Shown in pieces: positions 1 through 64,000 of a DNA stretch of 64,000 nucleotides; position 1 is the stretch's first letter, and every line of letters starts with the position of its first letter. The translations under genes and the position numbers were made by a program. The DNA is from Endozoicomonas sp. GU-1 (lineage in GTDB: Bacteria; Pseudomonadota; Gammaproteobacteria; Pseudomonadales; Endozoicomonadaceae). Where the stretch lies: contig NZ_CP114771.1 of assembly GCF_027366395.1 (NCBI RefSeq), positions 4,836,001 through 4,900,000 on the forward strand, read 5' to 3'. Below the pieces are notes generated by a model. That model did no database searches and was not told the origin of the DNA. It worked only from the letters and a program-made list of their open reading frames with translations.

Positions 1-389
1 ACAGCAACTATGGTTTCAAGAATAGGATTCGTGGCGATGAAACGACGGTAGCCTGAAAGACCGGGGCCACCAATCGCTTGCAAAAGATAAAGGCATACCA
101 GGCAAATTTATGACCACAACCTATACAACCCCTGAAGCTCCAGCCATCACCAATGAACGGCAGTACATTGAGTGGTTTGTGCAATACAGTGACAAACACC
201 CTGCTGATAGCTATTTTTTCCGCATTGATGTTTATTCTTGCGAATACCACAGAAAATTTAAAACGCTATCGAGACTATCTTCAAGAGACCCTGTACAGTT
301 AACCGTGAAAAGTTGGGCAGGCCGAAGAGACCAATAATTCGGTTATTCCTCTTCACTTGTGTCATTACTCACTGATTGAAAAAAATTGA
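1..389. other. Left edge, no confident gene
   Basis: No ORF here resembles a family I know. A 75-codon plus-strand ORF (110-337) has no clear ribosome-binding site. It overlaps, in another frame, a 49-codon ORF (153-302) with one hydrophobic stretch (LLIAIFSALMFILA) followed by a charged tail, which could be a small membrane protein or a coincidence. The first 60 bases read like a degraded coding tail with stops in all frames. The stretch adjoins IS relics and is probably decayed DNA. Confidence 0.3.
153..302 (+). CDS. Possible 49-residue single-span membrane peptide
   Basis: ATG start with no strong Shine-Dalgarno sequence. Residues ~16-31 form one hydrophobic helix (NTLLIAIFSALMFILA), followed by a charged segment containing ENLKRYRDYLQ. 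It overlaps another ORF in a different frame, so at most one of them is real. I do not recognise a family. It is listed only because the membrane segment plus charged tail is a common small-protein architecture. Confidence 0.15.
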   Translation: MNGSTLSGLCNTVTNTLLIAIFSALMFILANTTENLKRYRDYLQETLYS

Positions 390-1025
390 ATGTTTAAACT
401 TAACCGCAACGAACCCTGCGCCTGCGGCAGTGGCAAGAAATACAAGAAGTGCTGTTTTCTGGAGCCTGAAAAGGACTATGAAATTCAGCGGGCGGCCAAA
501 ATGGCGAGCAGCCTGGATGAACTGCAGAGCATCATCAGCCAGCCACCACTTCGGTATAAAGTGCAAGTGGAACTGATTGGCCATCCTTACTTCGAATTTG
601 AACACGACGTTATCCGGACTTTCGAGCTGTCCGGCAAAGAGACCCTGTACGATCTGCATCTGAAAATTCAGTATGCCTTCGACTGGGACAATGACCATAT
701 GTTCTCGTTCTACACTTCAAACGAATATAGGGACCGGGACAATGAATACTCAGGTTCACCGGATGGTGAGCACCTGGTGTCCAGTTTCGGTTTCAGCCAG
801 CCCACCAAATCCGCATCGGCCACTGAGATTCGGGATCTGGGCTTTGCCGAACAGCAAGAGTTTCTCTATCTCTTCGATTATGGCGATGAGCTGGTGCACC
901 GTATCACGGTGGTTGGTATCAGCGAAGCCGACAGCAACGAGCGGGTGCCTTTTCGGGTTATTTCATCGGTAGGTGAGAATGTGGGGCAGTACTGTGCCTA
1001 TGAAGAGAAGAGTGATGATGGGTAA
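390..1025 (+). CDS. SEC-C motif protein with pRiA4b ORF-3-like domain
   Basis: The N terminus (residues ~9-22, CACGSGKKYKKCC) is a SEC-C zinc-binding motif, the Cys-rich hook found at the C terminus of SecA and on many small accessory proteins. The remainder (~50-205) resembles the plasmid pRiA4b ORF-3-like / IS1096 TnpR-like domain (aromatic-rich, with LHLKIQYAFDWDNDHMFSF and a GDELVHRI stretch). That domain is common near mobile elements and its biochemical role is unknown. The 211-residue ORF is intact and precedes IS relics, which fits a mobile-element passenger. The start is the first ATG; no strong ribosome-binding site is visible. Confidence 0.7.
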   Translation: MFKLNRNEPCACGSGKKYKKCCFLEPEKDYEIQRAAKMASSLDELQSIISQPPLRYKVQVELIGHPYFEFEHDVIRTFELSGKETLYDLHLKIQYAFDWDNDHMFSFYTSNEYRDRDNEYSGSPDGEHLVSSFGFSQPTKSASATEIRDLGFAEQQEFLYLFDYGDELVHRITVVGISEADSNERVPFRVISSVGENVGQYCAYEEKSDDG

Positions 1026-1046
1026 GAAATATTCTTAAGGTAGACA

Positions 1047-1680
1047 TTAAGCCCCACCCACAGCGCAAAGGCCTAATCTTGTCCGCCTTGAACAACCATC
1101 TCGTGCAGGGTGTTCACGTTTCGCATTATCTCCCCAGAAGCTGAGCAGCTTTTTAATACATGAGACCAGTGACTTTCCTGCATTCATCAAAGATAGAATC
1201 AGACTGCCAAACAGCCTCGTCCCGCTTTTCATCACCTTGTGCGTCGAGATTTCCTCAGTGACACCACTGTTGTAGAGGTTCGCCTGCGCAGCGTGAGCAA
1301 GATACCTTGTCAACGTCACAACGACGAAAGACATCAGAATCAGGCTAAACACCAACGTGGCAGAGTTAGTGTTAAAACGATGCCACCCTGAATAGGACTT
1401 GATCTCTTTGAAGATAAGCTCTATTTGCCACCGCAGACGATAAGCCCGAAGCACTTCACTCAAGGTGAACTCCACCCGGTTCAGGTTGGTCACAATGAAA
1501 ACCCATTTCTGCCTTTTGTCATTCCAGCGGACATCCAAACGGAATGGCCAGACTTTGAACCCCGGCCATTCTACATCCAGGTCGAGGCATTGATCTTTGG
1601 GGAAGCCAGACAGAACTTCCTTCAGTTTCTTGAGCTTCTCTTGAGGATTTTCTGACTCCACAACTATGAAGTTTCCAGTC
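1047..1680 (-). pseudogene. IS4-type transposase, C-terminal fragment
   Basis: The reading frame gives the C-terminal part of an IS4-superfamily transposase. YRLRWQIELIFKEIKSYSG is the Y-(2)-R-(3)-E-(6)-K signature surrounding the catalytic Glu. The N-terminal half with the catalytic Asp residues is absent. The fragment starts abruptly at ~1670-1680, where it abuts a different transposase relic in another frame, and only a TTG could serve as start. This is a dead remnant joined to its neighbour by insertion or recombination. Confidence 0.7.
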
Positions 1681-2365
1681 CTCAAAGAACACCTCGATCA
1701 ACCACCTCAGCGTGTGAAGCCGGGCCATATCATCATGACGCCAGGAAACATCCGTGGCGGCCAGATAGCGATAGTCGTCCTCTCCCTCATATTTCAAGGC
1801 AACAATAAATCGTTTCTGCCCATGGGCTTTGACCTTGAGCCGGGCAGATAGCACCGTCACCTTTTGCTCTTTTCCACCTCGTATAACCAGGTTTTTTTTG
1901 ACGCCAGGCCCAAGGTAACTGTCAAAATAGGCCTTCAACCAGAAAGACCAGCTCCTGACCGTTGATATACCCATTGGTCTTTTTCTCCTTGATCTTGTGG
2001 GTTTTGCCAATCTTTTTGGTCCGCTTGGATCGTGAGCGCCCAGTGTCGTCAATAAGAAGATTTCCCTTTGATAAGCCGTAACGATCAATGATGACCAGAA
2101 CACTGATGCGTAGCAGTAGATGCCAGACAATTTCGGATCGATAGAACATCCACCATAAGGCGGCTGATGTGTATTGCCCAAGACTTCGACGTTCCATGGT
2201 TGCCCAGCAGAGCTTCTGAGTCAGAATCATTGCTGAAATGACAAATGCTAAAAGATAGCGTTGCTTCATAGTCAGTCGCTGAGCATGCGGAGCCTGACGT
2301 AAAGCCTGGTCAAGATGATCAATAAATTGGGTAGCGCAGGGAAGAACACGTATAAGCATGGTCAT
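1681..2365 (-). pseudogene. Second IS4/IS701-type transposase relic
   Basis: N-terminal part from ATG at 2365, with LLIDDTGRSRSKRT carrying the first catalytic Asp region and the KKTNGYINGQELVF segment typical of Endozoicomonas-type IS4/IS701 transposases. Around 1935-1950 the frame shifts. The sequence then resumes at a much later point of the protein (KKNLVIRGGKEQKVTV ... RWLIEVFFEDWK), so about a hundred central residues appear to be deleted. It ends at ~1670 where the other IS4 fragment begins. Two different elements are fused here and neither is functional. Confidence 0.65.
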
Positions 2366-2527
2366 ATAAAAGTTGCCAATACATTACTTTGCAACCAAGC
2401 TTGGTACAGTAGGCCTCCTGTTGCCAGGATGAAGGCTTTGCGCAGCCGTGAAGCCCGAGTAGCAGCAGTGAGACCTGCTCAAATTTAACTTAATGGTCAG
2501 GCAAAAACTTTAGAGTCGAGGAAACGA

Positions 2528-2740
2528 CTGCTTACGATCAAACAGGTAGCTGATGAGCTGGGTATGACCCATCAGGGAATCCGCAATGCGATTTCCAAAG
2601 GCATTTTCCAGATACCGACAGTGAAAATAAGCCGAAACAGGATGGTCGAAATTGAGCGGTTGGCAGCGTATATGGATGGGATATCACGAAAGGGGGAGGA
2701 CGAGTTCAAAAAGTGCCAGCGTAGCAGCAGGGCAAGCTAA
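2528..2740 (+). CDS. Small helix-turn-helix protein, excisionase-like
   Basis: The frame encodes RLLTIKQVADELGMTHQGI followed by RNAISKGIFQIPTVKISRNR, the layout of a MerR/AlpA-excisionase-type winged HTH (TIKQVADxLGxT, then a recognition helix and wing). No ATG precedes the HTH. CTG at 2528 has GAGTCGAGG upstream, and the only ATG in frame (2564) would remove the first helix. Either a non-ATG start is used or the 5' end is lost. The stop lies two bases from the 3' end of tRNA-Arg on the opposite strand. tRNA genes are common integration sites, so this may be a leftover of an integrative element. Confidence 0.45.
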   Translation: MLTIKQVADELGMTHQGIRNAISKGIFQIPTVKISRNRMVEIERLAAYMDGISRKGEDEFKKCQRSSRAS

Positions 2741-2741
2741 A

Positions 2742-2818
2742 TGGCGCACCCGGCAGGATTTGAACCTGCGACCTTTTGCTCCGGAGGCAAACGCGCTATC
2801 CAGCTGCGCCACGGGTGC
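2742..2818 (-). tRNA. tRNA-Arg (anticodon CCG)
   Basis: A 77-nt cloverleaf on the minus strand including encoded CCA. The acceptor stem starts GCACCCG and pairs with CGGGTGC before GCCA. The anticodon arm is TTTGC-CTCCGGA-GCAAA with anticodon CCG, and the T-loop GTTCAAATC is canonical. It overlaps no protein gene. The adjoining HTH ORF and the DUF3987-type relic further along suggest its 3' end served as an attachment site; no second copy of the 3' end was seen in the window. Confidence 0.95.
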
Positions 2819-2923
2819 TTAACGGAAGGGGATACTAGCCTATCCCCTTGAGCCTTTCAACTACATCTTTGGTTTTTAGTTCAATGTAACGCTGAAGCGA
2901 CTCCTAGTGCTGAGTCTCACTTC

Positions 2924-3768
2924 TTAGATAGCAAAGCCCTTCTCAAAATACCGTGTGGTTCCTTCGTGCCAGTTCATCCGTAACCGGTTTTTTCTGAAGT
3001 ACTTCAACTCTGTCTTTAATTTCGATCGCCGGGGATGCTTGCTATGCTGGTAAGCCAGTGCCTTAATGATTTATTCAACCCCATCTGGCTCTTCCTTCAG
3101 GATATGTCGGTAAGTGCTGAACTTCTCTTTGGACTTCACGCTATTTTCACCGTAAGCCAGGTCAAATGCCTTCTTCAGGTGTTCTGCCGCATGGTAATAA
3201 TCGACAATTTCTTCTCCCTCAGGCAGGTCTTTGGTGAAGTATGTCCAATCGTCCCGGGCTCCGTCTGCCACTTTGACCAGAGTCAGATCCGGCTTTTGCT
3301 GAAGCGCCTTGTCCAGAAGGTTTGAAAGGGATTTTTTCAATGTCGCTTTCTTGCTTTGAGGCATTCTTCCCACCCTGATCGTAGAGAGGCGATCTCCCTG
3401 GTCATCATAAAACGACAGTATTTCACAACTTGCCTCCTGACAACCTGCTGGCCCTCGGGTACGTTTACCATCAGCAACACTCTTTTCACGTTTCTCCTGA
3501 CGCTTGCCGTCTTTCATTGGTAGCATCACACCGTCAAGGGAGGCCGCTACCGTTACCGCGTTAGGTGGTACTGTGAGATTCTCCGCGAGAAGGGTCTCGA
3601 AAGGTTCAAGGTGCTGTTCCCATTGTTCGCTGAGTTTTTTTGGAAGACGTGCCAGAGAGCTGGTTGAGGGCATCATATTCCCCATCAGGTCGAGTAAGCT
3701 TTTTACGTCTGCGGGTTGTAGCTGGGCAACCAACCATGCTGCTTGCTTCGCAGCCTTTGGTAACCATT
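2924..3768 (-). pseudogene. ISKra4-like transposase, broken
   Basis: The frame carries features I associate with ISKra4-family transposases: SLDGVMLPMKDGKRQEKRE, ASCEILSFYDDQGDRL, VGRMPQSKKATLKKSL and a DYYHAAEHL segment. An in-frame TAA (3068-3070) interrupts it. The same frame continues to 2924 as KALAYQHSKHPRRSKLKTEL and ends before the family's conserved C terminus. The 5' part is cut at 3768 by the IS21-type element, and a few more codons (GLGEKSEW) resume on its far side at ~6405-6430. It is split, nonsense-mutated and truncated at both ends. Confidence 0.6.
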
Positions 3769-3861
3769 TGCATATTCTGGTAAACGTGAACGCTAATTCT
3801 GGTAAGCGTGAACACCTCCGCTTACCCAAGCACTGCCCTCCTTTATTTGTAGCCTGAGTGT

Positions 3862-4605
3862 TCACGACCCTCCAGTTTTGGCTTGATTTTTTCTCATGGA
3901 CTTTCCCTTGAGTTCCAGCCGGTGAGCGTTATGGATCAACCGGTCCAGAATGGCATCAGCCAGCGTCGCGTCACCGATGCTGTCATGCCACTTCGATACC
4001 GGTAGCTGGCTGGTGACGATGGTAGAACTCTGGTTATGTCTGTCATCCATAATCTCCAGCAGGTCATTGCGCTGGCTCTGGGTCAGGGGCTCAAGCCCCC
4101 AGTCGTCCAGTATCAGCAGATTAACTTTCGCCAGTTGCTGCAGGAGCTTACTGTAGCTGCCATCACCGTGGGCAATGGTCATAGCTTCCAACAATCGGGA
4201 GGTGCGGTAGTAACGCACACTGTAGCCGCGCAGGCAGGCACTATGGCCAAAGGCACAACTCAGCCAGCTTTTGCCGGTACCACAGGGGCCGGTGATCAGC
4301 AGGTTCTGGTTTTTGCTTAGCCACTCACCCGGTATCAGTGAGGCCATCTGGGAACGGGTAATCCCCCGGGGCTGCTCATAATCAATGTCCTCCAGGGTGG
4401 CGGCCAGTTTGAAGCGGGCTGCTTTCAGTAACCGGGCCAGTCGTTTGTTGTTGCGGTCCGCGTCCTCCTGGTCAATAAGCAGGGCCAGCCGCTCTTCGAA
4501 GCTGAGCCCTTCATAGGTGCCGGGTTGTTCGCTCTGCAGGTTCAGGGCATCCGCCATGCCGCCCAGACGCAGGCTGCGAAGGCGAGTCAGGTTTTGATTA
4601 ATCAT
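3862..4605 (-). CDS. istB: IS21 transposition helper ATPase IstB
   Basis: DnaC-like AAA+ ATPase that assists the IstA transposase in target selection. Walker A is GPCGTGKSW and Walker B is NLLILDDWG; the N-terminal segment LRLGGMADAL is typical of IstB. I place the start at ATG 4605 (protein MINQNLTRLR) because GAGGAG sits 8 nt upstream, inside the end of istA; an upstream in-frame ATG at 4620 overlaps the istA stop and lacks such a site. The tight spacing suggests translational coupling to istA. Confidence 0.88.
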   Translation of the reverse strand: MINQNLTRLRSLRLGGMADALNLQSEQPGTYEGLSFEERLALLIDQEDADRNNKRLARLLKAARFKLAATLEDIDYEQPRGITRSQMASLIPGEWLSKNQNLLITGPCGTGKSWLSCAFGHSACLRGYSVRYYRTSRLLEAMTIAHGDGSYSKLLQQLAKVNLLILDDWGLEPLTQSQRNDLLEIMDDRHNQSSTIVTSQLPVSKWHDSIGDATLADAILDRLIHNAHRLELKGKSMRKNQAKTGGS

Positions 4606-4616
4606 GGTCTCGCTCC

Positions 4617-6170
4617 TCACTGGTAAAAGCTGGCGCCGCGAATGTTTTCATGGCTTCGGGTCACGCGAGCATCGTCGTTGGTTTCTGCCTTGTTCAGCGG
4701 GATTTTGTCTAATCCGGACTGGAGGATCGAACGGACATTAGCAACTCGCCGACCACCGGTGTTTCTGGCACGGTGGCAGGCCGCATTCAATCGGTCAGCG
4801 CCGTATGCCCGCTCCATGTTGAGCAGCCCGAGACAGGCACGGTAAGCCTGCTCCGGGTGCTCTTTGCTATCGAGCAGTTGCTGAGTAAACCACAGGACGT
4901 CGGGGCCCAGCTTTTTCGCCCAGTTCAGGAGTCGTCCCGGTGTCCACTGCTGCTGTTTCTGGTGGCGCTCTGGCATATGCTCTGTGCGGGTGGTAAAGCC
5001 GGTTCCCCATTTGCGGGGATGGCTGGCTACCGGCTTCCCCTTGTAGAAGATCTGCACCAGTTGCTGGCCTGCCCGGATTTCCACCTGCTCACGCACCAGC
5101 TGATGGGGTACTGAGTAGGAGTGGTTTCCATACTGCACGTGGTAGTCAATATTGACCCGGGCATACTTGAATTCGATGTATTCACATGCCTCCCGGGGTA
5201 AGGGCCTGAGCGCTGGTTGATCCAGCTGCTCATACAGCGTACGACGGCAACCGGGTTGCTGCTTGAAAGGTCGGTTGTTGAGGTCTTCCAGCAGGCGTCG
5301 TATTTCCTGGTTCAGCTCCGCCAGCGAGAAGAACCTGGTATGACGCAGGCGCATTAATATCCAGCGCTCAACCACCTGAACGCCGACCTCTACCTTCGCC
5401 TTGTCTTTTGGCTTGTAAGGCCGTGCAGGCATGATGGAGGTGCAAAAGTGTTCAGCCAGGTGCTGGTAACTCCGGTTGATCTGTGGCTCGTAGCGGCAGG
5501 CTTTGGATACTGCACTTCGCAGGTTATCCGGAACCAGCAACTGGGTCACGCCGCCAAAGAACTGAAATGCCCGGGCCTGGGAACAGAGAAAGTCTTGCAG
5601 GCCCTGAGTCCAGCTGGCTTCAGCATAGGTGTAACTGGATGCCCCCAGCACGGCAACAAAGATCTGTGCTGGCGCGGTTTCGCCGGTCTCACGGCTGACG
5701 ATGGGAACAGTCAGGCCCGCATAGTCAATAAACAGTTTTTCGCCGCCCCGGTGCTCCTGGCGCATGGAGCGTTTCTGCTTTTTGCGCCATTCATTGTAGC
5801 GGTGGCAGAACTGGGCATAGCTGTAATGGCTGTGGGGGTAGACGTCACAGTATTCCTCCCAGAGCCTCTGCTTGGTCATCCCCTTTTGCTTGAGGGAGCG
5901 GTGAATATCAATCCAGTCAGGATCAGTCAGCCCCTGATAGCGACGGTTAATGGCTTCAGGAGTGAGCTGGTTGATCAGTGACGTGTCGTCCATCTCATCT
6001 GGCAGTGGCCAGCTCAGGCCGGATTCACTGAACAGGTTCAGGTATTTGGTGATAACACCAGTGCTGATCCTGAGGCTGATTGAGATCTGTCGGATGGTTA
6101 ACCGGCACTCGAACCGGAGCCGTAAAATGTCCCTGATTTTACGCATTGGTAACCTCGTTTTCATTGCCAT
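4617..6170 (-). CDS. istA: IS21 transposase IstA
   Basis: A 517-residue DDE transposase. The N-terminal HTH (residues ~8-45, RKIRDILRLRF ... TIRQISISLRIS) binds the subterminal repeats. The RNase H-like core includes FIDYAGLTVPIV (first Asp), LLVPDNLRSAV (second Asp) and KAKVEVGVQVVERWI (catalytic Glu). The C-terminal part has the IstA segment with HSYSVPHQLV. The length is normal for the family. It is co-transcribed with istB and no internal lesion is visible. Confidence 0.88.
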   Translation of the reverse strand: MAMKTRLPMRKIRDILRLRFECRLTIRQISISLRISTGVITKYLNLFSESGLSWPLPDEMDDTSLINQLTPEAINRRYQGLTDPDWIDIHRSLKQKGMTKQRLWEEYCDVYPHSHYSYAQFCHRYNEWRKKQKRSMRQEHRGGEKLFIDYAGLTVPIVSRETGETAPAQIFVAVLGASSYTYAEASWTQGLQDFLCSQARAFQFFGGVTQLLVPDNLRSAVSKACRYEPQINRSYQHLAEHFCTSIMPARPYKPKDKAKVEVGVQVVERWILMRLRHTRFFSLAELNQEIRRLLEDLNNRPFKQQPGCRRTLYEQLDQPALRPLPREACEYIEFKYARVNIDYHVQYGNHSYSVPHQLVREQVEIRAGQQLVQIFYKGKPVASHPRKWGTGFTTRTEHMPERHQKQQQWTPGRLLNWAKKLGPDVLWFTQQLLDSKEHPEQAYRACLGLLNMERAYGADRLNAACHRARNTGGRRVANVRSILQSGLDKIPLNKAETNDDARVTRSHENIRGASFYQ

Positions 6171-6299
6171 GACCGCTGTTCCCTGTGGTTGTGAGTTAAG
6201 GGAAGCGGCACAAGTTGAACGAAATCAATGCTTAAGAAAGGGAAATCGTTTTGTTACCGATACGATTCTGGTGTCGTGAACGCGGTTCTGGAAATCAGC

Positions 6300-6399
6300 T
6301 AAAAATGTTCACGATCAGCCAGAATCCATGTTCACGCTTGGCCAGAATTCGTGTTCACGCTTTGCCAGAATGAGTGTTCACGGTTAGCCAGAATATGCA
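6300..6399. repeat. IS21 subterminal repeats (istA-proximal end)
   Basis: Four tandem copies of ~21-24 bp sharing TGTTCACG then GCCAGAAT, starting near 6305, 6331, 6352 and 6373, ending at the IS tip CCAGAATATGCA. The opposite end (3769-3820) carries two inverted copies. Such arrays are the transposase-binding sites of IS21 elements. Confidence 0.8.
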
Positions 6400-6429
6400 C
6401 CATTCGCTTTTTTCGCCGAGGCCGGTCTA

Positions 6430-7263
6430 AATAGCGTTGGCCTTCTTCCTCTGCCTTGCTTTTCTAACTGGTACTGCTCAACCTTGGGCGGCATGGATTC
6501 AGTTAGAGATTTGAGTGCCGGGGTTAAATCCTCCGATCTCTTTTCCCGCTAAACAGCACTCTGCTAATGTCTGTTGCAGTGCAACCCTTACCCTTGTTAT
6601 GGCTTAACAGGAACTCATAGATTTCTTCTGCCAGTCCAGAAACCTGCTCCTGCTCTGCTTCCTGCCTGGCTGTGTTCAACAGATAGCGAATGCTGCCTAT
6701 TGAGTAATCGAGCCACAGGTAAGCCTGCTGAACGTGTTCAGCCTGCACTGTGTCTGATCTGTCCATCAATGCGAGAATGGCCGACAGCCGCCAGACAAAT
6801 ACACGGTGACGGGAAACCATATTAGTCAACAGTTCAGGCATCGCGTCCTGTGCTGCTTCCCTGCGGTTGGTACTCCCGGGCAATCACGGCCTTGGCTTCT
6901 GCCGACATCACCATTTCACGGCGACGATAAGCCTGACAGCCTGCGGGGTGGCGTGTAGCCGTGTTTCTCCTGTAGGTGTGCTGTTGCCAGTCGTTCAATA
7001 AAACCGGCTTGTGCTTCCGCAGTCCCCTTAACCTTGCCAGTCCTGCCCACCAATATCCCGTAGAAGTCCAGGCTATGCTTATCGTTGCCGATCCTGATAT
7101 ACCGCTGCTGTCCGATATGGGCGGCGAAATACACGACATAATGTAAAGCTACCGCCATGGGGCGCGCCTCTGTTCCGAGACAGGCAGCATGAATCGCTGA
7201 TTCAAGGTCAGGGGGGAATGCATTGGCTGGAACCTTGGGCGGTGTGTAAAAGGTAAGCGCCAA
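6430..7263 (-). pseudogene. DUF3987-type primase/helicase gene, degraded
   Basis: Three overlapping frames on the minus strand together read as a DUF3987 (YfjI-like) protein, a family common on phage-like islands. The N-terminal piece has GNDKHSLDFYGILVGRTGK with a P-loop-like GRTGKVKGTA. The C-terminal piece has SRHRVFVWRLSAILALMD, AYLWLDYSIGSIRYLL and SRVLFSGKRSEDLTPAL, the latter only after a frameshift near 6530. The central helicase core is missing, so there is an internal deletion plus at least two frameshifts. At its 3' end it runs into the ISKra4-like relic. It is probably left over from an element integrated at the nearby tRNA-Arg. Confidence 0.5.
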
Positions 7264-7431
7264 TTTAACCTGCGTATGTTGCCATTTTAACCGTAAAATG
7301 CTTGTGTCAGGGCAACTGGTTTATCCTTGTAGGAGGCTATGTTTCCCTTAAGGGTTGATGAGTCTAAACTGTCGTAAAGCCCTGAAATGGGAGATCCTGT
7401 TATGCAGTCCCAACAGTTTCAAGACCTTCTT

Positions 7432-7530
7432 AATGCATATCACAGCCCTTGCAGGAACTCTTCCATCCAGTCATCGTTGTTGACCAGTTCTGACTCTGTC
7501 GCCAATGAATCCAATGTCGCCAACGAATCA
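7432..7530. repeat. 99-bp direct repeat, copy 1
   Basis: These 99 bases contain the last ~30 codons of the large repeat protein. They recur at 11737-11835 in the same orientation with one mismatch (C at 7524, T in the other copy). The copies flank the whole gene. Confidence 0.9.
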
Positions 7531-10500
7531 AAATCCCATTCCACTATTTCATCAAGCCCAAGCGGGTCTCTTCTCCTTTTCTCGCTGGCTTCATGCCATT
7601 CTTTCCGTGTTTCTGAATCCACTGCGTAGCTCATTTTGCAGATAGCCGTGCTTAATTCAACAGAAGTCATTCGGCTTCGGTGGGGTTCCAGCAGTTCAAG
7701 TTCTGCATGTCCCAATTCGCGAAAACGATCCAGAGCTTCCATTGCCGCGCCAAAGTTAGATAGCGGCCCTTGAATGCGACGGTTGGCAACCTGGTTCCTT
7801 TGAGTTGGTATGCTTGCCCTTGCTGGAAGTCCTTGCTGAGGGATTGACGTTACTACTGGCGTGTTTGCTGCCTCAATCTGTTCCAACTTTGCAACCACCG
7901 CTTTCTTAACGAGGTCTGGAACAATGCCGTCTTTATCATCTTTGATAACCGGGCTGAGTGCCGTGCATAAACGGGCGTTTAGCTGGCCGCTGCTGGCATA
8001 GTGTTCAAGAGATGACCAGACCGCAGGCTTTAATGGTTTATGGCAATTGATTAGTCTAATAATCAGAGAGGGTGCCACCAGGTGTGGTATTTTTTTCGGC
8101 TTGGCTTTCTCGGGCTCTTTGGTTCTCGCTTGCATTTGGGCTAATTTTGCCTCAAGCCTGATCGCATAGGGATCGCGCTTGTCCTGAGGCTTTTTATACC
8201 ATTGTTCTGTGAACTCGGTTGCCTTGAAAAAGGCGGTTAACTGTTGCAATGTCCAGTTCTTTATAACAAAGCCGGTATCTCTCGGGGTAAACTCTGGATT
8301 TTGGAGTACAACCGGATCGCCATCGTCTGGCAAAACGGTTAGTCTTTGATTCTTGAATTGATATTCTGTTTGTTCAAGCTCAATTAACATGGCCGTGATA
8401 AAGCGCCACAGGCGTTCCTGGCCCGACATGGCGGGATCACCACCGACCATCACCCCTCTTTTATCATCTGTTGACACTCGGTTTGAAAAGCAGAGATCCG
8501 GTATTTTCTCTTGTTCAGGTAGAGCGTGGTTGGTGAGCAGCATTCCTGCCAGCAACCGTTGCTGAATCGTGACATCAGGAGCGGTTTCAGGGGTAGCCTG
8601 ATAGTCAAGACAGGCATCCATGAATTGCTGCATTTTGTGTGGTCCAAGCACCCGATGTAGCCCGCGCCACTGTGAGATGGTGGGCAAGGTTTTGAATAGC
8701 TCATCCATCTTATCCGCGTATTTTGAGCGGTTATCTTCTGATTGTTGCCAGAGAATCTCCAGCATCGTGCGTTTGGATTGCGTGAAGTCAAATCGCTGGC
8801 CAAGCTGTTGGCAAAGTGGTTTTAATGCATACCACTGTTCCTGAGTTGGGGCTGGTTTCAGGTTTCTGCACAGTTCAAGGTATTCCTGCATCTCAGATTC
8901 AGGGAGTTGCGTTAGTGCAAATTTTGTTAAAGCCAGTGGTGCAGGAATGGCTAATGCCTGAGTGAGTACTCCTTTGCAGCGTGGATTTTCACGATATTTT
9001 TCCATCCAGAACTGGATACCAGTTCCTCCATGGATAGCCAATATCGGTAGCAATGATTTCAGCGCAGCACGAACAGCCACTCTGTCATGTCGAGGACTCT
9101 TGTGGGCAGCCAGATATTGTTGGAATTCGGCAATTTTCATGCGCCATTTTGCGGGCCCAGAGAAGAACAGAGCCAGTGCTTTCATTTGACTCGATTCTAA
9201 AAGATCTTCATCACTATTGTCGTCTCCATGTTCAATGGTACAACCATGCTGTTTAAGACATTGGCGAAGTGTTTTCTCATTTTCAGTCAGTTTTTCTGCT
9301 GAGGGCAAACCAAAACTTGCAAATATTCGGCAAGAAAGTTTCAGAATATTCTTATTTTCGTCCGAGGGTAGCCATTGAACGAACGCTTCCACCTTCGCTT
9401 TGTCGGGCAAGCCTTTGTCATGACACATGGAGGAAAAGGCCCGCAGCAGTTCCAGGCTGAATTCGCCGTTCACCTTCCAGCACTCCCACGCTTTGAGCGC
9501 TTCCACCTTCGCTTTGTCGGGCAAGCCTTTGCCATGACACATAGAGGAAAAGGCCCGCAGCAGTTCCAGGCTGAATTCGCTGTTCACCTTCCAGCACTCC
9601 CACGCTTTGAGCGCTTCCACCTTCGCTTTGTCGGGCAAGCCTTTGCCATTACACATGGAGGAAAAGGCCCGCAGCAGTTCCAGGCTGAATTCGCCGTTCA
9701 CCTTCCAGCACTCCCACGCCAAGAACGCTTCCACCTTCGCTTTGTCGGGCAAGCCTTTGCAATTACACATGGAGGAAAAGGCCCGCAGCAGTTCCAGGCT
9801 GAATTCGCCGTTCACCTTCCAGCACTCCCACGCCACGAACGCTTCCACCTTTGCTTTGTCGGGCAAGCCTTTGCCATTACACATGGAGGAAAAGGCCCGC
9901 AGCAGTTCCAGGCTGAATTCGCCGTTCACCTTCCAGCACTCCCACGCCACGAACGCTTCCACCTTCGCTTTGTCGGGCAAGCCTTTGCCATGACACATGG
10001 AGGAAAAGGCCCGCAGCAGTTCCAGGCTGAATTCGCCGTTCACCTTCCAGCACTCCCACGCTTTGAGCGCTTCCACCTTCGCTTTGTCGGGCAAGCCCCT
10101 ACTGCTCATCATGGAGGAAAAGGCCCGCAGCAGTTCCAGGCTGAATTCGCCGTTCACCTTCCAGCACTCCCACGCCACGAACGCTTCCACCTTCGCTTTG
10201 TCGGGCAAGCCCCTACTGCTCATCATGGAGGAAAAGGCCCGCAGCAGTTCCAGGCTGAATTCGCCGTTCACCTTCCAGCACTCCCACGCCAAGAAAGCTT
10301 CCACCTTCGCTTTGTCGGGCAAGCCGTTGCCATTACACATGGAGGAAAAGGCCCGCAGCAGTTCCAGGCTGAATTCGCCGTTCACCTTCCAGCACTCCCA
10401 CGCTTTGAGCGCTTCCACCTTCGCTTTGTCGGGCAAGCCTTTGCCATTACACATGGAGGCAATCTGTTTCAAGCATGGGTTAGCAGCAACCGCCTGAATG

Positions 10501-11321
10501 TTTTCCTCGCTTTCTTCTGTAAACTTTTTTATCTGAGTCTTCGACTTGAGCATGCTGGTAAGGCAGCTGGTATTGGTAATCTGCTGGGGATTTACAGCTA
10601 AAAAGAACGTGCTGGCCCTGGCAAAATAGCCTTTGAAAGTCTGAGAATCTTTAACAATGCTGAAGTTTTTTAACTTGGAAAAGAGGGAGTGTGCGGGCGG
10701 CTTTCCCCTGTCTCGCGCTAACTGGATTTTCCTGTCTTTGAGGTTTTTCAGAAGAGTCCCGGCATTCGTTAATATTGCTTGAATTTCTTGATTATTTAAA
10801 TGTGTTCGCAGTTCATTTTGCTGGCTTACAGAAAATTCTGAAATTGATGTTCCACTGTTAATTTCTGCAGTGAGCGGTACATCCTTCATTGGTTCAGGCA
10901 TGACCTGCACCATCGCTGAGGTATGTTCATTGCCAGTTAATAGCCTGTTGTCGCTGACTGTTGGTAGATTTCTTGATATGGAACTGATCACTCCCGGAAG
11001 CCTGGAAGCTGGGGCAGCAGGCATGGCCGGTTCGGTCTCCATTGGCTCCGGATTAGTAGGTAGCGAAGTTGCAGAACAGACAATACGCCTGCTGTTGTCA
11101 GTAACACGCCTGCGCTTTATGGATGGGATGGGCCCGGATTCAGATTGCAGTTGATGCGGTGGAAATGTTCCAGTGCCCGTTGTTGTCTGTTCCACTTGGT
11201 AACCTGACATGGATCGTTTTCTTTCTTGTTTTCGGCTGTTTGCTGGCTGGTGCCTTCCGGCTTCAGTGGATGTTAACGGGGATGCCGTGTCTGCGGTTAC
11301 TGAGGAGGAAGGTGACTGCAT
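7440..11321 (-). CDS. Large repeat protein, putative host-directed effector
   Basis: 1293 residues from ATG 11321; an upstream TTG at 11429 is less likely. No known enzyme domain recognised. The first ~200 residues are Ser/Thr/Pro-rich and look disordered, with basic clusters (SRKQERKRS, SIKRRRVTD) resembling nuclear localisation signals. In the middle are nine near-identical 38-residue units plus a partial one (GLPDKAKVEA-x-x-AWECWK ... LELLRAFSSM), predicted to be paired helices forming an alpha-solenoid. The long C-terminal region is helical and ends in an acidic tail (NDDWMEEFLQGL). There is no signal peptide or membrane span. A Ser/Thr-rich N terminus fits type III secretion substrates, but this is inference. 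The final codons are duplicated 4.3 kb away, showing past rearrangement. Confidence 0.65.
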   Translation of the reverse strand: MQSPSSSVTADTASPLTSTEAGRHQPANSRKQERKRSMSGYQVEQTTTGTGTFPPHQLQSESGPIPSIKRRRVTDNSRRIVCSATSLPTNPEPMETEPAMPAAPASRLPGVISSISRNLPTVSDNRLLTGNEHTSAMVQVMPEPMKDVPLTAEINSGTSISEFSVSQQNELRTHLNNQEIQAILTNAGTLLKNLKDRKIQLARDRGKPPAHSLFSKLKNFSIVKDSQTFKGYFARASTFFLAVNPQQITNTSCLTSMLKSKTQIKKFTEESEENIQAVAANPCLKQIASMCNGKGLPDKAKVEALKAWECWKVNGEFSLELLRAFSSMCNGNGLPDKAKVEAFLAWECWKVNGEFSLELLRAFSSMMSSRGLPDKAKVEAFVAWECWKVNGEFSLELLRAFSSMMSSRGLPDKAKVEALKAWECWKVNGEFSLELLRAFSSMCHGKGLPDKAKVEAFVAWECWKVNGEFSLELLRAFSSMCNGKGLPDKAKVEAFVAWECWKVNGEFSLELLRAFSSMCNCKGLPDKAKVEAFLAWECWKVNGEFSLELLRAFSSMCNGKGLPDKAKVEALKAWECWKVNSEFSLELLRAFSSMCHGKGLPDKAKVEALKAWECWKVNGEFSLELLRAFSSMCHDKGLPDKAKVEAFVQWLPSDENKNILKLSCRIFASFGLPSAEKLTENEKTLRQCLKQHGCTIEHGDDNSDEDLLESSQMKALALFFSGPAKWRMKIAEFQQYLAAHKSPRHDRVAVRAALKSLLPILAIHGGTGIQFWMEKYRENPRCKGVLTQALAIPAPLALTKFALTQLPESEMQEYLELCRNLKPAPTQEQWYALKPLCQQLGQRFDFTQSKRTMLEILWQQSEDNRSKYADKMDELFKTLPTISQWRGLHRVLGPHKMQQFMDACLDYQATPETAPDVTIQQRLLAGMLLTNHALPEQEKIPDLCFSNRVSTDDKRGVMVGGDPAMSGQERLWRFITAMLIELEQTEYQFKNQRLTVLPDDGDPVVLQNPEFTPRDTGFVIKNWTLQQLTAFFKATEFTEQWYKKPQDKRDPYAIRLEAKLAQMQARTKEPEKAKPKKIPHLVAPSLIIRLINCHKPLKPAVWSSLEHYASSGQLNARLCTALSPVIKDDKDGIVPDLVKKAVVAKLEQIEAANTPVVTSIPQQGLPARASIPTQRNQVANRRIQGPLSNFGAAMEALDRFRELGHAELELLEPHRSRMTSVELSTAICKMSYAVDSETRKEWHEASEKRRRDPLGLDEIVEWDFDSLATLDSLATESELVNNDDWMEEFLQGL
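9388..10445 (-). repeat. Nine 114-bp tandem coding repeats
   Basis: Units of exactly 114 bp (38 codons) lie head to tail inside the large repeat protein gene, for example TTCCACCTT at 9388 and again at 9502. Differences concentrate in two patches: codons after VEA (FV, FL or LK) and the unit end (CNGK, CHGK, CHDK, CNCK, MSSR). The rest is almost base-identical, pointing to recent amplification or gene conversion. Copy number may vary between strains and could be mis-assembled. Confidence 0.92.
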
Positions 11322-11472
11322 GGTTTCTTTGGGGATTACCTGTTTCCAGTTGGAGAATCGTCTGGGGATGACAACAATAGAACTGACCTGGTCAGCCCGG
11401 TAAAGTTCCAGGCAGCCGGTATCAAACAAGGCTGACCTGTTTTGTCAGGCACTCTGGCTGTGAGATGTGTTT

Positions 11473-11633
11473 ATACCAACTCCACCTTCTAAATATGAAC
11501 TGCGCAGCCATTTTGAACCGCTGGATCTTCGTTGGAATTCCTCGCAATAGCCCTGCTATTACTCGTCATTCCGCCTTGCCCAGCGGTCCAAAATGACTTG
11601 CTCGTTATCATATTTAGAAGGTGGAATTGGTAT
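11473..11633. mobile_element. MITE-like palindromic element, family A
   Basis: 161 bp bounded by 26-bp inverted repeats (11473-11498 and 11608-11633, one mismatch; core CCACCTTCTAAATATGA). Interior partial inverted symmetry (CATTTTGAACCGCTGG against CCAGCGGTCCAAAATG). No ORF. A related end lies at 19089-19114. The size and ends fit a non-autonomous MITE. Confidence 0.7.
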
Positions 11634-11736
11634 TACACATGAGAAGCTTGCGAGAACCTTGGGGGTCACCTTTAAAGAACGGGTGTCATCCTCTGGAATA
11701 CGGGTTATAGAAGGTGTTTTTCACCGGCAACGTGTG

Positions 11737-11835
11737 AATGCATATCACAGCCCTTGCAGGAACTCTTCCATCCAGTCATCGTTGTTGACCAGTTCTGACT
11801 CTGTCGCCAATGAATCCAATGTCGCCAATGAATCA
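11737..11835 (-). pseudogene. Relic 3' end of a second copy of the large repeat-protein gene
   Basis: 99 bp identical except for one base to 7432-7530. On the minus strand it encodes the same C-terminal tail (LATESELVNNDDWMEEFLQ) and stop. Nothing of the rest of the gene precedes it. It is either the remains of a tandem duplicate after deletion, or a segment copied by recombination. Confidence 0.8.
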
Positions 11836-11841
11836 AGGCAG

Positions 11842-12291
11842 CTATGTTGCGTTTAAGGGTTGAAGTGAAGAAATTCTAAAAGGCTCTTTTCGGGTTACAG
11901 ACTGCTCTGCAATGAAAATTGGCCAAAGGCCTTGATATACAATGCCTTCAGGAAACTGCTGGCTAAATATTGCCAAGCCATGCCACAGGAGGATTGCAGC
12001 CTGATTTATGAAATCAGCAGTCTGCAATACGAAAAGAGCCTTTTTGAATTGGATTCGATGCCTTAAATCTTCGATAATCTTTTGATCAATAGAATTGTTG
12101 GCATTATGGCAGGTCTGCTTGAGCCGGAGTGCATCGGGCAGCGTCAGTTTATTTGCGATATGTTGAATAACCTCAACTGGCAAGCAGTTGAAATAGCCAG
12201 GTTGTAGCTGTTGGTCAGGTGTTGATGCTGCTAATTGCGGGGGAACACTGGGTGATAACCCTGTTTCATTACATGGAGCATCGAATGGCAT
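11842..12291 (-). CDS. F-box domain protein, putative ubiquitin-ligase adaptor
   Basis: 149 residues from ATG 12291 (AAGGAAAT about 15 nt upstream); the frame is open further upstream but into the divergent gene. Residues ~34-68 contain CLPVEVIQHIANKLTLPD followed by ALRLKQTCHNANNSI, a good match to the F-box consensus (LP-x-E-x-x-x-x-I-x-x-x-L-x-L-x-D-x-L-R-L-x-x-x-C). In eukaryotes the F-box binds Skp1 of SCF ubiquitin ligases; Legionella and plant pathogens secrete F-box effectors. The C-terminal ~75 residues would be the substrate-recruiting part but match nothing I know. No signal peptide. The N-terminal 30 residues are Pro/Ser/Gln-rich, as in secreted effectors. It is divergent from the gene at 12642. 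Confidence 0.65.
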   Translation of the reverse strand: MPFDAPCNETGLSPSVPPQLAASTPDQQLQPGYFNCLPVEVIQHIANKLTLPDALRLKQTCHNANNSIDQKIIEDLRHRIQFKKALFVLQTADFINQAAILLWHGLAIFSQQFPEGIVYQGLWPIFIAEQSVTRKEPFRISSLQPLNAT

Positions 12292-12641
12292 AAGATAGTT
12301 CTTATATTTCCTTCTCTTCCAAGCCTTAATAGAACCTGAGTTTGCGAAAAAGTTCCATCTGCGGGCGAGTGTGTGATGCAATGCAAAACCGGGAAATCCG
12401 CACCGGCAACACGCTCTCAGGCTGCCTGATCTTTGAAAAAACGGCGGTATCCAAATGCTGTGAGCCGTCTTGCACTGATAGTCAGAGGTTTCCTTTCGAT
12501 ACATTTGACGCTCTACTAAATGAACTTTTCATCCCCCCTACTGTCAAAAAGAATATAAATTATATTTTTTATTTCTGTTTTTTGTTATCCGGGGGTGCAA
12601 TACGCACTGAATCAGAAAAAGAGCAACCACCATCATTGCCT

Positions 12642-14234
12642 ATGTTACCAACGACAATTGCAACGAATGTTCCGGCCGCCAACAGTAGCAGACCTCTTGA
12701 GGCTGACCATGCCGTTCAGCGTCGGTATTTCAATCGGGATGTCAGCCAAATACTGGGCCTTCCTCCGGTAGTCAACAATACCAGACTGATTGGCATGGAG
12801 TATGAGTCCAACAACGTCAGAGTCACAGCTCCTGGCATCGCCCTCAGAAAAGGCACAGTACTTGCGGAAACCCAGGGATGTCACTTTGGCTACCCATTAA
12901 TGAGTCTGACCATTGATCAAACGGGTGAGGAGCAAATACTGGCAATACTGGAGACGGTGCTGGCACCGCTGTCATCGGAGACGTTGGTCGAATTGCGTTT
13001 ATGTGAGCTGGTAGAGAAACTGTTTGAGATGCTGGCAACCATCCCCTCAGAGACCGGCATGGCGCTGGAAGAACTGATCCAACAATACAATCGATGGCTG
13101 GAAAGCCTTGATGGGTTTGACGAGCGTACCTGTGCCCTTTTGCAATTAGCAGCAGTCCATGAGCCGACCACCCTCAGACACGACCAGGGTATTAACTGTG
13201 GGCTGCTGAATCAAGCGGAGGTCAGCACCTCGACCGGCAAAGGACCTCTGACATTAGTCAAGATACCGGATCGGGAGGCCGGCTGGAACTATTACAAACA
13301 GACCAGCTTTTTTGTAGAGTTCAAAAATATCAGACAACTTGCGAATATCCCCCAGCAAACGGAACTCTATTCACTGCTTGATGCAGCCGGTTGGTGTGAA
13401 GCACAAGAGATCGCTACCGCTCTGTTGAGGGAGTTTGGAATAAAAACTGAACATGAAAATACACTGCCTGTCTTAATGCACTGGTCGTACAACTGTATGA
13501 AAATAATTAACTATGGTTTTACGGCCAGAACGCCTGGTGGTCAAAGAGTTACCCGTCATGTGTCTTTGTGCATCAGAGCTGGCCAGCTTCAGGAGGTGTT
13601 GCAACTGCTATCAGATGAGACCGTTAACGAGCTGGTCACAAGCATTAATAGAGATCGGGACAACGACCTGTACAAGGTCATAATACTGATATTTCTGGAC
13701 TATGGTGGCTGGAAAGAATTTCCTGAAAAACGCACCGCCTATGAAAAGTTGGAGCAATGGCTGTTTCACGAAGTCCGGGAACTGTTTAAAATCCTCAAAA
13801 TAAGGCATCAGCACGGTAAACACCATGTGTATAGCCCTTTTTCATCAACTCCTTATATTGTCACTAGAGATAATGAAAAACTGATATTGCCTGATCCGGG
13901 CAAGGCAGCTGGTTACTTGCGAGATTTTGTTCTGTCCAAGCGCAATGACAAATATTATTTCCTCTATGAATTAACAACAATTAAGGAAGCAAGTTATTGC
14001 GTTATCGAGTTCAGATTGCATCAGGGCAACTGTGGGGAGTTAAGTGTTTTTGATCTCCCATTCAATAACCCGGAAAGACCCTTTGATCCATTAGACCTCA
14101 CCGAAAATGAGCAACAGATGATGGATATTCTGTTTGAAAGCACAGTGGTGCAAACCTTGGACGATATTATGTGGCTCCAGAACCTTCGGTCTTTGCTTGA
14201 ATCTCTACCCGATCTGGGTACTGGACAGATATAA
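12642..14234 (+). CDS. Unknown protein in effector-like island
   Basis: About 530 residues from ATG 12642. The frame is open back to 12342, but that part overlaps the upstream region of the divergent F-box gene and looks non-coding. No clear Shine-Dalgarno site marks the start. No domain recognised. The N-terminal ~30 residues are Pro/Ser/Thr/Ala-rich, followed by a mixed alpha/beta body with leucine-rich helices (VLAPLSSETLVELRLCELVE) and a basic His-containing patch (LKIRHQHGKHHVYSP). No signal peptide or membrane span. It lies between the F-box gene and a zinc-finger ORF, both eukaryote-like, so a host-directed role is possible but not shown. Confidence 0.45.
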   Translation: MLPTTIATNVPAANSSRPLEADHAVQRRYFNRDVSQILGLPPVVNNTRLIGMEYESNNVRVTAPGIALRKGTVLAETQGCHFGYPLMSLTIDQTGEEQILAILETVLAPLSSETLVELRLCELVEKLFEMLATIPSETGMALEELIQQYNRWLESLDGFDERTCALLQLAAVHEPTTLRHDQGINCGLLNQAEVSTSTGKGPLTLVKIPDREAGWNYYKQTSFFVEFKNIRQLANIPQQTELYSLLDAAGWCEAQEIATALLREFGIKTEHENTLPVLMHWSYNCMKIINYGFTARTPGGQRVTRHVSLCIRAGQLQEVLQLLSDETVNELVTSINRDRDNDLYKVIILIFLDYGGWKEFPEKRTAYEKLEQWLFHEVRELFKILKIRHQHGKHHVYSPFSSTPYIVTRDNEKLILPDPGKAAGYLRDFVLSKRNDKYYFLYELTTIKEASYCVIEFRLHQGNCGELSVFDLPFNNPERPFDPLDLTENEQQMMDILFESTVVQTLDDIMWLQNLRSLLESLPDLGTGQI

Positions 14235-14433
14235 AATTCAAGCTAGCCTCAGGGGCGTTAATTAAAACTCAAATAAAGCTGCAAAATGACAGAAGCCTGT
14301 TTGAGTGATCAAAAATCACATCCAGGAGATTGCTGTTCAACCAGCGGAAAAGTCTACTCAATAACTGTTCAACTAAGGAACAGGCCTCACCGACAGGTAA
14401 ACAAACATAAGTGTATATCTGGCAAGGTAACAA

Positions 14434-14857
14434 ATGATGCAACCAAACCCAATGCACTACCAACAATATCAGACAACTCAGGATCTATACCCGGTATTTC
14501 GGGGCGTTGTTGTTGAGCCACAAATTCAACCATATGGACAGGGCAGAATGAAAAGCATGTATGTTTATGCAATAACAGGCCAGTTATTTCTTGAGACAGC
14601 GCCACTTGAAAAACCGTGGGCGGACCACTATGCAATATATTGTCAAGCCAGAGGTGAGGCTAACTGTGCAGAACATGCCACCATTCGCCAGGTGGAACTG
14701 TCAGCAGAAAAGCTTCCCTACCAGTGTAGTTTGTGTGAACGTAAATCAGCCAGTCTCAAAAGGCCTCAAACTTCATTTACATCGCTACCACAATGAACTG
14801 TCTTTTATAGAGCGCAGAAGCATAGTACACAGGGCATTGTGGGGGGCAATGGTATAA
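14434..14857 (+). pseudogene. C2H2 zinc-finger protein split by a frameshift
   Basis: Two overlapping frames. The first (ATG 14434) reads to YQCSLCERKSASLK and then ends in unrelated residues at 14796. The second continues from about the same point as GLKLHLHRYHNELSFIERRS and stops at 14857. Dropping one A from AAAA at 14758-14761 joins them into YQCSLCERKSASLK-GLKLHLHRYH, a classic C-x2-C-x12-H-x4-H finger with conserved Tyr and Leu. Classical C2H2 fingers are rare in bacteria. It is either a real single-base lesion, a slippage site or a sequencing error. The rest of the 140-residue composite matches nothing I know. Confidence 0.5.
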
Positions 14858-15021
14858 AAATCCCTGTGTGGGTTAACGCTTAAGAAAGTTAATGCTAACA
14901 ATGAGAGTATCGACCCATTCCGGCCTCACTGATCTAATGTATGATTTCTGACTGTTCAGCCGCACAAAATCAAAGCAGAAATATAACCGCACCTTCAGGG
15001 GATAGGCTTGAGGAGCAGAAC

Positions 15022-15513
15022 ATGGATATTCTTGCCAATATTAACCAGGCAGAATGTAAAGCCAATTGTGGGTTTGTTGCTATGAGGGTCTTTCATTACC
15101 TGGAGAATAAAACATTTCAGCCCATTCTTTGTGATGAATTTACTGCACCAGCACCCCTATCAACACTCACTGTCTATGGCAAACTTGATGACATCTACTT
15201 TGGAAAAAAAACACTGAAACTGGAGTTATTTGAAGGAGAGCACGATGATCTGATATTTTCATGTGAGCAGAAATTACTTGAGATGAAGCAAAGTGAACAC
15301 GCCATTGTCAGTTTTTCCTATCAAGTGTCTGGTGAGGAAAAAGGGCATTTTTTCAATATTTACCGGAACAAGTCCACCTACAAAATCATTGACGCTATTA
15401 GCGCCATGGCCTTTGATAGATATGCCATTTGCAAGAATTTAAGTGAATACTTTCATATTAAACTACTTCGGGTTGGTGCTGATACATTGACAAAAATACA
15501 GCTTATACACTGA
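15022..15513 (+). CDS. Small papain-like fold candidate (Tox-PL/deamidase type)
   Basis: 163 residues from ATG 15022, chosen because GAGGAG lies 7 nt upstream; an in-frame ATG at 14941 has no such site. The order Cys16 (KANCGFVAMRVFHYL), His109 (KGHFFNIYRNKS) and Asp124 (YKIIDAIS) mirrors papain-like toxin/deamidase folds, where a Cys after Asn starts a helix and a G-H-x-x-N strand is followed by an I-D strand. That catalytic reading is an inference from spacing and flanking residues. No signal peptide. In bacteria-host systems such folds deamidate or cleave host proteins. It could also be an unrelated small alpha/beta protein. Confidence 0.4.
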   Translation: MDILANINQAECKANCGFVAMRVFHYLENKTFQPILCDEFTAPAPLSTLTVYGKLDDIYFGKKTLKLELFEGEHDDLIFSCEQKLLEMKQSEHAIVSFSYQVSGEEKGHFFNIYRNKSTYKIIDAISAMAFDRYAICKNLSEYFHIKLLRVGADTLTKIQLIH

Positions 15514-15613
15514 CCGCATGAATTATATAGTATTACCTAAGCTCATTCTGAAAATGGCTGTATTTTACAGGATTAAGATAGCATTTTGGAGTCACTGTTG
15601 AGTGTGCCAGATC

Positions 15614-18600
15614 TTATGCCGAATGCATCATCACAAGCAGTGATTTGATAAAATCCTTCTTTTTGATTTCATAATCACTCACATACTGATTGGTCGACAG
15701 CCAGTTGTTAATTCTGTGCTCGAAACCACTACGGCAAACATGGCCAGCCAATTTTTTTTGAAGAAGTGCCGTAAGCGTGTGCAGGCGTTGTTGTACTTGA
15801 CGATATTCAGGCAGACAGTCAGGTGTTCCGGGTTTGCCTTCAGAGTGCAGATCGATAAACTGCCTGGCTTTATTCAGGGTAAGCAGAGAGCGAATAAGCA
15901 AGCCATAAATACGCTCCTCGATATTTTGGGGGTCGTTAAAAAGAATGGTTCGTTGCAGGTCAAATACCGCCCCTCTTTGTAGTTGCCTGGTCAGCGGATC
16001 CAGGTTTTCAGCGAGGTATTCCAGCGTATCGTTCATTAACTTTGTTTCATCAGCAAACGACAAACACAGTACCGGCCTCGCAACACCAGGAACGTGGACG
16101 GTCAATGGTGCGGTATTTTCATGGGTTAATCGGGCGTCCACACTGACCTGAAGCCCCATGGTTTTCATACACAGATCCGCGTCCCTGAGATGAATATTGT
16201 AGGTTTTTGGTAGTTTAATCTCCGGACACCCCGGGAGTTGCCAGATGGTGATGCTTTTGGGAATGTCTGAGTCTGTGGTGTTCAGTGCCTCTAGCTTTGC
16301 AAAGAGTATTCTGGCGGGCTCCTCTGTTGTGCAGATAATGTCAATATCATTAAATAATGAGCAGTGGTCCTGTAAAAATCGCGCATAAGAACCGGTAATC
16401 AGAATGGGGGTATTGCTATAAGAAACATTAATTTCCTGAATAATCTCCAGTGTTTTCAATGTTAGCGCATTTAACCGCAGAGCCGGATTTTCCGGTAAAT
16501 CCGGTCTGCCCGTTGTTGACCATTGCTTAAGAGTTTGCACCCCATTGGTGGTAATGCCCTGAGTGGCGAATGTATGGCCTGTTTCACCCCGGTATTTCTT
16601 TGCTCGGCCAGCGTTCTCTATATTAGGAATCAGGTCGGGGAGGTTATCTCTATGCCGGTGTCCGTTGATATTTACACAATGGGCTTCGTAGCTGTATTGT
16701 TCAAACCAGAAGCCTAGATCATGGCGCAGTTTGCTTCCTTCCGGAAAACTATGCAGACAGCCAAGCACCTGATCCTTATGGACTTTCAGTCCAGCAATAG
16801 ACTGCCTCGTGATATAGCAGTGTGCCAGGAAGAAGAAATGTACGCGTGAATTATGAAATGAGTTCCTCAGTTTTTTGATGGATTGCAACACCTGTTCTGC
16901 TGACACTTCCTGATGAGCGATAGTCAATTCATTCTGCATAGCCATGAATTTCAGGATACATTGCAGCCGATGTTGCTCATCTTTGAGCGATACGTTGTTT
17001 AATAGTTGCCAGGCTGTTTGAATGATATCCTGAGCTTCGCTGGTTTCATCATATCCCTGAGATTGGTTCAGCCTTTGAATCAGATACATCACTTGTCGTG
17101 AAGAATGATCGCCAGGTACTTCATTAAATGCTTCTAACACTTTCTGGTTATCCAGATAGTTGCCATTCAACTCTCTGGCATGCAGTGCCAGTAGAGAATA
17201 GAAAATAGCTCTTTCAAGCAACCAGCCACCGCGTTCATAATCCTTGACCACTGCTTCCGGTGTGACCTGCTGGCCATTCAATGGCAGCCCCTTCAGGCAA
17301 CATTCTTCTTTGAAACGTGCGATCTCAAGTGTCGCTTTGACCGTCTGAAAATTCTGATACACCTCATCCGGGGTAACCAGCTGGCCATTCAGTACCAGTT
17401 TCCTCAGGCAGCATTCCTGCTTAAAGCGCGCTATTCCCAGCCTGCCTTCTGAACTATTCGGGAAAGCCTTAACCACAGCATCCGCTGTCACCTGCTGGCC
17501 ATTCAGTACCAGTCTCTTCAGGCAGCATTCCTGCATAAAGCGCGCTATTCCGAGCCTGCCTTCTGTCGTATCCGGGAAAGCCTTAATCACTGCTTCCGGT
17601 GTCGCCTTCTGGCCATTTAACGCCAGGCCTCTCAAGCAACACTCTTCCTGAAAGCGTGCTATTCCCAGTTTGCCTTCCGGGCTATCCGGGAAATCCTTAA
17701 CCACCGAATCGGGTCTGACCTGCTGGCCATTCACCAGCAGTCCTCTCAGACAACATTGTGCCCTGAAGATTGCTCTGCCCAATGAGCCTTCGAGACTGTC
17801 CGGGAAAACCGTGATCACCGCATCCGGTGCAACCTGCTGGCCGTTTAACTCCAGGCCCCTCAGGCAGCATTCCGCTTTGAACCGGGCGAGCTCCAGAGTT
17901 GCGCCGATTGCCTGATAATCCCTGACCACCTCTTCCGGTGTTATCTGCTGGCCGTTCAAGAACAGGCCCCTCAGGCAACATTCCGCTTTGAAACGGGACT
18001 GCTCCAGTGTGGTTCCGGCTTTCTGAAAATCTTCAACCACCTCCTCCGGTGTGACCTTCTGGCCATTCAACGCCAGGCCTCTCAGGCAACATTCTTCCTT
18101 AAAACGTACCAGCACCAATGTTGCATTGGCTACCTGACAATCCTTAACCACCGTATCCGGTGAGACCTGCTGGCCACTCAACGACAAGCCCTTCAGGCAA
18201 CAATCCGCTTTGAAGCGTGCCAGCTCCAGGTAGGCTCCGGCTGACTGATATTCCCTGACTACCGTAGCTGGTGTGACTCGCTGGCCATTGAGTGGCAGCC
18301 CTCTGATGCAGCATTGTTCAATAAAGCGACCCAGCTCAAGTGTTGCCTTGGTGGCCTGATAACCCTTAACTACCGTATCCGGTGTGACCTGTTGGTCATT
18401 CAATAACTTGCCCATCAGGCAGCATTGTTCCTTAAACCGGGCCAACCCCAACCTACCTTCTGGACTATCCGGGAAGTGCTCAACCACAGCGTCCGTTGTG
18501 ACCAGCTGGTCATTCAACAGCAATCCCCTGAGACAACATTCTGCCTTAAAGCGCGCCAGCTCCAGAGCTGCCTTGACTGCCTTAAAATCATTAATCACCG

Positions 18601-19150
18601 TATCCGGTGAGACCTGTCGTCCATTTAACAACAGGCCCCTCAGGCAACATTCTGCTTTGAAACGAATTATCGCTAATTTGCATTTCTTGTCTCCATCTGG
18701 TTTCCGGTTGAATTCCTGAATGACCTGGTCCGGGGACACTTTTCTATTGCCGTGTAGAATGTTCTGTAGGCAGAGCTTTTGCAGAAAGAAGCCACCTCTG
18801 AGAGACGTTCTATCATTTCTATAGGTGCCAAGCACAGCGGCCGAGGAGATTTGACGTCCCTTTAATGGGTTTTTATCCCAAAAGGCGTCCTCAACACGTT
18901 TGCCTACATCCAGGATGGGGGTTCTGCCTCTATAAGACGGATGGTTTGAGACTCTTTTACCGTTAAATGTACTTCTTGAGTGACCAGGAGTCCCCCTTGA
19001 ACCCGCTTGCTGGGCAACATGGCCAGCAGGCTTTGGGCGGGAGTAGGTTGATGCGTTTGCTTTCAGAATAAAACCCTGTCTGGACAGTTCATGTTTAGAA
19101 GGTGAATTCGGTACAAATATTCCTTCAGCCAGTCGAATTAACAGTGGCAA
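15614..19150 (-). CDS. Repeat protein with C-terminal nucleotidyltransferase fold
   Basis: 1178 residues. About thirteen imperfect 37-38-residue repeats fill residues ~150-650 (pattern LNGQQVTPDAVVKDF ... ARFKxECCLRGL), each probably two helices with a Cys-Cys pair. After a helical linker, residues ~918-1010 show a Pol-beta-type nucleotidyltransferase core: ITGSYARFLQDHC then NDIDIICT (hGS...DhD) and a third acidic strand VSVDARL. Such folds transfer nucleotides to RNA, small molecules or proteins. No ATG precedes the repeats, and TTG 19150 is the only near-terminal start. The first ~20 codons lie in a MITE-A inverted-repeat end (19089-19114), so the 5' end looks replaced by rearrangement. 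It may be expressed from an unusual start or be 5'-truncated. Confidence 0.6.
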   Translation of the reverse strand: MPLLIRLAEGIFVPNSPSKHELSRQGFILKANASTYSRPKPAGHVAQQAGSRGTPGHSRSTFNGKRVSNHPSYRGRTPILDVGKRVEDAFWDKNPLKGRQISSAAVLGTYRNDRTSLRGGFFLQKLCLQNILHGNRKVSPDQVIQEFNRKPDGDKKCKLAIIRFKAECCLRGLLLNGRQVSPDTVINDFKAVKAALELARFKAECCLRGLLLNDQLVTTDAVVEHFPDSPEGRLGLARFKEQCCLMGKLLNDQQVTPDTVVKGYQATKATLELGRFIEQCCIRGLPLNGQRVTPATVVREYQSAGAYLELARFKADCCLKGLSLSGQQVSPDTVVKDCQVANATLVLVRFKEECCLRGLALNGQKVTPEEVVEDFQKAGTTLEQSRFKAECCLRGLFLNGQQITPEEVVRDYQAIGATLELARFKAECCLRGLELNGQQVAPDAVITVFPDSLEGSLGRAIFRAQCCLRGLLVNGQQVRPDSVVKDFPDSPEGKLGIARFQEECCLRGLALNGQKATPEAVIKAFPDTTEGRLGIARFMQECCLKRLVLNGQQVTADAVVKAFPNSSEGRLGIARFKQECCLRKLVLNGQLVTPDEVYQNFQTVKATLEIARFKEECCLKGLPLNGQQVTPEAVVKDYERGGWLLERAIFYSLLALHARELNGNYLDNQKVLEAFNEVPGDHSSRQVMYLIQRLNQSQGYDETSEAQDIIQTAWQLLNNVSLKDEQHRLQCILKFMAMQNELTIAHQEVSAEQVLQSIKKLRNSFHNSRVHFFFLAHCYITRQSIAGLKVHKDQVLGCLHSFPEGSKLRHDLGFWFEQYSYEAHCVNINGHRHRDNLPDLIPNIENAGRAKKYRGETGHTFATQGITTNGVQTLKQWSTTGRPDLPENPALRLNALTLKTLEIIQEINVSYSNTPILITGSYARFLQDHCSLFNDIDIICTTEEPARILFAKLEALNTTDSDIPKSITIWQLPGCPEIKLPKTYNIHLRDADLCMKTMGLQVSVDARLTHENTAPLTVHVPGVARPVLCLSFADETKLMNDTLEYLAENLDPLTRQLQRGAVFDLQRTILFNDPQNIEERIYGLLIRSLLTLNKARQFIDLHSEGKPGTPDCLPEYRQVQQRLHTLTALLQKKLAGHVCRSGFEHRINNWLSTNQYVSDYEIKKKDFIKSLLVMMHSA
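19089..19114. repeat. MITE family A inverted-repeat remnant
   Basis: Resembles the 26-bp right end at 11608-11633 (TTTAGAAGGTG core). It lies inside the first codons of the nucleotidyltransferase ORF. No partner repeat was seen nearby. Confidence 0.5.
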
Positions 19151-19417
19151 GAGGCAGCACTGATGATAATTCTGCTCTTTTGGCCTTAGCTGCCAACTCT
19201 CCTTTCTCCCTGGCCAATGTTTCGCTGAAGCCTTTTCTTATGGCAGAGGTATAGGCGTTTGATCTGGCATTTCTGATGGCTCTGTATGCCTTGGCTTTAT
19301 CGGATGTTTCGTATTTGGCCAGGTACGCTTTGCGTTTAGTGTTAAAAATTCATCTGGAAAACCCTGTAAATTGGCATAAAAAAGATCGTGGTCCAGGTTC
19401 AGATTAAATGTTTCCAT
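19125..19417 (-). pseudogene. Small basic Lys/Ala-rich ORF, frameshifted
   Basis: ATG 19417 opens a frame (METFNLNLDHDLFY ... GFPDEFLTLN) that leaves its natural sequence near 19345. The neighbouring frame then reads TKRKAYLAKYETSDKAKAYR, AIRNARSNAYTSAIRKGF and SETLAREKGELAAKAKRAEL before stopping at 19125. The basic, helical, periodically repeated composition resembles DNA-binding or effector tails seen in Endozoicomonas-type genomes; no family is assigned. The end overlaps the start of the nucleotidyltransferase ORF in another frame, so one gene was broken when the other's 5' end was rearranged. Confidence 0.4.
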
Positions 19418-19577
19418 AAGAATTATTGAACTATTGAATTACAGCCACAGACCACTGATTCGTATAAAAGTTCCTCCTTTCAGCATTAGTCGTTGACTCG
19501 ATGAAACTGACACCGATGCAGCTGGTGTAAAAAACATGCCTTGAAACGCCCTGTTTGCCACTCTCCAAAGTGGCCAT

Positions 19578-19636
19578 TAAGTAGTTGGCCAATGGAATCG
19601 TATATTTCTGGTTTAGCGGGCAGTTACTATGCAAGG
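19578..19636. mobile_element. Half copy of MITE family B
   Basis: 59 bases matching the left end and inner part of the complete copy at 30531-30695 (TAAGTAGTTGGCC, CGTATATTTCTGG, GGGCAGTTACTATGCAAGG). The other inverted repeat is missing. The rest of 19418-19976 shows no gene. Confidence 0.75.
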
Positions 19637-19976
19637 TAGTACCGGTTCTATCACTCGCTGCCCGGAGCAGCGACTGCTGATGTGCTGTAGAGTTCCATTC
19701 TGTACCTGAAATTCCCTAGGAGTACGCTACGACTACTCACTGCTGTCAGGGTCATGGAGGCATGAATTATTTCAAGATAAGGTAATCACTGATGAGTTTT
19801 CTGACGAGAGTCTGTATGATAGGGACCGTTAAAAGTGATATTAGTTTTTTTATGAAAAGATTTGATGTTCCGAGCGTAGTCTCTCTGCATATCCTTCATA
19901 AACAAAAATAAAACTTCTAGCTAAACGGCTTTGCCCGCAAAGTCACCCTATAGTGTTTGAATATCAGGATATGAGT

Positions 19977-20186
19977 ATGTCTACCTCTACAGGAACCGTT
20001 AAGTGGTTTAATGACGAGAAAGGTTTCGGTTTTATCAGCCAGGAAAACGGTGGACCTGACGTGTTTGCCCACTTCCGTCAGATTGCTACCGAAGGCTTCA
20101 AAACCCTGACTGAAGGCCAGCGCGTTGAGTTTCGTGTTACTCAGGGCCAGAAAGGTCTGCAGGCTGAAGATATCCGTCCTCTGTAA
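19977..20186 (+). CDS. Cold-shock protein, CspA family
   Basis: 69 residues from ATG 19977 ([19 protein letters not shown] is the canonical N terminus); ATGs at 19953 and 19971 are in frame but add non-family residues. It is a single-stranded nucleic acid chaperone, with RNP1 KGFGFI and RNP2 DVFAHF both intact and an Ala where most homologues have Val. A cytoplasmic five-stranded OB fold is expected. It is monocistronic, with a strong intrinsic terminator 28 bp downstream and an AT-rich leader. Which csp paralogue this is cannot be told. Confidence 0.92.
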
Positions 20187-20213
20187 AACTCAGTTTTCAT
20201 TTGGGCGATCCAT

Positions 20214-20249
20214 AAAAAAGGCAGTGCTTTACGGCACTGCCTTTTTATT
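20214..20249 (+). terminator. Intrinsic terminator of the csp gene
   Basis: 13-bp perfect stem (AAAAAGGCAGTGC / GCACTGCCTTTTT) with a short TTTACG loop, ending in a T-run. It would terminate in both directions. Confidence 0.9.
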
Positions 20250-20535
20250 GCTCGCCATAACGGAGGCGGGAAGAGCCGGTTATGCCCCTTCTGATTCAGT
20301 TACTTGCTCAACATTCGTCTGGCGTCGCTCAAAATGACCTGTTCTTCAGTACTCGCCTTATGATTGGTACGGTTTGTTGATAAATTACGCTTTTATGGCG
20401 GGGCTGAATCCGTCATTATAGTGCTCCCGCTGGCTCAGGCTGGTTTGGTGTTGGTTTTCAAGGGCGTCTCAGGGGAGTGGTGGCACAGCTTATTACTTTC
20501 CCGGGATGCTGAGTGTTATTTGGGCAAGGCAGTCG
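20250..20535. other. Spacer without recognised gene
   Basis: No ORF with family features lies between the csp terminator and the ProQ/FinO gene. It presumably holds the promoter of the latter; no convincing -35/-10 pair was picked. Confidence 0.4.
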
Positions 20536-21054
20536 ATGACAGCAGAAGACAGTAATATTTCTGACCAGGGTATCCAGAAGCAGGAACAGCAGTTGGCCTC
20601 TGAACAGGATGTTTCCGGTTCCCCTATGAATCAAGCGCTTCCGGAAGAGGCCAGGAAAATTCTTGAGAGGCTGCATAACCGGCCTGAAAGTGATGTTATG
20701 AACTCTGAGGCGCTGCGTCTGGTTCGAGTTATCTGGCCCGGTGCTTTCAATGTTTCGGATCCAAGGCCCCTTAAGATTGGTATTCACAAGGAGATGGCTG
20801 AGGCAAACCTGCTGCCTGCACACATTATTCCGGTTGCATTGCGGTTTTTTACGTCCATGGAACGCTATCTTGAGAAGATAAAGCCCGGTGCTACCCGGAT
20901 TAACCTTCAGGGGCAGGCGGCAGGTCGGGTGAAACTTCGCGAAGCAGTGGATGCAGAAATCAAGCTGTATACCCAGAGCAGTGATTTTGTCATAACACGG
21001 GATCGGGTCATTATTAAGAAGATTCGTTTATTGTCCGTGAATAAACAGACTTGA
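20536..21054 (+). CDS. ProQ/FinO-domain RNA chaperone
   Basis: 172 residues from ATG 20536 (AAGGCAG upstream); an in-frame ATG at 20506 is less supported. The FinO/ProQ domain spans ~55-150: VIWPGAFNVSDPRPLKIGI, LPAHIIPVALRFFT and a basic RINLQGQAAGRVKLREAV segment. The family binds structured sRNAs and mRNA 3' ends. The N-terminal ~40 residues are Gln/Glu/Ser-rich and probably disordered. There is no C-terminal Tudor-like domain as in ProQ proper, so it is a minimal FinO-type protein. Regulation is not visible. Confidence 0.85.
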   Translation: MTAEDSNISDQGIQKQEQQLASEQDVSGSPMNQALPEEARKILERLHNRPESDVMNSEALRLVRVIWPGAFNVSDPRPLKIGIHKEMAEANLLPAHIIPVALRFFTSMERYLEKIKPGATRINLQGQAAGRVKLREAVDAEIKLYTQSSDFVITRDRVIIKKIRLLSVNKQT

Positions 21055-21150
21055 ACGGATGCCAGCAGGCCGGTCTGGTTATTTTTTAATCAATCTGTCC
21101 GGATGGCCTGAATTGACAGGTGTTTGTGAACTATCCCGAATGTTGACACA

Positions 21151-21179
21151 AGTTTATCCACAACAGCTGTGGATAAACT
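21151..21179. promoter_or_regulatory. Inverted pair of consensus DnaA boxes
   Basis: TTATCCACA (21154-21162) and its complement TGTGGATAA (21168-21176) lie 5 bp apart inside a perfect 12-bp inverted repeat. Both are exact TTATNCACA boxes. The site sits between convergent genes, without a T-run, so it could bind DnaA or be a hairpin at transcript ends. Confidence 0.6.
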
Positions 21180-21190
21180 ATATGAGCCAG

Positions 21191-22125
21191 TCAGCGGGCA
21201 ATAATCATCAGATAGCGCAGTTGCTCCCGGTGAAGCATCCAGCGAATAAACCAGACTTGCAATCGCAGTCTGATCCACATCTTCGAGCGTGTGAACGCAG
21301 AAAGGCTCTGGTAGTGTTGGCCAAACCAGAAACAGAAACCGGAAAGGACATCATCGGTAATATCCACAATCTCAACCTGCGCAAACCCATGCTGGTTAAG
21401 CAGGTTTTCGTAGGTCTCTTTGACGGGCATATCTTCAACCAGGAGTCCTGATATGCGACCAAGCTTGTTTACCAGGCGCTGTTCCCGGCGGTCCTGAAAT
21501 GGCCGGGCCAGCACCATATCGGTAAACGCCAGAGTGCCTCCCGGCCTTAGCGCTTTCCTGGCATGGCTGAAAAAATGAGAGCGGGACTCCAGATGGTAAA
21601 CGCAGTCCAGGCCGATTAACTTGTTGCAGCTCTTCTCTGGCCGTTCTGCCAGCGACTTGTCCCCCCCCCCCGCACCAGTTTAAGCGTATTGAAATGCCCG
21701 CAATGCTCCAGCGCCTGGGCCATCTGTTGCTCATCACTGGCGATTGCCGTCAGGTGCTGAACCTGGTAATAATCCAGCCAGACCAGCAACTGATCATGGC
21801 TGGTGAAAGCGACATCAAGGACTTCATCCTGACTGGACAGACAGGCTTTGTCGGCCAGTAACCCCGCCATTTCCGAGCAGGCCTGCCGGTATTGGGACGT
21901 GTCTCTCCAGTAACCCAGCAAGCGCCAGCCGGAGGAGGGCTGTAACGGGTTATTCAATAGCCACTGATCAACCTTCAACTCGCGCTCGCGGCTTGACGAT
22001 GGCCACCAGATACGTATCAACAGTGCCAGACCCTGAGCCATCAGGCCTGACATAAACAGCCACGTCAGGAGCACTCCGAGAAGAAATGAAAGAATTGGCA
22101 TAAGCTGACTTTTAGTTTTATCCAT
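21191..22125 (-). pseudogene. Membrane-anchored class I methyltransferase, frameshifted at poly-G
   Basis: Start at ATG ~22125. One N-terminal transmembrane helix (LMPILSFLLGVLLTWLF) precedes a Rossmann-type SAM-dependent methyltransferase: DEVLDVAFTSHDQLLVWL, LTAIASDEQQM and LIGLDCVYHLESRS followed by ALRPGGTLAFTDMVL, the usual motif IV-V order. On the coding strand a run of 11 G (21661-21671) breaks the frame, and 9 or 12 G would restore one ~310-residue protein. The substrate is unknown. The tract could be a slip-strand switch or a homopolymer sequencing error; see findings. Confidence 0.6.
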
Positions 22126-22304
22126 GCTTTTTAATTGAGTACGGATAATAGAGAGATCATTGTGCTTTTGCCAGAGTTGCAGTTTTGCCAGAAGCCCAGG
22201 CTGTTTTTTGGGTATTCGATGACAAATTTTATGGTACTGAAAAATCGGGTTTTCAGACAAAATCTGAAAACCCGAGACGTTGCAAAACAGTTATCGTATT
22301 AACT

Positions 22305-24425
22305 TCAAACCTGCGTGATCTTAATCAGCAGTGCACTTTCCGGCTGCATCACTGGCATCATCAGACCCACCTGTTCAAGCAGGGCAGCACTCATAATGGC
22401 AGGCTCTGTCATCCAGGGCGGACACTGTTTCATGTAAATATCGGAAGAGCTTTTTTCCAATACCTGAACCTTATAGTCTTTTTCCGGGTCCAGGCCGGGA
22501 ATTTGCACAGTGGCGGACATGGCATACTCAGGCATATCCAGCTGGGCGAACATCACCACGGCTTCCTGCTTATCGGTGCTAACAACGCCCCAGCCCTGTG
22601 ACGCTTTATGGGCGGTGTCGCAGCGGAAATGATCACCGGTATGCAACAGGTGTCTTAAGGACTTGTGCAGGGCAATGTATTTGGCAAAGGAGCGCTTCTC
22701 TTCTTCTGAAGCACTGGCCGGGTCCAGCTCTACCCCCATGTGACCAAACAGGGCGGTAATACCCCGGAAGTCATGGTTATGCTGTCGGCCCGTGGTGTGG
22801 CAAAGCGTTGCCCCGATATGGGCACCGGTAATTTCCAGCGGGAAGAAGTAGCTGGCTCCCTTCTGAATGGTCTGTCTTTCGAGGGCATCATTACAGTCCG
22901 ATGCCCAGAAACGGTGGGTGCGCTTCAGTACTTCGAAATCAACCCGGCCGCCGCCACCGGAACAGGTTTCAATTTCCACCAGCGGGTGTCGTCTGCGAAC
23001 TTCATCCACCAGTCGGTAATAAGCCTGAACGTGGCCGTGGAAGGCAGCACGATTGTGGTGTGTCGGTTGGACCAGTTCCCGGTTCATATCCCATTTGATG
23101 TAGCGGATATCATAGTCACTGAGCATGCTGTCGAGACGTTCCAGAACGTAGTCGAAGGCTTCCGGAATTTGCAGATTCAGTACGTACTGGTTACGGATGG
23201 TGACCTGATCGTAGCCTTCAGTACAGAGCATCCAATCCGGATGGGCCCGATAGAGGTCAGAGTTCGGGCTGATCATTTCCGGTTCAAACCAGAGGCCAAA
23301 CTCCATATTGTGCTCTTTCACACAATCGATAATGGGCTGCAGACCCAGTGGGTACTTTTGTTGGTCAAGGTACCAGTCCCCCAGCGCGGCTTTGTCATCA
23401 TTACGACCGCGGAACCAGCCGTCATCAATAATAAAACGCTCCACGCCGATTTCTGCCGCTGAGCGCACCATTTTCAGAATGTAGTCCGGGTTGTGGTCGA
23501 AGTAGATGCCTTCCCAGGTGTTCAGATGGACAGGACGCACTTTTTCCGGTTCGGGGAAGCGGATGATTTCAGCGCGCACGTGGCAGTGGAAATTCTGGCT
23601 GATGCCGTTCAGACCTTTGTTGCTGTACGTGCTGTATAAAGTTGGTGTCGTATAGCTTGCACCGGGTGCCAGTTCGACTTCTCCTGGCATCAACAGTTCA
23701 CCGGCCTGCAGGTAGCGGCGTCCATCACTCATCGCTTCGGCATGGAAGCGGTGGTTACCACTCCATCCGAGGTGGAAGCCATAGACTTTACCGGCGGTTT
23801 CGCTGAAGTTCGGCTGGCCAATCATCATGCCCGGAAAGTGCTCGTGAGAAGTTCTGCCCCGGCGGTTTTCCAGGATAAAACCGCTGCGATCCAGCAGTTT
23901 ACGTTCAGTTTGGAACTCGTGGGTCCAGCGACCATGAAAGTACATGATTTCCCTGGCGTGGGTGGGTAGTAGCAGGGTATTGGACAGTTTATTCAGCTGG
24001 TAGGGTGTGTCCCCTTCATTGGTGAGTTCCAGCGATGTTTCCAGCACATGTGAGGTGGTATTCAGGCCCATGCGGATCACCAGTTTTAAGCCGGCACGGG
24101 TATCCCTGCTGGAAAACAACACCTGATTATTGACCAGTGTCGTCTCTTCCAGGGTGAATTCCGGTGACCAGCTGTCACCCTGACGGCTGCCTTCAAGACC
24201 TGGTGATGTGAACAGCCCCCGGGCGTGTTCCGGGCAGAGAGAGACCAGGGTATCGGTATCAATTCGGGCCTGGGGAACCGGGTGGTGGTTAGCCGTAAAG
24301 AAGCCTTCCAGATCAATGCCATCGGGCAGGCGCTTGCCCCAGTAAAGCATCACCGGAAGCGATGTACCTGCCTTGATCACCAGGCTGGTGGTGTCTGTGA
24401 AAAGGTGTATTAAAGGTTTGCTCAT
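22305..24425 (-). CDS. Alpha-galactosidase, GH36
   Basis: 706 residues from ATG 24425; earlier in-frame starts add non-family sequence. It hydrolyses terminal alpha-1,6-galactose from melibiose/raffinose-type sugars. An N-terminal beta-sandwich precedes the TIM barrel containing WEGIYFDHN, ERFIIDDGWF, YIKWDMNR (nucleophile Asp) and FWASDCND (acid/base Asp). The length is that of bacterial RafA/AgaA-type enzymes. No signal peptide, so it acts in the cytoplasm on imported sugar. It is last gene of a lacZ-melB-alpha-galactosidase operon on the minus strand. Confidence 0.92.
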   Translation of the reverse strand: MSKPLIHLFTDTTSLVIKAGTSLPVMLYWGKRLPDGIDLEGFFTANHHPVPQARIDTDTLVSLCPEHARGLFTSPGLEGSRQGDSWSPEFTLEETTLVNNQVLFSSRDTRAGLKLVIRMGLNTTSHVLETSLELTNEGDTPYQLNKLSNTLLLPTHAREIMYFHGRWTHEFQTERKLLDRSGFILENRRGRTSHEHFPGMMIGQPNFSETAGKVYGFHLGWSGNHRFHAEAMSDGRRYLQAGELLMPGEVELAPGASYTTPTLYSTYSNKGLNGISQNFHCHVRAEIIRFPEPEKVRPVHLNTWEGIYFDHNPDYILKMVRSAAEIGVERFIIDDGWFRGRNDDKAALGDWYLDQQKYPLGLQPIIDCVKEHNMEFGLWFEPEMISPNSDLYRAHPDWMLCTEGYDQVTIRNQYVLNLQIPEAFDYVLERLDSMLSDYDIRYIKWDMNRELVQPTHHNRAAFHGHVQAYYRLVDEVRRRHPLVEIETCSGGGGRVDFEVLKRTHRFWASDCNDALERQTIQKGASYFFPLEITGAHIGATLCHTTGRQHNHDFRGITALFGHMGVELDPASASEEEKRSFAKYIALHKSLRHLLHTGDHFRCDTAHKASQGWGVVSTDKQEAVVMFAQLDMPEYAMSATVQIPGLDPEKDYKVQVLEKSSSDIYMKQCPPWMTEPAIMSAALLEQVGLMMPVMQPESALLIKITQV

Positions 24426-24527
24426 CACAATGCGCTCTTGAGAATGTAAGAAAAGGTTCTGAGTATTCAACAAAAATACCCCCACATAAGGGGGGCAAAA
24501 AACAGGTTATTTGTGAACTACCGGTCT

Positions 24528-25898
24528 TCAGACAATAGCAGCTACAGCACTGTCATCCCTGTTAAGGCGGGCATCCAGACGATAAGTCTTTTTGTAGATG
24601 ATGGCGCTCAGGGCAATCAGTACTGCGGGAATCAGGATCATCAGCACTTTCAGTCCGACAATGGTTTCCGGTGTCTGAACAACGTTGGGCACATAGCCGA
24701 TAAACGTCAGACCAAAACCAATCAGGAAACCTGCCATGGCACCGGCACATTTCACCAGCATGGTTTGCACTGAAAAGATAATACTCTCGCTGCGCAAGCC
24801 GGTTTTGGCTTCGCCGTAGTCCACCACATCAGCCAGCATAACCGTAGAGAGACCATTGAACAGACCGTTGCCAAATTTCAGGGCAGCACCGGCCAGACCT
24901 ACCAGAATGGCACTTTCCGGGGCAATCACGCTGGAAAAGTAGAGTACGGAGCTGCACAGAATCGGAAAGCCGCAGGCCAGTGGCCACATCAAACGACGAT
25001 TGACGACTTTAGCAATCCAGGGGAACAGGAAGATACCTGAGAATTCAGCAACCCCGGCCACCAGGGAGAACATCGGGAACAGTTCCGGTTTACCAATGGC
25101 GTAGGTGAAGTAATAGATGGCAAAGCCACCCACTAACTGAATGGCAATATTAAACGACAGTACAAAACCGATCAGTGACTTCAGCTGATCATTATCACCA
25201 ATGATCTTTTTGACATCAGAAATATTGAATTTTTCACCGGACACTTTTTGATTGACGACTTTTTCCTTAACCTGGAAAAAGGTGATCAGCGCACTGGCGA
25301 TAAATGAAATAACAATGGCGATGCTCAGGTAGAAAAAGCCCTGACCTTTATTCTCGCCACCAAAAACACCAACAGCATAAAGGCCATAAGTTCCCATTAC
25401 GGTCCAGGCGATGCTGGCAAAAATACGTGGCCAGACCACCAGGTGCTCACGTTCTTCCCGTTTGCTGGAAAGCGATGGAATCATCGACCAGTAAGGAATA
25501 TCCATAATGGTGTAGGTGACGCCCCAGAGGATGTAGGTTACCGCTGCATAAAAATAAACAAAGGTGCCTTCAAACTGATGGGTGTTGAATACCATCAATA
25601 ACACCACGGAGTTAATCAGTGTACCGATGAGAATCCATGGGCGAAATTTACCGAACCGGGAGCGGGTATTATCAACGATCATACCCATCAAAGGATCAGT
25701 AAATGCATCAATAAAACGGGCGACGAAGAACAGGGAACCGACGAAGGCGGCCGAGAGGCCAACGACATCGGTGTAATAGAACATTAAAAAGATATAGATA
25801 ATAGAACAGGCAAAATCTTTTCCCAGGGCACCCAGGCCATAAGATGCTTTGGTTTTCAGCGTTATATGCTGACTATCTGCATGAGCATTCATTGTCAT
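24528..25898 (-). CDS. melB: Sugar:cation symporter, GPH family (MelB-like)
   Basis: 457 residues from ATG 25898 (the frame extends to a TTG 9 nt upstream). About twelve transmembrane helices. Family signatures include ALGKDFACSIIYIFLMFYYT, the RFIDAFTDPLMG motif with the cation-binding Asp pair region, and the cytoplasmic NTRSRFGKFRPW loop. Transports galactosides, probably melibiose, with Na+, Li+ or H+. It sits between lacZ and the alpha-galactosidase gene, which supports the substrate class; the exact sugar and ion are inferred. Confidence 0.85.
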   Translation of the reverse strand: MTMNAHADSQHITLKTKASYGLGALGKDFACSIIYIFLMFYYTDVVGLSAAFVGSLFFVARFIDAFTDPLMGMIVDNTRSRFGKFRPWILIGTLINSVVLLMVFNTHQFEGTFVYFYAAVTYILWGVTYTIMDIPYWSMIPSLSSKREEREHLVVWPRIFASIAWTVMGTYGLYAVGVFGGENKGQGFFYLSIAIVISFIASALITFFQVKEKVVNQKVSGEKFNISDVKKIIGDNDQLKSLIGFVLSFNIAIQLVGGFAIYYFTYAIGKPELFPMFSLVAGVAEFSGIFLFPWIAKVVNRRLMWPLACGFPILCSSVLYFSSVIAPESAILVGLAGAALKFGNGLFNGLSTVMLADVVDYGEAKTGLRSESIIFSVQTMLVKCAGAMAGFLIGFGLTFIGYVPNVVQTPETIVGLKVLMILIPAVLIALSAIIYKKTYRLDARLNRDDSAVAAIV

Positions 25899-25965
25899 TT
25901 TCGCCAATTGAGAATTGCATCTGAAAACCCTGTATCACTGTGGATTCAGGGTTATGAACGTGTGA

Positions 25966-29041
<3,076 letters not shown>

Positions 29042-29180
29042 TCATTTTCCTGTCTCTGGAGTCACAGATCATTTCACCTGGTGGTGGCATTATTGACGAC
29101 AGTTATCCAGAATTTTCATACTTCAACAGGATGTATCTTATCTGTGAAGGCGGGAAAAAGTGTTGATCCAGCTCAAACTT

Positions 29181-29195
29181 ATGTAACTGTTACAT
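29181..29195. promoter_or_regulatory. Palindromic operator candidate for the GalR-like regulator
   Basis: ATGTAACTGTTACAT is a perfect 15-bp palindrome between the regulator's stop (29205) and the lacZ start (29029). LacI/GalR operators are palindromes of this size, often with TGTAA half-sites. No second copy was seen in the cassette. Confidence 0.55.
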
Positions 29196-29204
29196 TTTCT
29201 GGTG

Positions 29205-30206
29205 TCAGCCTGCTTGTTGATACCGGTTTGGTGCTTGCACACTGCTGCGTTCAACAAAAGTCGGCATCATTATCTGGCCTGTTACCTTTGTCCTGTTCTT
29301 ATCGCTCAGGCTGATGGCCAGACGTGCCGCCTGTTCAGCCATAACGGCAATGGGGTAACGGACAGTGGACAGTTTCGGGTGCAGATAACGGGCAATGACC
29401 AGATCATCATAGCCAACGACAGAGATATCCTGTGGACAGTGCAGGCCGTTTTCCTGCAGGCCAAACAGCGCGCCAGCGGCCATGATATCGTTGTAGGTGA
29501 TGATGGCTGTCAGTGGTAAGTCTTTTGCCAGTAAGTCATAAACCCCCAGTCGTCCGCCATCTTCGGTGGGTGGGCAGGCGGCAATATAACGTTCATCAAC
29601 AGGAATGCCCGCTTCTGCCATGGCTTTGTGGTGGCCTTTAAGACGATCTTGTGCGTCATCAATAAATTGGTCTGAACATAAATAGCCAATCTGTTGATGA
29701 CCTTTATTCAGCAGGTGTCGGGTAGCAATGTAGCCTCCCTGAACATTGTCCAGGGCGATGCAGCGCTCAGCAATGGGTTCAATGTAACGATTAATCAGCA
29801 CTAAACCGGGGATTTGGCTGGCAAAGTCTATCAGTGTTTCATCGGACAACCATTTGCTGTGCACAATGGCCGACTCGCAGTGACCGATCAGTCGCTCAAT
29901 GGCCTGATGCTCGGTTGGTTCGCTGTAGTGGCCATTGTGGATCAGCAGCTGTTTGTTGTGTTTTCTGGCAACCTGATCAATGCCTTTCAACATCTGGCCA
30001 AAAAAGGGTTCTGAAACATCAGACACCACCGCACCGATAGTGGTTGCCGACTGTCGTCCAATCACCGGACGATAACCCAGCTTCCGAATGGTTTGCCAGA
30101 CCCGTTGCACCACTTCGTTACTGGTGTTGGGGGAGCGATTGACTACCCGTGAAACGGTTGCCGTAGAAACATTAGCTTCCCTGGCGACATCTTTTATTGA
30201 AACCAT
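29205..30206 (-). CDS. LacI/GalR-family transcriptional regulator
   Basis: 333 residues. The N-terminal HTH, SIKDVAREANVSTATVSRVV, is followed by the hinge helix; the periplasmic-binding-like effector domain has IGAVVSDVSEPFFGQML, LVLINRYI and ISVVGYDDLVIARYLHP. Closest in style to GalR/GalS, so galactose or a galactoside is the likely inducer. It lies just upstream of lacZ in the same direction, with the palindrome between them, and is probably a repressor of the cassette and possibly of itself. Confidence 0.85.
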   Translation of the reverse strand: MVSIKDVAREANVSTATVSRVVNRSPNTSNEVVQRVWQTIRKLGYRPVIGRQSATTIGAVVSDVSEPFFGQMLKGIDQVARKHNKQLLIHNGHYSEPTEHQAIERLIGHCESAIVHSKWLSDETLIDFASQIPGLVLINRYIEPIAERCIALDNVQGGYIATRHLLNKGHQQIGYLCSDQFIDDAQDRLKGHHKAMAEAGIPVDERYIAACPPTEDGGRLGVYDLLAKDLPLTAIITYNDIMAAGALFGLQENGLHCPQDISVVGYDDLVIARYLHPKLSTVRYPIAVMAEQAARLAISLSDKNRTKVTGQIMMPTFVERSSVQAPNRYQQAG

Positions 30207-30530
30207 AAATAATTCATGTGTTTATGACCTTGGCGGGTGATATCGTAGCGGCAGAGGCCGGGGGGTGGGAAGTGGAAATTAAGGTCACGTATATCCGGGT
30301 TCGGTTATGGGAGGGACAAGCGCAGTTTCCGGGAGTTATTGCCAGGCAGATCGAGTGTGTCTCGTTCCATGCGTAGGATAATTACCATTTTATGCAGTCG
30401 GGTACTTATTGCCAGCATCGTATATCCGCCTGATAATCCACGCCGCTTATGGTGATCAAGCCATACTGCCATAATCAGAGACTGACGATGAGTGTGTAAT
30501 GGTTGGTTTGCATCGCTCAGGGCTCTGCGT
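30207..30530. other. Gene-free spacer upstream of the regulator
   Basis: No ORF with family features. It holds the regulator's upstream region and leads into the MITE-B copy. No operator-like palindrome matching 29181-29195 was found here. Confidence 0.4.
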
Positions 30531-30695
30531 TAAGTAGTTGGCCAAATGGAATCGTATATTTCTGGCTAAGTGGGCAGTTACTATGCAAGGCGCAACGTAG
30601 GGAGCATAGCAGTAGCTATGTGACCGGAGTTGCAACGCCGCAGAGTGATTGACAACTTAGTCAGAAATATATGATTTCATTTGGTTAACTACTTA
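30531..30695. mobile_element. Complete MITE family B element
   Basis: 165 bp with ~40-bp imperfect inverted repeats: TAAGTAGTTGGCCAAATGG at the left and the complement of its relative at the right, ending AACTACTTA. The inner part holds GGGCAGTTACTATGCAAGG. No ORF. Partial copies lie at 19578-19636 and 51749-51793. It ends 38 bp before the puuB-like start codon. Confidence 0.85.
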
Positions 30696-30733
30696 TTGAC
30701 GTTCAGTTTTTTGACAATGAGTGGGCAACTGGA

Positions 30734-32014
30734 ATGAGCCAAGCTGGCGAATATATCGATTCCTATTATCAGGTCACCGGGCATTCACTGGAACTTCAGC
30801 CGGTGCTGAGTGGCGATATCACTGCGGATGTGTGCATCATCGGTGGTGGCATGACCGGATTTAATGCGGCCATTGAACTGCGCAAGCGGGGCTTTGATGT
30901 GGTGCTGCTGGAATCTGGTCGTATTTCCTGGGCCGCTTCCGGGCGCAATGGCGGACAGTGTCTGGCGGGCTACTGTCTGGGGCTGCGTGAGGTGGATGAA
31001 ACCTTTGGTCCGCAGTGGGGAAAGCAGTTGTGGGATCTCTCCTGTGAGTCGCTGGATATCGTTCGTGATCGTATCAGTGAGTTCAATATCGACTGTGATT
31101 TCCAGCAGAACTATATCGAATTGGCCATCAAACCAGGTCAGGTAAAAGAGCTGAAGTCCTGGCTGGAGCTGAAGCAGACCCGTTATAACTACCCCAGCGT
31201 TACCTGGTGGGATCGGGACAAAATCCGGGAAGTGACCTCAACCGAGAAGTACCTCGGTGGACTGTTCGATACCAACAGTGGTCATATGCACCCCCTCAAC
31301 TACACCCTGGGCCTGGCCCGCGCAGCGATCGAGCTGGGCACTCGCGTATTCGAGCAGAGCAAGGCGATCAAACTGGTCAAAGGCAGTCCAAACCGGATAC
31401 TGACGGAGCAGGGCAGTGTCAAGGCGAAGCAGGTTCTGCTGGCCTGTAACGCTTACATTGACGGTCTTAACCGGAAAGCGGAAAGCAAAGTATTGCCGGT
31501 GGCCTCGTATATTGCCGTTACCGAACCCTTAGGTAAACGACAGCCTATTAGCAACAAAATGGCTATGTCTGACTTAAACAACAGTCTTGACTATTTCCGT
31601 CCTACTGCCGATGGCCGAATTCTGTTTGGTGGCGTTAATCATCCGTTTAATGGCGAATACAGTGACTCCAAAGAGCGTCTGCGTCAGCGGATGCTGAAGG
31701 TCTTTCCACAGCTTGATGATGTGAAAATGGAGTACCACTGGGGTGGTTTGTTTGCGGTTACCCGGGAATATATGCCGCATATTGAGCATTTGGGACATGA
31801 TATTTACACGGCACACGGCTATACGGGGCATGGTGTAGCACTGACCAATATTGCCGGGCGTGTGGTTGCGGAAGCAATGGCGGGGATGTCTGAGCGGTTT
31901 GATGTGTTTTCCCGTATTCGCCACAAGTGGATACCAACGCCAAAAGTCCTTCGTGTACCGGCATTGGCCATGGCCATCTGGAAAGCAGAGCTTGAAGATT
32001 CCCTGAGTGCCTGA
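30734..32014 (+). CDS. puuB: FAD-dependent oxidase, gamma-glutamylputrescine oxidase-like
   Basis: 426 residues. DAO-type flavoprotein: the dinucleotide-binding motif DVCIIGGGMTGFNAAIEL near the N terminus, ASGRNGGQCLAGY, and the C-terminal GYTGHGVALTNIAGRVVAEA. Strong similarity in layout to PuuB/OrdL, which oxidises gamma-glutamylputrescine in putrescine breakdown. A putrescine-type binding protein lies downstream on the other strand, supporting polyamine metabolism. Other puu genes are not in the window. The MITE-B element forms most of its immediate upstream region. The exact substrate is inferred. Confidence 0.75.
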   Translation: MSQAGEYIDSYYQVTGHSLELQPVLSGDITADVCIIGGGMTGFNAAIELRKRGFDVVLLESGRISWAASGRNGGQCLAGYCLGLREVDETFGPQWGKQLWDLSCESLDIVRDRISEFNIDCDFQQNYIELAIKPGQVKELKSWLELKQTRYNYPSVTWWDRDKIREVTSTEKYLGGLFDTNSGHMHPLNYTLGLARAAIELGTRVFEQSKAIKLVKGSPNRILTEQGSVKAKQVLLACNAYIDGLNRKAESKVLPVASYIAVTEPLGKRQPISNKMAMSDLNNSLDYFRPTADGRILFGGVNHPFNGEYSDSKERLRQRMLKVFPQLDDVKMEYHWGGLFAVTREYMPHIEHLGHDIYTAHGYTGHGVALTNIAGRVVAEAMAGMSERFDVFSRIRHKWIPTPKVLRVPALAMAIWKAELEDSLSA

Positions 32015-32157
32015 TGGATTTTACGTCAGTCAGCGTTTTTTTGTTGGCTGATGTGAAATAATTTTGATGATGAAGTGAACAAAATGGATGTTCCTTTGTC
32101 TACTAGCGGGCGACACCATGTTTTCATGTTTTTGTTTTCATAAACAGGAGGTCTTCC

Positions 32158-32253
32158 GTGACTGCAATTATTAACTGGGGCTTTGGCTTCTTTCTAACGG
32201 ACTATGCTGGTCTCTCCGGGTCCGTGTTCCGATCCATCATATCGATGCTGTGA
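32158..32253 (+). CDS. 31-residue hydrophobic small ORF with strong ribosome-binding site
   Basis: GTG 32158 preceded by AGGAGGT at optimal distance. The peptide (TAIINWGFGFFLTDYAGLSG followed by SVFRSIISML) is hydrophobic and aromatic. A hairpin (32259-32294) follows 6 nt after the stop. Good SD, tiny ORF, then terminator is the layout of a stand-alone small protein, type I toxin or leader peptide. It lies between puuB- and potF-like genes. I recognise no family. Confidence 0.45.
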   Translation: MTAIINWGFGFFLTDYAGLSGSVFRSIISML

Positions 32254-32258
32254 TATGT

Positions 32259-32294
32259 CAAGGGCAAGGAAGAGTACACTCCTTCTTGCCCTTG
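32259..32294 (+). terminator. Hairpin terminator after the small ORF
   Basis: Near-perfect 13-bp stem (CAAGGGCAAG ... CTTGCCCTTG, one bulged G) followed by CCGCTTTT. It also lies at the 3' end of the convergent potF gene. Confidence 0.7.
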
Positions 32295-32300
32295 CCGCTT

Positions 32301-33419
32301 TTATTGACCGGCTGTCAGTTTGGTAAACAGGCGGTTAACCTGACGGTTAATTCTGGAAGGCAGGACCTTAAAGACAAATAACCGTTTTTTTGCCTCAGCG
32401 GTTGGATAGATGCCAGGGTTCTCACGAATATCGTCGTCCACTAATGCTGTGGCGGATTTATTCGGGTTGGCATAAGCCACATAGTCAGTGATGTTGGCAA
32501 TCACATCGGGACGCAGCAGGTAGTTCAGAAAGATATGGGCCTCTTCAGGGTTTCTGGCATCCTTGGGAATGGCTACGGTGTCAAACCACAGGCCAGCACC
32601 TTCGTCAGGGATCATATACTTTACGGTTACACCATTGTCCGCTTCATCAGCACGGTCTGCTGCCTGCAGAATATCCCCGGACCAGCCCATGGCCACACAG
32701 ATATCACCATTGGCCAGGTCGGAAATTGAGCGGGAAGAGTGAAAGTAAGTGACGTAGGGACGAACTTTCATCAGCAGTGCTTCGGCTTTGGCATAATCCG
32801 CTCTGTTGGTCGAGTTCGGGTCAAGACCCAGATAACTCAGTGCTGCTGGAATCACATCGGTTGGTGCATTCAGGAACGCAACACCACACTGACTGAGCTT
32901 GCTGATATGCTGTTCATCAAAGATCAGGCTCCAGCTGTTGACCGGGGCATCTTTCCCCAACTGCGCTTTCACCCGCTCCGGGTTATAGCCGATGCCCGTG
33001 GTGCCCCACAGATAGGGAAAAGAATACCGGTTATCCGGGTCGTAGGTTTCCATCAAGGCCATCAACTCAGCGTCCAGGTGCTTCCAGTTGGGCAGCTTCT
33101 CCTTATCCAGTGGCTGGTATACCCCGGCTTTGATCTGGTGAAGCAGGAAGTCTGCTGTTGGTGCGACAATGTCATAGCCGGTTTTTCCTGAAAGCAATTT
33201 GGCTTCCAGGACTTCATTGCTGTCAAAGACATCATAATGAACCTTAATGCCAGTCTCTTTCTCAAAGTTGGCTATGGTGTCTTCGGCGATATAATCCGAC
33301 CAGTTGTAGATATTAAGCGTTCTCTGCCCTTCATTGGCCGTTGTGGCAAATGCAGGCGCTACGGTGAGAGAAGCAGCGATTACAAGAGTGGATACAGATT
33401 TCCCCAGACGTCTGATCAT
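32301..33419 (-). CDS. potF: Periplasmic putrescine-binding protein, PotF/SpuD-like
   Basis: 372 residues. N-terminal signal peptide (LVIAASLTVAPAFA). Type II periplasmic-binding fold with LNIYNWSDYIAEDTIANFEK, YDIVAPTADFLLHQI, WGTTGIGYNPERV and DICVAMGWSGDILQA, the order seen in PotF/SpuD. Captures putrescine (possibly spermidine) for an ABC transporter whose membrane and ATPase subunits (PotGHI) are not in this window, so it is an orphan copy or separated from them. Convergent with the puuB-side genes. Confidence 0.85.
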   Translation of the reverse strand: MIRRLGKSVSTLVIAASLTVAPAFATTANEGQRTLNIYNWSDYIAEDTIANFEKETGIKVHYDVFDSNEVLEAKLLSGKTGYDIVAPTADFLLHQIKAGVYQPLDKEKLPNWKHLDAELMALMETYDPDNRYSFPYLWGTTGIGYNPERVKAQLGKDAPVNSWSLIFDEQHISKLSQCGVAFLNAPTDVIPAALSYLGLDPNSTNRADYAKAEALLMKVRPYVTYFHSSRSISDLANGDICVAMGWSGDILQAADRADEADNGVTVKYMIPDEGAGLWFDTVAIPKDARNPEEAHIFLNYLLRPDVIANITDYVAYANPNKSATALVDDDIRENPGIYPTAEAKKRLFVFKVLPSRINRQVNRLFTKLTAGQ

Positions 33420-33746
33420 GGTGAATCCTTACAGCAAGCCATGGGTGAGCAGCCTGGTACTCCGGTCAGTTGGAGCCAGTTACTCTTCGATGGCATTTTT
33501 TCAATAATCAGTAGTGACTCAACGGAGTCGCTACACCCCCAGTCATCAGGTTGATGAAAATGAAGCTGCGGACGATAACAACAAGGTTTTGGGAAATCCA
33601 TCGTTGCTGTATGAAATAGCGGTAAAAACCTATGGCTGAGTGACCCTGCACAGGCTCCCGGAATTTATCGCTGATGTGCATAGATTGCAACGGCTGCTCT
33701 GGAGGTGTTAGATTCTGCCACCCCATAGCTTATTTCTTTTGCACAG
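33420..33746. other. Divergent spacer between potF and rsmJ
   Basis: No ORF with family features. It should contain the divergent promoters of potF and rsmJ; no box was confidently identified. Confidence 0.4.
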
Positions 33747-34526
33747 ATGTCTACCCCGCTATTTCTTCTTGCTTCTGATCACCCTGCCATTCAGGCTTTG
33801 CTTGAAGGCCTTGCTGCACAGCTGAATACCGGCTTTAGTCGCAGTCTTCAAGACGTTGATGAAGGCGCTCTGGTGGCTTTTGATGCATCCGGAGCGCTGG
33901 CGGTTCAGCGTGCGGGATCGAAAGAGAATCCGATTGTCGTTGATTTTGTCGGTGGCAAGGCAGGGCATCGACGCAAGTTTGGTGGTGGCAAAGGGCAGGA
34001 TATCGCCAAGGCCGTGGGTCTGAATAAAGGCGTCAAACCATCGGTGCTCGATGCAACCGGGGGATTGGGTCGGGATGCGTTTGTGCTGGCCAGCCTGGGG
34101 TGCAATGTCACCCTGATAGAACGGTCACCGGTGGTGGCAGCCCTTTTGGCAGATGGTTTGCGCCGGGCACTCGGCGATAGTGATGTTGCGCCCATTGCAC
34201 AACAGATGTCGCTTTTGCCCGGTAATGCCATTGAGCTGATGCAGACATCGGACAATAAGTACGATGTTGTTTATCTGGATCCGATGTTTCCTCACCGGGA
34301 AAAGTCGGCTTTGGTCAAAAAAGAGATGCGGCTGTTTCAGGATCTGCTGGGGGATGATCCGGATGCGGATCAGTTGCTGCAACCGGCACTTGATCTTGCT
34401 CAGTATCGGGTTGTTGTGAAAAGGCCAAGGTTGGCACCGGATCTTAATGGTCAGGCTCCCACCTACCGGTTGGAAGGGAAAGCCTGTCGCTATGATATCT
34501 ATGCCCTGAAGGCATTTTCCGGGTAA
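33747..34526 (+). CDS. rsmJ: 16S rRNA (guanine-1516-N2) methyltransferase RsmJ
   Basis: 259 residues, the family length. SAM-binding motif [19 protein letters not shown], acidic motif VTLIERSP and catalytic-loop [15 protein letters not shown]. The N-terminal [18 protein letters not shown] patch is an RsmJ hallmark. Methylates G1516 of 16S rRNA in the small subunit. Monocistronic, with a strong hairpin terminator 11 bp downstream. Confidence 0.93.
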
Positions 34527-34537
34527 TCAGATCTAAT

Positions 34538-34570
34538 GATAATCGTGGTCATGGTGTGACCACGATTATC
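34538..34570 (+). terminator. Bidirectional hairpin between rsmJ and plsB
   Basis: Perfect 14-bp stem (GATAATCGTGGTCA / TGACCACGATTATC) with a 5-base loop, between the convergent ends of rsmJ and plsB. A weak GCGTTTT follows on the plus side. Confidence 0.8.
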
Positions 34571-34588
34571 GTGCGTTTTACCCGCTGT

Positions 34589-37087
34589 TCAGGGTGTGGA
34601 TTTTTCCCCCGGACCGTTACTGACTCCGTAGCGACTGGTCTGGTTGATACTGTGTCGTATTTCAGTGGTTAACAGGGTGTGCGCCTGATCAGCCACTTTC
34701 TGAATATCATCGCCAAACACCAGTTTATTGGTTTGCGTGATCTCCAATACACCGTGATAGCGCATCTGGGCAATAAAGCCACGGAACAGTGATTTATCAA
34801 AAAACTCCGGCGCATTAAGACCATGAATGATCGACAGGCGCTGTGCCAGCACCCCACTCTGATGTTCCAGGGCTTCTGCTTCAATATTGCCACTGCCATT
34901 GCGCAGGAGCAGGCTGATCACCATATAGAAGCGTTCCAGTGTCTGGACAATGGAGCGTGAGAAAACATTCAACATGATGTATTCGGCGGTGGCAGGGTCC
35001 GGCTGGAAATAATACGCTTCGCCATCATCATCCTGACCGTGGGTAATCAGACCTTCTGCAACCAGACAATCCAGCCATGTTTGCACCACGGCCAGCGCTT
35101 CGTGTTGCGTCCATTGCAGGAACAGTTCTGCCTGCAGGTAAGGGTAGAGAACCGCACTGATGCGCAGAATCTCTTTTCTGGTGATGCTGGCGCAGTTCAC
35201 AAAGAAACAGCTGATCAGGGACGGGATGGCAAAAATATGCAGCACATTGTTGCGATAATAGGTCATGGCAATGGCTGTTTTCTCATCCATGCTGATGATA
35301 TCGCCCAGTGCATCGGTCTTTCTCTGGATCAGCTGCAGGTTTTCCACATAGTGAATCATGCTGCGGGCATCCAGATCGGTCATTGCCGTCCGGTCGCTGT
35401 AGGGAGCCATGGACAGTAGACGTGTATAGCCATCCAGCTGGCGAATCAGCTCCTCTTCACCCAGTGCATGCCTTGGTGAGGAGAGCAGGGCAATGGCGAC
35501 CAGGTTGACCGGATTGATGACCGCTGCCGCATTGATTCTGCCAGCCAGCGTATCGCCCAGGTTCGACGTGGTTTTTTCCAGCCATGCCGGTTTGTCATTG
35601 GCACCTGAGCTGTCTTTCCAGTTGGGTGCCTGTGAATTCAGGAACGAGCCCAGGTCCAGTGGCTCCCCGAAAGTGATCCACGCCTTGCCAAACTCATTTC
35701 TCAGGGCCGCCAGTGTGCGAACTATATCCAGGGGTGACTCACTTTTCTTGGCTTCACCCCGGAGTTCGCCCAGATAGCTGGCCATTTCCAACAGTTTTTC
35801 ATAACCGATATAGACCGGAACAAACGCCAGCGGCTTGCGATGGTCACGCAGGAAACTGCGGACTGTGATGGAGAGCATGCCGGTTTTTGGTGTCAGGGTG
35901 CGGCCGGTTCTTGAGCGACCGCCTTCAATGAAATACTCGGTAGCAAAGCCTTTACTGGTCAGTGTGTACATGTATTCATGGAAGACCATGCTGTAAAGCG
36001 GGTTGCCACGGAACGTTCTGCGCATGAAGAAGGCACCGCCCTTACGCAGAATGGTGCCAACCAATGGCATATTCAGGTTAATGCCCGCAGCAATATGGGG
36101 CGGTGGCAGACCTTCATAGTACAGAACGTACGACAGTAGCAGGTAATCGATATGGCTTCGATGGCAGGGCACATAAACAATCGTATGGCTCTGTGCCAGC
36201 GCCTTCAATGGCTCGACATGATTGATTTTTACGCCGCTGTATAGCTTGTTCCAGAACCAGGTCAGGATAATATCCAGGAAGCGGATCACGGGCATGGAGA
36301 AGTCAGAAGCGATTTCATTGGCATACTTCCGGGCTTTTGCTTCGGCTTCTACCAGGGTGATTTCCTGAGCCGCAGCTTCTGCTGCAATGGCTTTCTGGAT
36401 CCTGGGCGTATGAATCAGGCTGTTGACCAGCATACGACGGTGGGAGAGATCCGGCCCCAGAACCGATGCTTTTTTCTGGCGAAAATGCACCCGGAGAATC
36501 CGGTTGACCTTGCGCACACTGCGGGCATGGTTGTGACTGTCACCCATGATTTCCTGCAGTGATAAGGCAGGGCTGAAAGACACCATGGTCTGTCGACCGT
36601 GCAGCAGGGTTGCCAGAAACTTCCGAAAACGTCCGCCAAGGCTGAAGTTCCAGTCAAACAGCAGTTTAAAGGCGGACTGCTCTTTTTCCGGTGAGCGTCC
36701 CCAGATAATGGTAACGGGAACGAGCTGGACATCCTGATGCTTTGCTTCAACCTGCCTGACCAGCGCTTCCAGCAGTTCCGGTGGCTCTGGCCGTTCTCTC
36801 TGGAGAATCAGGCCTTCGTGCTGGCTAAGAAAAAAATGCGCTTTGCTCTGTGGCTGGTCAGCGACAATGGGTTTGTAAGGGCGGGGCAGACCTGCTTTTA
36901 TGCACTCACCTTCCAGCACCATCAGGTCCGTCAGGGAGCGCTGGTGCATAACATAGACCACCGGTTTTCCGGTCTGCAGGTGCAAAGCTTCAGGGTTGTT
37001 GTTTTCAACCGTGGTACGCACCCACGTGGAGAGGAGTTTTCTCAGGCTATGAAAAACATAGCGATTCAGGGTAATGGGCTTCAGCAT
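34589..37087 (-). CDS. plsB: Glycerol-3-phosphate acyltransferase PlsB
   Basis: 832 residues from ATG 37087; the frame extends upstream to a TTG at 37198, but those residues are not family-like. Catalyses the first step of phospholipid synthesis at the inner membrane, moving an acyl group onto sn-glycerol-3-phosphate. The acyltransferase blocks are VYVPCHRSHIDYLLLSYVLY (HX4D), GAFFMRRTFRGNPLYSMVF, YFIEGGRSRTGRTLTPKTGM and PLAFVPVYIGYEKL. Full length and intact. Confidence 0.95.
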   Translation of the reverse strand: MLKPITLNRYVFHSLRKLLSTWVRTTVENNNPEALHLQTGKPVVYVMHQRSLTDLMVLEGECIKAGLPRPYKPIVADQPQSKAHFFLSQHEGLILQRERPEPPELLEALVRQVEAKHQDVQLVPVTIIWGRSPEKEQSAFKLLFDWNFSLGGRFRKFLATLLHGRQTMVSFSPALSLQEIMGDSHNHARSVRKVNRILRVHFRQKKASVLGPDLSHRRMLVNSLIHTPRIQKAIAAEAAAQEITLVEAEAKARKYANEIASDFSMPVIRFLDIILTWFWNKLYSGVKINHVEPLKALAQSHTIVYVPCHRSHIDYLLLSYVLYYEGLPPPHIAAGINLNMPLVGTILRKGGAFFMRRTFRGNPLYSMVFHEYMYTLTSKGFATEYFIEGGRSRTGRTLTPKTGMLSITVRSFLRDHRKPLAFVPVYIGYEKLLEMASYLGELRGEAKKSESPLDIVRTLAALRNEFGKAWITFGEPLDLGSFLNSQAPNWKDSSGANDKPAWLEKTTSNLGDTLAGRINAAAVINPVNLVAIALLSSPRHALGEEELIRQLDGYTRLLSMAPYSDRTAMTDLDARSMIHYVENLQLIQRKTDALGDIISMDEKTAIAMTYYRNNVLHIFAIPSLISCFFVNCASITRKEILRISAVLYPYLQAELFLQWTQHEALAVVQTWLDCLVAEGLITHGQDDDGEAYYFQPDPATAEYIMLNVFSRSIVQTLERFYMVISLLLRNGSGNIEAEALEHQSGVLAQRLSIIHGLNAPEFFDKSLFRGFIAQMRYHGVLEITQTNKLVFGDDIQKVADQAHTLLTTEIRHSINQTSRYGVSNGPGEKSTP

Positions 37088-37378
37088 GGAACTGGCTCTT
37101 GGCCTGCATCCGTCAGTAAAGGAGATAAGAAACGTCAGAAGACTGGTACCGAAAACCGGTACAGGCCTCATGGCTTGAGATTCAATGGTAGCTCTCAAGT
37201 CGCTGATGAGTTAATCGGCCATTCTAGCCTGATTACGTGGTGTTGCGCAAAAATTACGGAGCTTCGGTATCAGGAAGAAACCACTCCCCGTTCGATAGTA
37301 TGGCTCAGTAGACGGTTATCCTGTTTTCTCCCCTGAAAAAGCAGCTATTCTCGGACAGGCTCCTAGGCTGCTTTTCGG

Positions 37379-37795
37379 TTATGAAGCGTTAGGCCACTTG
37401 ATCAGTTTTTCCTGGCCGTGTTCATCCAGTTGCCACCATTCATCCATATCAACTCCTTCCTGCCAGGGGCCGGAGTTACAGCGAACCCGGCATTGACCAT
37501 AGGCCTGAAGGCTTCTTGCGCATTGGGTGTCATCCTGCCAGGGGGTGCCCGTAGTTTTAAACCAGATGCTGGTCCAGGCCTTGCCAACAGCGTTTTCAAC
37601 AATCATCACCGGAATGGTGTTGCCAAGGCGGGTGACTTCCATATCATGCACCACTTTGCCGCTGTTCACTGACACAACGGTATCAAAGGTATCGTTCAGC
37701 CAGTCGGTAATAGCCTCCAGGGAGAGACCGCTGGCATACACTTCAATATCGTCAACTTCGGTTGCGTCAGCTTTTGATGGATCAAGACTGCTCAT
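37379..37795 (-). CDS. Conserved small acidic protein downstream of dapE
   Basis: 138 residues from ATG 37795; an in-frame GTG at 37810 would overlap the dapE stop (GTGA) and could be translationally coupled. No domain recognised. Acidic, with a Trp/Gln-rich C terminus (DMDEWWQLDEHGQEKLIKW). The N-terminal SLEAITDWLNDTF reads as an amphipathic helix. The overlap or near-overlap with dapE implies one operon; no function is assigned. Confidence 0.6.
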   Translation of the reverse strand: MSSLDPSKADATEVDDIEVYASGLSLEAITDWLNDTFDTVVSVNSGKVVHDMEVTRLGNTIPVMIVENAVGKAWTSIWFKTTGTPWQDDTQCARSLQAYGQCRVRCNSGPWQEGVDMDEWWQLDEHGQEKLIKWPNAS

Positions 37796-37806
37796 TTGGA
37801 GAAACG

Positions 37807-38961
<1,155 letters not shown>

Positions 38962-39010
38962 TTATTGTTCTGGAAAGAAATCGGATAGTTGGAATCAATT
39001 GCAGTGCAGT

Positions 39011-40069
39011 CTAGCATTTTTCGCCGGACTGCAACCATGTGAGAATTTCTCGGACGTACGGTTGGGCTGTTTCGGACTGAAACACCGAAAAGGTGTTTTC
39101 CAGGCGTTTGCGGGTGAAACCGGAAAAGTTCAACGTGCCTTCTTCGGTAAAATAGAGCAGGTTGTCTTCGATGGCCGATGCCAGCGATTGACCGCAAAGA
39201 TCAACCACTGCCTTCCTGAAGCTGGCATGGCCATCAAACCGGTCTTGCTGCTGGTAAAGGTCAGCCAGAGTGGCCAGCGGTATCATGGATAGCCGGGGCT
39301 GGATCATCGGGTTAACGGCATGGCCACGGCACCAGTCGCTGATTTGCCACGGGCGGCCGGTGAAGGTATAGAGTCTGAGCCGGTGTTTCAGCCATTCGGT
39401 ATCATTGACTGGGTAGTTGTCCCAGAGGAAGGGTTTGCGTTGGAACTGGTCCGTCATTTCCTGCAAGCCTGGCTGGTCATAGCCAAGGGAAATAACGTGG
39501 TCGCCTGTCCAGAAAATATCAAACTGTGGGTCCAGGTATTGGCCCAGATCAGACCAGTAGCCTTTGGGCATGGTGCCGTAGACTCTCTGCAATAACGGGT
39601 CTTTTGAGTAGTAGGTGCCTGCGACAATAAATTGGGTCGCGGTGCTTTCTGCGGCAATAAATTTGGCAATGTCAGCCTGGGTTTTTGCCAGGTCATCAAT
39701 GTCGTTACTGAAATCATCAAAGAGAATAGAGAGAATCTGTGGATTCAGTTGATTGATGCTGGCGATTTTCTGTTGCAGCTGTTGGCGACTTTTATGGTTC
39801 AGTTCCCGTACATTAAACGGCGTTAGTCCGATACCAAAACGCACATTGTTCTGTTTAAGCGACAAACCCAGTGTGTTCAGGTGGTGGAAATCCTGTTCTG
39901 GCCAGGGTTGATTCCATTGTTCGCGCAGATAAGGATCATTCTTTGGTGCGTAGATATAGAAATTGAAACCTTTCTTTGCACAGAAGCTGGCATAGGCATT
40001 CCTGGACTCCCAGGACCACTGGTTTTCCTGGTCATACAGCCCTTCTATTACGCCATAATGGAATGCCAT
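39011..40069 (-). CDS. GH84 family O-GlcNAcase / beta-N-acetylglucosaminidase-like enzyme
   Basis: 352 residues. The N terminus HYGVIEGLYDQENQWSWESR, NFYIYAPKNDPYLREQW and the catalytic neighbours ILFDDFSNDID (Asp118-Asp119), plus LWDNYPVND later, match the GH84 barrel that removes beta-linked GlcNAc, including from Ser/Thr of proteins. There is no signal peptide and no attached carbohydrate-binding module, so it is a bare cytosolic catalytic domain. It sits between dapE and nth without an obvious operon partner. Whether it acts on cell-wall fragments, chitin products or host O-GlcNAc proteins cannot be told from the sequence. Confidence 0.75.
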   Translation of the reverse strand: MAFHYGVIEGLYDQENQWSWESRNAYASFCAKKGFNFYIYAPKNDPYLREQWNQPWPEQDFHHLNTLGLSLKQNNVRFGIGLTPFNVRELNHKSRQQLQQKIASINQLNPQILSILFDDFSNDIDDLAKTQADIAKFIAAESTATQFIVAGTYYSKDPLLQRVYGTMPKGYWSDLGQYLDPQFDIFWTGDHVISLGYDQPGLQEMTDQFQRKPFLWDNYPVNDTEWLKHRLRLYTFTGRPWQISDWCRGHAVNPMIQPRLSMIPLATLADLYQQQDRFDGHASFRKAVVDLCGQSLASAIEDNLLYFTEEGTLNFSGFTRKRLENTFSVFQSETAQPYVREILTWLQSGEKC

Positions 40070-40102
40070 GAGCGGATATTTCCCTGTTTAAAGTGAGTCA
40101 GT

Positions 40103-40735
40103 CTAAGATGTTTTCTGCTTGAACTCACAAAGGTCTTCAATCATGCAGCTACCACATTGTGGCTTTCTTGCTTTACACACATAACGGCCATGGAGGATCA
40201 GCCAGTGGTGGGCATCCATCAGAAACTCTTTGGGAACCAGTCTCGCCAGCCGTTTTTCCACTTCCAGCACATCCTTGCCGGGGGCAATGCCCGTTCGGTT
40301 TGATACCCGGAAAATATGGGTGTCCACCGCCATGGTGGGCTGCTGAAAGGCGGTATTTAAAACGACGTTAGCCGTTTTTCGTCCAACGCCGGGAAGCGCT
40401 TCAAGATCTTTCCGGTTATCGGGTACCACGCTATTGTGCTTATCAATCAGCATCTGACAGGTTTTGATAACGTTTTCTGCCTTGGCATTAAATAACCCGA
40501 TGGTTTTGATGTACTCCTTCAGGCCATCAACACCCAGAGCAAGTATTGCCTCAGGGGTACTGGCAACAGGATAAAGTTTATCGGTGGCTTTGTTGACCCC
40601 TACATCGGTGGCTTGGGCAGACAGTATCACCGCGACAAGCAGTTCAAAAGGTGTACTGTAGTTTAGCTCGGTCGTTGGGTTGGGGTTAGCGTCCCGAAGC
40701 CGGGTAAAAATCTGTGTGCGCTTTTCCTTGTTCAT
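40103..40735 (-). CDS. nth: Endonuclease III (Nth)
   Basis: 210 residues. DNA glycosylase/AP lyase for oxidised pyrimidines. HhH motif LPGVGRKTANVVL with the catalytic Lys, AVDTHIFRVSNRTG with the catalytic Asp, and the C-terminal 4Fe-4S ligands CKARKPQCGSCMIEDLC (C-x6-C-x2-C-x5-C). In gammaproteobacteria nth normally follows rnfE; here about 3.5 kb of other genes separate them. Confidence 0.95.
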   Translation of the reverse strand: MNKEKRTQIFTRLRDANPNPTTELNYSTPFELLVAVILSAQATDVGVNKATDKLYPVASTPEAILALGVDGLKEYIKTIGLFNAKAENVIKTCQMLIDKHNSVVPDNRKDLEALPGVGRKTANVVLNTAFQQPTMAVDTHIFRVSNRTGIAPGKDVLEVEKRLARLVPKEFLMDAHHWLILHGRYVCKARKPQCGSCMIEDLCEFKQKTS

Positions 40736-40785
40736 CCTTTGACCAGTAAAAAGTATAAAAATCAGTTTGTGCTTATTTTAATGCA

Positions 40786-40809
40786 AAACAGGGCTGGAAT
40801 GCCCTGTTT
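40786..40809 (-). terminator. Weak hairpin terminator after the DUF3943 gene
   Basis: 8-bp stem AAACAGGG / CCCTGTTT with TTTTGC following on the minus strand. Confidence 0.5.
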
Positions 40810-40825
40810 CTCATCACTAGGAGGC

Positions 40826-41638
40826 TTACATCCGGAATGTCATGACCAGGCCGAAATAGTTTCGGTTTTCATCCTGATTCTCTACCTGATAAAAGGTTGG
40901 AGCAAATGTCAGACGGATATCAAAGTCTTCCATAACGGGCTGTTCACGGTCACCATTGATCCACTGGTCAATACTGTCGACGGGATCCAGGAAAAACAGC
41001 GCCGTGGAGCCCAGGCCGGCAGAGCCCCATACCAGGCCATCATTGTCGACAATCGAGCGCTTCTTCTGGTAAGCCCATTCACCGTATAACCAGCCGCCAA
41101 TGGGCGTTACGATAATATCCTGAATGGAAGGCACTTCAGCGATGGCTTCGATACCGTACTCCCAGTAGAAGGTGGACATCAGGAAGGAGTAGACAAAGGA
41201 GTTCCACTGGTTGTAACCAGACTCCCGTGCAACGATGTAGTAAACACCACCGAAGTAAGGGTGTGTGACGTAGTTCAGGAAAAAGTCATCTTCATCCATC
41301 ACCGGGCCTGAACTGACATTATCCCACCACTTTTTGTGGAACTGTTTCATGTCAGACTTATCCCAGTTGGTAAAGGACTCCGGCATAACGGCCAGGGCAC
41401 CAATCACACCAACGCCCAGACCGAACATGAGTTTTGTCTGGGACCAGAGACGTGCCTGATTCTCCTGAGGATTGTCATCGAACAGGGTTATTGCCCATGG
41501 AGAGCGCTCTTCAGAGAGGGTGAACTCAGCGTCTGGTTCCGCCACTGACGGGACAGCAGAAGCTGTGGCGTTGGCCTGGACAAAGCCGGAAAGCATGATC
41601 AGGCCAGATAAAAAAACTGGCAATATCTGGTTAAGCAT
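40826..41638 (-). CDS. DUF3943 outer-membrane-associated protein
   Basis: 270 residues with an N-terminal signal peptide (LPVFLSGLIMLSGFVQANA). The DUF3943 core is clear: NYVTHPYFGGVYYIVARESG, FVYSFLMSTFYWEYGIEAIA, VPSIQDIIVTPIGGWLYGEW. The family is predicted to lie in the outer membrane; its function is unknown. Divergent from the gene at 41931, sharing a ~290-bp promoter region. It lies in the block separating nth from rnfE. Confidence 0.75.
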   Translation of the reverse strand: MLNQILPVFLSGLIMLSGFVQANATASAVPSVAEPDAEFTLSEERSPWAITLFDDNPQENQARLWSQTKLMFGLGVGVIGALAVMPESFTNWDKSDMKQFHKKWWDNVSSGPVMDEDDFFLNYVTHPYFGGVYYIVARESGYNQWNSFVYSFLMSTFYWEYGIEAIAEVPSIQDIIVTPIGGWLYGEWAYQKKRSIVDNDGLVWGSAGLGSTALFFLDPVDSIDQWINGDREQPVMEDFDIRLTFAPTFYQVENQDENRNYFGLVMTFRM

Positions 41639-41930
41639 CGTCTTTTATTCATGAGATGGCTGGGGGGGAGGCGCAGACACCACCCAAAAACGGGTTATCC
41701 ATTCAGGTCATTACCCCTGTTCTGGACAAAAGAGGGCGATTCTATAGCGAATTCGGTCAATAATCGATTGAGGTTTATCATTATTTCCAGTTTTATCGGG
41801 CTGATAAATCAGGCTCTTATTTTGTTATGCCGGATTTCTGACTTTGTTCAGAGTAGTGGTTCAGGTAGCCTGAACACGAATAAGGTTGCACATGCTACAT
41901 TGAAATAAAAAAGCAGTATAGGGATGTATC

Positions 41931-42704
41931 GTGTTTAATAAGCAGTTATACCTGTCAGTCGTTACAGGTTTATTAATGATCGGTGGACTATTTCCTTCAA
42001 CCAGGTTGCTGGCAGTATCCTCACCGGAATATGAGCCTGTTCCATTTACTCAATATTGGAATGTCATTGCCAACCAGCTTGCCAAGAGCCTTATCGCCAG
42101 AGGACGCCTTGGATCAGATTCCGTTTATGTTGATCAAAAATATGCCGCTTCAGATGTTGCCCGATATCTGGAAAAACAGCTGTCAGTTTCATTGAAAAAA
42201 TCCGGTGCAAACGTGAGGGCGCCAACCAATGCCTTCAACATGATTGAGCTTGATGTTGATGTTCGAACCCGGTCGAATGGCAGGGGAACCATGTACGCTG
42301 AGGGAGGGGATATCGACCAGTTGTTGGAGATAAAGGAATTGGGTTCTGTCTATTCAGATCAACTTACTCATTTAAAAATGGAACCCCTGGCAATGAATCG
42401 ACCAATAACCATAAGCCCGATTCCAGATACCGATACAGAAGTTGTTATCACCGCTCGGGTTATGGATAGAGGCTCGATTCTGGTATCGCAAACCTATGCG
42501 TTCTATTTTTCTGCTGAACGGGCAAGTCGTGAATATAATCCTCTGTATAACGGATTAACCAGGGCAGAAGCCTTTTATGCTGATAGTGATGGCCTGTTAA
42601 CAGAGCATCAGAATAGGCAGGGTGCCTTTATAAATCATCAGAAAAAACTGGATAATCAAATTCAGCAATTGATCGACAGCTATCATCTTGATGTGGATTT
42701 TTAG
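41931..42704 (+). CDS. Exported protein of unknown function
   Basis: 257 residues. Signal peptide-like N terminus (LSVVTGLLMIGGLFPSTRLLA) and no lipobox Cys. The mature part has a beta-rich core with ARVMDRGSILVSQTYAFYFS and SDSVYVDQKYAASDVARYL. Reminiscent of the FlgO-like outer-membrane protein family, but the match is weak and not claimed. Divergent from the DUF3943 gene, convergent with the gene at 42747. Confidence 0.5.
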   Translation: MFNKQLYLSVVTGLLMIGGLFPSTRLLAVSSPEYEPVPFTQYWNVIANQLAKSLIARGRLGSDSVYVDQKYAASDVARYLEKQLSVSLKKSGANVRAPTNAFNMIELDVDVRTRSNGRGTMYAEGGDIDQLLEIKELGSVYSDQLTHLKMEPLAMNRPITISPIPDTDTEVVITARVMDRGSILVSQTYAFYFSAERASREYNPLYNGLTRAEAFYADSDGLLTEHQNRQGAFINHQKKLDNQIQQLIDSYHLDVDF

Positions 42705-42709
42705 GGATG

Positions 42710-42740
42710 TTCGCAGGTTGGCATAAAGCCACCCTGCGAA
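42710..42740. terminator. Hairpin between convergent genes
   Basis: 13-bp stem (TTCGCAGGTTGGC against GCCACCCTGCGAA, one mismatch), loop ATAAA. Serves the converging ends at 42704 and 42747. Confidence 0.55.
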
Positions 42741-42746
42741 GAAAGC

Positions 42747-44132
42747 CTAAACCAATAGTTCCAGTGGCGGTTGCTCAGGCTTATAGAGCTGCCATTCACC
42801 GGCTTTCCTGGATTCAAACAGCTTCCATTCCGGGGCTTTAACCCAATTAGTTGTCACATGATAATCCGGATTTAACAACTGGATTGCCTTTCTGGCTGAG
42901 TCGATGGCAAGGAACAAATCTTTAGAGCTTGTCAGCGAACACTCGTCACCACAGGCACGGATGGTTATTGGAGAGTAGTCATTGTTGTACCCTCTATTGG
43001 CAACCACGCGTTCTGTGGCAATTTGCTGGGCTCGTATATGGGGCTGGTTGCTGACCAGAACGATGTCTCCGGGAGTGGGTCCAGGCAGTAGTTCCAGGGC
43101 ATTTAAGGCAGACACCATCGTTGCTTCGGTGTTTGGTCTGCCAGTGATTATATTTTTCTCATTGAGGTTGAGGGTGTATTTGCCATCTTCCTGAAGAGAT
43201 TGCTGAAAGAATTGAACTTCTCCGGTATAAGTTACATAGATGGTTTGTTTGTTCAGGAAGCATGTCTGCTGACTTTTCTGGTCGCTTATTTCCTCGCTTA
43301 TCTCCTCGCTTATCTCCTCGCTTATCTCCTCACTTTTCTGATCGCTTTTCTGATCGCTTTTCTGATCGCTTTTCTGGTCAGCCATACGGAGCATGTCCAT
43401 AAGAGCCATTTGGGCGTGAGTTTCTGTGGCAGTGGATCCCAGGGTAGTTTTAAACTCTTTAACCAGCTCACCCATGCGCTTATACAGACGATCATTGCTA
43501 GTAGCATCCTGAAGCTTGTCGACGTCGCCCATAGTCCTTGATGAACCGTTACAGAGCAGCAGTCCGGGCAGTTTATTGTCACTGTTTTGTGCAATAGCGA
43601 ACTTAGGGCGAAGGTGCATTCGAGGGATAGCCGCTCCCGGAAAAAGAAGAGCTGATTGTTCATTAAAATCAAGGGGCTCTGAATCAGCAGTCCTTAAGGG
43701 CTCAAGTGCTGACCGTAGCTCATTTTTGGCAGCGTCACTCAGGTTTTCAATGACTTCAGTTTGCTCTATGGCATTCCAGCGCTCCACTATTTTTCCCTGT
43801 TCTTCCCTGAGAATGGGGCTTTGGTGGAAATAGACGTCAAGTCGCCTGACAAGCTGAGACAGACTTTCGTACTTTTCTGGCTCCGGCAGTGCATCGAAAT
43901 TGTCTGGCTTTCGTAGCGAGGCGTCTGGTTCCTTTTTACCAAAGACTTTGTTCATAACTTTAACCAGATTTACTGTATCGAGGATAAAGCGCTGGTTGTC
44001 CAGGATGCATTTCTGGAGTTGTGTCAGTTCAACAGGCTGAGTTGATCTGCTCACCTCCACGTCTTCAACCGCTTTTTCATTGCCTGTTGATGTTGATTGC
44101 AAGGGTGGGGGATTCGATTGAACAGATAACAT
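42747..44132 (-). CDS. Unknown protein with tetrapeptide repeats, possible DUF218-like part
   Basis: 461 residues, start ATG 44132 with AGAGGAAAT upstream. The N terminus is Ser/Thr/Pro-rich and lacks a signal peptide, followed by helices. The centre has a 4-residue repeat run: SDQK four times, then SEEI four times (DNA 43270-43380, 12-bp units). The C-terminal ~150 residues include TEATMVSALNALELL and GDIVLVSNQPHIRAQQIA, which loosely resemble the YdcF/DUF218 fold (SxNTxEN ... LLVTxxxHMxRA). It is interposed between rnfE and nth. The composition looks like the accessory proteins at 7-19 kb rather than its neighbours. Confidence 0.45.
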   Translation of the reverse strand: MLSVQSNPPPLQSTSTGNEKAVEDVEVSRSTQPVELTQLQKCILDNQRFILDTVNLVKVMNKVFGKKEPDASLRKPDNFDALPEPEKYESLSQLVRRLDVYFHQSPILREEQGKIVERWNAIEQTEVIENLSDAAKNELRSALEPLRTADSEPLDFNEQSALLFPGAAIPRMHLRPKFAIAQNSDNKLPGLLLCNGSSRTMGDVDKLQDATSNDRLYKRMGELVKEFKTTLGSTATETHAQMALMDMLRMADQKSDQKSDQKSDQKSEEISEEISEEISEEISDQKSQQTCFLNKQTIYVTYTGEVQFFQQSLQEDGKYTLNLNEKNIITGRPNTEATMVSALNALELLPGPTPGDIVLVSNQPHIRAQQIATERVVANRGYNNDYSPITIRACGDECSLTSSKDLFLAIDSARKAIQLLNPDYHVTTNWVKAPEWKLFESRKAGEWQLYKPEQPPLELLV

Positions 44133-44239
44133 TACAGAATTTCCTCTGGTTTAATGGGGGCCTGTCTGGCAAATCAAAAAAGGTTTACCAATTCTGATTC
44201 AGTAGACAGGAAATCAGAGAATAAGTTCCTTAAGAATAT

Positions 44240-44980
44240 TCAAACATTACCGGTAACCCTGACCCGTTTGCTTACTTTTGCAGTTACCGGTTGCAGGCTT
44301 TTCCTTCTTTCTTCCAGGCGACGATCAATAATATTTTTAATGGCAATCAAAAAGCCCATAAAGACAAAGGCGCCCGGGGGAAGAATGGCAAACAGGAACT
44401 GCTTGTAGTTGGCAATCACCGTAATGGTCCAGTCAGCGGCAATGGGACCCAGCAGCAGGTCCATGCCGGAGAACAGCGTGCCCTGGCCAATCAGCTCCCG
44501 CAGTGCCCCCAGCAATACCAGAATCACGGCAAAGCCCGTACCCATCATCAAACCGTCAAAAGCGGCAGGCAGCACCGGGTTTCGGGAGGCAAAGGCATCG
44601 GCCCGGCCCAGGATGATGCAGTTGGTGACAATCAACGGAATAAAAATACCCAGTATTCGATAGAGTTCGTAGGTATAAGCCTGCATCAGCAGTTCGATAC
44701 AGGTGGTGAAAGAAGCAATAATCATCACAAATACTGGCAGGCGAATGGCATCGGTTACCTGGTGCCGTATCAGAGAGACGGCAACGTTGGAGCCCATCAC
44801 CACCAATATGGTGGCTATGCCCAGACCAAGCGCATTGACGACACTGCTGGAAACCCCCAGCAGAGGGCACAGGCCCAGCAGCTGGACCAGTGCCGGATTG
44901 TTTTTCCAGAGACCATCCAGAGCGATCTTTGCGGCCTGGCTGCCAGCAGTGCTCTGGTTCGCCACAGTGTCATTTGTCAT
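44240..44980 (-). CDS. rnfE: Rnf electron-transport complex subunit E
   Basis: About 246 residues from ATG 44980; the frame is open upstream but that part belongs to the rnfG 3' end. Six transmembrane helices of the NqrD/RnfE type, with [16 protein letters not shown] and [19 protein letters not shown]. Part of the inner-membrane complex that couples NADH:ferredoxin electron transfer to ion flow. The ATG overlaps the restored rnfG stop (ATGACAAATGA), a normal rnf coupling. C-terminal tail is basic. Confidence 0.93.
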
Positions 44981-45679
44981 ATTGAATCTCCTCGCGGACA
45001 CCGGCGAGTGGGTCCAGCAATCGCTTGCGGTTTGCCTCAAAGTATTGCAGTGCGCGGTACACCGCAGCGACAACCGCTCTTGGCGTTATTGTGGCACCGG
45101 TAAACTGGTCAAACTCACCACCGTCTTTTTTACTCCCCAGCCTTCGCTAACGGGGTTGCCCAGGGATTTGCCGGCAAACCCGAGAATCCAGTCAGTGACA
45201 TTACTGTTGATCTTGTCGCCAAGCCCGGGTGTCTCTTTGTGGGTGATGGCCCTGACACCTGCCAGCGTACCATTGCGGTTGATGCCCACCAAAAGCTCAA
45301 TTCGCCCGCTATACCCGTCAGGTGCGGTGACCGGCAAAATAACGGCAGAGACCGCCCCATCACTCAGGGCAATATAGGCGTCACGTTGATCCTGGCTGGA
45401 AAGCAGGGGGGATGGTTCCAGAACAATTTTCGAATCTACCAGCACATTGTCGTGAGTATCAGCCGGTAGAATCTCCATCAACGCTTTGGCTTCATAGGCT
45501 CGAACCTGTGCCTCTATTTGTTCCTGAGTCATGATCCAGGTCACGGAAATCAGGCCTACGGTAAATACGGCAAACAGGCCAAGGCCCAGGCTATTGCGAA
45601 AAATGCTTTGCAGCAGACTGTTCCCGCCGGGAGCCTTGCTGCCGGTGGTGTCTTTTAAAGGAATCTGGCCGTCACTCAT
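44970..45679 (-). pseudogene. rnfG: Rnf complex subunit G, frameshifted at an A-run
   Basis: N-terminal membrane helix (LGLGLFAVFTVGLISVTWI) and a periplasmic flavin domain with LLVGINRNGTLAGV and THKETPGLGDKI. At A6 (45126-45131, coding strand) the frame ends early. One extra A gives [20 protein letters not shown], which contains the FMN-attachment motif TGATIT, and the protein then reaches its normal end overlapping rnfE. As the subunit needs that Thr, the lesion is either inactivating or a one-base sequence error. Confidence 0.85.
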
Positions 45680-45682
45680 GAT

Positions 45683-46759
45683 TCAGTCCTTCTTTGGGAG
45701 GCCTTTATTGGCCTTGTGGTGGCCATAAGTGCGTGGCTGAGTGTAATAGTCGATGGTGGGGGCAGCCATATTCATCAGCAGCGTGGCAAAGGCGACACCA
45801 TCCGGGTATCCACCCCAGGCACGGATGACGTAGACCATAACGCCAACACCCGCACCAAAAATCAGACGTCCACGGTTGCTGGTTGCACCACTGACCGGAT
45901 CCGTAATGATAAAAAAAGCACCCAGCATGGTGGCACCACTGAACAGGTGAAACAGCGGGGAACCATGACTGTCTGACCCGTTACCACTCCAGAACAGGGT
46001 CGCCATAATGGCAATGGCAGCGAGCATCCCCACAGGGCCGTGCCAGGTAAATACTTTGCGCCAGATCAGAAAGACGCCGCTGGCCAGATAAGCCAGGTTA
46101 ACCCACATCCAGCCACGACCAGCCATGCCATCAAATACCGGGTTGGCTTCCCAGAGTTCATTGATGGTCAGGCTTTTGTTTTCGCGCAACACATCCAGTG
46201 GGGTGGCCATACTGATGGCATCAACACCCTGACCCAGGGGGGAAATGGTGAACAGGGCATCGGTCAGGCTGTTGTTATGACCTTCCAGCCCCAGTGGTGG
46301 CAGCCAGGTGGTCATTTCCTGGGGAAACGAAATCAGTACCACAACATAGCCCAGCATGGCCGGGTTAAAGGGGTTCTGACCCAGGCCACCATAGAGATGT
46401 TTGCCAATGACCATACCGAAGGACACAGCGACCAGTGATAGCCACCAGGGGGCAAAGGGCGGCAATGCCAGCCCCAGCAGTACACCGGTCAAGAGGGCGC
46501 TGCAATCACTCAGGTAGAAGCTCACGGACCGTTGGCGCAGTGATACCACGGCCGCTTCGCAGCCCATCGCAACCAGGGAACACCAGATAACATTGATCAG
46601 TGTGCCCCAGCCAAAAAAGACCGTTTGTGCCATCAGACCGGGGATGGTGGCCATGATCACCAGACTCATGACCCGCTGAGTGCTGTTTTGTCCCAGCGCA
46701 TGGGGTGAGGTCTCTCTGCCCCGCTGGCTGATGGACGATCTGCTATTAATCAAAGCCAT
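45683..46759 (-). CDS. rnfD: Rnf complex subunit D
   Basis: 358 residues, multi-span NqrB/RnfD-type membrane protein. The FMN-attachment region is FIITDPVSGATSNRGRLIFG; PFNPAMLGYVVVLISFPQEM is a family hallmark. Four bases separate it from rnfG. Intact. Confidence 0.93.
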   Translation of the reverse strand: MALINSRSSISQRGRETSPHALGQNSTQRVMSLVIMATIPGLMAQTVFFGWGTLINVIWCSLVAMGCEAAVVSLRQRSVSFYLSDCSALLTGVLLGLALPPFAPWWLSLVAVSFGMVIGKHLYGGLGQNPFNPAMLGYVVVLISFPQEMTTWLPPLGLEGHNNSLTDALFTISPLGQGVDAISMATPLDVLRENKSLTINELWEANPVFDGMAGRGWMWVNLAYLASGVFLIWRKVFTWHGPVGMLAAIAIMATLFWSGNGSDSHGSPLFHLFSGATMLGAFFIITDPVSGATSNRGRLIFGAGVGVMVYVIRAWGGYPDGVAFATLLMNMAAPTIDYYTQPRTYGHHKANKGLPKKD

Positions 46760-46847
46760 TCAACGATTCCGCTCTGTTGTGTCTTTATCATGCTTCCCGG
46801 GTTTCTTCCCACGCAGAGCATGGGAACAAGGTGGCTGTAGCTGCAAG

Positions 46848-49208
46848 TCACGAGAGACTCTCCAGCGCCTGTTTCAGCTCAGCCGCCTTTTGTTCCGCTG
46901 CCACCAGCTGGTGTTTCAGCGTATCCTGCTCATCTTCACCGGCACTGGCGATCGCGCGCTGAAGTTTTTTCACCGCAGCGTTGGCCATGGCTGACTCGAT
47001 TTTCAGCTTTTTCGCTTCATCACTTAATGGCGCTTTGGCCTTTTTTGCTGATGGTTTGGCATCCGCAGAAGGGGTTGTCACCGTTTCTGTCGGAAGCTCT
47101 GAAGCCTCAGCTTCGAGGCGCTTGATGTTGGCCTGGCACGCTTCGACGGCCTGCTTGAACGACTCGGTGTTCTCCTGCTCATCAGGAGAGCCGCTCTCAA
47201 CCGCTGCTGCCAGTGCGCGCTCTGCTTTTTTCAACGAAGCTTTGGCCATGGCCAGTTCAACCTTGCGTTTCTTCTCATTGTCTGAGAGTGCCGGTTTGGC
47301 TGCTTTAGCGGGCTTCTCTGGACTGTCTTTGCTGGCAGAATCCTGACTGTTTTCATCAAACGCCTGCTGAAGTTGACTTACCTGCTCATTCAGCATCGCC
47401 AGATTAGACTTCAGTTGTTCAATATCTTTCCTGTCACCTTTAAGCTCAGCAGAAGCTTCGGCGGCAGCCAGCGCTCTCTCTGTCTTTTTGGCCTGAGCTT
47501 TGGCCATGGACAGCTGAACTTTCAGCTCTTTCTGTTTGGCAGAAAGTGGTCGATCAGACGCTTGTCTGGCTGACGCGGGCTCCAAGTTCCCGGCAGCCGC
47601 CGCTGCTTTTCGTGCCTTGGCCCGGGCGATAGCAGCCTGGATCGGGTCTTCTTCGGCTTTGGCGTCGCTTTCGGTTTGTTCCGCTGTTTTGGCCGCCTTC
47701 AGTTTTGCTGCCCGTTCGGCATTGGCTTTTCGTTTGGCCTCTTTCTCGGCTTTTTCCTGCTCCAGTCTGGCCAGGCGATCTTCGTAGCGCTGCTTGGAGC
47801 GCTCGGACTTGGTGTGTTTGGCTTCCTGGGTACGAATAGCGCCTTTGGATGCCCGGTAATACTGAACCAGCGGAATAGACGACGGGCAGACAAAGGAGCA
47901 GGCACCGCACTCGATACAGTCAAAGAGATTGTGGTGCATAAGCTGCTCATGGTTCTCAGCCCTGGCGTGCCAGTAAAGCTGCTGGGGCAGCAATGAAGAC
48001 GGGCACGCTTCGGCACAGTGCCCGCAACGGATACAGGCCTGGGCATCCGGTGCTGCCGGAAATTCATCCTCCGTCGCGGCAATCAGGCAGTTTGAGGTTT
48101 TGATCACCGGGATATCCATGCGATCAACAGTGAAGCCCATCATGGGACCGCCAAACACCAGCGTTGATAATTCGGACGTTTTGAGCGCCGCATATTGCAG
48201 CAGGTCCTGAGCCAGTGTACCGATCAATACGTCGACATTTTGTGGCGCTGCCAGGGCATCACCGGTGAGGGTGGTGATACGTGAGATCAGCGGCTTGCCG
48301 TCCACAATGGCGTCTTTGACGGCAACGGCTGTTCCCACGTTCTGAACCACCATGCCCAGATCCGCAGGCAGTTTTCCGGAAGGCACCTCCTGACCGGTAA
48401 GAATCTGGATCAGCTGTTTTTCACCACCGGAAGGGTAGATGGTGGGAAAAACGATAATGTCTATATTTTTGCCAGCCGCGGCCCTGCGCATCTCGGCGAT
48501 GGCTTCCGGCTTGTTGTCTTCAATACCGATCAGGCACTCTCGGGCACCGAGCATGTATTGGAGGATTTCTGCGCCCTGAATCACCGCTTCAGCCTTTTCC
48601 CGCATCAGCATATCGTCGGCGGTAATATAGGGCTCACACTCCGTACCATTGATAATCAGGGTATTGATTGCTGTGCCGGGTGCCAGTTTGATGGCTGTAG
48701 GGAAGCCGGCACCACCCATACCGCTGATGCCGGCATCACGTACTTTTTCTACCAGCTCAGCAGGCGACAGTTGACGATAATCCGCTACGGGTGCCAGTTG
48801 ACACCATTGCTCCTGGCTATCGGTTTCGAGAATGATGCACAGATCATAAAAGCCGGAGGCATGGGGAATCGGACGGTTCTCAATGGCGGTAACAGTGCCC
48901 GAGGTGGGCGCATGCAACGCGGCGCTGACAAAGCCGGACGCTTTGGCAATCATCTGGCCTTTGAGTACTTTGTCCCCCACGCGAATCAGCGGATCTGCAG
49001 GCAAACCGGCGTGTTGCGACAATGGCAGCACCAGTGTTTCAGGCAGAGGCGGAACACTGACAGGGCGGCTGGTGGACTGATGCTTGTTTTCTTCCGGGTG
49101 AACCCCACCGGTCAGTGGCCAGATTTTGCGTTCAGAACTGGCTATCACCTGGCTCCCGGCCACAGGGCTCTGTATGTCCTGGTGTGGACTTTTGACAATT
49201 GCGTTCAT
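46848..49208 (-). CDS. rnfC: Rnf complex subunit C
   Basis: 786 residues. NADH/FMN-binding RnfC core ([28 protein letters not shown]) and two 4Fe-4S sites [12 protein letters not shown] and [12 protein letters not shown], then a ~330-residue Ala/Lys/Glu-rich coiled-coil tail with repeated [20 protein letters not shown]-type units, common in gammaproteobacterial RnfC. Overlaps rnfB by 4 bp (rnfB stop / rnfC start). Confidence 0.93.
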
Positions 49209-49795
49209 ACGGTCTGCCCCCTGAGGTCAGTGGCAATCAAGCCAGCCTTGCCATGATTCGGCTGGGGCAGCGCCCAGCTCCAGGTCCTGACCGTGATATC
49301 CACAGGACGCATTTCAATACAGTCAACAGGGCAGGGCTCAACACAGAGATCGCAGCCGGTACACTCATCGGAAATCACCGTATGCATCTGTTTGGCGGCA
49401 CCCAGGATGGCATCCACCGGGCAGGCCTGAATGCACTTGGTACAACCGATGCACTCCGCTTCCCGGATAAAGGCAACTTTGGTGACCGACTCCTGCCCAT
49501 GTTCCGCATCCAGCGGCTCAGGCTCTACATCCAGCAGGTCCGCCAGTGTGTTGATGGTTGCCTGACCACCGGGCGGACACTTATTGATGGCATCGCCATT
49601 GGCAATGGCTTCCGCATAGGGGCGACACCCCGGATAACCGCACTGGCCACACTGGGTCTGGGGCAGAATTTCATTAATCTGGTCAACAATCGGGTTGCCT
49701 TCCACCTTAAAGCGGATAGCAGCAAAACCGAGAATCGCCCCGAAAATCAGGGCAAGAGCCAGCAGGGCTCCAATGGCGTAAAGAACAATGTCCAT
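49205..49795 (-). CDS. rnfB: Rnf complex subunit B
   Basis: 196 residues. N-terminal membrane anchor ([20 protein letters not shown]), Fe-S domain [16 protein letters not shown], then ferredoxin motifs [12 protein letters not shown] and [12 protein letters not shown]. Routes electrons to the membrane subunits. Intact. Confidence 0.94.
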
Positions 49796-49866
49796 GGACT
49801 AACGCAACCGCTCCTTCAGCTTTTTATCACGTCTGGCATTTCTCATCATGGTTTGAAATCCTGCAC

Positions 49867-50451
49867 TCACAGTTTGATCAGTCCGGTAAACCCCATAAAT
49901 GCCAACGACATCAGACCGGCGCTGATCATACCGATGGCGGCCCCTCTGAATGGCGTTGGCACGTCCGCCGCGGCGATGCGCTCACGCATGGCGGAAAACA
50001 GCACCAGTACCAGGGAAAAACCGGCCGCAGCACCAAAGCCGTAGGTGGCTGAATCCACCAGTGAGCTGTCCATCCGGTTGGTGTTCAGCAGGGCAACCCC
50101 GAGTACCGCACAGTTTGTGGTGATCAGTGGCAGGAACACGCCCAGCACCTTATGCAGCAGCGGGCTGGTTTTGCGCACCACCATCTCGGTGAATTGCACC
50201 ACCACGGCAATCACCAGAATGAATGAGATGGTTTTCAGAAACTCCAGGTTCAGTGGCAATAGGACGTACTTATACGTTAAATAGCTGCAGATAGAGGCCA
50301 GTGTCAGCACAAAGGTCGTGGCCATCGACATACCCATGGCCGATTCCAGCTTGTTGGACACGCCCATAAAAGGACACAACCCAAGGAATTGGACCAGTAC
50401 AAAGTTGTTAACCAGTATGGCGCTGACCAGAATCAGTATCAGTTCGCTCAT
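49867..50451 (-). CDS. rnfA: Rnf complex subunit A
   Basis: 194 residues from ATG 50451 ([20 protein letters not shown]); an in-frame upstream start at 50469 is not family-like. Six membrane helices with [17 protein letters not shown] and [17 protein letters not shown], paralogous to RnfE. First gene of the rnfABCDGE operon. Confidence 0.94.
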
Positions 50452-50869
50452 TGGGGTTTCCTGCCGCAATGCCCGGCTCTTCGAGCCGGTTGATCAAAAA
50501 TGCTATTGAATGCCTGATGGAGGGCGTCAAGTATATATTTCCGAAATAAGCAAATAAATCATGTTTAAAGACGCAAATCGAATCACGATAAGCCGGTAAC
50601 CGGTTTGGGTGCTTTTTTCGGAAGACTCATTTGAACAGCCTCCTGGCTCAGGAGGCGGGGATTATAACGCCACAACCGGCCGGATGCATGTAGTGATGCC
50701 TCTAATGGGGCTGAAGAATGCCGAATAACAGTCAACGAATGCTGTTTTCTCATCAATAAGCCTTTTCAGATCAGCTATCATAATTATCTGCATGTAAATA
50801 CATCCGCACCCGGTTCACCACATGCCGGTGGACTGAAATCCCTACATATACTCCAGCAGGAGTCCTGCC
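50452..50869. other. Divergent spacer rnfA / SDR gene
   Basis: No ORF. Contains two short hairpins: AAGCCGGTAACCGGTTT near 50591 followed by a T-run on the plus strand, and CCTCCTG-GCT-CAGGAGG near 50640. Promoters of both flanking genes must lie here; no boxes are called. Confidence 0.4.
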
Positions 50870-51592
50870 ATGAATAAACCATTGGTCGTTATTACCGGAG
50901 CCAGCTCTGGTATTGGTGAAGCCGTTGCCAGGGCCATGAGTCAGCTTGGACATCCATTGTTATTACTGGCCAGAAGGGCCGAGCGCCTGGAGGCCCTGGA
51001 TCTGACTGACGCACTTTGCCGACGAGTGGATGTGACGGATCGTGATGCCCTGAAACTGGTTATCGAAGAAGCCGAGTCCCACTATGGACCTACAGACTGT
51101 CTTATCAACAATGCCGGGCTAATGCAGCTGGGGCGTGTCGATGAACAGGATCCTGCCGAGTGGGATACCATGGTTGATGTGAATATCAAAGGTGTTTTGA
51201 ATGGCATCCATGCCGTTGCCCGTCAGATGAAAGCCAGAAAAGGTGGAACCATCTTCAATATCAGCTCAGTGGCTGGTATCAAGGGCTTTCCAAATCACAT
51301 GGCCTACTGTGGTACCAAGTTTGCTGTGCATGGTTTGTCTGAAACCCTGAGAGAAGAACTGGCTGACGACAGTGTACGGGTGGTAACCATCGCACCGGGA
51401 GCGGTAGAAACTGAGCTGCTGAGCCATACCACATCCAGTGACATCAAGGAGGGCTATGAGCAGTGGAAGCACGGCATGGGCGGCGTTATCACGGCAGAGG
51501 ATATTGCTCGTTGTATTACCTTTGTGTATCAGCAGCCACAAAATGTCTGTATCCGTGAGCTGGTAGTTACGGCTACCCGACAAACGGCGTAG
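50870..51592 (+). CDS. Short-chain dehydrogenase/reductase
   Basis: 240 residues, preceded by AGGAG. Rossmann motif VVITGASSGIGEAVA, NNAG loop (CLINNAGLMQLG), catalytic Ser (NISSVAG) and Tyr-x3-Lys (YCGTK), and the PGAVETELLSH loop. NAD(P)-dependent oxidoreductase of the YdfG/clavaldehyde-like type; the substrate is unknown. Intact. Confidence 0.9.
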   Translation: MNKPLVVITGASSGIGEAVARAMSQLGHPLLLLARRAERLEALDLTDALCRRVDVTDRDALKLVIEEAESHYGPTDCLINNAGLMQLGRVDEQDPAEWDTMVDVNIKGVLNGIHAVARQMKARKGGTIFNISSVAGIKGFPNHMAYCGTKFAVHGLSETLREELADDSVRVVTIAPGAVETELLSHTTSSDIKEGYEQWKHGMGGVITAEDIARCITFVYQQPQNVCIRELVVTATRQTA

Positions 51593-51670
51593 AGAATTTC
51601 CGCTCTGACAGGCACCTGATTCCGACGCCCCCGGGGTTGTCGCGAACATGTTGCAAATGGTATGAAAGTC

Positions 51671-51732
51671 GGCTTGCATGTGCATTCATAATGCATGCAA
51701 GCCAACTCGAGATGCATGCAAGCCAACTCGAG
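51671..51732. repeat. 21-bp tandem duplication with hairpin
   Basis: ATGCATGCAAGCCAACTCGAG occurs at 51691-51711 and again immediately at 51712-51732. The preceding GGCTTGCATGTGCAT (51671-51685) is nearly complementary to ATGCATGCAAGCC, so a hairpin can form. Between the SDR gene and the BIR gene. Confidence 0.85.
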
Positions 51733-51748
51733 TCCTCAAATGAGGTTA

Positions 51749-51793
51749 CGTAGTTAACCCAAATGAAATCATATTTTCTGACTTAGTGGGCAG
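51749..51793. mobile_element. MITE family B end fragment
   Basis: About 45 bases matching the inverted-repeat end of 30531-30695 (GTAGTTAACC, AAATGAAATCATAT, CTGACTTAGTGGGCAG). It overlaps the last codons and stop of the BIR gene. Confidence 0.75.
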
Positions 51794-52868
51794 GTAATCG
51801 AAACTGTTCATTGTTGTACTGTTCTTGAAGTCTGCGGGCGATCTTAGCATCTTCACTCTCTTGTTCAGCCTTGATTCTTATTTGCCTTTGCTGATTTACT
51901 TGTTCAAAGAGTGCAATGCGCTCATTTTTCAACTGAACAATTAGCTTTTGCACTTCTTTTAATTCTTTTAATTCTTTTAATTGATCCTGGTATTCATTGT
52001 ATTCCTGCTCGTACCTTCTACAGGATTCAGCTATGGCCGCCTTGTTATGGTTCCGGGGATCAAGCAGGCTTAGAATACAGGAAGCGTGCAAAGTGCTATT
52101 TCCAGAGAGGTTTTCAGTATAATGCCAATGAATAAAGGCTTGTTCGACCTTGCGCATTTGTTCTGGAAGATCTTTAAGGTTTCTATTGTAAATCTGTTCA
52201 AGTTGTTGGTAAGGCCAGCTTAGTCTGAATTTTACAAGCGTATTGTAAGGATTCTCTTTTACAGGAGTGTGTTGATCGCAGTGCTGTTTTAATTGTTTTT
52301 CCACATCAAATGACTCTTTAATCGTTTTGATAAATGATTGACCCATTTCCCACTTCACGATCGCGCAGTCTGGCGACAGGCGAGTATGTTCAATCCATGG
52401 GAGATCATCAGGTTTCCAGTTGCCAACATGCATATCACATTTATCACAATAAACTGAGTCACTGTGTTTACTGCAGGAAAATCCCGCATCAGCCAATTCC
52501 TTCGGAGTATGATAGGGGAAGTTCTTCTCAAAGCCCTTGAAAGTGGCTGCTTTGGCCATCAGCATATCAATTGGTTGAGAAGGGCTTGGCGTGTTCTCGT
52601 GGGGAAGCCGGGTATAAACATGCCCGGAAGGTGCATGATGTGATTTACGGGTATGCAGATATCTTGGCTCAAACGGCGTGCCGGGAGGCGCGTGAATTAC
52701 CAGTAATCCCGGGACCGGTGCATAACATCGAAGACCACTAAATGAATTGCCCGCCAGGGGGTTGCGAGAGTGAACCGGTGTATGGCTCTCTTCCCCGGGC
52801 TCTGGCAGAAGAAGGTATGCACGCTGTGGGGCTCGAGAAACATTCGGGTTAAGCCGATGACATTCCAT
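51783..52868 (-). CDS. BIR-domain (IAP-like) protein with C-terminal coiled coil
   Basis: 361 residues. Residues ~106-175 form a BIR domain: KAATFKGFEKNFPYHTPKEL, ADAGFSCSKHSDSVYCDKC, then NWKPDDLPWIEHTRLSPDC. The zinc ligands Cys141-x2-Cys144-x16-His161-x6-Cys168 match the BIR spacing exactly. BIR domains of inhibitor-of-apoptosis proteins bind caspases or IAP-antagonists. The N-terminal ~100 residues are Pro/Ser-rich. Residues ~280-350 are a Glu/Lys/Gln-rich coiled coil with short DNA repeats, ending in DAKIARRLQEQYNNE, reminiscent of ubiquitin-associated helices. No RING is visible. Host-derived transfer and anti-apoptotic use are inference; apoptosis inhibitors have been described in the intranuclear relative Endonucleobacter. 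The last residues are supplied by a MITE-B fragment. Confidence 0.82.
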   Translation of the reverse strand: MECHRLNPNVSRAPQRAYLLLPEPGEESHTPVHSRNPLAGNSFSGLRCYAPVPGLLVIHAPPGTPFEPRYLHTRKSHHAPSGHVYTRLPHENTPSPSQPIDMLMAKAATFKGFEKNFPYHTPKELADAGFSCSKHSDSVYCDKCDMHVGNWKPDDLPWIEHTRLSPDCAIVKWEMGQSFIKTIKESFDVEKQLKQHCDQHTPVKENPYNTLVKFRLSWPYQQLEQIYNRNLKDLPEQMRKVEQAFIHWHYTENLSGNSTLHASCILSLLDPRNHNKAAIAESCRRYEQEYNEYQDQLKELKELKEVQKLIVQLKNERIALFEQVNQQRQIRIKAEQESEDAKIARRLQEQYNNEQFRLPAH

Positions 52869-52941
52869 ATTTTCAGATCCGTCCAGAGGTATATTTGTTT
52901 ATAACTCTCTGACCAGTTTCTTACAGGAAAGTTCCCTCAGC

Positions 52942-53313
52942 TCATTCAATTGCTCCCGGCGTTGGGGGCACCGGCGCAGACCTGCGTTCATCAATAAGGT
53001 GTTGAATGGTCAGAATGGGATGTTTAAGTAGCAGGCGAGGGCCAGCCCATTTCATCACTTCACGAATTTGTCGACGTTGTTCCGGTTTGTAGCAATGGAC
53101 CTGGCAGTTAGCGCAGGTGGGTTTTTCGACACCATAAATACAGCGTTCAAGCCGTCGCTTGCTGAAAGCCAGCAGAGAGAGGCATTCATTGCACAGGGAA
53201 GGGTGCTGGTGGTGGTGGTGGTGGCAGTAAAGCTCAATCATGCGGGTAACGGTAAAATATTCACGGGTCAGCCTGGGGTGATCTTTCAGACGGCCTTTGA
53301 GAGCGAGGGGCAT
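52942..53313 (-). CDS. Nitrous-oxide-stimulated-promoter family protein
   Basis: 123 residues. Family pattern: MIELYCHHHHHQHPSLCNEC, CIYGVEKPTCANCQVHCYKP, REVMKWAGPRLLLKHPIL. The conserved Cys residues (two CxxC pairs plus His) suggest metal binding. Function unknown. Stands alone. Confidence 0.75.
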   Translation of the reverse strand: MPLALKGRLKDHPRLTREYFTVTRMIELYCHHHHHQHPSLCNECLSLLAFSKRRLERCIYGVEKPTCANCQVHCYKPEQRRQIREVMKWAGPRLLLKHPILTIQHLIDERRSAPVPPTPGAIE

Positions 53314-53555
53314 AAACGACGTAACCTTCTCTGTTTTGAGGAAGCCATCCTCCCATAATCCGCCTGGATTGCCAAATCAGGCCATTCGAAAATGGCACTG
53401 ACGAAGTCTGATGGCCATTGAGAACCAGCCTATTCGTGTCGTTTATACCCGTTGACCAGTGACAAAACTGAACTTTTCTCACAAAGTTATTTCTACTACT
53501 CAAGTACTGAACAAATTTGCTCAGCCCATTAAAATAATCACTTGAGTAAGTAATT

Positions 53556-55011
53556 ATGCAAACCACTATCAGCAGCTGTCACAGTACCCCTTCTACACCA
53601 GAGCCTCAGGCTGCTGGTCAGTCATTACCAGAGAACAGTTCTGTTAACCCCGGTGCTGTAAAGGAGACTGTTGCACGATATATCATTGAACATCAAAAAA
53701 TACCCTTGTCCTTAAGAACTGTATTAAAACTGACAAACGAAGCCTGCCTCTCGCTGCTCAAAAAAATTCCTTCAGGTGGAACAGAGTCAGAAAAAAAAGA
53801 AGCAATTCATCGTATGGTTGAAGAAATGATCTATCCCGACCTGCCCGGTGTTAAGCTTCAGGAAATTGATGATTTATTTCAGCGCCCCCCCCCTGGTAGC
53901 AAAGAAGCTTGAATGTAAAGATATCCATACCAGTGAGTTTATCCATCGACGGGAAGTATCGGAGGAAAGCAATGAATCACTAACCTGTGTTAAATTGGGG
54001 TACCTGAGTTTTAATGTTTATGACGAAATTGACAGCATAAAATCCCGTATAAAGGTGATCAACAAGGTTACTCAATGGGTGTGCGACTATCTGCAAAAAC
54101 TGCCGGACAGTCGGGTAACTTTTATATCCATGGGGTCTGGAGCATTGTTGATGGAGCAGCTGATTCACCAGCAAATCACCAAGAGCGGGGTATCAGATAA
54201 AAAAATTGCCTGGCGTTGTATAGATATTGATTATGTCGAGGATTCCTCTCGTTCCTCGGGGTCTTCACCGAGCCTTAAAGATGTCAGAAAGCAGTTTATA
54301 GAGGGAAAAAATGTCCGGTTTTTTACTACAGCAACTACCTACCTGAACAAAAAGTTAAATGGTCAGCAACTCCGGACCACAGATAGAGAAAATAGTGCGA
54401 TTGTCATTTTAGAATTTAACCCGCCCACACCCACTCATGGCAACAGTCAAGAAACACTTGGTAATATTGGTGGATATATTGTGTCAGGCGCACCCTGTGA
54501 GATTACCAGGGCAAATTCTGTTTTCTTATTAATTGGAGTAGAAGGTCAACAATCAGATCTTGAAGAGTTCGTTGGTGAACTTGATTCTTCAATATCATGG
54601 ATGAGTTCATCAACGCAGTTTATTAAAGTTTCAATAAATGTCTCAGGTGAGCCGGAGGTTTACCTTTCAGAATTCTATAAAAAGAATTGTGAAGCACTCG
54701 GACTAGAGTTCAAAAGCATTGTGTTATCTCATTTGAATCAACAAAAGGCTATCGGTTCCCCTATCATCAGGGCTGAAAAGGCACTCAGTGAAGTAAAAAA
54801 ATTCATTCTCCAGGCTGGCTGGTCTGCACAGGTGTTTGCATATTCAGAATACAGTGACAGCATTGATCAACTCACCAGGCACTTTTACAGCGGGCAACAA
54901 GACAGTATTGATCGGTCTCCCGGGGCGTTGTTCAAACTGCAACACAAACAGATAACCATCACCGATAGTGCAGATTTTGCCGCTTTGAGCAGCAGTCAAA
55001 GTGCCGTATAG
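53556..55011 (+). pseudogene. Unknown ~485-residue protein split at a poly-C tract
   Basis: The first frame (53556-53912) starts with a Ser/Thr/Pro-rich N terminus and ends right after a run of nine C (53885-53893). The second frame continues to 55011. Eight or eleven C would join them. The body has a Rossmann-like run (RVTFISMGSGALLMEQLI, KIAWRCIDIDY, AIVILEFNP), which could be a degenerate methyltransferase fold, but no family is assigned. No signal peptide. The N-terminal style matches the accessory proteins of the window. A hairpin terminator follows. Confidence 0.5.
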
Positions 55012-55062
55012 AAGAGAACCGGGGCTTCTCTCCATTAAAGACAAAGTCAGCTCAACTCTTAC

Positions 55063-55111
55063 AGGGCTTGTTGACGTGTTGCGAGTACGCAATGAAACGT
55101 CAACAGGCCCT
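55063..55111 (+). terminator. Long hairpin terminator
   Basis: 15-bp stem (AGGGCTTGTTGACGT / ACGTCAACAGGCCCT, one mismatch); its loop contains a second small hairpin TTGCG-AGTA-CGCAA. Ends CCCTTTT. Confidence 0.75.
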
Positions 55112-55218
55112 TTTGAGCGTTTTCACTTTAGTGTTATGTGCTGTTATGCTCCCGCCCACCGTTATAAAAAAATTGTCGGTTTGTAAAATCTCTGTGCAAT
55201 TAAATGAGAATACAAAAG

Positions 55219-55539
55219 ATGTCTGAGACGGTTAGCCGTGAATTGCTTGAAAAGGCCAAATTAAATCAGGAAACCTCGTTAATAGCCTGGTCTGAACTGC
55301 TGCGTTACTTTGCCCGGGGGGTTGTGCTGCAGGTGGATGATTCGCTGGACCTGATTGATGTAGGCTATCAGATCTCGGTAGACAATAAATCAGCGGTAGA
55401 AGCCTGGGTTGAACAGGGTGTCCTGGGGGCGGTCAGCGATGAGCAGGCCCAGTCCTGGCTTACCGATAATCGTGATCTGTGGGCGGTTGTGGTTCGCCCC
55501 TGGGTACTGGTGCAGGAAAGGGAGCAGGAAGGACGGTAG
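55219..55539 (+). CDS. DUF2288 family protein
   Basis: 106 residues from ATG 55219 (in-frame ATG at 55204 also possible). The DUF2288 pattern is LNQETSLIAWSELLRYFARG, VDDSLDLIDVGYQISVDN, VSDEQAQSWLTDNRDLWAVV and RPWVLVQE. Small cytosolic protein of unknown function found widely in gammaproteobacteria. Intact. Confidence 0.8.
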   Translation: MSETVSRELLEKAKLNQETSLIAWSELLRYFARGVVLQVDDSLDLIDVGYQISVDNKSAVEAWVEQGVLGAVSDEQAQSWLTDNRDLWAVVVRPWVLVQEREQEGR

Positions 55540-55640
55540 GTGCTGTGTTGGAAAAAGGGATCAGCAACCTTTCACTGAAAGCTGTCTTGTTGATACCTTT
55601 TTCATTTCTTTTTTTGCTGACAGCTTTTGCTGGTCTCTAC

Positions 55641-55666
55641 TGAACTTAATTGCTGATTGATGGTCT
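55641..55666 (+). promoter_or_regulatory. Conserved block upstream of tandem membrane-protein gene 1
   Basis: 26 bases (TGAACTTAATTGC then GATTGATGGTCT) recur with two changes at 56674-56699, at nearly the same distance before the second paralogue. Likely promoter or operator duplicated with the gene. Confidence 0.5.
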
Positions 55667-55699
55667 TAACGAGAATATTGCCTCGAAAGGAATGTCAAA

Positions 55700-56560
55700 A
55701 TGCACGCTACCTTTGGATCGTCATCCAGCTTGCCTCATGCGCAAATGGTTGCTATCAAAAATGACGCAGCTTCCCAAACCGAATGTTCTCCTCAGGTGTC
55801 AATGACTAATGGCAGGGTTGTCAACTGCGCACACCCCAGCCAGTCGGTATGCCCGGATAAGATCATTAGTAATACAGATAAATCCCTTTCTGGTTACGGA
55901 GTACAGCTTGTCAATGAGACCTTACAGGCCGGTCTGCAGGGCGGCAATAAGCTGATACGCAATGTCGCCGGTTTCGCCTTTCGGCAAATGATGGAATCAC
56001 TGCAATTCTCCCCGGACATAAAAAAACAGTGTCTGCTGTTGCTGGGGGCAATGCCTGCTCTGGCGGGTACCCAGCCGATTGATACCTCACTATCCTTCAC
56101 CGATCCAACAAACCTGACCACAACTTCTGAACCCATCCCTTTTGACAAGAGCGAGGGGCCAGCTCTGTTGTTCTTGATCGTTGGCATCCCCGCCCTTGTA
56201 GGCCTTTGTGCCGCTTACGCATACTGTTCCGACTTCCATAATGAGTATCAGCGATTCAAGGATCAAAACCCTCATGCATCACGCCGTCAACTCATTAAAG
56301 CAGCTTTCGATAACCCAAATGATCCCGAAAGAAATCGGTATTTAACCTATGAGGAAAAGTATCGTCTGCCAGTTCCTCCTGCTCAAAGAGCCCCGGCGTC
56401 GACAGCGCCAACAACTTGTGAGCAGGCAACACAAACAGCCTGCGAGCAGGGAATACAAACAGATCCAGTGATTAATGACTCACCACTGCAAGAGATACAA
56501 CCACCAACCTATGCAGAAGCAACAGCTAACCTTGAAAATCCCAAGGAACCAGTTACATGA
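55700..56560 (+). CDS. Membrane protein with TQT and PPxY tail motifs (paralogue 1)
   Basis: 286 residues, ATG 55700 after AAAGGAATG. The N terminus is Ser-rich with ASQTEC at ~24-29. Two hydrophobic segments: CLLLLGAMPALAG (~111-123) and ALLFLIVGIPALVGLCAAYA (~155-174). The hydrophilic C-terminal tail carries TQT (244-246), GIQTD (251-255) and PPTY (268-271, in QPPTYAEA). TQT/IQTD resemble dynein light chain LC8 sites; PPxY is the ligand of WW domains such as those of NEDD4-type ubiquitin ligases. No catalytic domain. A membrane-anchored scaffold displaying host-type peptide motifs is inferred. Tandem paralogue follows. Confidence 0.6.
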   Translation: MHATFGSSSSLPHAQMVAIKNDAASQTECSPQVSMTNGRVVNCAHPSQSVCPDKIISNTDKSLSGYGVQLVNETLQAGLQGGNKLIRNVAGFAFRQMMESLQFSPDIKKQCLLLLGAMPALAGTQPIDTSLSFTDPTNLTTTSEPIPFDKSEGPALLFLIVGIPALVGLCAAYAYCSDFHNEYQRFKDQNPHASRRQLIKAAFDNPNDPERNRYLTYEEKYRLPVPPAQRAPASTAPTTCEQATQTACEQGIQTDPVINDSPLQEIQPPTYAEATANLENPKEPVT

Positions 56561-56673
56561 CTGTTTTGCTTTTGAGGCAACCCTCAAGTACTTGAAATAA
56601 TCCTTCTGAGGCATCTTCCAGGAACATTCTTATTGATGTCCCCGCTGTTGAAGACGGTATCAATCATCTTGAT

Positions 56674-56699
56674 TGAACTTAATTGCCGACTGATGGTCT
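56674..56699 (+). promoter_or_regulatory. Conserved block upstream of tandem membrane-protein gene 2
   Basis: Counterpart of 55641-55666 (two differences), about 35 nt before the second paralogue's ATG. Confidence 0.5.
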
Positions 56700-56734
56700 G
56701 CAATAACAGATTTCTTGGAAAGGAAAATACTAAA

Positions 56735-57655
56735 ATGCATGCTTCTCTTGAATCGTCATCAGCCCTGCCCTATGCGCAAATGGTTGGTAAAAAAGATGCA
56801 GTTTCTCAAACCGACTGTTGTCGCCAAGTGACAACGACAAACGGCAGGGCTGTCAGCTGCCCACAGCCCAGCCCGTCGGACTGCCACCTGGATTCGGATA
56901 ACAGTATCAGGCCAGATAAATCCCTGTCTGATTACGGTGTACATCTTGCCAGAGAGGCCTTACAGGCTGGTTTGCATGGCAGCAATAAGTTGCTAGGCAG
57001 TGTTGCCGGTTTCGCCCTTCAGCATTTGATGAAATCAGGGCAGTTCCCTGGCGTATTTCCGGACATAAAACAGAGCCTGATGTTTTTGGCGGCAATGCCT
57101 GCTCTTGCGGGCGCATACCCTTTGAGTGGCAGACCGGCATACCCTGATGGATCGCCAGGCGGCAGCACGACCTACAGTAGAGGGCCAAACGCAGGTGCCT
57201 CATATACTCCATCCTTCACATCTTCAACGACACACCTGAACACGACTTCTGAACCTGCCTCTTCGATCAACTATCTTGATATGCCGCTTGCCCTGGGTTC
57301 ATTTGTCGTTCTGGGGGGAGGGTTGTACGGTTTTGTTTATTGCGCTCACCTCCGTGAAATCTATAAGCGAATCAAGTATGACTACCCTGAAGCATCATGC
57401 TGCCAGGTTATTAAAGCAGTGTTTAAATACCCAAATTATAATCACACAGATAACTATCCCTTACCGAGTCATGTTATTCGACGGCCAGCTCCCCCCGCTC
57501 AAGCAGCCCCTGTGCCAGCAGAGCCAACTACTCGTGAACAGGGGACACAAACAGCCCGCGATCAGGGAACACAAACGGAACCCGTGATTGATGAACCAGC
57601 ACCACAAGGGCAACCACCAACCTATGCAGAAGCAATAACTTTTTCGGTTAGATAA
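56735..57655 (+). CDS. Membrane protein with TQT and PPxY tail motifs (paralogue 2)
   Basis: 306 residues from ATG 56735 (GGAAAGGAAAA upstream; the frame is open to 56633). Aligns with paralogue 1 along its length (SSALPYAQMV, DYGVHLAREALQAGLHGSNK, LFLAAMPALAG-like and LALGSFVVLGGGLYGFVYCA membrane segments), with an added Gly/Ser/Thr stretch before the second span. Motifs: VSQTD (~23-27), GTQT (270-273), GTQTE (278-282) and PPTY (294-297). Its TQTE and SQTD sites are near-ideal for the LC8 pattern. The stop codon lies inside the 3' end of tag on the other strand (34-bp overlap). Confidence 0.6.
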   Translation: MHASLESSSALPYAQMVGKKDAVSQTDCCRQVTTTNGRAVSCPQPSPSDCHLDSDNSIRPDKSLSDYGVHLAREALQAGLHGSNKLLGSVAGFALQHLMKSGQFPGVFPDIKQSLMFLAAMPALAGAYPLSGRPAYPDGSPGGSTTYSRGPNAGASYTPSFTSSTTHLNTTSEPASSINYLDMPLALGSFVVLGGGLYGFVYCAHLREIYKRIKYDYPEASCCQVIKAVFKYPNYNHTDNYPLPSHVIRRPAPPAQAAPVPAEPTTREQGTQTARDQGTQTEPVIDEPAPQGQPPTYAEAITFSVR

Positions 57656-58203
57656 GATGGGCAACTGACCAGGTGATCGTTCACCAGACCCATTGCCTGC
57701 ATATAGGCATAGCAGATCGTACTGCCAACAAAACTGAAACCGCGTTTTTTCAGATCGTCACTCATCCGGTCTGAAATATCGGTGGTGGCTGGCACGTCAT
57801 TCATGGATTGTCGCCGGTTGATGATGGGCTGATGGTTTACAAACGACCACAGATACTGGCTGAAGCTGCCAAATTCCTCCTGCACCCGAATGAACGCCCT
57901 GGCATTGTTAATGGCGCTCCGGATTTTCAGCCGGTTGCGGATAATGCCTTCATCCTGCATCAGCTTTTCAACATCCTGGTCTGTCATTCTGGCCACTTGT
58001 TGAACGTCAAATTGATGAAATGCTGTCCGATAGCCTTCTCGGCGCTTCAGGATGGTGATCCAGCTCAGACCTGCCTGGGCACCTTCAAGAATCAGGAATT
58101 CAAAGAGTTTCTGGTCGTTATGACAGGGAACCCCCCACTCTTTGTCATGGTATTGGGTATAGAGTTCATCGCCATGGCACCAGCTGCATCGAGCATCGTT
58201 CAA
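57622..58203 (-). CDS. tag: DNA-3-methyladenine glycosylase I (Tag)
   Basis: 193 residues. Excises 3-methyladenine. Starts NDARCSWCHGDELYTQYHDK with zinc-ligand Cys and His; GAQAGLSWITILKRREGYR, and GFSFVGSTICYAYMQAMGLV with the C-terminal His and Cys (NDHLVSC). Full length. Convergent with, and overlapping, the PPxY paralogue 2 gene. Confidence 0.93.
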   Translation of the reverse strand: MNDARCSWCHGDELYTQYHDKEWGVPCHNDQKLFEFLILEGAQAGLSWITILKRREGYRTAFHQFDVQQVARMTDQDVEKLMQDEGIIRNRLKIRSAINNARAFIRVQEEFGSFSQYLWSFVNHQPIINRRQSMNDVPATTDISDRMSDDLKKRGFSFVGSTICYAYMQAMGLVNDHLVSCPSYLTEKVIASA

Positions 58204-58346
58204 GATAAAAAAACTCCTTTTGTCAGGTGCTTGCCAACAGGGTTAGTTTGCTAATTAAATCAGATAGCGCATTTATTTGCAGTTTTCTGGCTACCAGTAA
58301 CAATGGCAGTTAAGATAGTTGTTTACTTTATTAAGGGCATAAACAG

Positions 58347-58832
58347 ATGAAGATAGCCAAAGAAAAAGTGGCTCTGTTCCATTACACTCTGAAAAATGAT
58401 GCGGGAGAAGTTCTCGACAGTTCGGAAGGCGAGTCGCCCATGGCTTATCTTCACGGTGAGCAAAATATTGTCGAAGGGCTGGAAAATGCCCTGGAAGGCA
58501 AGCAGGCGGGGGACAAGTTTGATGTGGTGGTTGAGCCTGCTGAAGGCTACGGCGAGTACGACGAAAGTCTGGTGCAGCCGGTACCGAAAGAGCAGTTTGG
58601 TGACCATCCTGTAGAGGTGGGTAACCAGTTCCATGCCGATACCGCCATTGGCCCACGTATTGTCACCGTGGTAGCTATTGATGATGAAGAGAACCAGGTG
58701 GTGATCGACGCTAACCATTCCCTGGCGGGTGAGAATCTGCACTTTAGCGTTGAAGTGGTTGAAGTTCGAGAAGCCACCAAGGAAGAGCTGGACCACGGTC
58801 ATGTGCATGGGCCTGGCGGACATGTTCACTGA
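58347..58832 (+). CDS. slyD: FKBP-type peptidyl-prolyl isomerase SlyD
   Basis: 161 residues. FKBP domain (FHYTLKNDAGEVLDSSEGES, NIVEGLENALEGKQAGD) with the insert-in-flap chaperone domain (~70-125), and a short His-rich tail HGHVHGPGGHVH for metal binding, shorter than in E. coli. Cytoplasmic foldase and nickel chaperone. Followed by a strong terminator. Confidence 0.93.
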   Translation: MKIAKEKVALFHYTLKNDAGEVLDSSEGESPMAYLHGEQNIVEGLENALEGKQAGDKFDVVVEPAEGYGEYDESLVQPVPKEQFGDHPVEVGNQFHADTAIGPRIVTVVAIDDEENQVVIDANHSLAGENLHFSVEVVEVREATKEELDHGHVHGPGGHVH

Positions 58833-58880
58833 GACCATCCAAACCCACAGTGTGAAGCGTTGAGCAGAACGTTGATCCTA

Positions 58881-58910
58881 TAAAGAAGCCGGATACCTCC
58901 GGCTTCTTTA
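58881..58910 (+). terminator. Intrinsic terminator of slyD
   Basis: 12-bp perfect stem TAAAGAAGCCGG / CCGGCTTCTTTA, loop ATACCT; useful in both directions. Confidence 0.88.
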
Positions 58911-58916
58911 TGGCAA

Positions 58917-59153
58917 TTATATCGTGATATATACCGCATGGCGGGTTTTATGGTGAGTGAGAAGCTGAATATTGCTAAGCACGCCACTTTCCACCATGGA
59001 GCGAAATGCCAGGGCTGTTCTCATTTTCTGCAGATCATCCTGATGTTCCCACAGGCCAAGTTCCTCCATCAGCACCCGGATCTTGAAGGTTTTTCCCTTA
59101 TGCATGGTATCGATTACCTGTTGTAACGGTGCTAAAAGAAGGTTCAGGCGCAT
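58917..59153 (-). CDS. Conserved small protein, function unknown
   Basis: 78 residues. RLNLLLAPLQQVIDTMHKGK then TFKIRVLMEELGLWEHQDDL: looks like a small helical, possibly winged-helix protein. No motif decides a function. Convergent with slyD and sharing its terminator. Confidence 0.5.
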   Translation of the reverse strand: MRLNLLLAPLQQVIDTMHKGKTFKIRVLMEELGLWEHQDDLQKMRTALAFRSMVESGVLSNIQLLTHHKTRHAVYITI

Positions 59154-59365
59154 ACATCTCTCCTTACCAATTCAGTATTCCGGGCTGCTCAGCCCAGTTT
59201 CTTAAAAGCTGTGGATCTTATAAACTTTCTGTTTATATCTGTAGAGTCTTAAATATGGCTCCGGAAATGATTTTTGACCGTTAGACCTTGGTTTGAGTCA
59301 CTTGATCACGATTTGGAGGGGGATGTTATTGCGGATACTGTTTTTGCCAGTCCCAGGCGAAAAAA

Positions 59366-59400
59366 CAAATAATCAACTCATCCGATGAGTTGATTATTTG
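59366..59400 (-). terminator. Intrinsic terminator of the Gate-domain gene
   Basis: 16-bp stem (CAAATAATCAACTCAT / ATGAGTTGATTATTTG), loop CCG; on the minus strand it is followed by TTTTTT. Confidence 0.88.
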
Positions 59401-59407
59401 TCGGCTG

Positions 59408-60589
59408 TTAGCCAATAAAAGGACTGAGCAGCAGGTAAAGATAACGGGCAGCGATACCGGCACAGATACCACCAATCGTATGAGCCAGAATGGCTTTTGA
59501 GGTGAGCTGTCGAAAGCCAAGAGAATCGAGCATGGCCGTATGGGTACTCAGGTAACCACTCCAGCACATCCCCATCGCTGTAAACACGGCAATATCACTG
59601 CCACCAATAATGCCCTGGCTGATAAAGTTTGGTACCAGCGACATGGCGGCACCAACCGCACCCAGCGAGGTAATGGGGAAGGCAACCAGTTCGGCATGAT
59701 CAAAGCCAAACAGCAGCTCAAACAGCCAGGTAACATGGCTGGCCAGTTTGGGCAGCAGGGCCACTCCCTCAAACGCTCCACCGGTGTAGCCGGTTACTGG
59801 TGCGCCAAAGGTCAGCACCATAACAAACGTACTGATGATTAATACTCCGGGAATAATCGCTACCCCCATTTTGACGCCACCTTTACCGCCATCTAGCAGA
59901 GCGTTGAGGAATCTCAACCAGACCGGATCTGTGGAGCTGTGGTCATCCAGAAGTTCACTGTGAGTATCTTTAATGCTTAGCTCATGCAGCCGGGAATCAT
60001 TTCGGATAAGGCGCTGCATCAGCCGTGTGGATATGATGGCTCCAACAAGGGCACCGCCCAGGCCAATCATGGCCGGCAGGAAATAGGTAGCGCCGGTCTC
60101 ATTATTCTGCAGGGTTGCCATAAAGGTGATGACAATAAGTCCCATACCAAAAGAGGTACCGAAATTGGTCAGTGAGATGATTTCGGGAACCTTAAAGGAG
60201 TGGTTGAAACGCCTGTCTTTTGCCAGGCCAATGATGGCGGGGTTATCTGAGAAAAAGGTCATCATGGCCGCCATGGCAGCACGGCCTGGGAGATTGAACA
60301 CAGGTCTCATTAATGGCACCAGCAGCCGTTCGATCAGGGAAATGACATGGAACTCCATCAGCAGACGACCTGCGGCACCGGTTAATACAGTGATTCCCAT
60401 CAGGAACAGTACGGTATTTAACAACAGCTGGTGCGCGGTGTTGAAGAGGGTGTTGAACATGTGGGTAACACCCATGGTCTGGCCAAGGTAGCCAAACAAA
60501 AGCCCTGCCAGAAGGAGAAGGACTAGCGGCTCTACGATTTGACGTACACCCGTTGAGGTTTCCGATTTGGTCGAGACTGCATCACTCAT
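59408..60589 (-). CDS. Gate / nucleoside-recognition-domain membrane protein
   Basis: 393 residues with about nine to ten membrane helices. FFSDNPAIIGLAKDRRF and SLTNFGTSFGMGLIVI early, GGSDIAVFTAMGMCWSGYLS late, match the Gate (nucleoside recognition) family related to CNT transporters and SpmA/B. The substrate is unknown. Single gene with its own terminator. Confidence 0.75.
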   Translation of the reverse strand: MSDAVSTKSETSTGVRQIVEPLVLLLLAGLLFGYLGQTMGVTHMFNTLFNTAHQLLLNTVLFLMGITVLTGAAGRLLMEFHVISLIERLLVPLMRPVFNLPGRAAMAAMMTFFSDNPAIIGLAKDRRFNHSFKVPEIISLTNFGTSFGMGLIVITFMATLQNNETGATYFLPAMIGLGGALVGAIISTRLMQRLIRNDSRLHELSIKDTHSELLDDHSSTDPVWLRFLNALLDGGKGGVKMGVAIIPGVLIISTFVMVLTFGAPVTGYTGGAFEGVALLPKLASHVTWLFELLFGFDHAELVAFPITSLGAVGAAMSLVPNFISQGIIGGSDIAVFTAMGMCWSGYLSTHTAMLDSLGFRQLTSKAILAHTIGGICAGIAARYLYLLLSPFIG

Positions 60590-60717
60590 AGAAATACCAG
60601 AAAGAAAGGAACCTTCAGATTAGACAATATTTTTTGGTCCCGCAGTATCGGTATTAGTCAGAAAAGGAATAAATGCAGGCGAGATAAATTATTGATTTGA
60701 ACGATGGAACTAATCAC

Positions 60718-60751
60718 AGTGACAGGCAGTCCAACCTGTTTGCCTGTCACT
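60718..60751 (-). terminator. Hairpin downstream of prfC
   Basis: 10-bp perfect stem (AGTGACAGGC / GCCTGTCACT) just after the prfC stop; no strong T-run. Confidence 0.45.
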
Positions 60752-60776
60752 TTATATCCGGGGTTATCGGTTGCGA

Positions 60777-62369
60777 TCAATGTTCCCGGGTCGTGCGGAA
60801 AGTCACATCCGGGTAGCGCTCTTCCGCCAGGGAAAGGTTGACCCGGGTGGGTGCCAGATAGGTCAGATGGCCACCGCCATCCATGGCCAGGTTATCAGCG
60901 CACTTGCGCTTGAACTCTTCCAGCTTTTTCTGGTCACTGCAGTCAATCCAGCGCGCGGTGTTGACGTTAACCGGCTCATAGATCGCTTCAACTTTGTATT
61001 CATCTTTCAGTCGGCGCATGACCACATCAAACTGCAGTACACCTACTGCCCCCAGGATCAGGTCATTATTGTTCACTGGCATGAATAGCTGGGTAGCACC
61101 TTCTTCCGAGAGCTGTTGCAGCCCTTTTTGCAATTGCTTGAGCTTTAATGGGTCTTTCAGGCGGACACGGCGGAACAGCTCGGGCGCAAAGTGAGGGATG
61201 CCCATAAACTTCAGCATTTCACCCTGGGTAAAGGTGTCACCAATCTGGATAGTCCCGTGGTTGTGCAGACCGATGATATCACCGGAGGTCGCTTCATCCA
61301 CATGGGAACGGTCGCCCGCCAGGAACGTCACGGCATCGGCAATTTTTACATCCTTGCCGATACGAACATGTTTCATTTTCATATTCCGCGTGTATTTGCC
61401 GGAACAGATTCTCAGAAAGGCAATGCGGTCACGGTGTTTGGGGTCCATATTGGCCTGGATTTTAAAGACGAACCCTGAGAAGTTCTCTTCATTGGCGACC
61501 ACCGTGCGTTCATTGGTTTCCCGGGGCATGGGGGAGGGAGCCCACTTGACAAAATCATCCAGCATTTCCCGAACGCCGAAGTTGGCCAGTGCGGTACCAA
61601 AGAAGACCGGAGTCATCCGACCGGCAAGATACTCTTCCAGATCAAACTCATGGCTGGCACCTTTCACCAGCTCAATTTCCTCCATCAACTCTTCATGGAG
61701 ATCACCCAGCAGGGTTCTGGCTTCTGCTGACTCCAGACCTTTGATCCGGATATCTTCCGGAACCACACTGGCCTGACCGGGTTTGAACACATGAATGGTA
61801 TCGGTATAGAGGTTATAAACCCCTTTGAACTGTTTACCCATGCCGATAGGCCAGGTGATAGGTGCACACTGGATTTTCAGGATATCTTCAATTTCATCCA
61901 GTACTTCAATCTGGTCACGGACTTCACGGTCCATTTTATTAACGAAGGTAAATATTGGTGTGTCCCGCAGGCGGCAGACTTCCATCAGTTTGATGGTGCG
62001 ATCTTCGACACCTTTGGCACCATCGATGACCATTAGGCAGCTGTCAACAGCGGTCAGTGTCCGGTAGGTGTCCTCGGAGAAATCTTCGTGTCCGGGCGTA
62101 TCCAGAAGGTTTACGGTACGGCCGTCATAGGGAAACTGCATCACCGAGGTGGTGATGGAGATACCACGCTCCTGTTCCATCTTCATCCAGTCAGAGGTGG
62201 CCATTCGCCCGCTCTTGCGGCCTTTTACCGTACCGGCAAGCTGAATGGCACCGCCGAGCAGCAGGAGCTTTTCGGTAATCGTGGTTTTACCGGCATCGGG
62301 GTGGGAGATGATAGCAAAAGTGCGTCTGGCTTCAACTTCCCGGAGAAGTGGTGACGTTGATGGAGGCAT
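60777..62369 (-). CDS. prfC: Peptide chain release factor 3
   Basis: 530 residues from ATG 62369 (an in-frame start at 62405 adds 12 residues). GTPase: G1 SHPDAGKTT, switch-[20 protein letters not shown]3-specific C-terminal parts ([20 protein letters not shown]). Recycles RF1/RF2 from terminating ribosomes. Intact. Confidence 0.95.
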
Positions 62370-62578
62370 GAGCGGGTTCCAAATTGTGTACGTATCTCTG
62401 TACACAGGTGCCTACCGTAAAGAAGGGATGTGTACAAAATAAGAAAATAAGCAAAATTTGGGTGAATTATCCAAATCGGGGGGATGACTGCAAGTAGGCT
62501 GATGTTCAGTCCGGTGATTCTGTGGTTTAAAAAACGAAGACCGGACTTTCAACTCGCTGAATTGGCAAGAGATGGTAA

Positions 62579-63502
62579 TTAATCGTGAGGTGTCACCGGG
62601 CCGGAGGGCTTGAAATCAATCATTATCCGGGCTGGCTGATGATACCAGTTGGAAAAATTGAACCATGCCGGATAATCGGTTCTGGTGGCCAGTTGATACT
62701 TCTGCTGGTTTTGAGTCCTGTGGACAACCCGTGGCAAAATGGTTCCAGCTTTCATGCCGTTGGTGACTTCACGTTGCACATTCACCGTTACCTGTTCAGT
62801 GGCTTCGCCTGAAACGTCATCAAAGTGGGTGAAGGTTACGTCAACGTCTACAGGGTAATCGACAATACCCCACCAGTTCTCCTGGTCAACGAGAAGAAAG
62901 CGGCCTTGATTCATTTCCTGCCGGTCGAACATTTTCTGTTCTCTGGCGTTGATCATGGCGTCTTCGTTGAAGGCTAAATCTGAGTACCGTATTGCTCCAC
63001 CATGTGCGACTTTATAATCCGTAATTTTCCAGGGTGAGTCTTCCGGGAGTTCAATCGATGTCAGGCCGGCAGCGCCCAGATAGGGCGAGGTTGCATGGAC
63101 CACTGAGTAGACGGTTGCTGCGGCAACAGCAACGACTGTCAGCACCACCGCGACCCCAACCAGCCCGTCTGACACCCGATCACTGAAGGAAGAATCGTTG
63201 TCAATGGTATAGCCTCCCCAGAAAAACGGGCCATCCCACCATCCCAGGTGTGAATGATGATGGGTGTGTTCAATATGTATATAGTCGGGGTTCCCTGAAC
63301 GGGTAGGGTAGTAATAACGATTGAGCTTAAGCTGAAACAACGCCATATGCCGGTAGTCAACCGGCAGAGAGTAGCTGCTATAGCTTTGCCCGGGAAATCC
63401 GTTATGGCTACTGGCATAATCAAGCTGCGGATAAATGATAAAAATGGTCAGAACCAGAAGTAAGGCTATGTTGGGTAGCCTGTTGACAACTTGCGCGGGC
63501 AT
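62579..63502 (-). CDS. Membrane-anchored protein of unknown function
   Basis: About 307 residues from ATG 63502 (the frame continues to 63589). N-terminal hydrophobic segment (IALLLVLTIFIIYPQL), then an aromatic/His-rich region (EHTHHHSHLGWWDGPFFWGG), a second long hydrophobic helix (VGVAVVLTVVAVAAATVYSV), and a beta-rich domain with DVDVTFTHFDDVSGEATE. No family recognised. Likely periplasmic domain on two spans. Confidence 0.5.
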   Translation of the reverse strand: MPAQVVNRLPNIALLLVLTIFIIYPQLDYASSHNGFPGQSYSSYSLPVDYRHMALFQLKLNRYYYPTRSGNPDYIHIEHTHHHSHLGWWDGPFFWGGYTIDNDSSFSDRVSDGLVGVAVVLTVVAVAAATVYSVVHATSPYLGAAGLTSIELPEDSPWKITDYKVAHGGAIRYSDLAFNEDAMINAREQKMFDRQEMNQGRFLLVDQENWWGIVDYPVDVDVTFTHFDDVSGEATEQVTVNVQREVTNGMKAGTILPRVVHRTQNQQKYQLATRTDYPAWFNFSNWYHQPARIMIDFKPSGPVTPHD

Positions 63503-63744
63503 TCTTGCACTCCGGGTGGAAGTTTCTCCGCTGATCAATTCGGAATGAAATCTTCCAACGTGTTTGGTAACTACTGTGATTAACTCCATTAGATCCGGGT
63601 TGTATGGAAAAGTTCCCTTTATTGCCTTCCCAGCTTAGCGTTATTAACCGGGTTATGAGCTTGATTTGTTGTTTTGCCCGGCAATTTTTCGTGTTCAATC
63701 CGGGTTAATAACCAAGAATCAAAAAAATACGTTTTTAAATCACC

Positions 63745-64000
63745 TTAATTCATTAACCATGTTATCAGGAAAAAATCGGCGGTAGGGGCTGACAGCATTT
63801 CACTGGCTATGAAACCCAGGGCAAGAGCACCGGAGATAATTAACAGAGGCTCAAGCAGGGCCATGACACTGATGCAGGTCTGGCTCATTCCCAGTGTCTG
63901 ATAAAGCTGAATTTCCTGTCTTCGTTCCTGAAGGTTGCGGGTCAATGCATAAAAAAGGGTCAGCAGGCACAACCCGAGCGTGACAAACGAGATGAATATC
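63745..64000 (-). CDS. FtsX-type ABC transporter permease, C-terminal part (cut by window edge)
   Basis: The frame runs past the right edge. LGLCLLTLFYALTRNLQERR, EIQLYQTLGMSQTCISVMAL and LEPLLIISGALALGFIASEM are the last helices and cytoplasmic loop of MacB/LolCE/FtsX-like permeases. The partner ATPase is outside the window. Confidence 0.65.
   Translation of the reverse strand, partial: IFISFVTLGLCLLTLFYALTRNLQERRQEIQLYQTLGMSQTCISVMALLEPLLIISGALALGFIASEMLSAPTADFFLITWLMN

What the first reader, a model, noticed from the sequence alone, without database searches (positions are those of the whole stretch)
51783..52868. Bacterial BIR (inhibitor-of-apoptosis) domain with exact zinc-ligand spacing
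C-x2-C-x16-H-x6-C with the surrounding AGF and W-x-x-x-D-x-x-W-x-EH residues is a textbook BIR, rare in bacteria. It is joined to a coiled coil rather than the eukaryotic RING. An anti-apoptotic effector is a strong possibility in an intracellular symbiont; acquisition from a host is inference.
Basis: partly seen in the sequence, partly recalled or inferred. Interest (0 to 1): 0.85.

Follow-up and report, generated by a model that had tools for sequence, protein, structure and literature searches.

The report
RING-less bacterial relative of apoptosis inhibitors
A bacterium related to coral symbionts carries a gene with an animal-type cell-death-inhibitor domain (BIR) but no ubiquitin-ligase RING, while a relative of the gene in a sister bacterium has one; such proteins are already known in this bacterial family, and what this one does is untested.

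Summary
The 361-aa ORF at 51783-52868(-) has a genuine BIR (Pfam 58.6 bits, cut-off 22.9); its four zinc ligands are kept in 4 of 4 homologues. BIR occurs in 16 of 37 genomes of this family, in none of 368 other genomes of a class sample or 397 of a phylum sample. Three relatives in the same genus (E. acroporae Acr-14 and YOMI1 among them) hold it beside ygbA, two of them visibly in the same ygbA-SDR slot. New here: a fourth (G005) has the same protein followed by a cIAP-type RING, elsewhere in its genome. Simplest reading: a BIR-RING inhibitor that lost its RING. Protein change is some tenfold faster than in SDR, RnfA and RnfB, yet the frame stays open. Delivery and apoptosis inhibition are untested; "coiled coil" is only a predicted long helix; structure prediction was inconclusive. 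IAP-domain genes of YOMI1 and Acr-14 were published in 2022, and bacterial BIR-RING proteins in 2024, so this is a variant of a known kind.

The parts
51783..52868 (-). 361-aa BIR protein gene, ATG start; no RING
   Evidence: the start Met aligns in the 5 sequences compared, the window's included
52566..52868 (-). residues 1-101: N-terminal extension, no helix or strand in the low-confidence model; dN/dS 0.70-1.29 among the 4 RING-less copies (6 pairs)
52356..52547 (-). BIR domain, residues 108-171; ligands C141 C144 H161 C168
   Evidence: (G000 4888356-4888547)
52275..52352 (-). residues 173-198: region after the BIR; its start (to residue 184) aligns with the stretch after BIR3 of cIAP2 (MGQSFIK against KGQEFIR)
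   Evidence: alignment; helix in the low-confidence model
51786..52352 (-). residues 173-361: C-terminal region, found in 5 of 37 family genomes
52942..53313 (-). ygbA (PF11756), ending 73 nt upstream on the same strand; possible co-transcription
50870..51592 (+). short-chain dehydrogenase (SDR), downstream flank, convergent

Best explanation
It is a bacterial inhibitor-of-apoptosis relative that has lost its RING. The BIR is nearest to those of cIAP and XIAP among solved structures. The protein is probably delivered into host cells (type III secretion, inferred), where the BIR would bind IAP-binding-motif ligands (caspases or their IAP antagonists) without ubiquitinating them, acting as a stoichiometric blocker or decoy that delays death of the colonised cell. 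Shown: BIR, ligands, no RING, copies at one place in related genomes, a RING-bearing homologue, fast protein evolution. Inferred: RING loss rather than gain, delivery, ligand, anti-apoptotic effect, animal origin.
For: Pfam and PDB matches. G005 homologue, 52% identical over residues 71-360, then RING PF13920 35.3 bits, cut-off 27, best PDB match cIAP2 RING 4.2e-10; BIR plus RING is the usual IAP layout (recalled), so loss is the simpler change. W151 and the acid at W+4 (D155) are as in cIAP2 BIR3. The frame is open in 4 of 4 RING-less copies, the window's included. Export gene hrcV 944 bits, cut-off 692. dN/dS 0.56-0.94 over 6 pairs against 0.06-0.09 (SDR) and at most 0.03 (RnfA, RnfB), but 0.21-0.44 for ORF 53556.
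Against: No test of secretion, expression, zinc, ligand or apoptosis. Against cIAP2 BIR3, GG is M146-H147 and the W three residues after the zinc His is L164, so motif binding may be altered. dN/dS near 1 also fits relaxed constraint. AF2 was poor (mean pLDDT 45.1 and 44.3), and the domain-only model found no BIR among its 50 Foldseek matches. No RING remnant was found downstream.
Confidence: 0.45

Rival explanations
1. A decaying relic: after losing the RING the gene is under weak constraint and will be lost.
For: dN/dS 0.56-0.94, upper bootstrap limit above 1 in 4 of 6 pairs; N-terminal region 0.70-1.29.
Against: Frame open in 4 of 4 RING-less copies, the window's included; ligands kept in 4 of 4 homologues; BIR dN/dS 0.26-0.53 against G005, 4 pairs; upper limit below 1 in 2 of 6 pairs.
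Confidence: 0.2
2. A BIR that acts on host immune signalling (TRAF or NF-kappaB type) rather than on caspases, or as a pure binding scaffold.
For: Some groove positions differ from cIAP2 BIR3; the C-terminal region was found in only 5 of 37 family genomes; cIAPs also act in immune signalling (start of the abstract of PMC6281012, seen in the listing).
Against: No TRAF-binding feature was tested; the Trp and acid remain.
Confidence: 0.2
3. The G005 protein gained its RING by fusion, and the RING-less form is older.
For: The two forms lie at different places; no RING remnant behind the RING-less gene.
Against: BIR plus cIAP-type RING is the standard animal layout (recalled); a chance re-pairing is less simple.
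Confidence: 0.15
4. A survivin (BIRC5) homologue taken from the coral, as one BIR plus a helix suggests and as PMC9743535 calls an inserted gene.
For: One BIR plus a C-terminal helix; the published label; survivin matches at 31.9 bits, about level with the best single BIR of NAIP (31.0 bits).
Against: Survivin scores below cIAP2 and XIAP BIRs (42.3 and 41.4 bits); a homologue carries a cIAP-type RING. The coral gene itself was not available. (Odds raised from 0.08 after the NAIP score was recognised as a sum over three BIRs.)
Confidence: 0.1

Closest known systems
Endozoicomonas IAP-domain genes of strains YOMI1 and Acr-14 (PMC9743535, 2022; section 19 and passages read)
   Same: Orthologues of this gene lie in both strains; the paper's Fig. 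4B legend shows IAP-domain genes inserted in these two genomes.
   Different: Figure and supplement were not seen; the two genomes have 3 and 4 BIR matches, so identity with the published gene is likely, not proven. The parts read mention no RING-bearing homologue and no ygbA slot.
Bacterial IAPs of Ca. Endonucleobacter, Endozoicomonas and Kistimonas (PMC11521996, 2024; section 9 and passages read)
   Same: Animal-type BIR in the same bacterial family.
   Different: That paper counts only BIR plus RING as IAP; this protein lacks the RING. The seven IAPs of Ca. E. childressi had Sec signal peptides; none was tested for here.
Animal cIAP1/cIAP2 and XIAP
   Same: BIR match, for cIAP2 including the stretch after the BIR; the G005 RING is closest to cIAP2.
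   Different: One BIR, no RING; N- and C-terminal regions without a Pfam match over cut-off.
Survivin (BIRC5)
   Same: One BIR followed by a helix (survivin layout recalled).
   Different: Lower sequence score than cIAP2 and XIAP.

Membership tests
BIR domain (PF00653) | Score over the curated cut-off and CCHC zinc ligands | tested here: met
   58.6 bits against 22.9; ligands in the window protein and 4 of 4 homologues
BIR domain (PF00653) | BIR fold in a predicted structure | tested here: inconclusive
   mean pLDDT 45.1 and 44.3; full-length model: the 50 listed of 166 matches are IAP BIR chains by title, best E 0.023; domain-only model: none of 50
IAP in the sense of PMC11521996 | BIR plus RING | tested here: not met
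   no RING over cut-off in the ORF, one weak Baculo_RING match under it; no RING pattern; no remnant downstream. Met by the G005 homologue
IAP (functional sense) | Binds caspases or IAP-binding motifs, blocks apoptosis | not testable with these tools
   groove Trp and acid kept, other positions changed; groove roles recalled
Survivin / BIRC5 | Closest to survivin among solved BIRs | tested here: not met
   31.9 bits against 42.3 (cIAP2) and 41.4 (XIAP); cnidarian survivins not available
Type III secreted effector | Export machinery in the genome (one component searched) | tested here: met
   TIGR01399 hrcV 944 bits, over cut-off
Type III secreted effector | Export signal and translocation | not tested
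   no signal predictor on hand
Coiled-coil protein | Heptad pattern in 276-355 | tested here: not met
   1777 of 2000 shuffles as good; crude test that allows no stutter

The most novel reading that the evidence does not exclude
In this Endozoicomonas lineage, animal-type BIR modules are freed from the RING and reused as targeting parts on new bodies: here a helical body (a non-degrading decoy), and in the three other BIR genes of the same genome a roughly 300-residue domain with a conserved C-x-D-H-T motif that may be a new enzyme in place of the RING.
Probability: 0.3. Interest if true: 0.7.

Novelty: new variant of a known kind. Interest (0 to 1): 0.5.

Why it matters
Bacterial IAPs are a recent finding. 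A pair of homologues, one with and one without the RING, in bacteria of one genus makes it possible to ask directly whether a symbiont's BIR works by degrading its target or merely by occupying it, and how animal immune parts are rebuilt after transfer. The authors of PMC9743535 speculate (passage) that such genes affect host innate immunity and stress tolerance in corals; a wider link to bleaching is recalled.

Tried and rejected
Idea that the C-terminal domain of the three other BIR proteins is an IpaH-type (NEL) ubiquitin ligase: it came from resemblance by eye. Pfam gave no NEL match at E up to 5 for these three and one relative (HMMER's filters drop most weak matches). hmmsearch in both directions gave best E 0.16 and 0.17, and hhalign at most 0.2% probability (11 of 16 NEL loci used, those that passed a pattern filter). 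A PDB profile search gave one match, E 0.89, not NEL. Not supported. True NEL: one match in this genome, matches in 12 of 32 genomes searched.

NO-controlled expression through an NsrR site before ygbA: best match upstream in the window 12 of 22 positions, up to 14 in relatives (consensus recalled); 12 is reached at 297 places and 14 at 17 places in the window. Rejected. Promoter- and terminator-like sites around the gene are no more than in shuffles (4 against 3.3, 2 against 2.9).

RING remnant behind the stop: best tblastn E 0.21 in about 1 kb. Decayed copy in the G008 slot: none credible, best tblastn E 0.08; a 415-aa ORF, by eye an FAD oxidase, sits there.

Phage, plasmid or viral carriage: no tblastn match in the phage or plasmid collections; in IMG/VR 4 and 91 stretches matched patterns, none confirmed.

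BIR tree of 40 domains: 20 of 37 inner branches open. The window's BIR falls with G010, G004, G005 and a long-branch row from G016 (80/100, drawn open). Only six animal BIRs (cIAP2, five of NAIP), so no donor test. The row filter dropped domains without a W, without GF in the 16 residues upstream (Acr-14's row among them), and repeats; the G005 row was kept by hand.

Proteins of genome-search loci were not sent to structure prediction, because its stated rule names other sources; so the C-x-D domain was not folded.

An error of mine found on checking: NAIP's first place is a sum over three BIRs; its best single BIR (31.0 bits) is below cIAP2 and XIAP. The text is corrected.

Full report
Observation. 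The ORF at 51783-52868 on the minus strand is 361 aa long and starts with ATG. Pfam finds BIR (PF00653) at E 8.9e-16, 58.6 bits (cut-off 22.9). Two families match under their cut-offs: Baculo_RING (15.4 of 26.7 bits) and DUF6353 (13.6 of 25). The 60 PDB sequences shown, of 82 at E up to 1, are IAP or BIR proteins by name. With the domain alone, cIAP2 scores 42.3 bits, XIAP 41.4, survivin 31.9; NAIP's 60.7 is a sum over three BIRs, its best single one 31.0. This is not chance.

How rare. Genome G000 (6.09 Mb, one contig) has four BIR places; this one scores best. In the family held, 16 of 37 genomes have a BIR match (an earlier search of 56 relatives gave 15 of 56). In an even sample of the class only G000 had one, of 369; of the phylum only G000, of 398. 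So BIR looks like a speciality of this family in what was sampled.

Relatives and place. Full-length homologues lie in records titled Salinisphaera sp. G21_0, E. acroporae Acr-14 and Endozoicomonas sp. YOMI1, 86, 84 and 68% identical. In G010 and G009 the order ygbA, BIR, SDR, rnfA, rnfB is that of the window. In G004 ygbA and BIR are seen and the contig then ends; its ygbA matches in two frames. G008 has ygbA and SDR with another ORF between them and no BIR copy. G011 and G003 have ygbA near rnfA with neither SDR nor BIR matched in the 9-kb stretches taken; G007's stretch matched ygbA only. The slot varies between close relatives.

The RING-bearing homologue. G005 holds a 423-aa ORF (L094:879-2150) that matches residues 71-360 at 52%, with the same C-terminal region, then a RING (PF13920, 35.3 bits, cut-off 27) whose best PDB matches are cIAP2, cIAP1 and XIAP RINGs (4.2e-10 and up). 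By eye its neighbours are a transposase-like ORF and ratA/rnfH-like ORFs, not ygbA. The C-terminal region was found in 5 of 37 family genomes: the four RING-less ones and G005. Since BIR with RING is the normal animal layout (recalled), loss of the RING in the ygbA-slot lineage is the simplest history, but gain in G005 is not excluded. No RING remnant was found behind the RING-less genes; in YOMI1 only about 50 bases follow the stop before the contig ends.

What kind of BIR. The alignment with cIAP2 BIR3 runs past the last zinc ligand into the following stretch, to residue 184. The Trp and the acid four residues on are kept; GG (here M146-H147) and the Trp three after the zinc His (here L164) are not. 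That these positions form the peptide groove is recalled. A domain tree (40 rows, 79 columns) leaves most forks open; it places this BIR apart from the other three BIRs of its genome, on a fork of 80/100 support that is drawn open.

Selection. Between the four RING-less copies whole-gene dN/dS is 0.56-0.94 (6 pairs; bootstrap upper limit below 1 in 2). SDR has 0.06-0.09 (3 pairs), RnfA and RnfB 0.00-0.03 (6 pairs), ORF 53556 0.21-0.44 (3 pairs), DUF2288 0.40 (1 pair, limits 0.10-1.40). YgbA was not scored, since two rows held a stop at the coordinates given, and one DUF2288 row was dropped for the same cause. Against G005 the BIR itself is at 0.26-0.53 (4 pairs). Frames stay open. This fits a rapidly changing, still used protein, or weak constraint.

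Structure. AF2 on the four-row alignment gave mean pLDDT 45.1, with two helices, three strands and a helix in the BIR and long helices behind it. The 50 listed of 166 Foldseek matches of that model are IAP BIR chains by title, but with E 0.023 or worse and low TM-scores, and Foldseek uses the letters too. The domain-only model (one sequence, pLDDT 44.3) found no BIR among its 50 matches. The fold is thus supported by sequence, not by an independent model.

Function. A non-flagellar type III export gene is present; no signal was tested. Best account: a delivered BIR that occupies IAP-motif ligands without ubiquitinating them. All steps after 'BIR present, RING absent' are inference.

Against what is known. 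PMC9743535 (section 19 and passages) reports IAP-domain genes in YOMI1 and Acr-14, shown inserted, and uses the name survivin for an inserted gene; the figure was not seen. PMC11521996 (section 9 and passages) reports BIR plus RING proteins in Ca. [quoted passage not shown] The passages seen of PMC12491435 and PMC13286007 say nothing of this gene. A statement of RING loss or of the ygbA slot was not seen in those parts or in the listings.

The other BIR genes. L036 (689 aa) and two tandem genes in L037 (707 aa each) join a BIR to about 300 residues; D-C-x-D-H-T and E-S-T-E are invariant in the 10 rows aligned, not in all further relatives (L013 has ETTE, L074 CQDKT). The domain matched in 6 of 32 genomes searched, in one case (L074) by eye without a BIR. 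Its function is open.

Noticed in passing
L036:1146-3215(-); L037:1600-3723(-), 3957-6080(-): Three other BIR proteins of the same genome carry a ~300-aa domain with DCxDHT and ESTE motifs, invariant in 10 of 10 aligned rows; no Pfam or PDB relative found. Resembles an IpaH-type ligase by eye only; profile tests negative.
   Followed up: partly
55700-56560(+) and 56633-57655(+): Two related proteins whose tails hold PPTYAEA (PPxY type, WW-domain ligand, recalled) and GIQTD or GTQTE (dynein light chain LC8-like, recalled); PPTY is also in the counterparts in L044, L045 and L046.
   Followed up: partly
53556-55011(+): Two overlapping ORFs in different frames match what lies in one frame in L044, L045 and L046: this copy looks frameshifted, or it is a sequencing error.
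   Followed up: no
L046:11103-11464: ygbA of G004 (YOMI1) matches in two different frames.
   Followed up: no
L102:6172-6489 (G016): In another genus of the family an ORF with a BIR match and a RING-like pattern (L015, G016:C211:5366) lies about 1.7 kb from ygbA, on the opposite strand; perhaps coincidence.
   Followed up: no
G026 (same family): 28 BIR matches in one 3.7-Mb genome, some in proteins with many BIRs.
   Followed up: no
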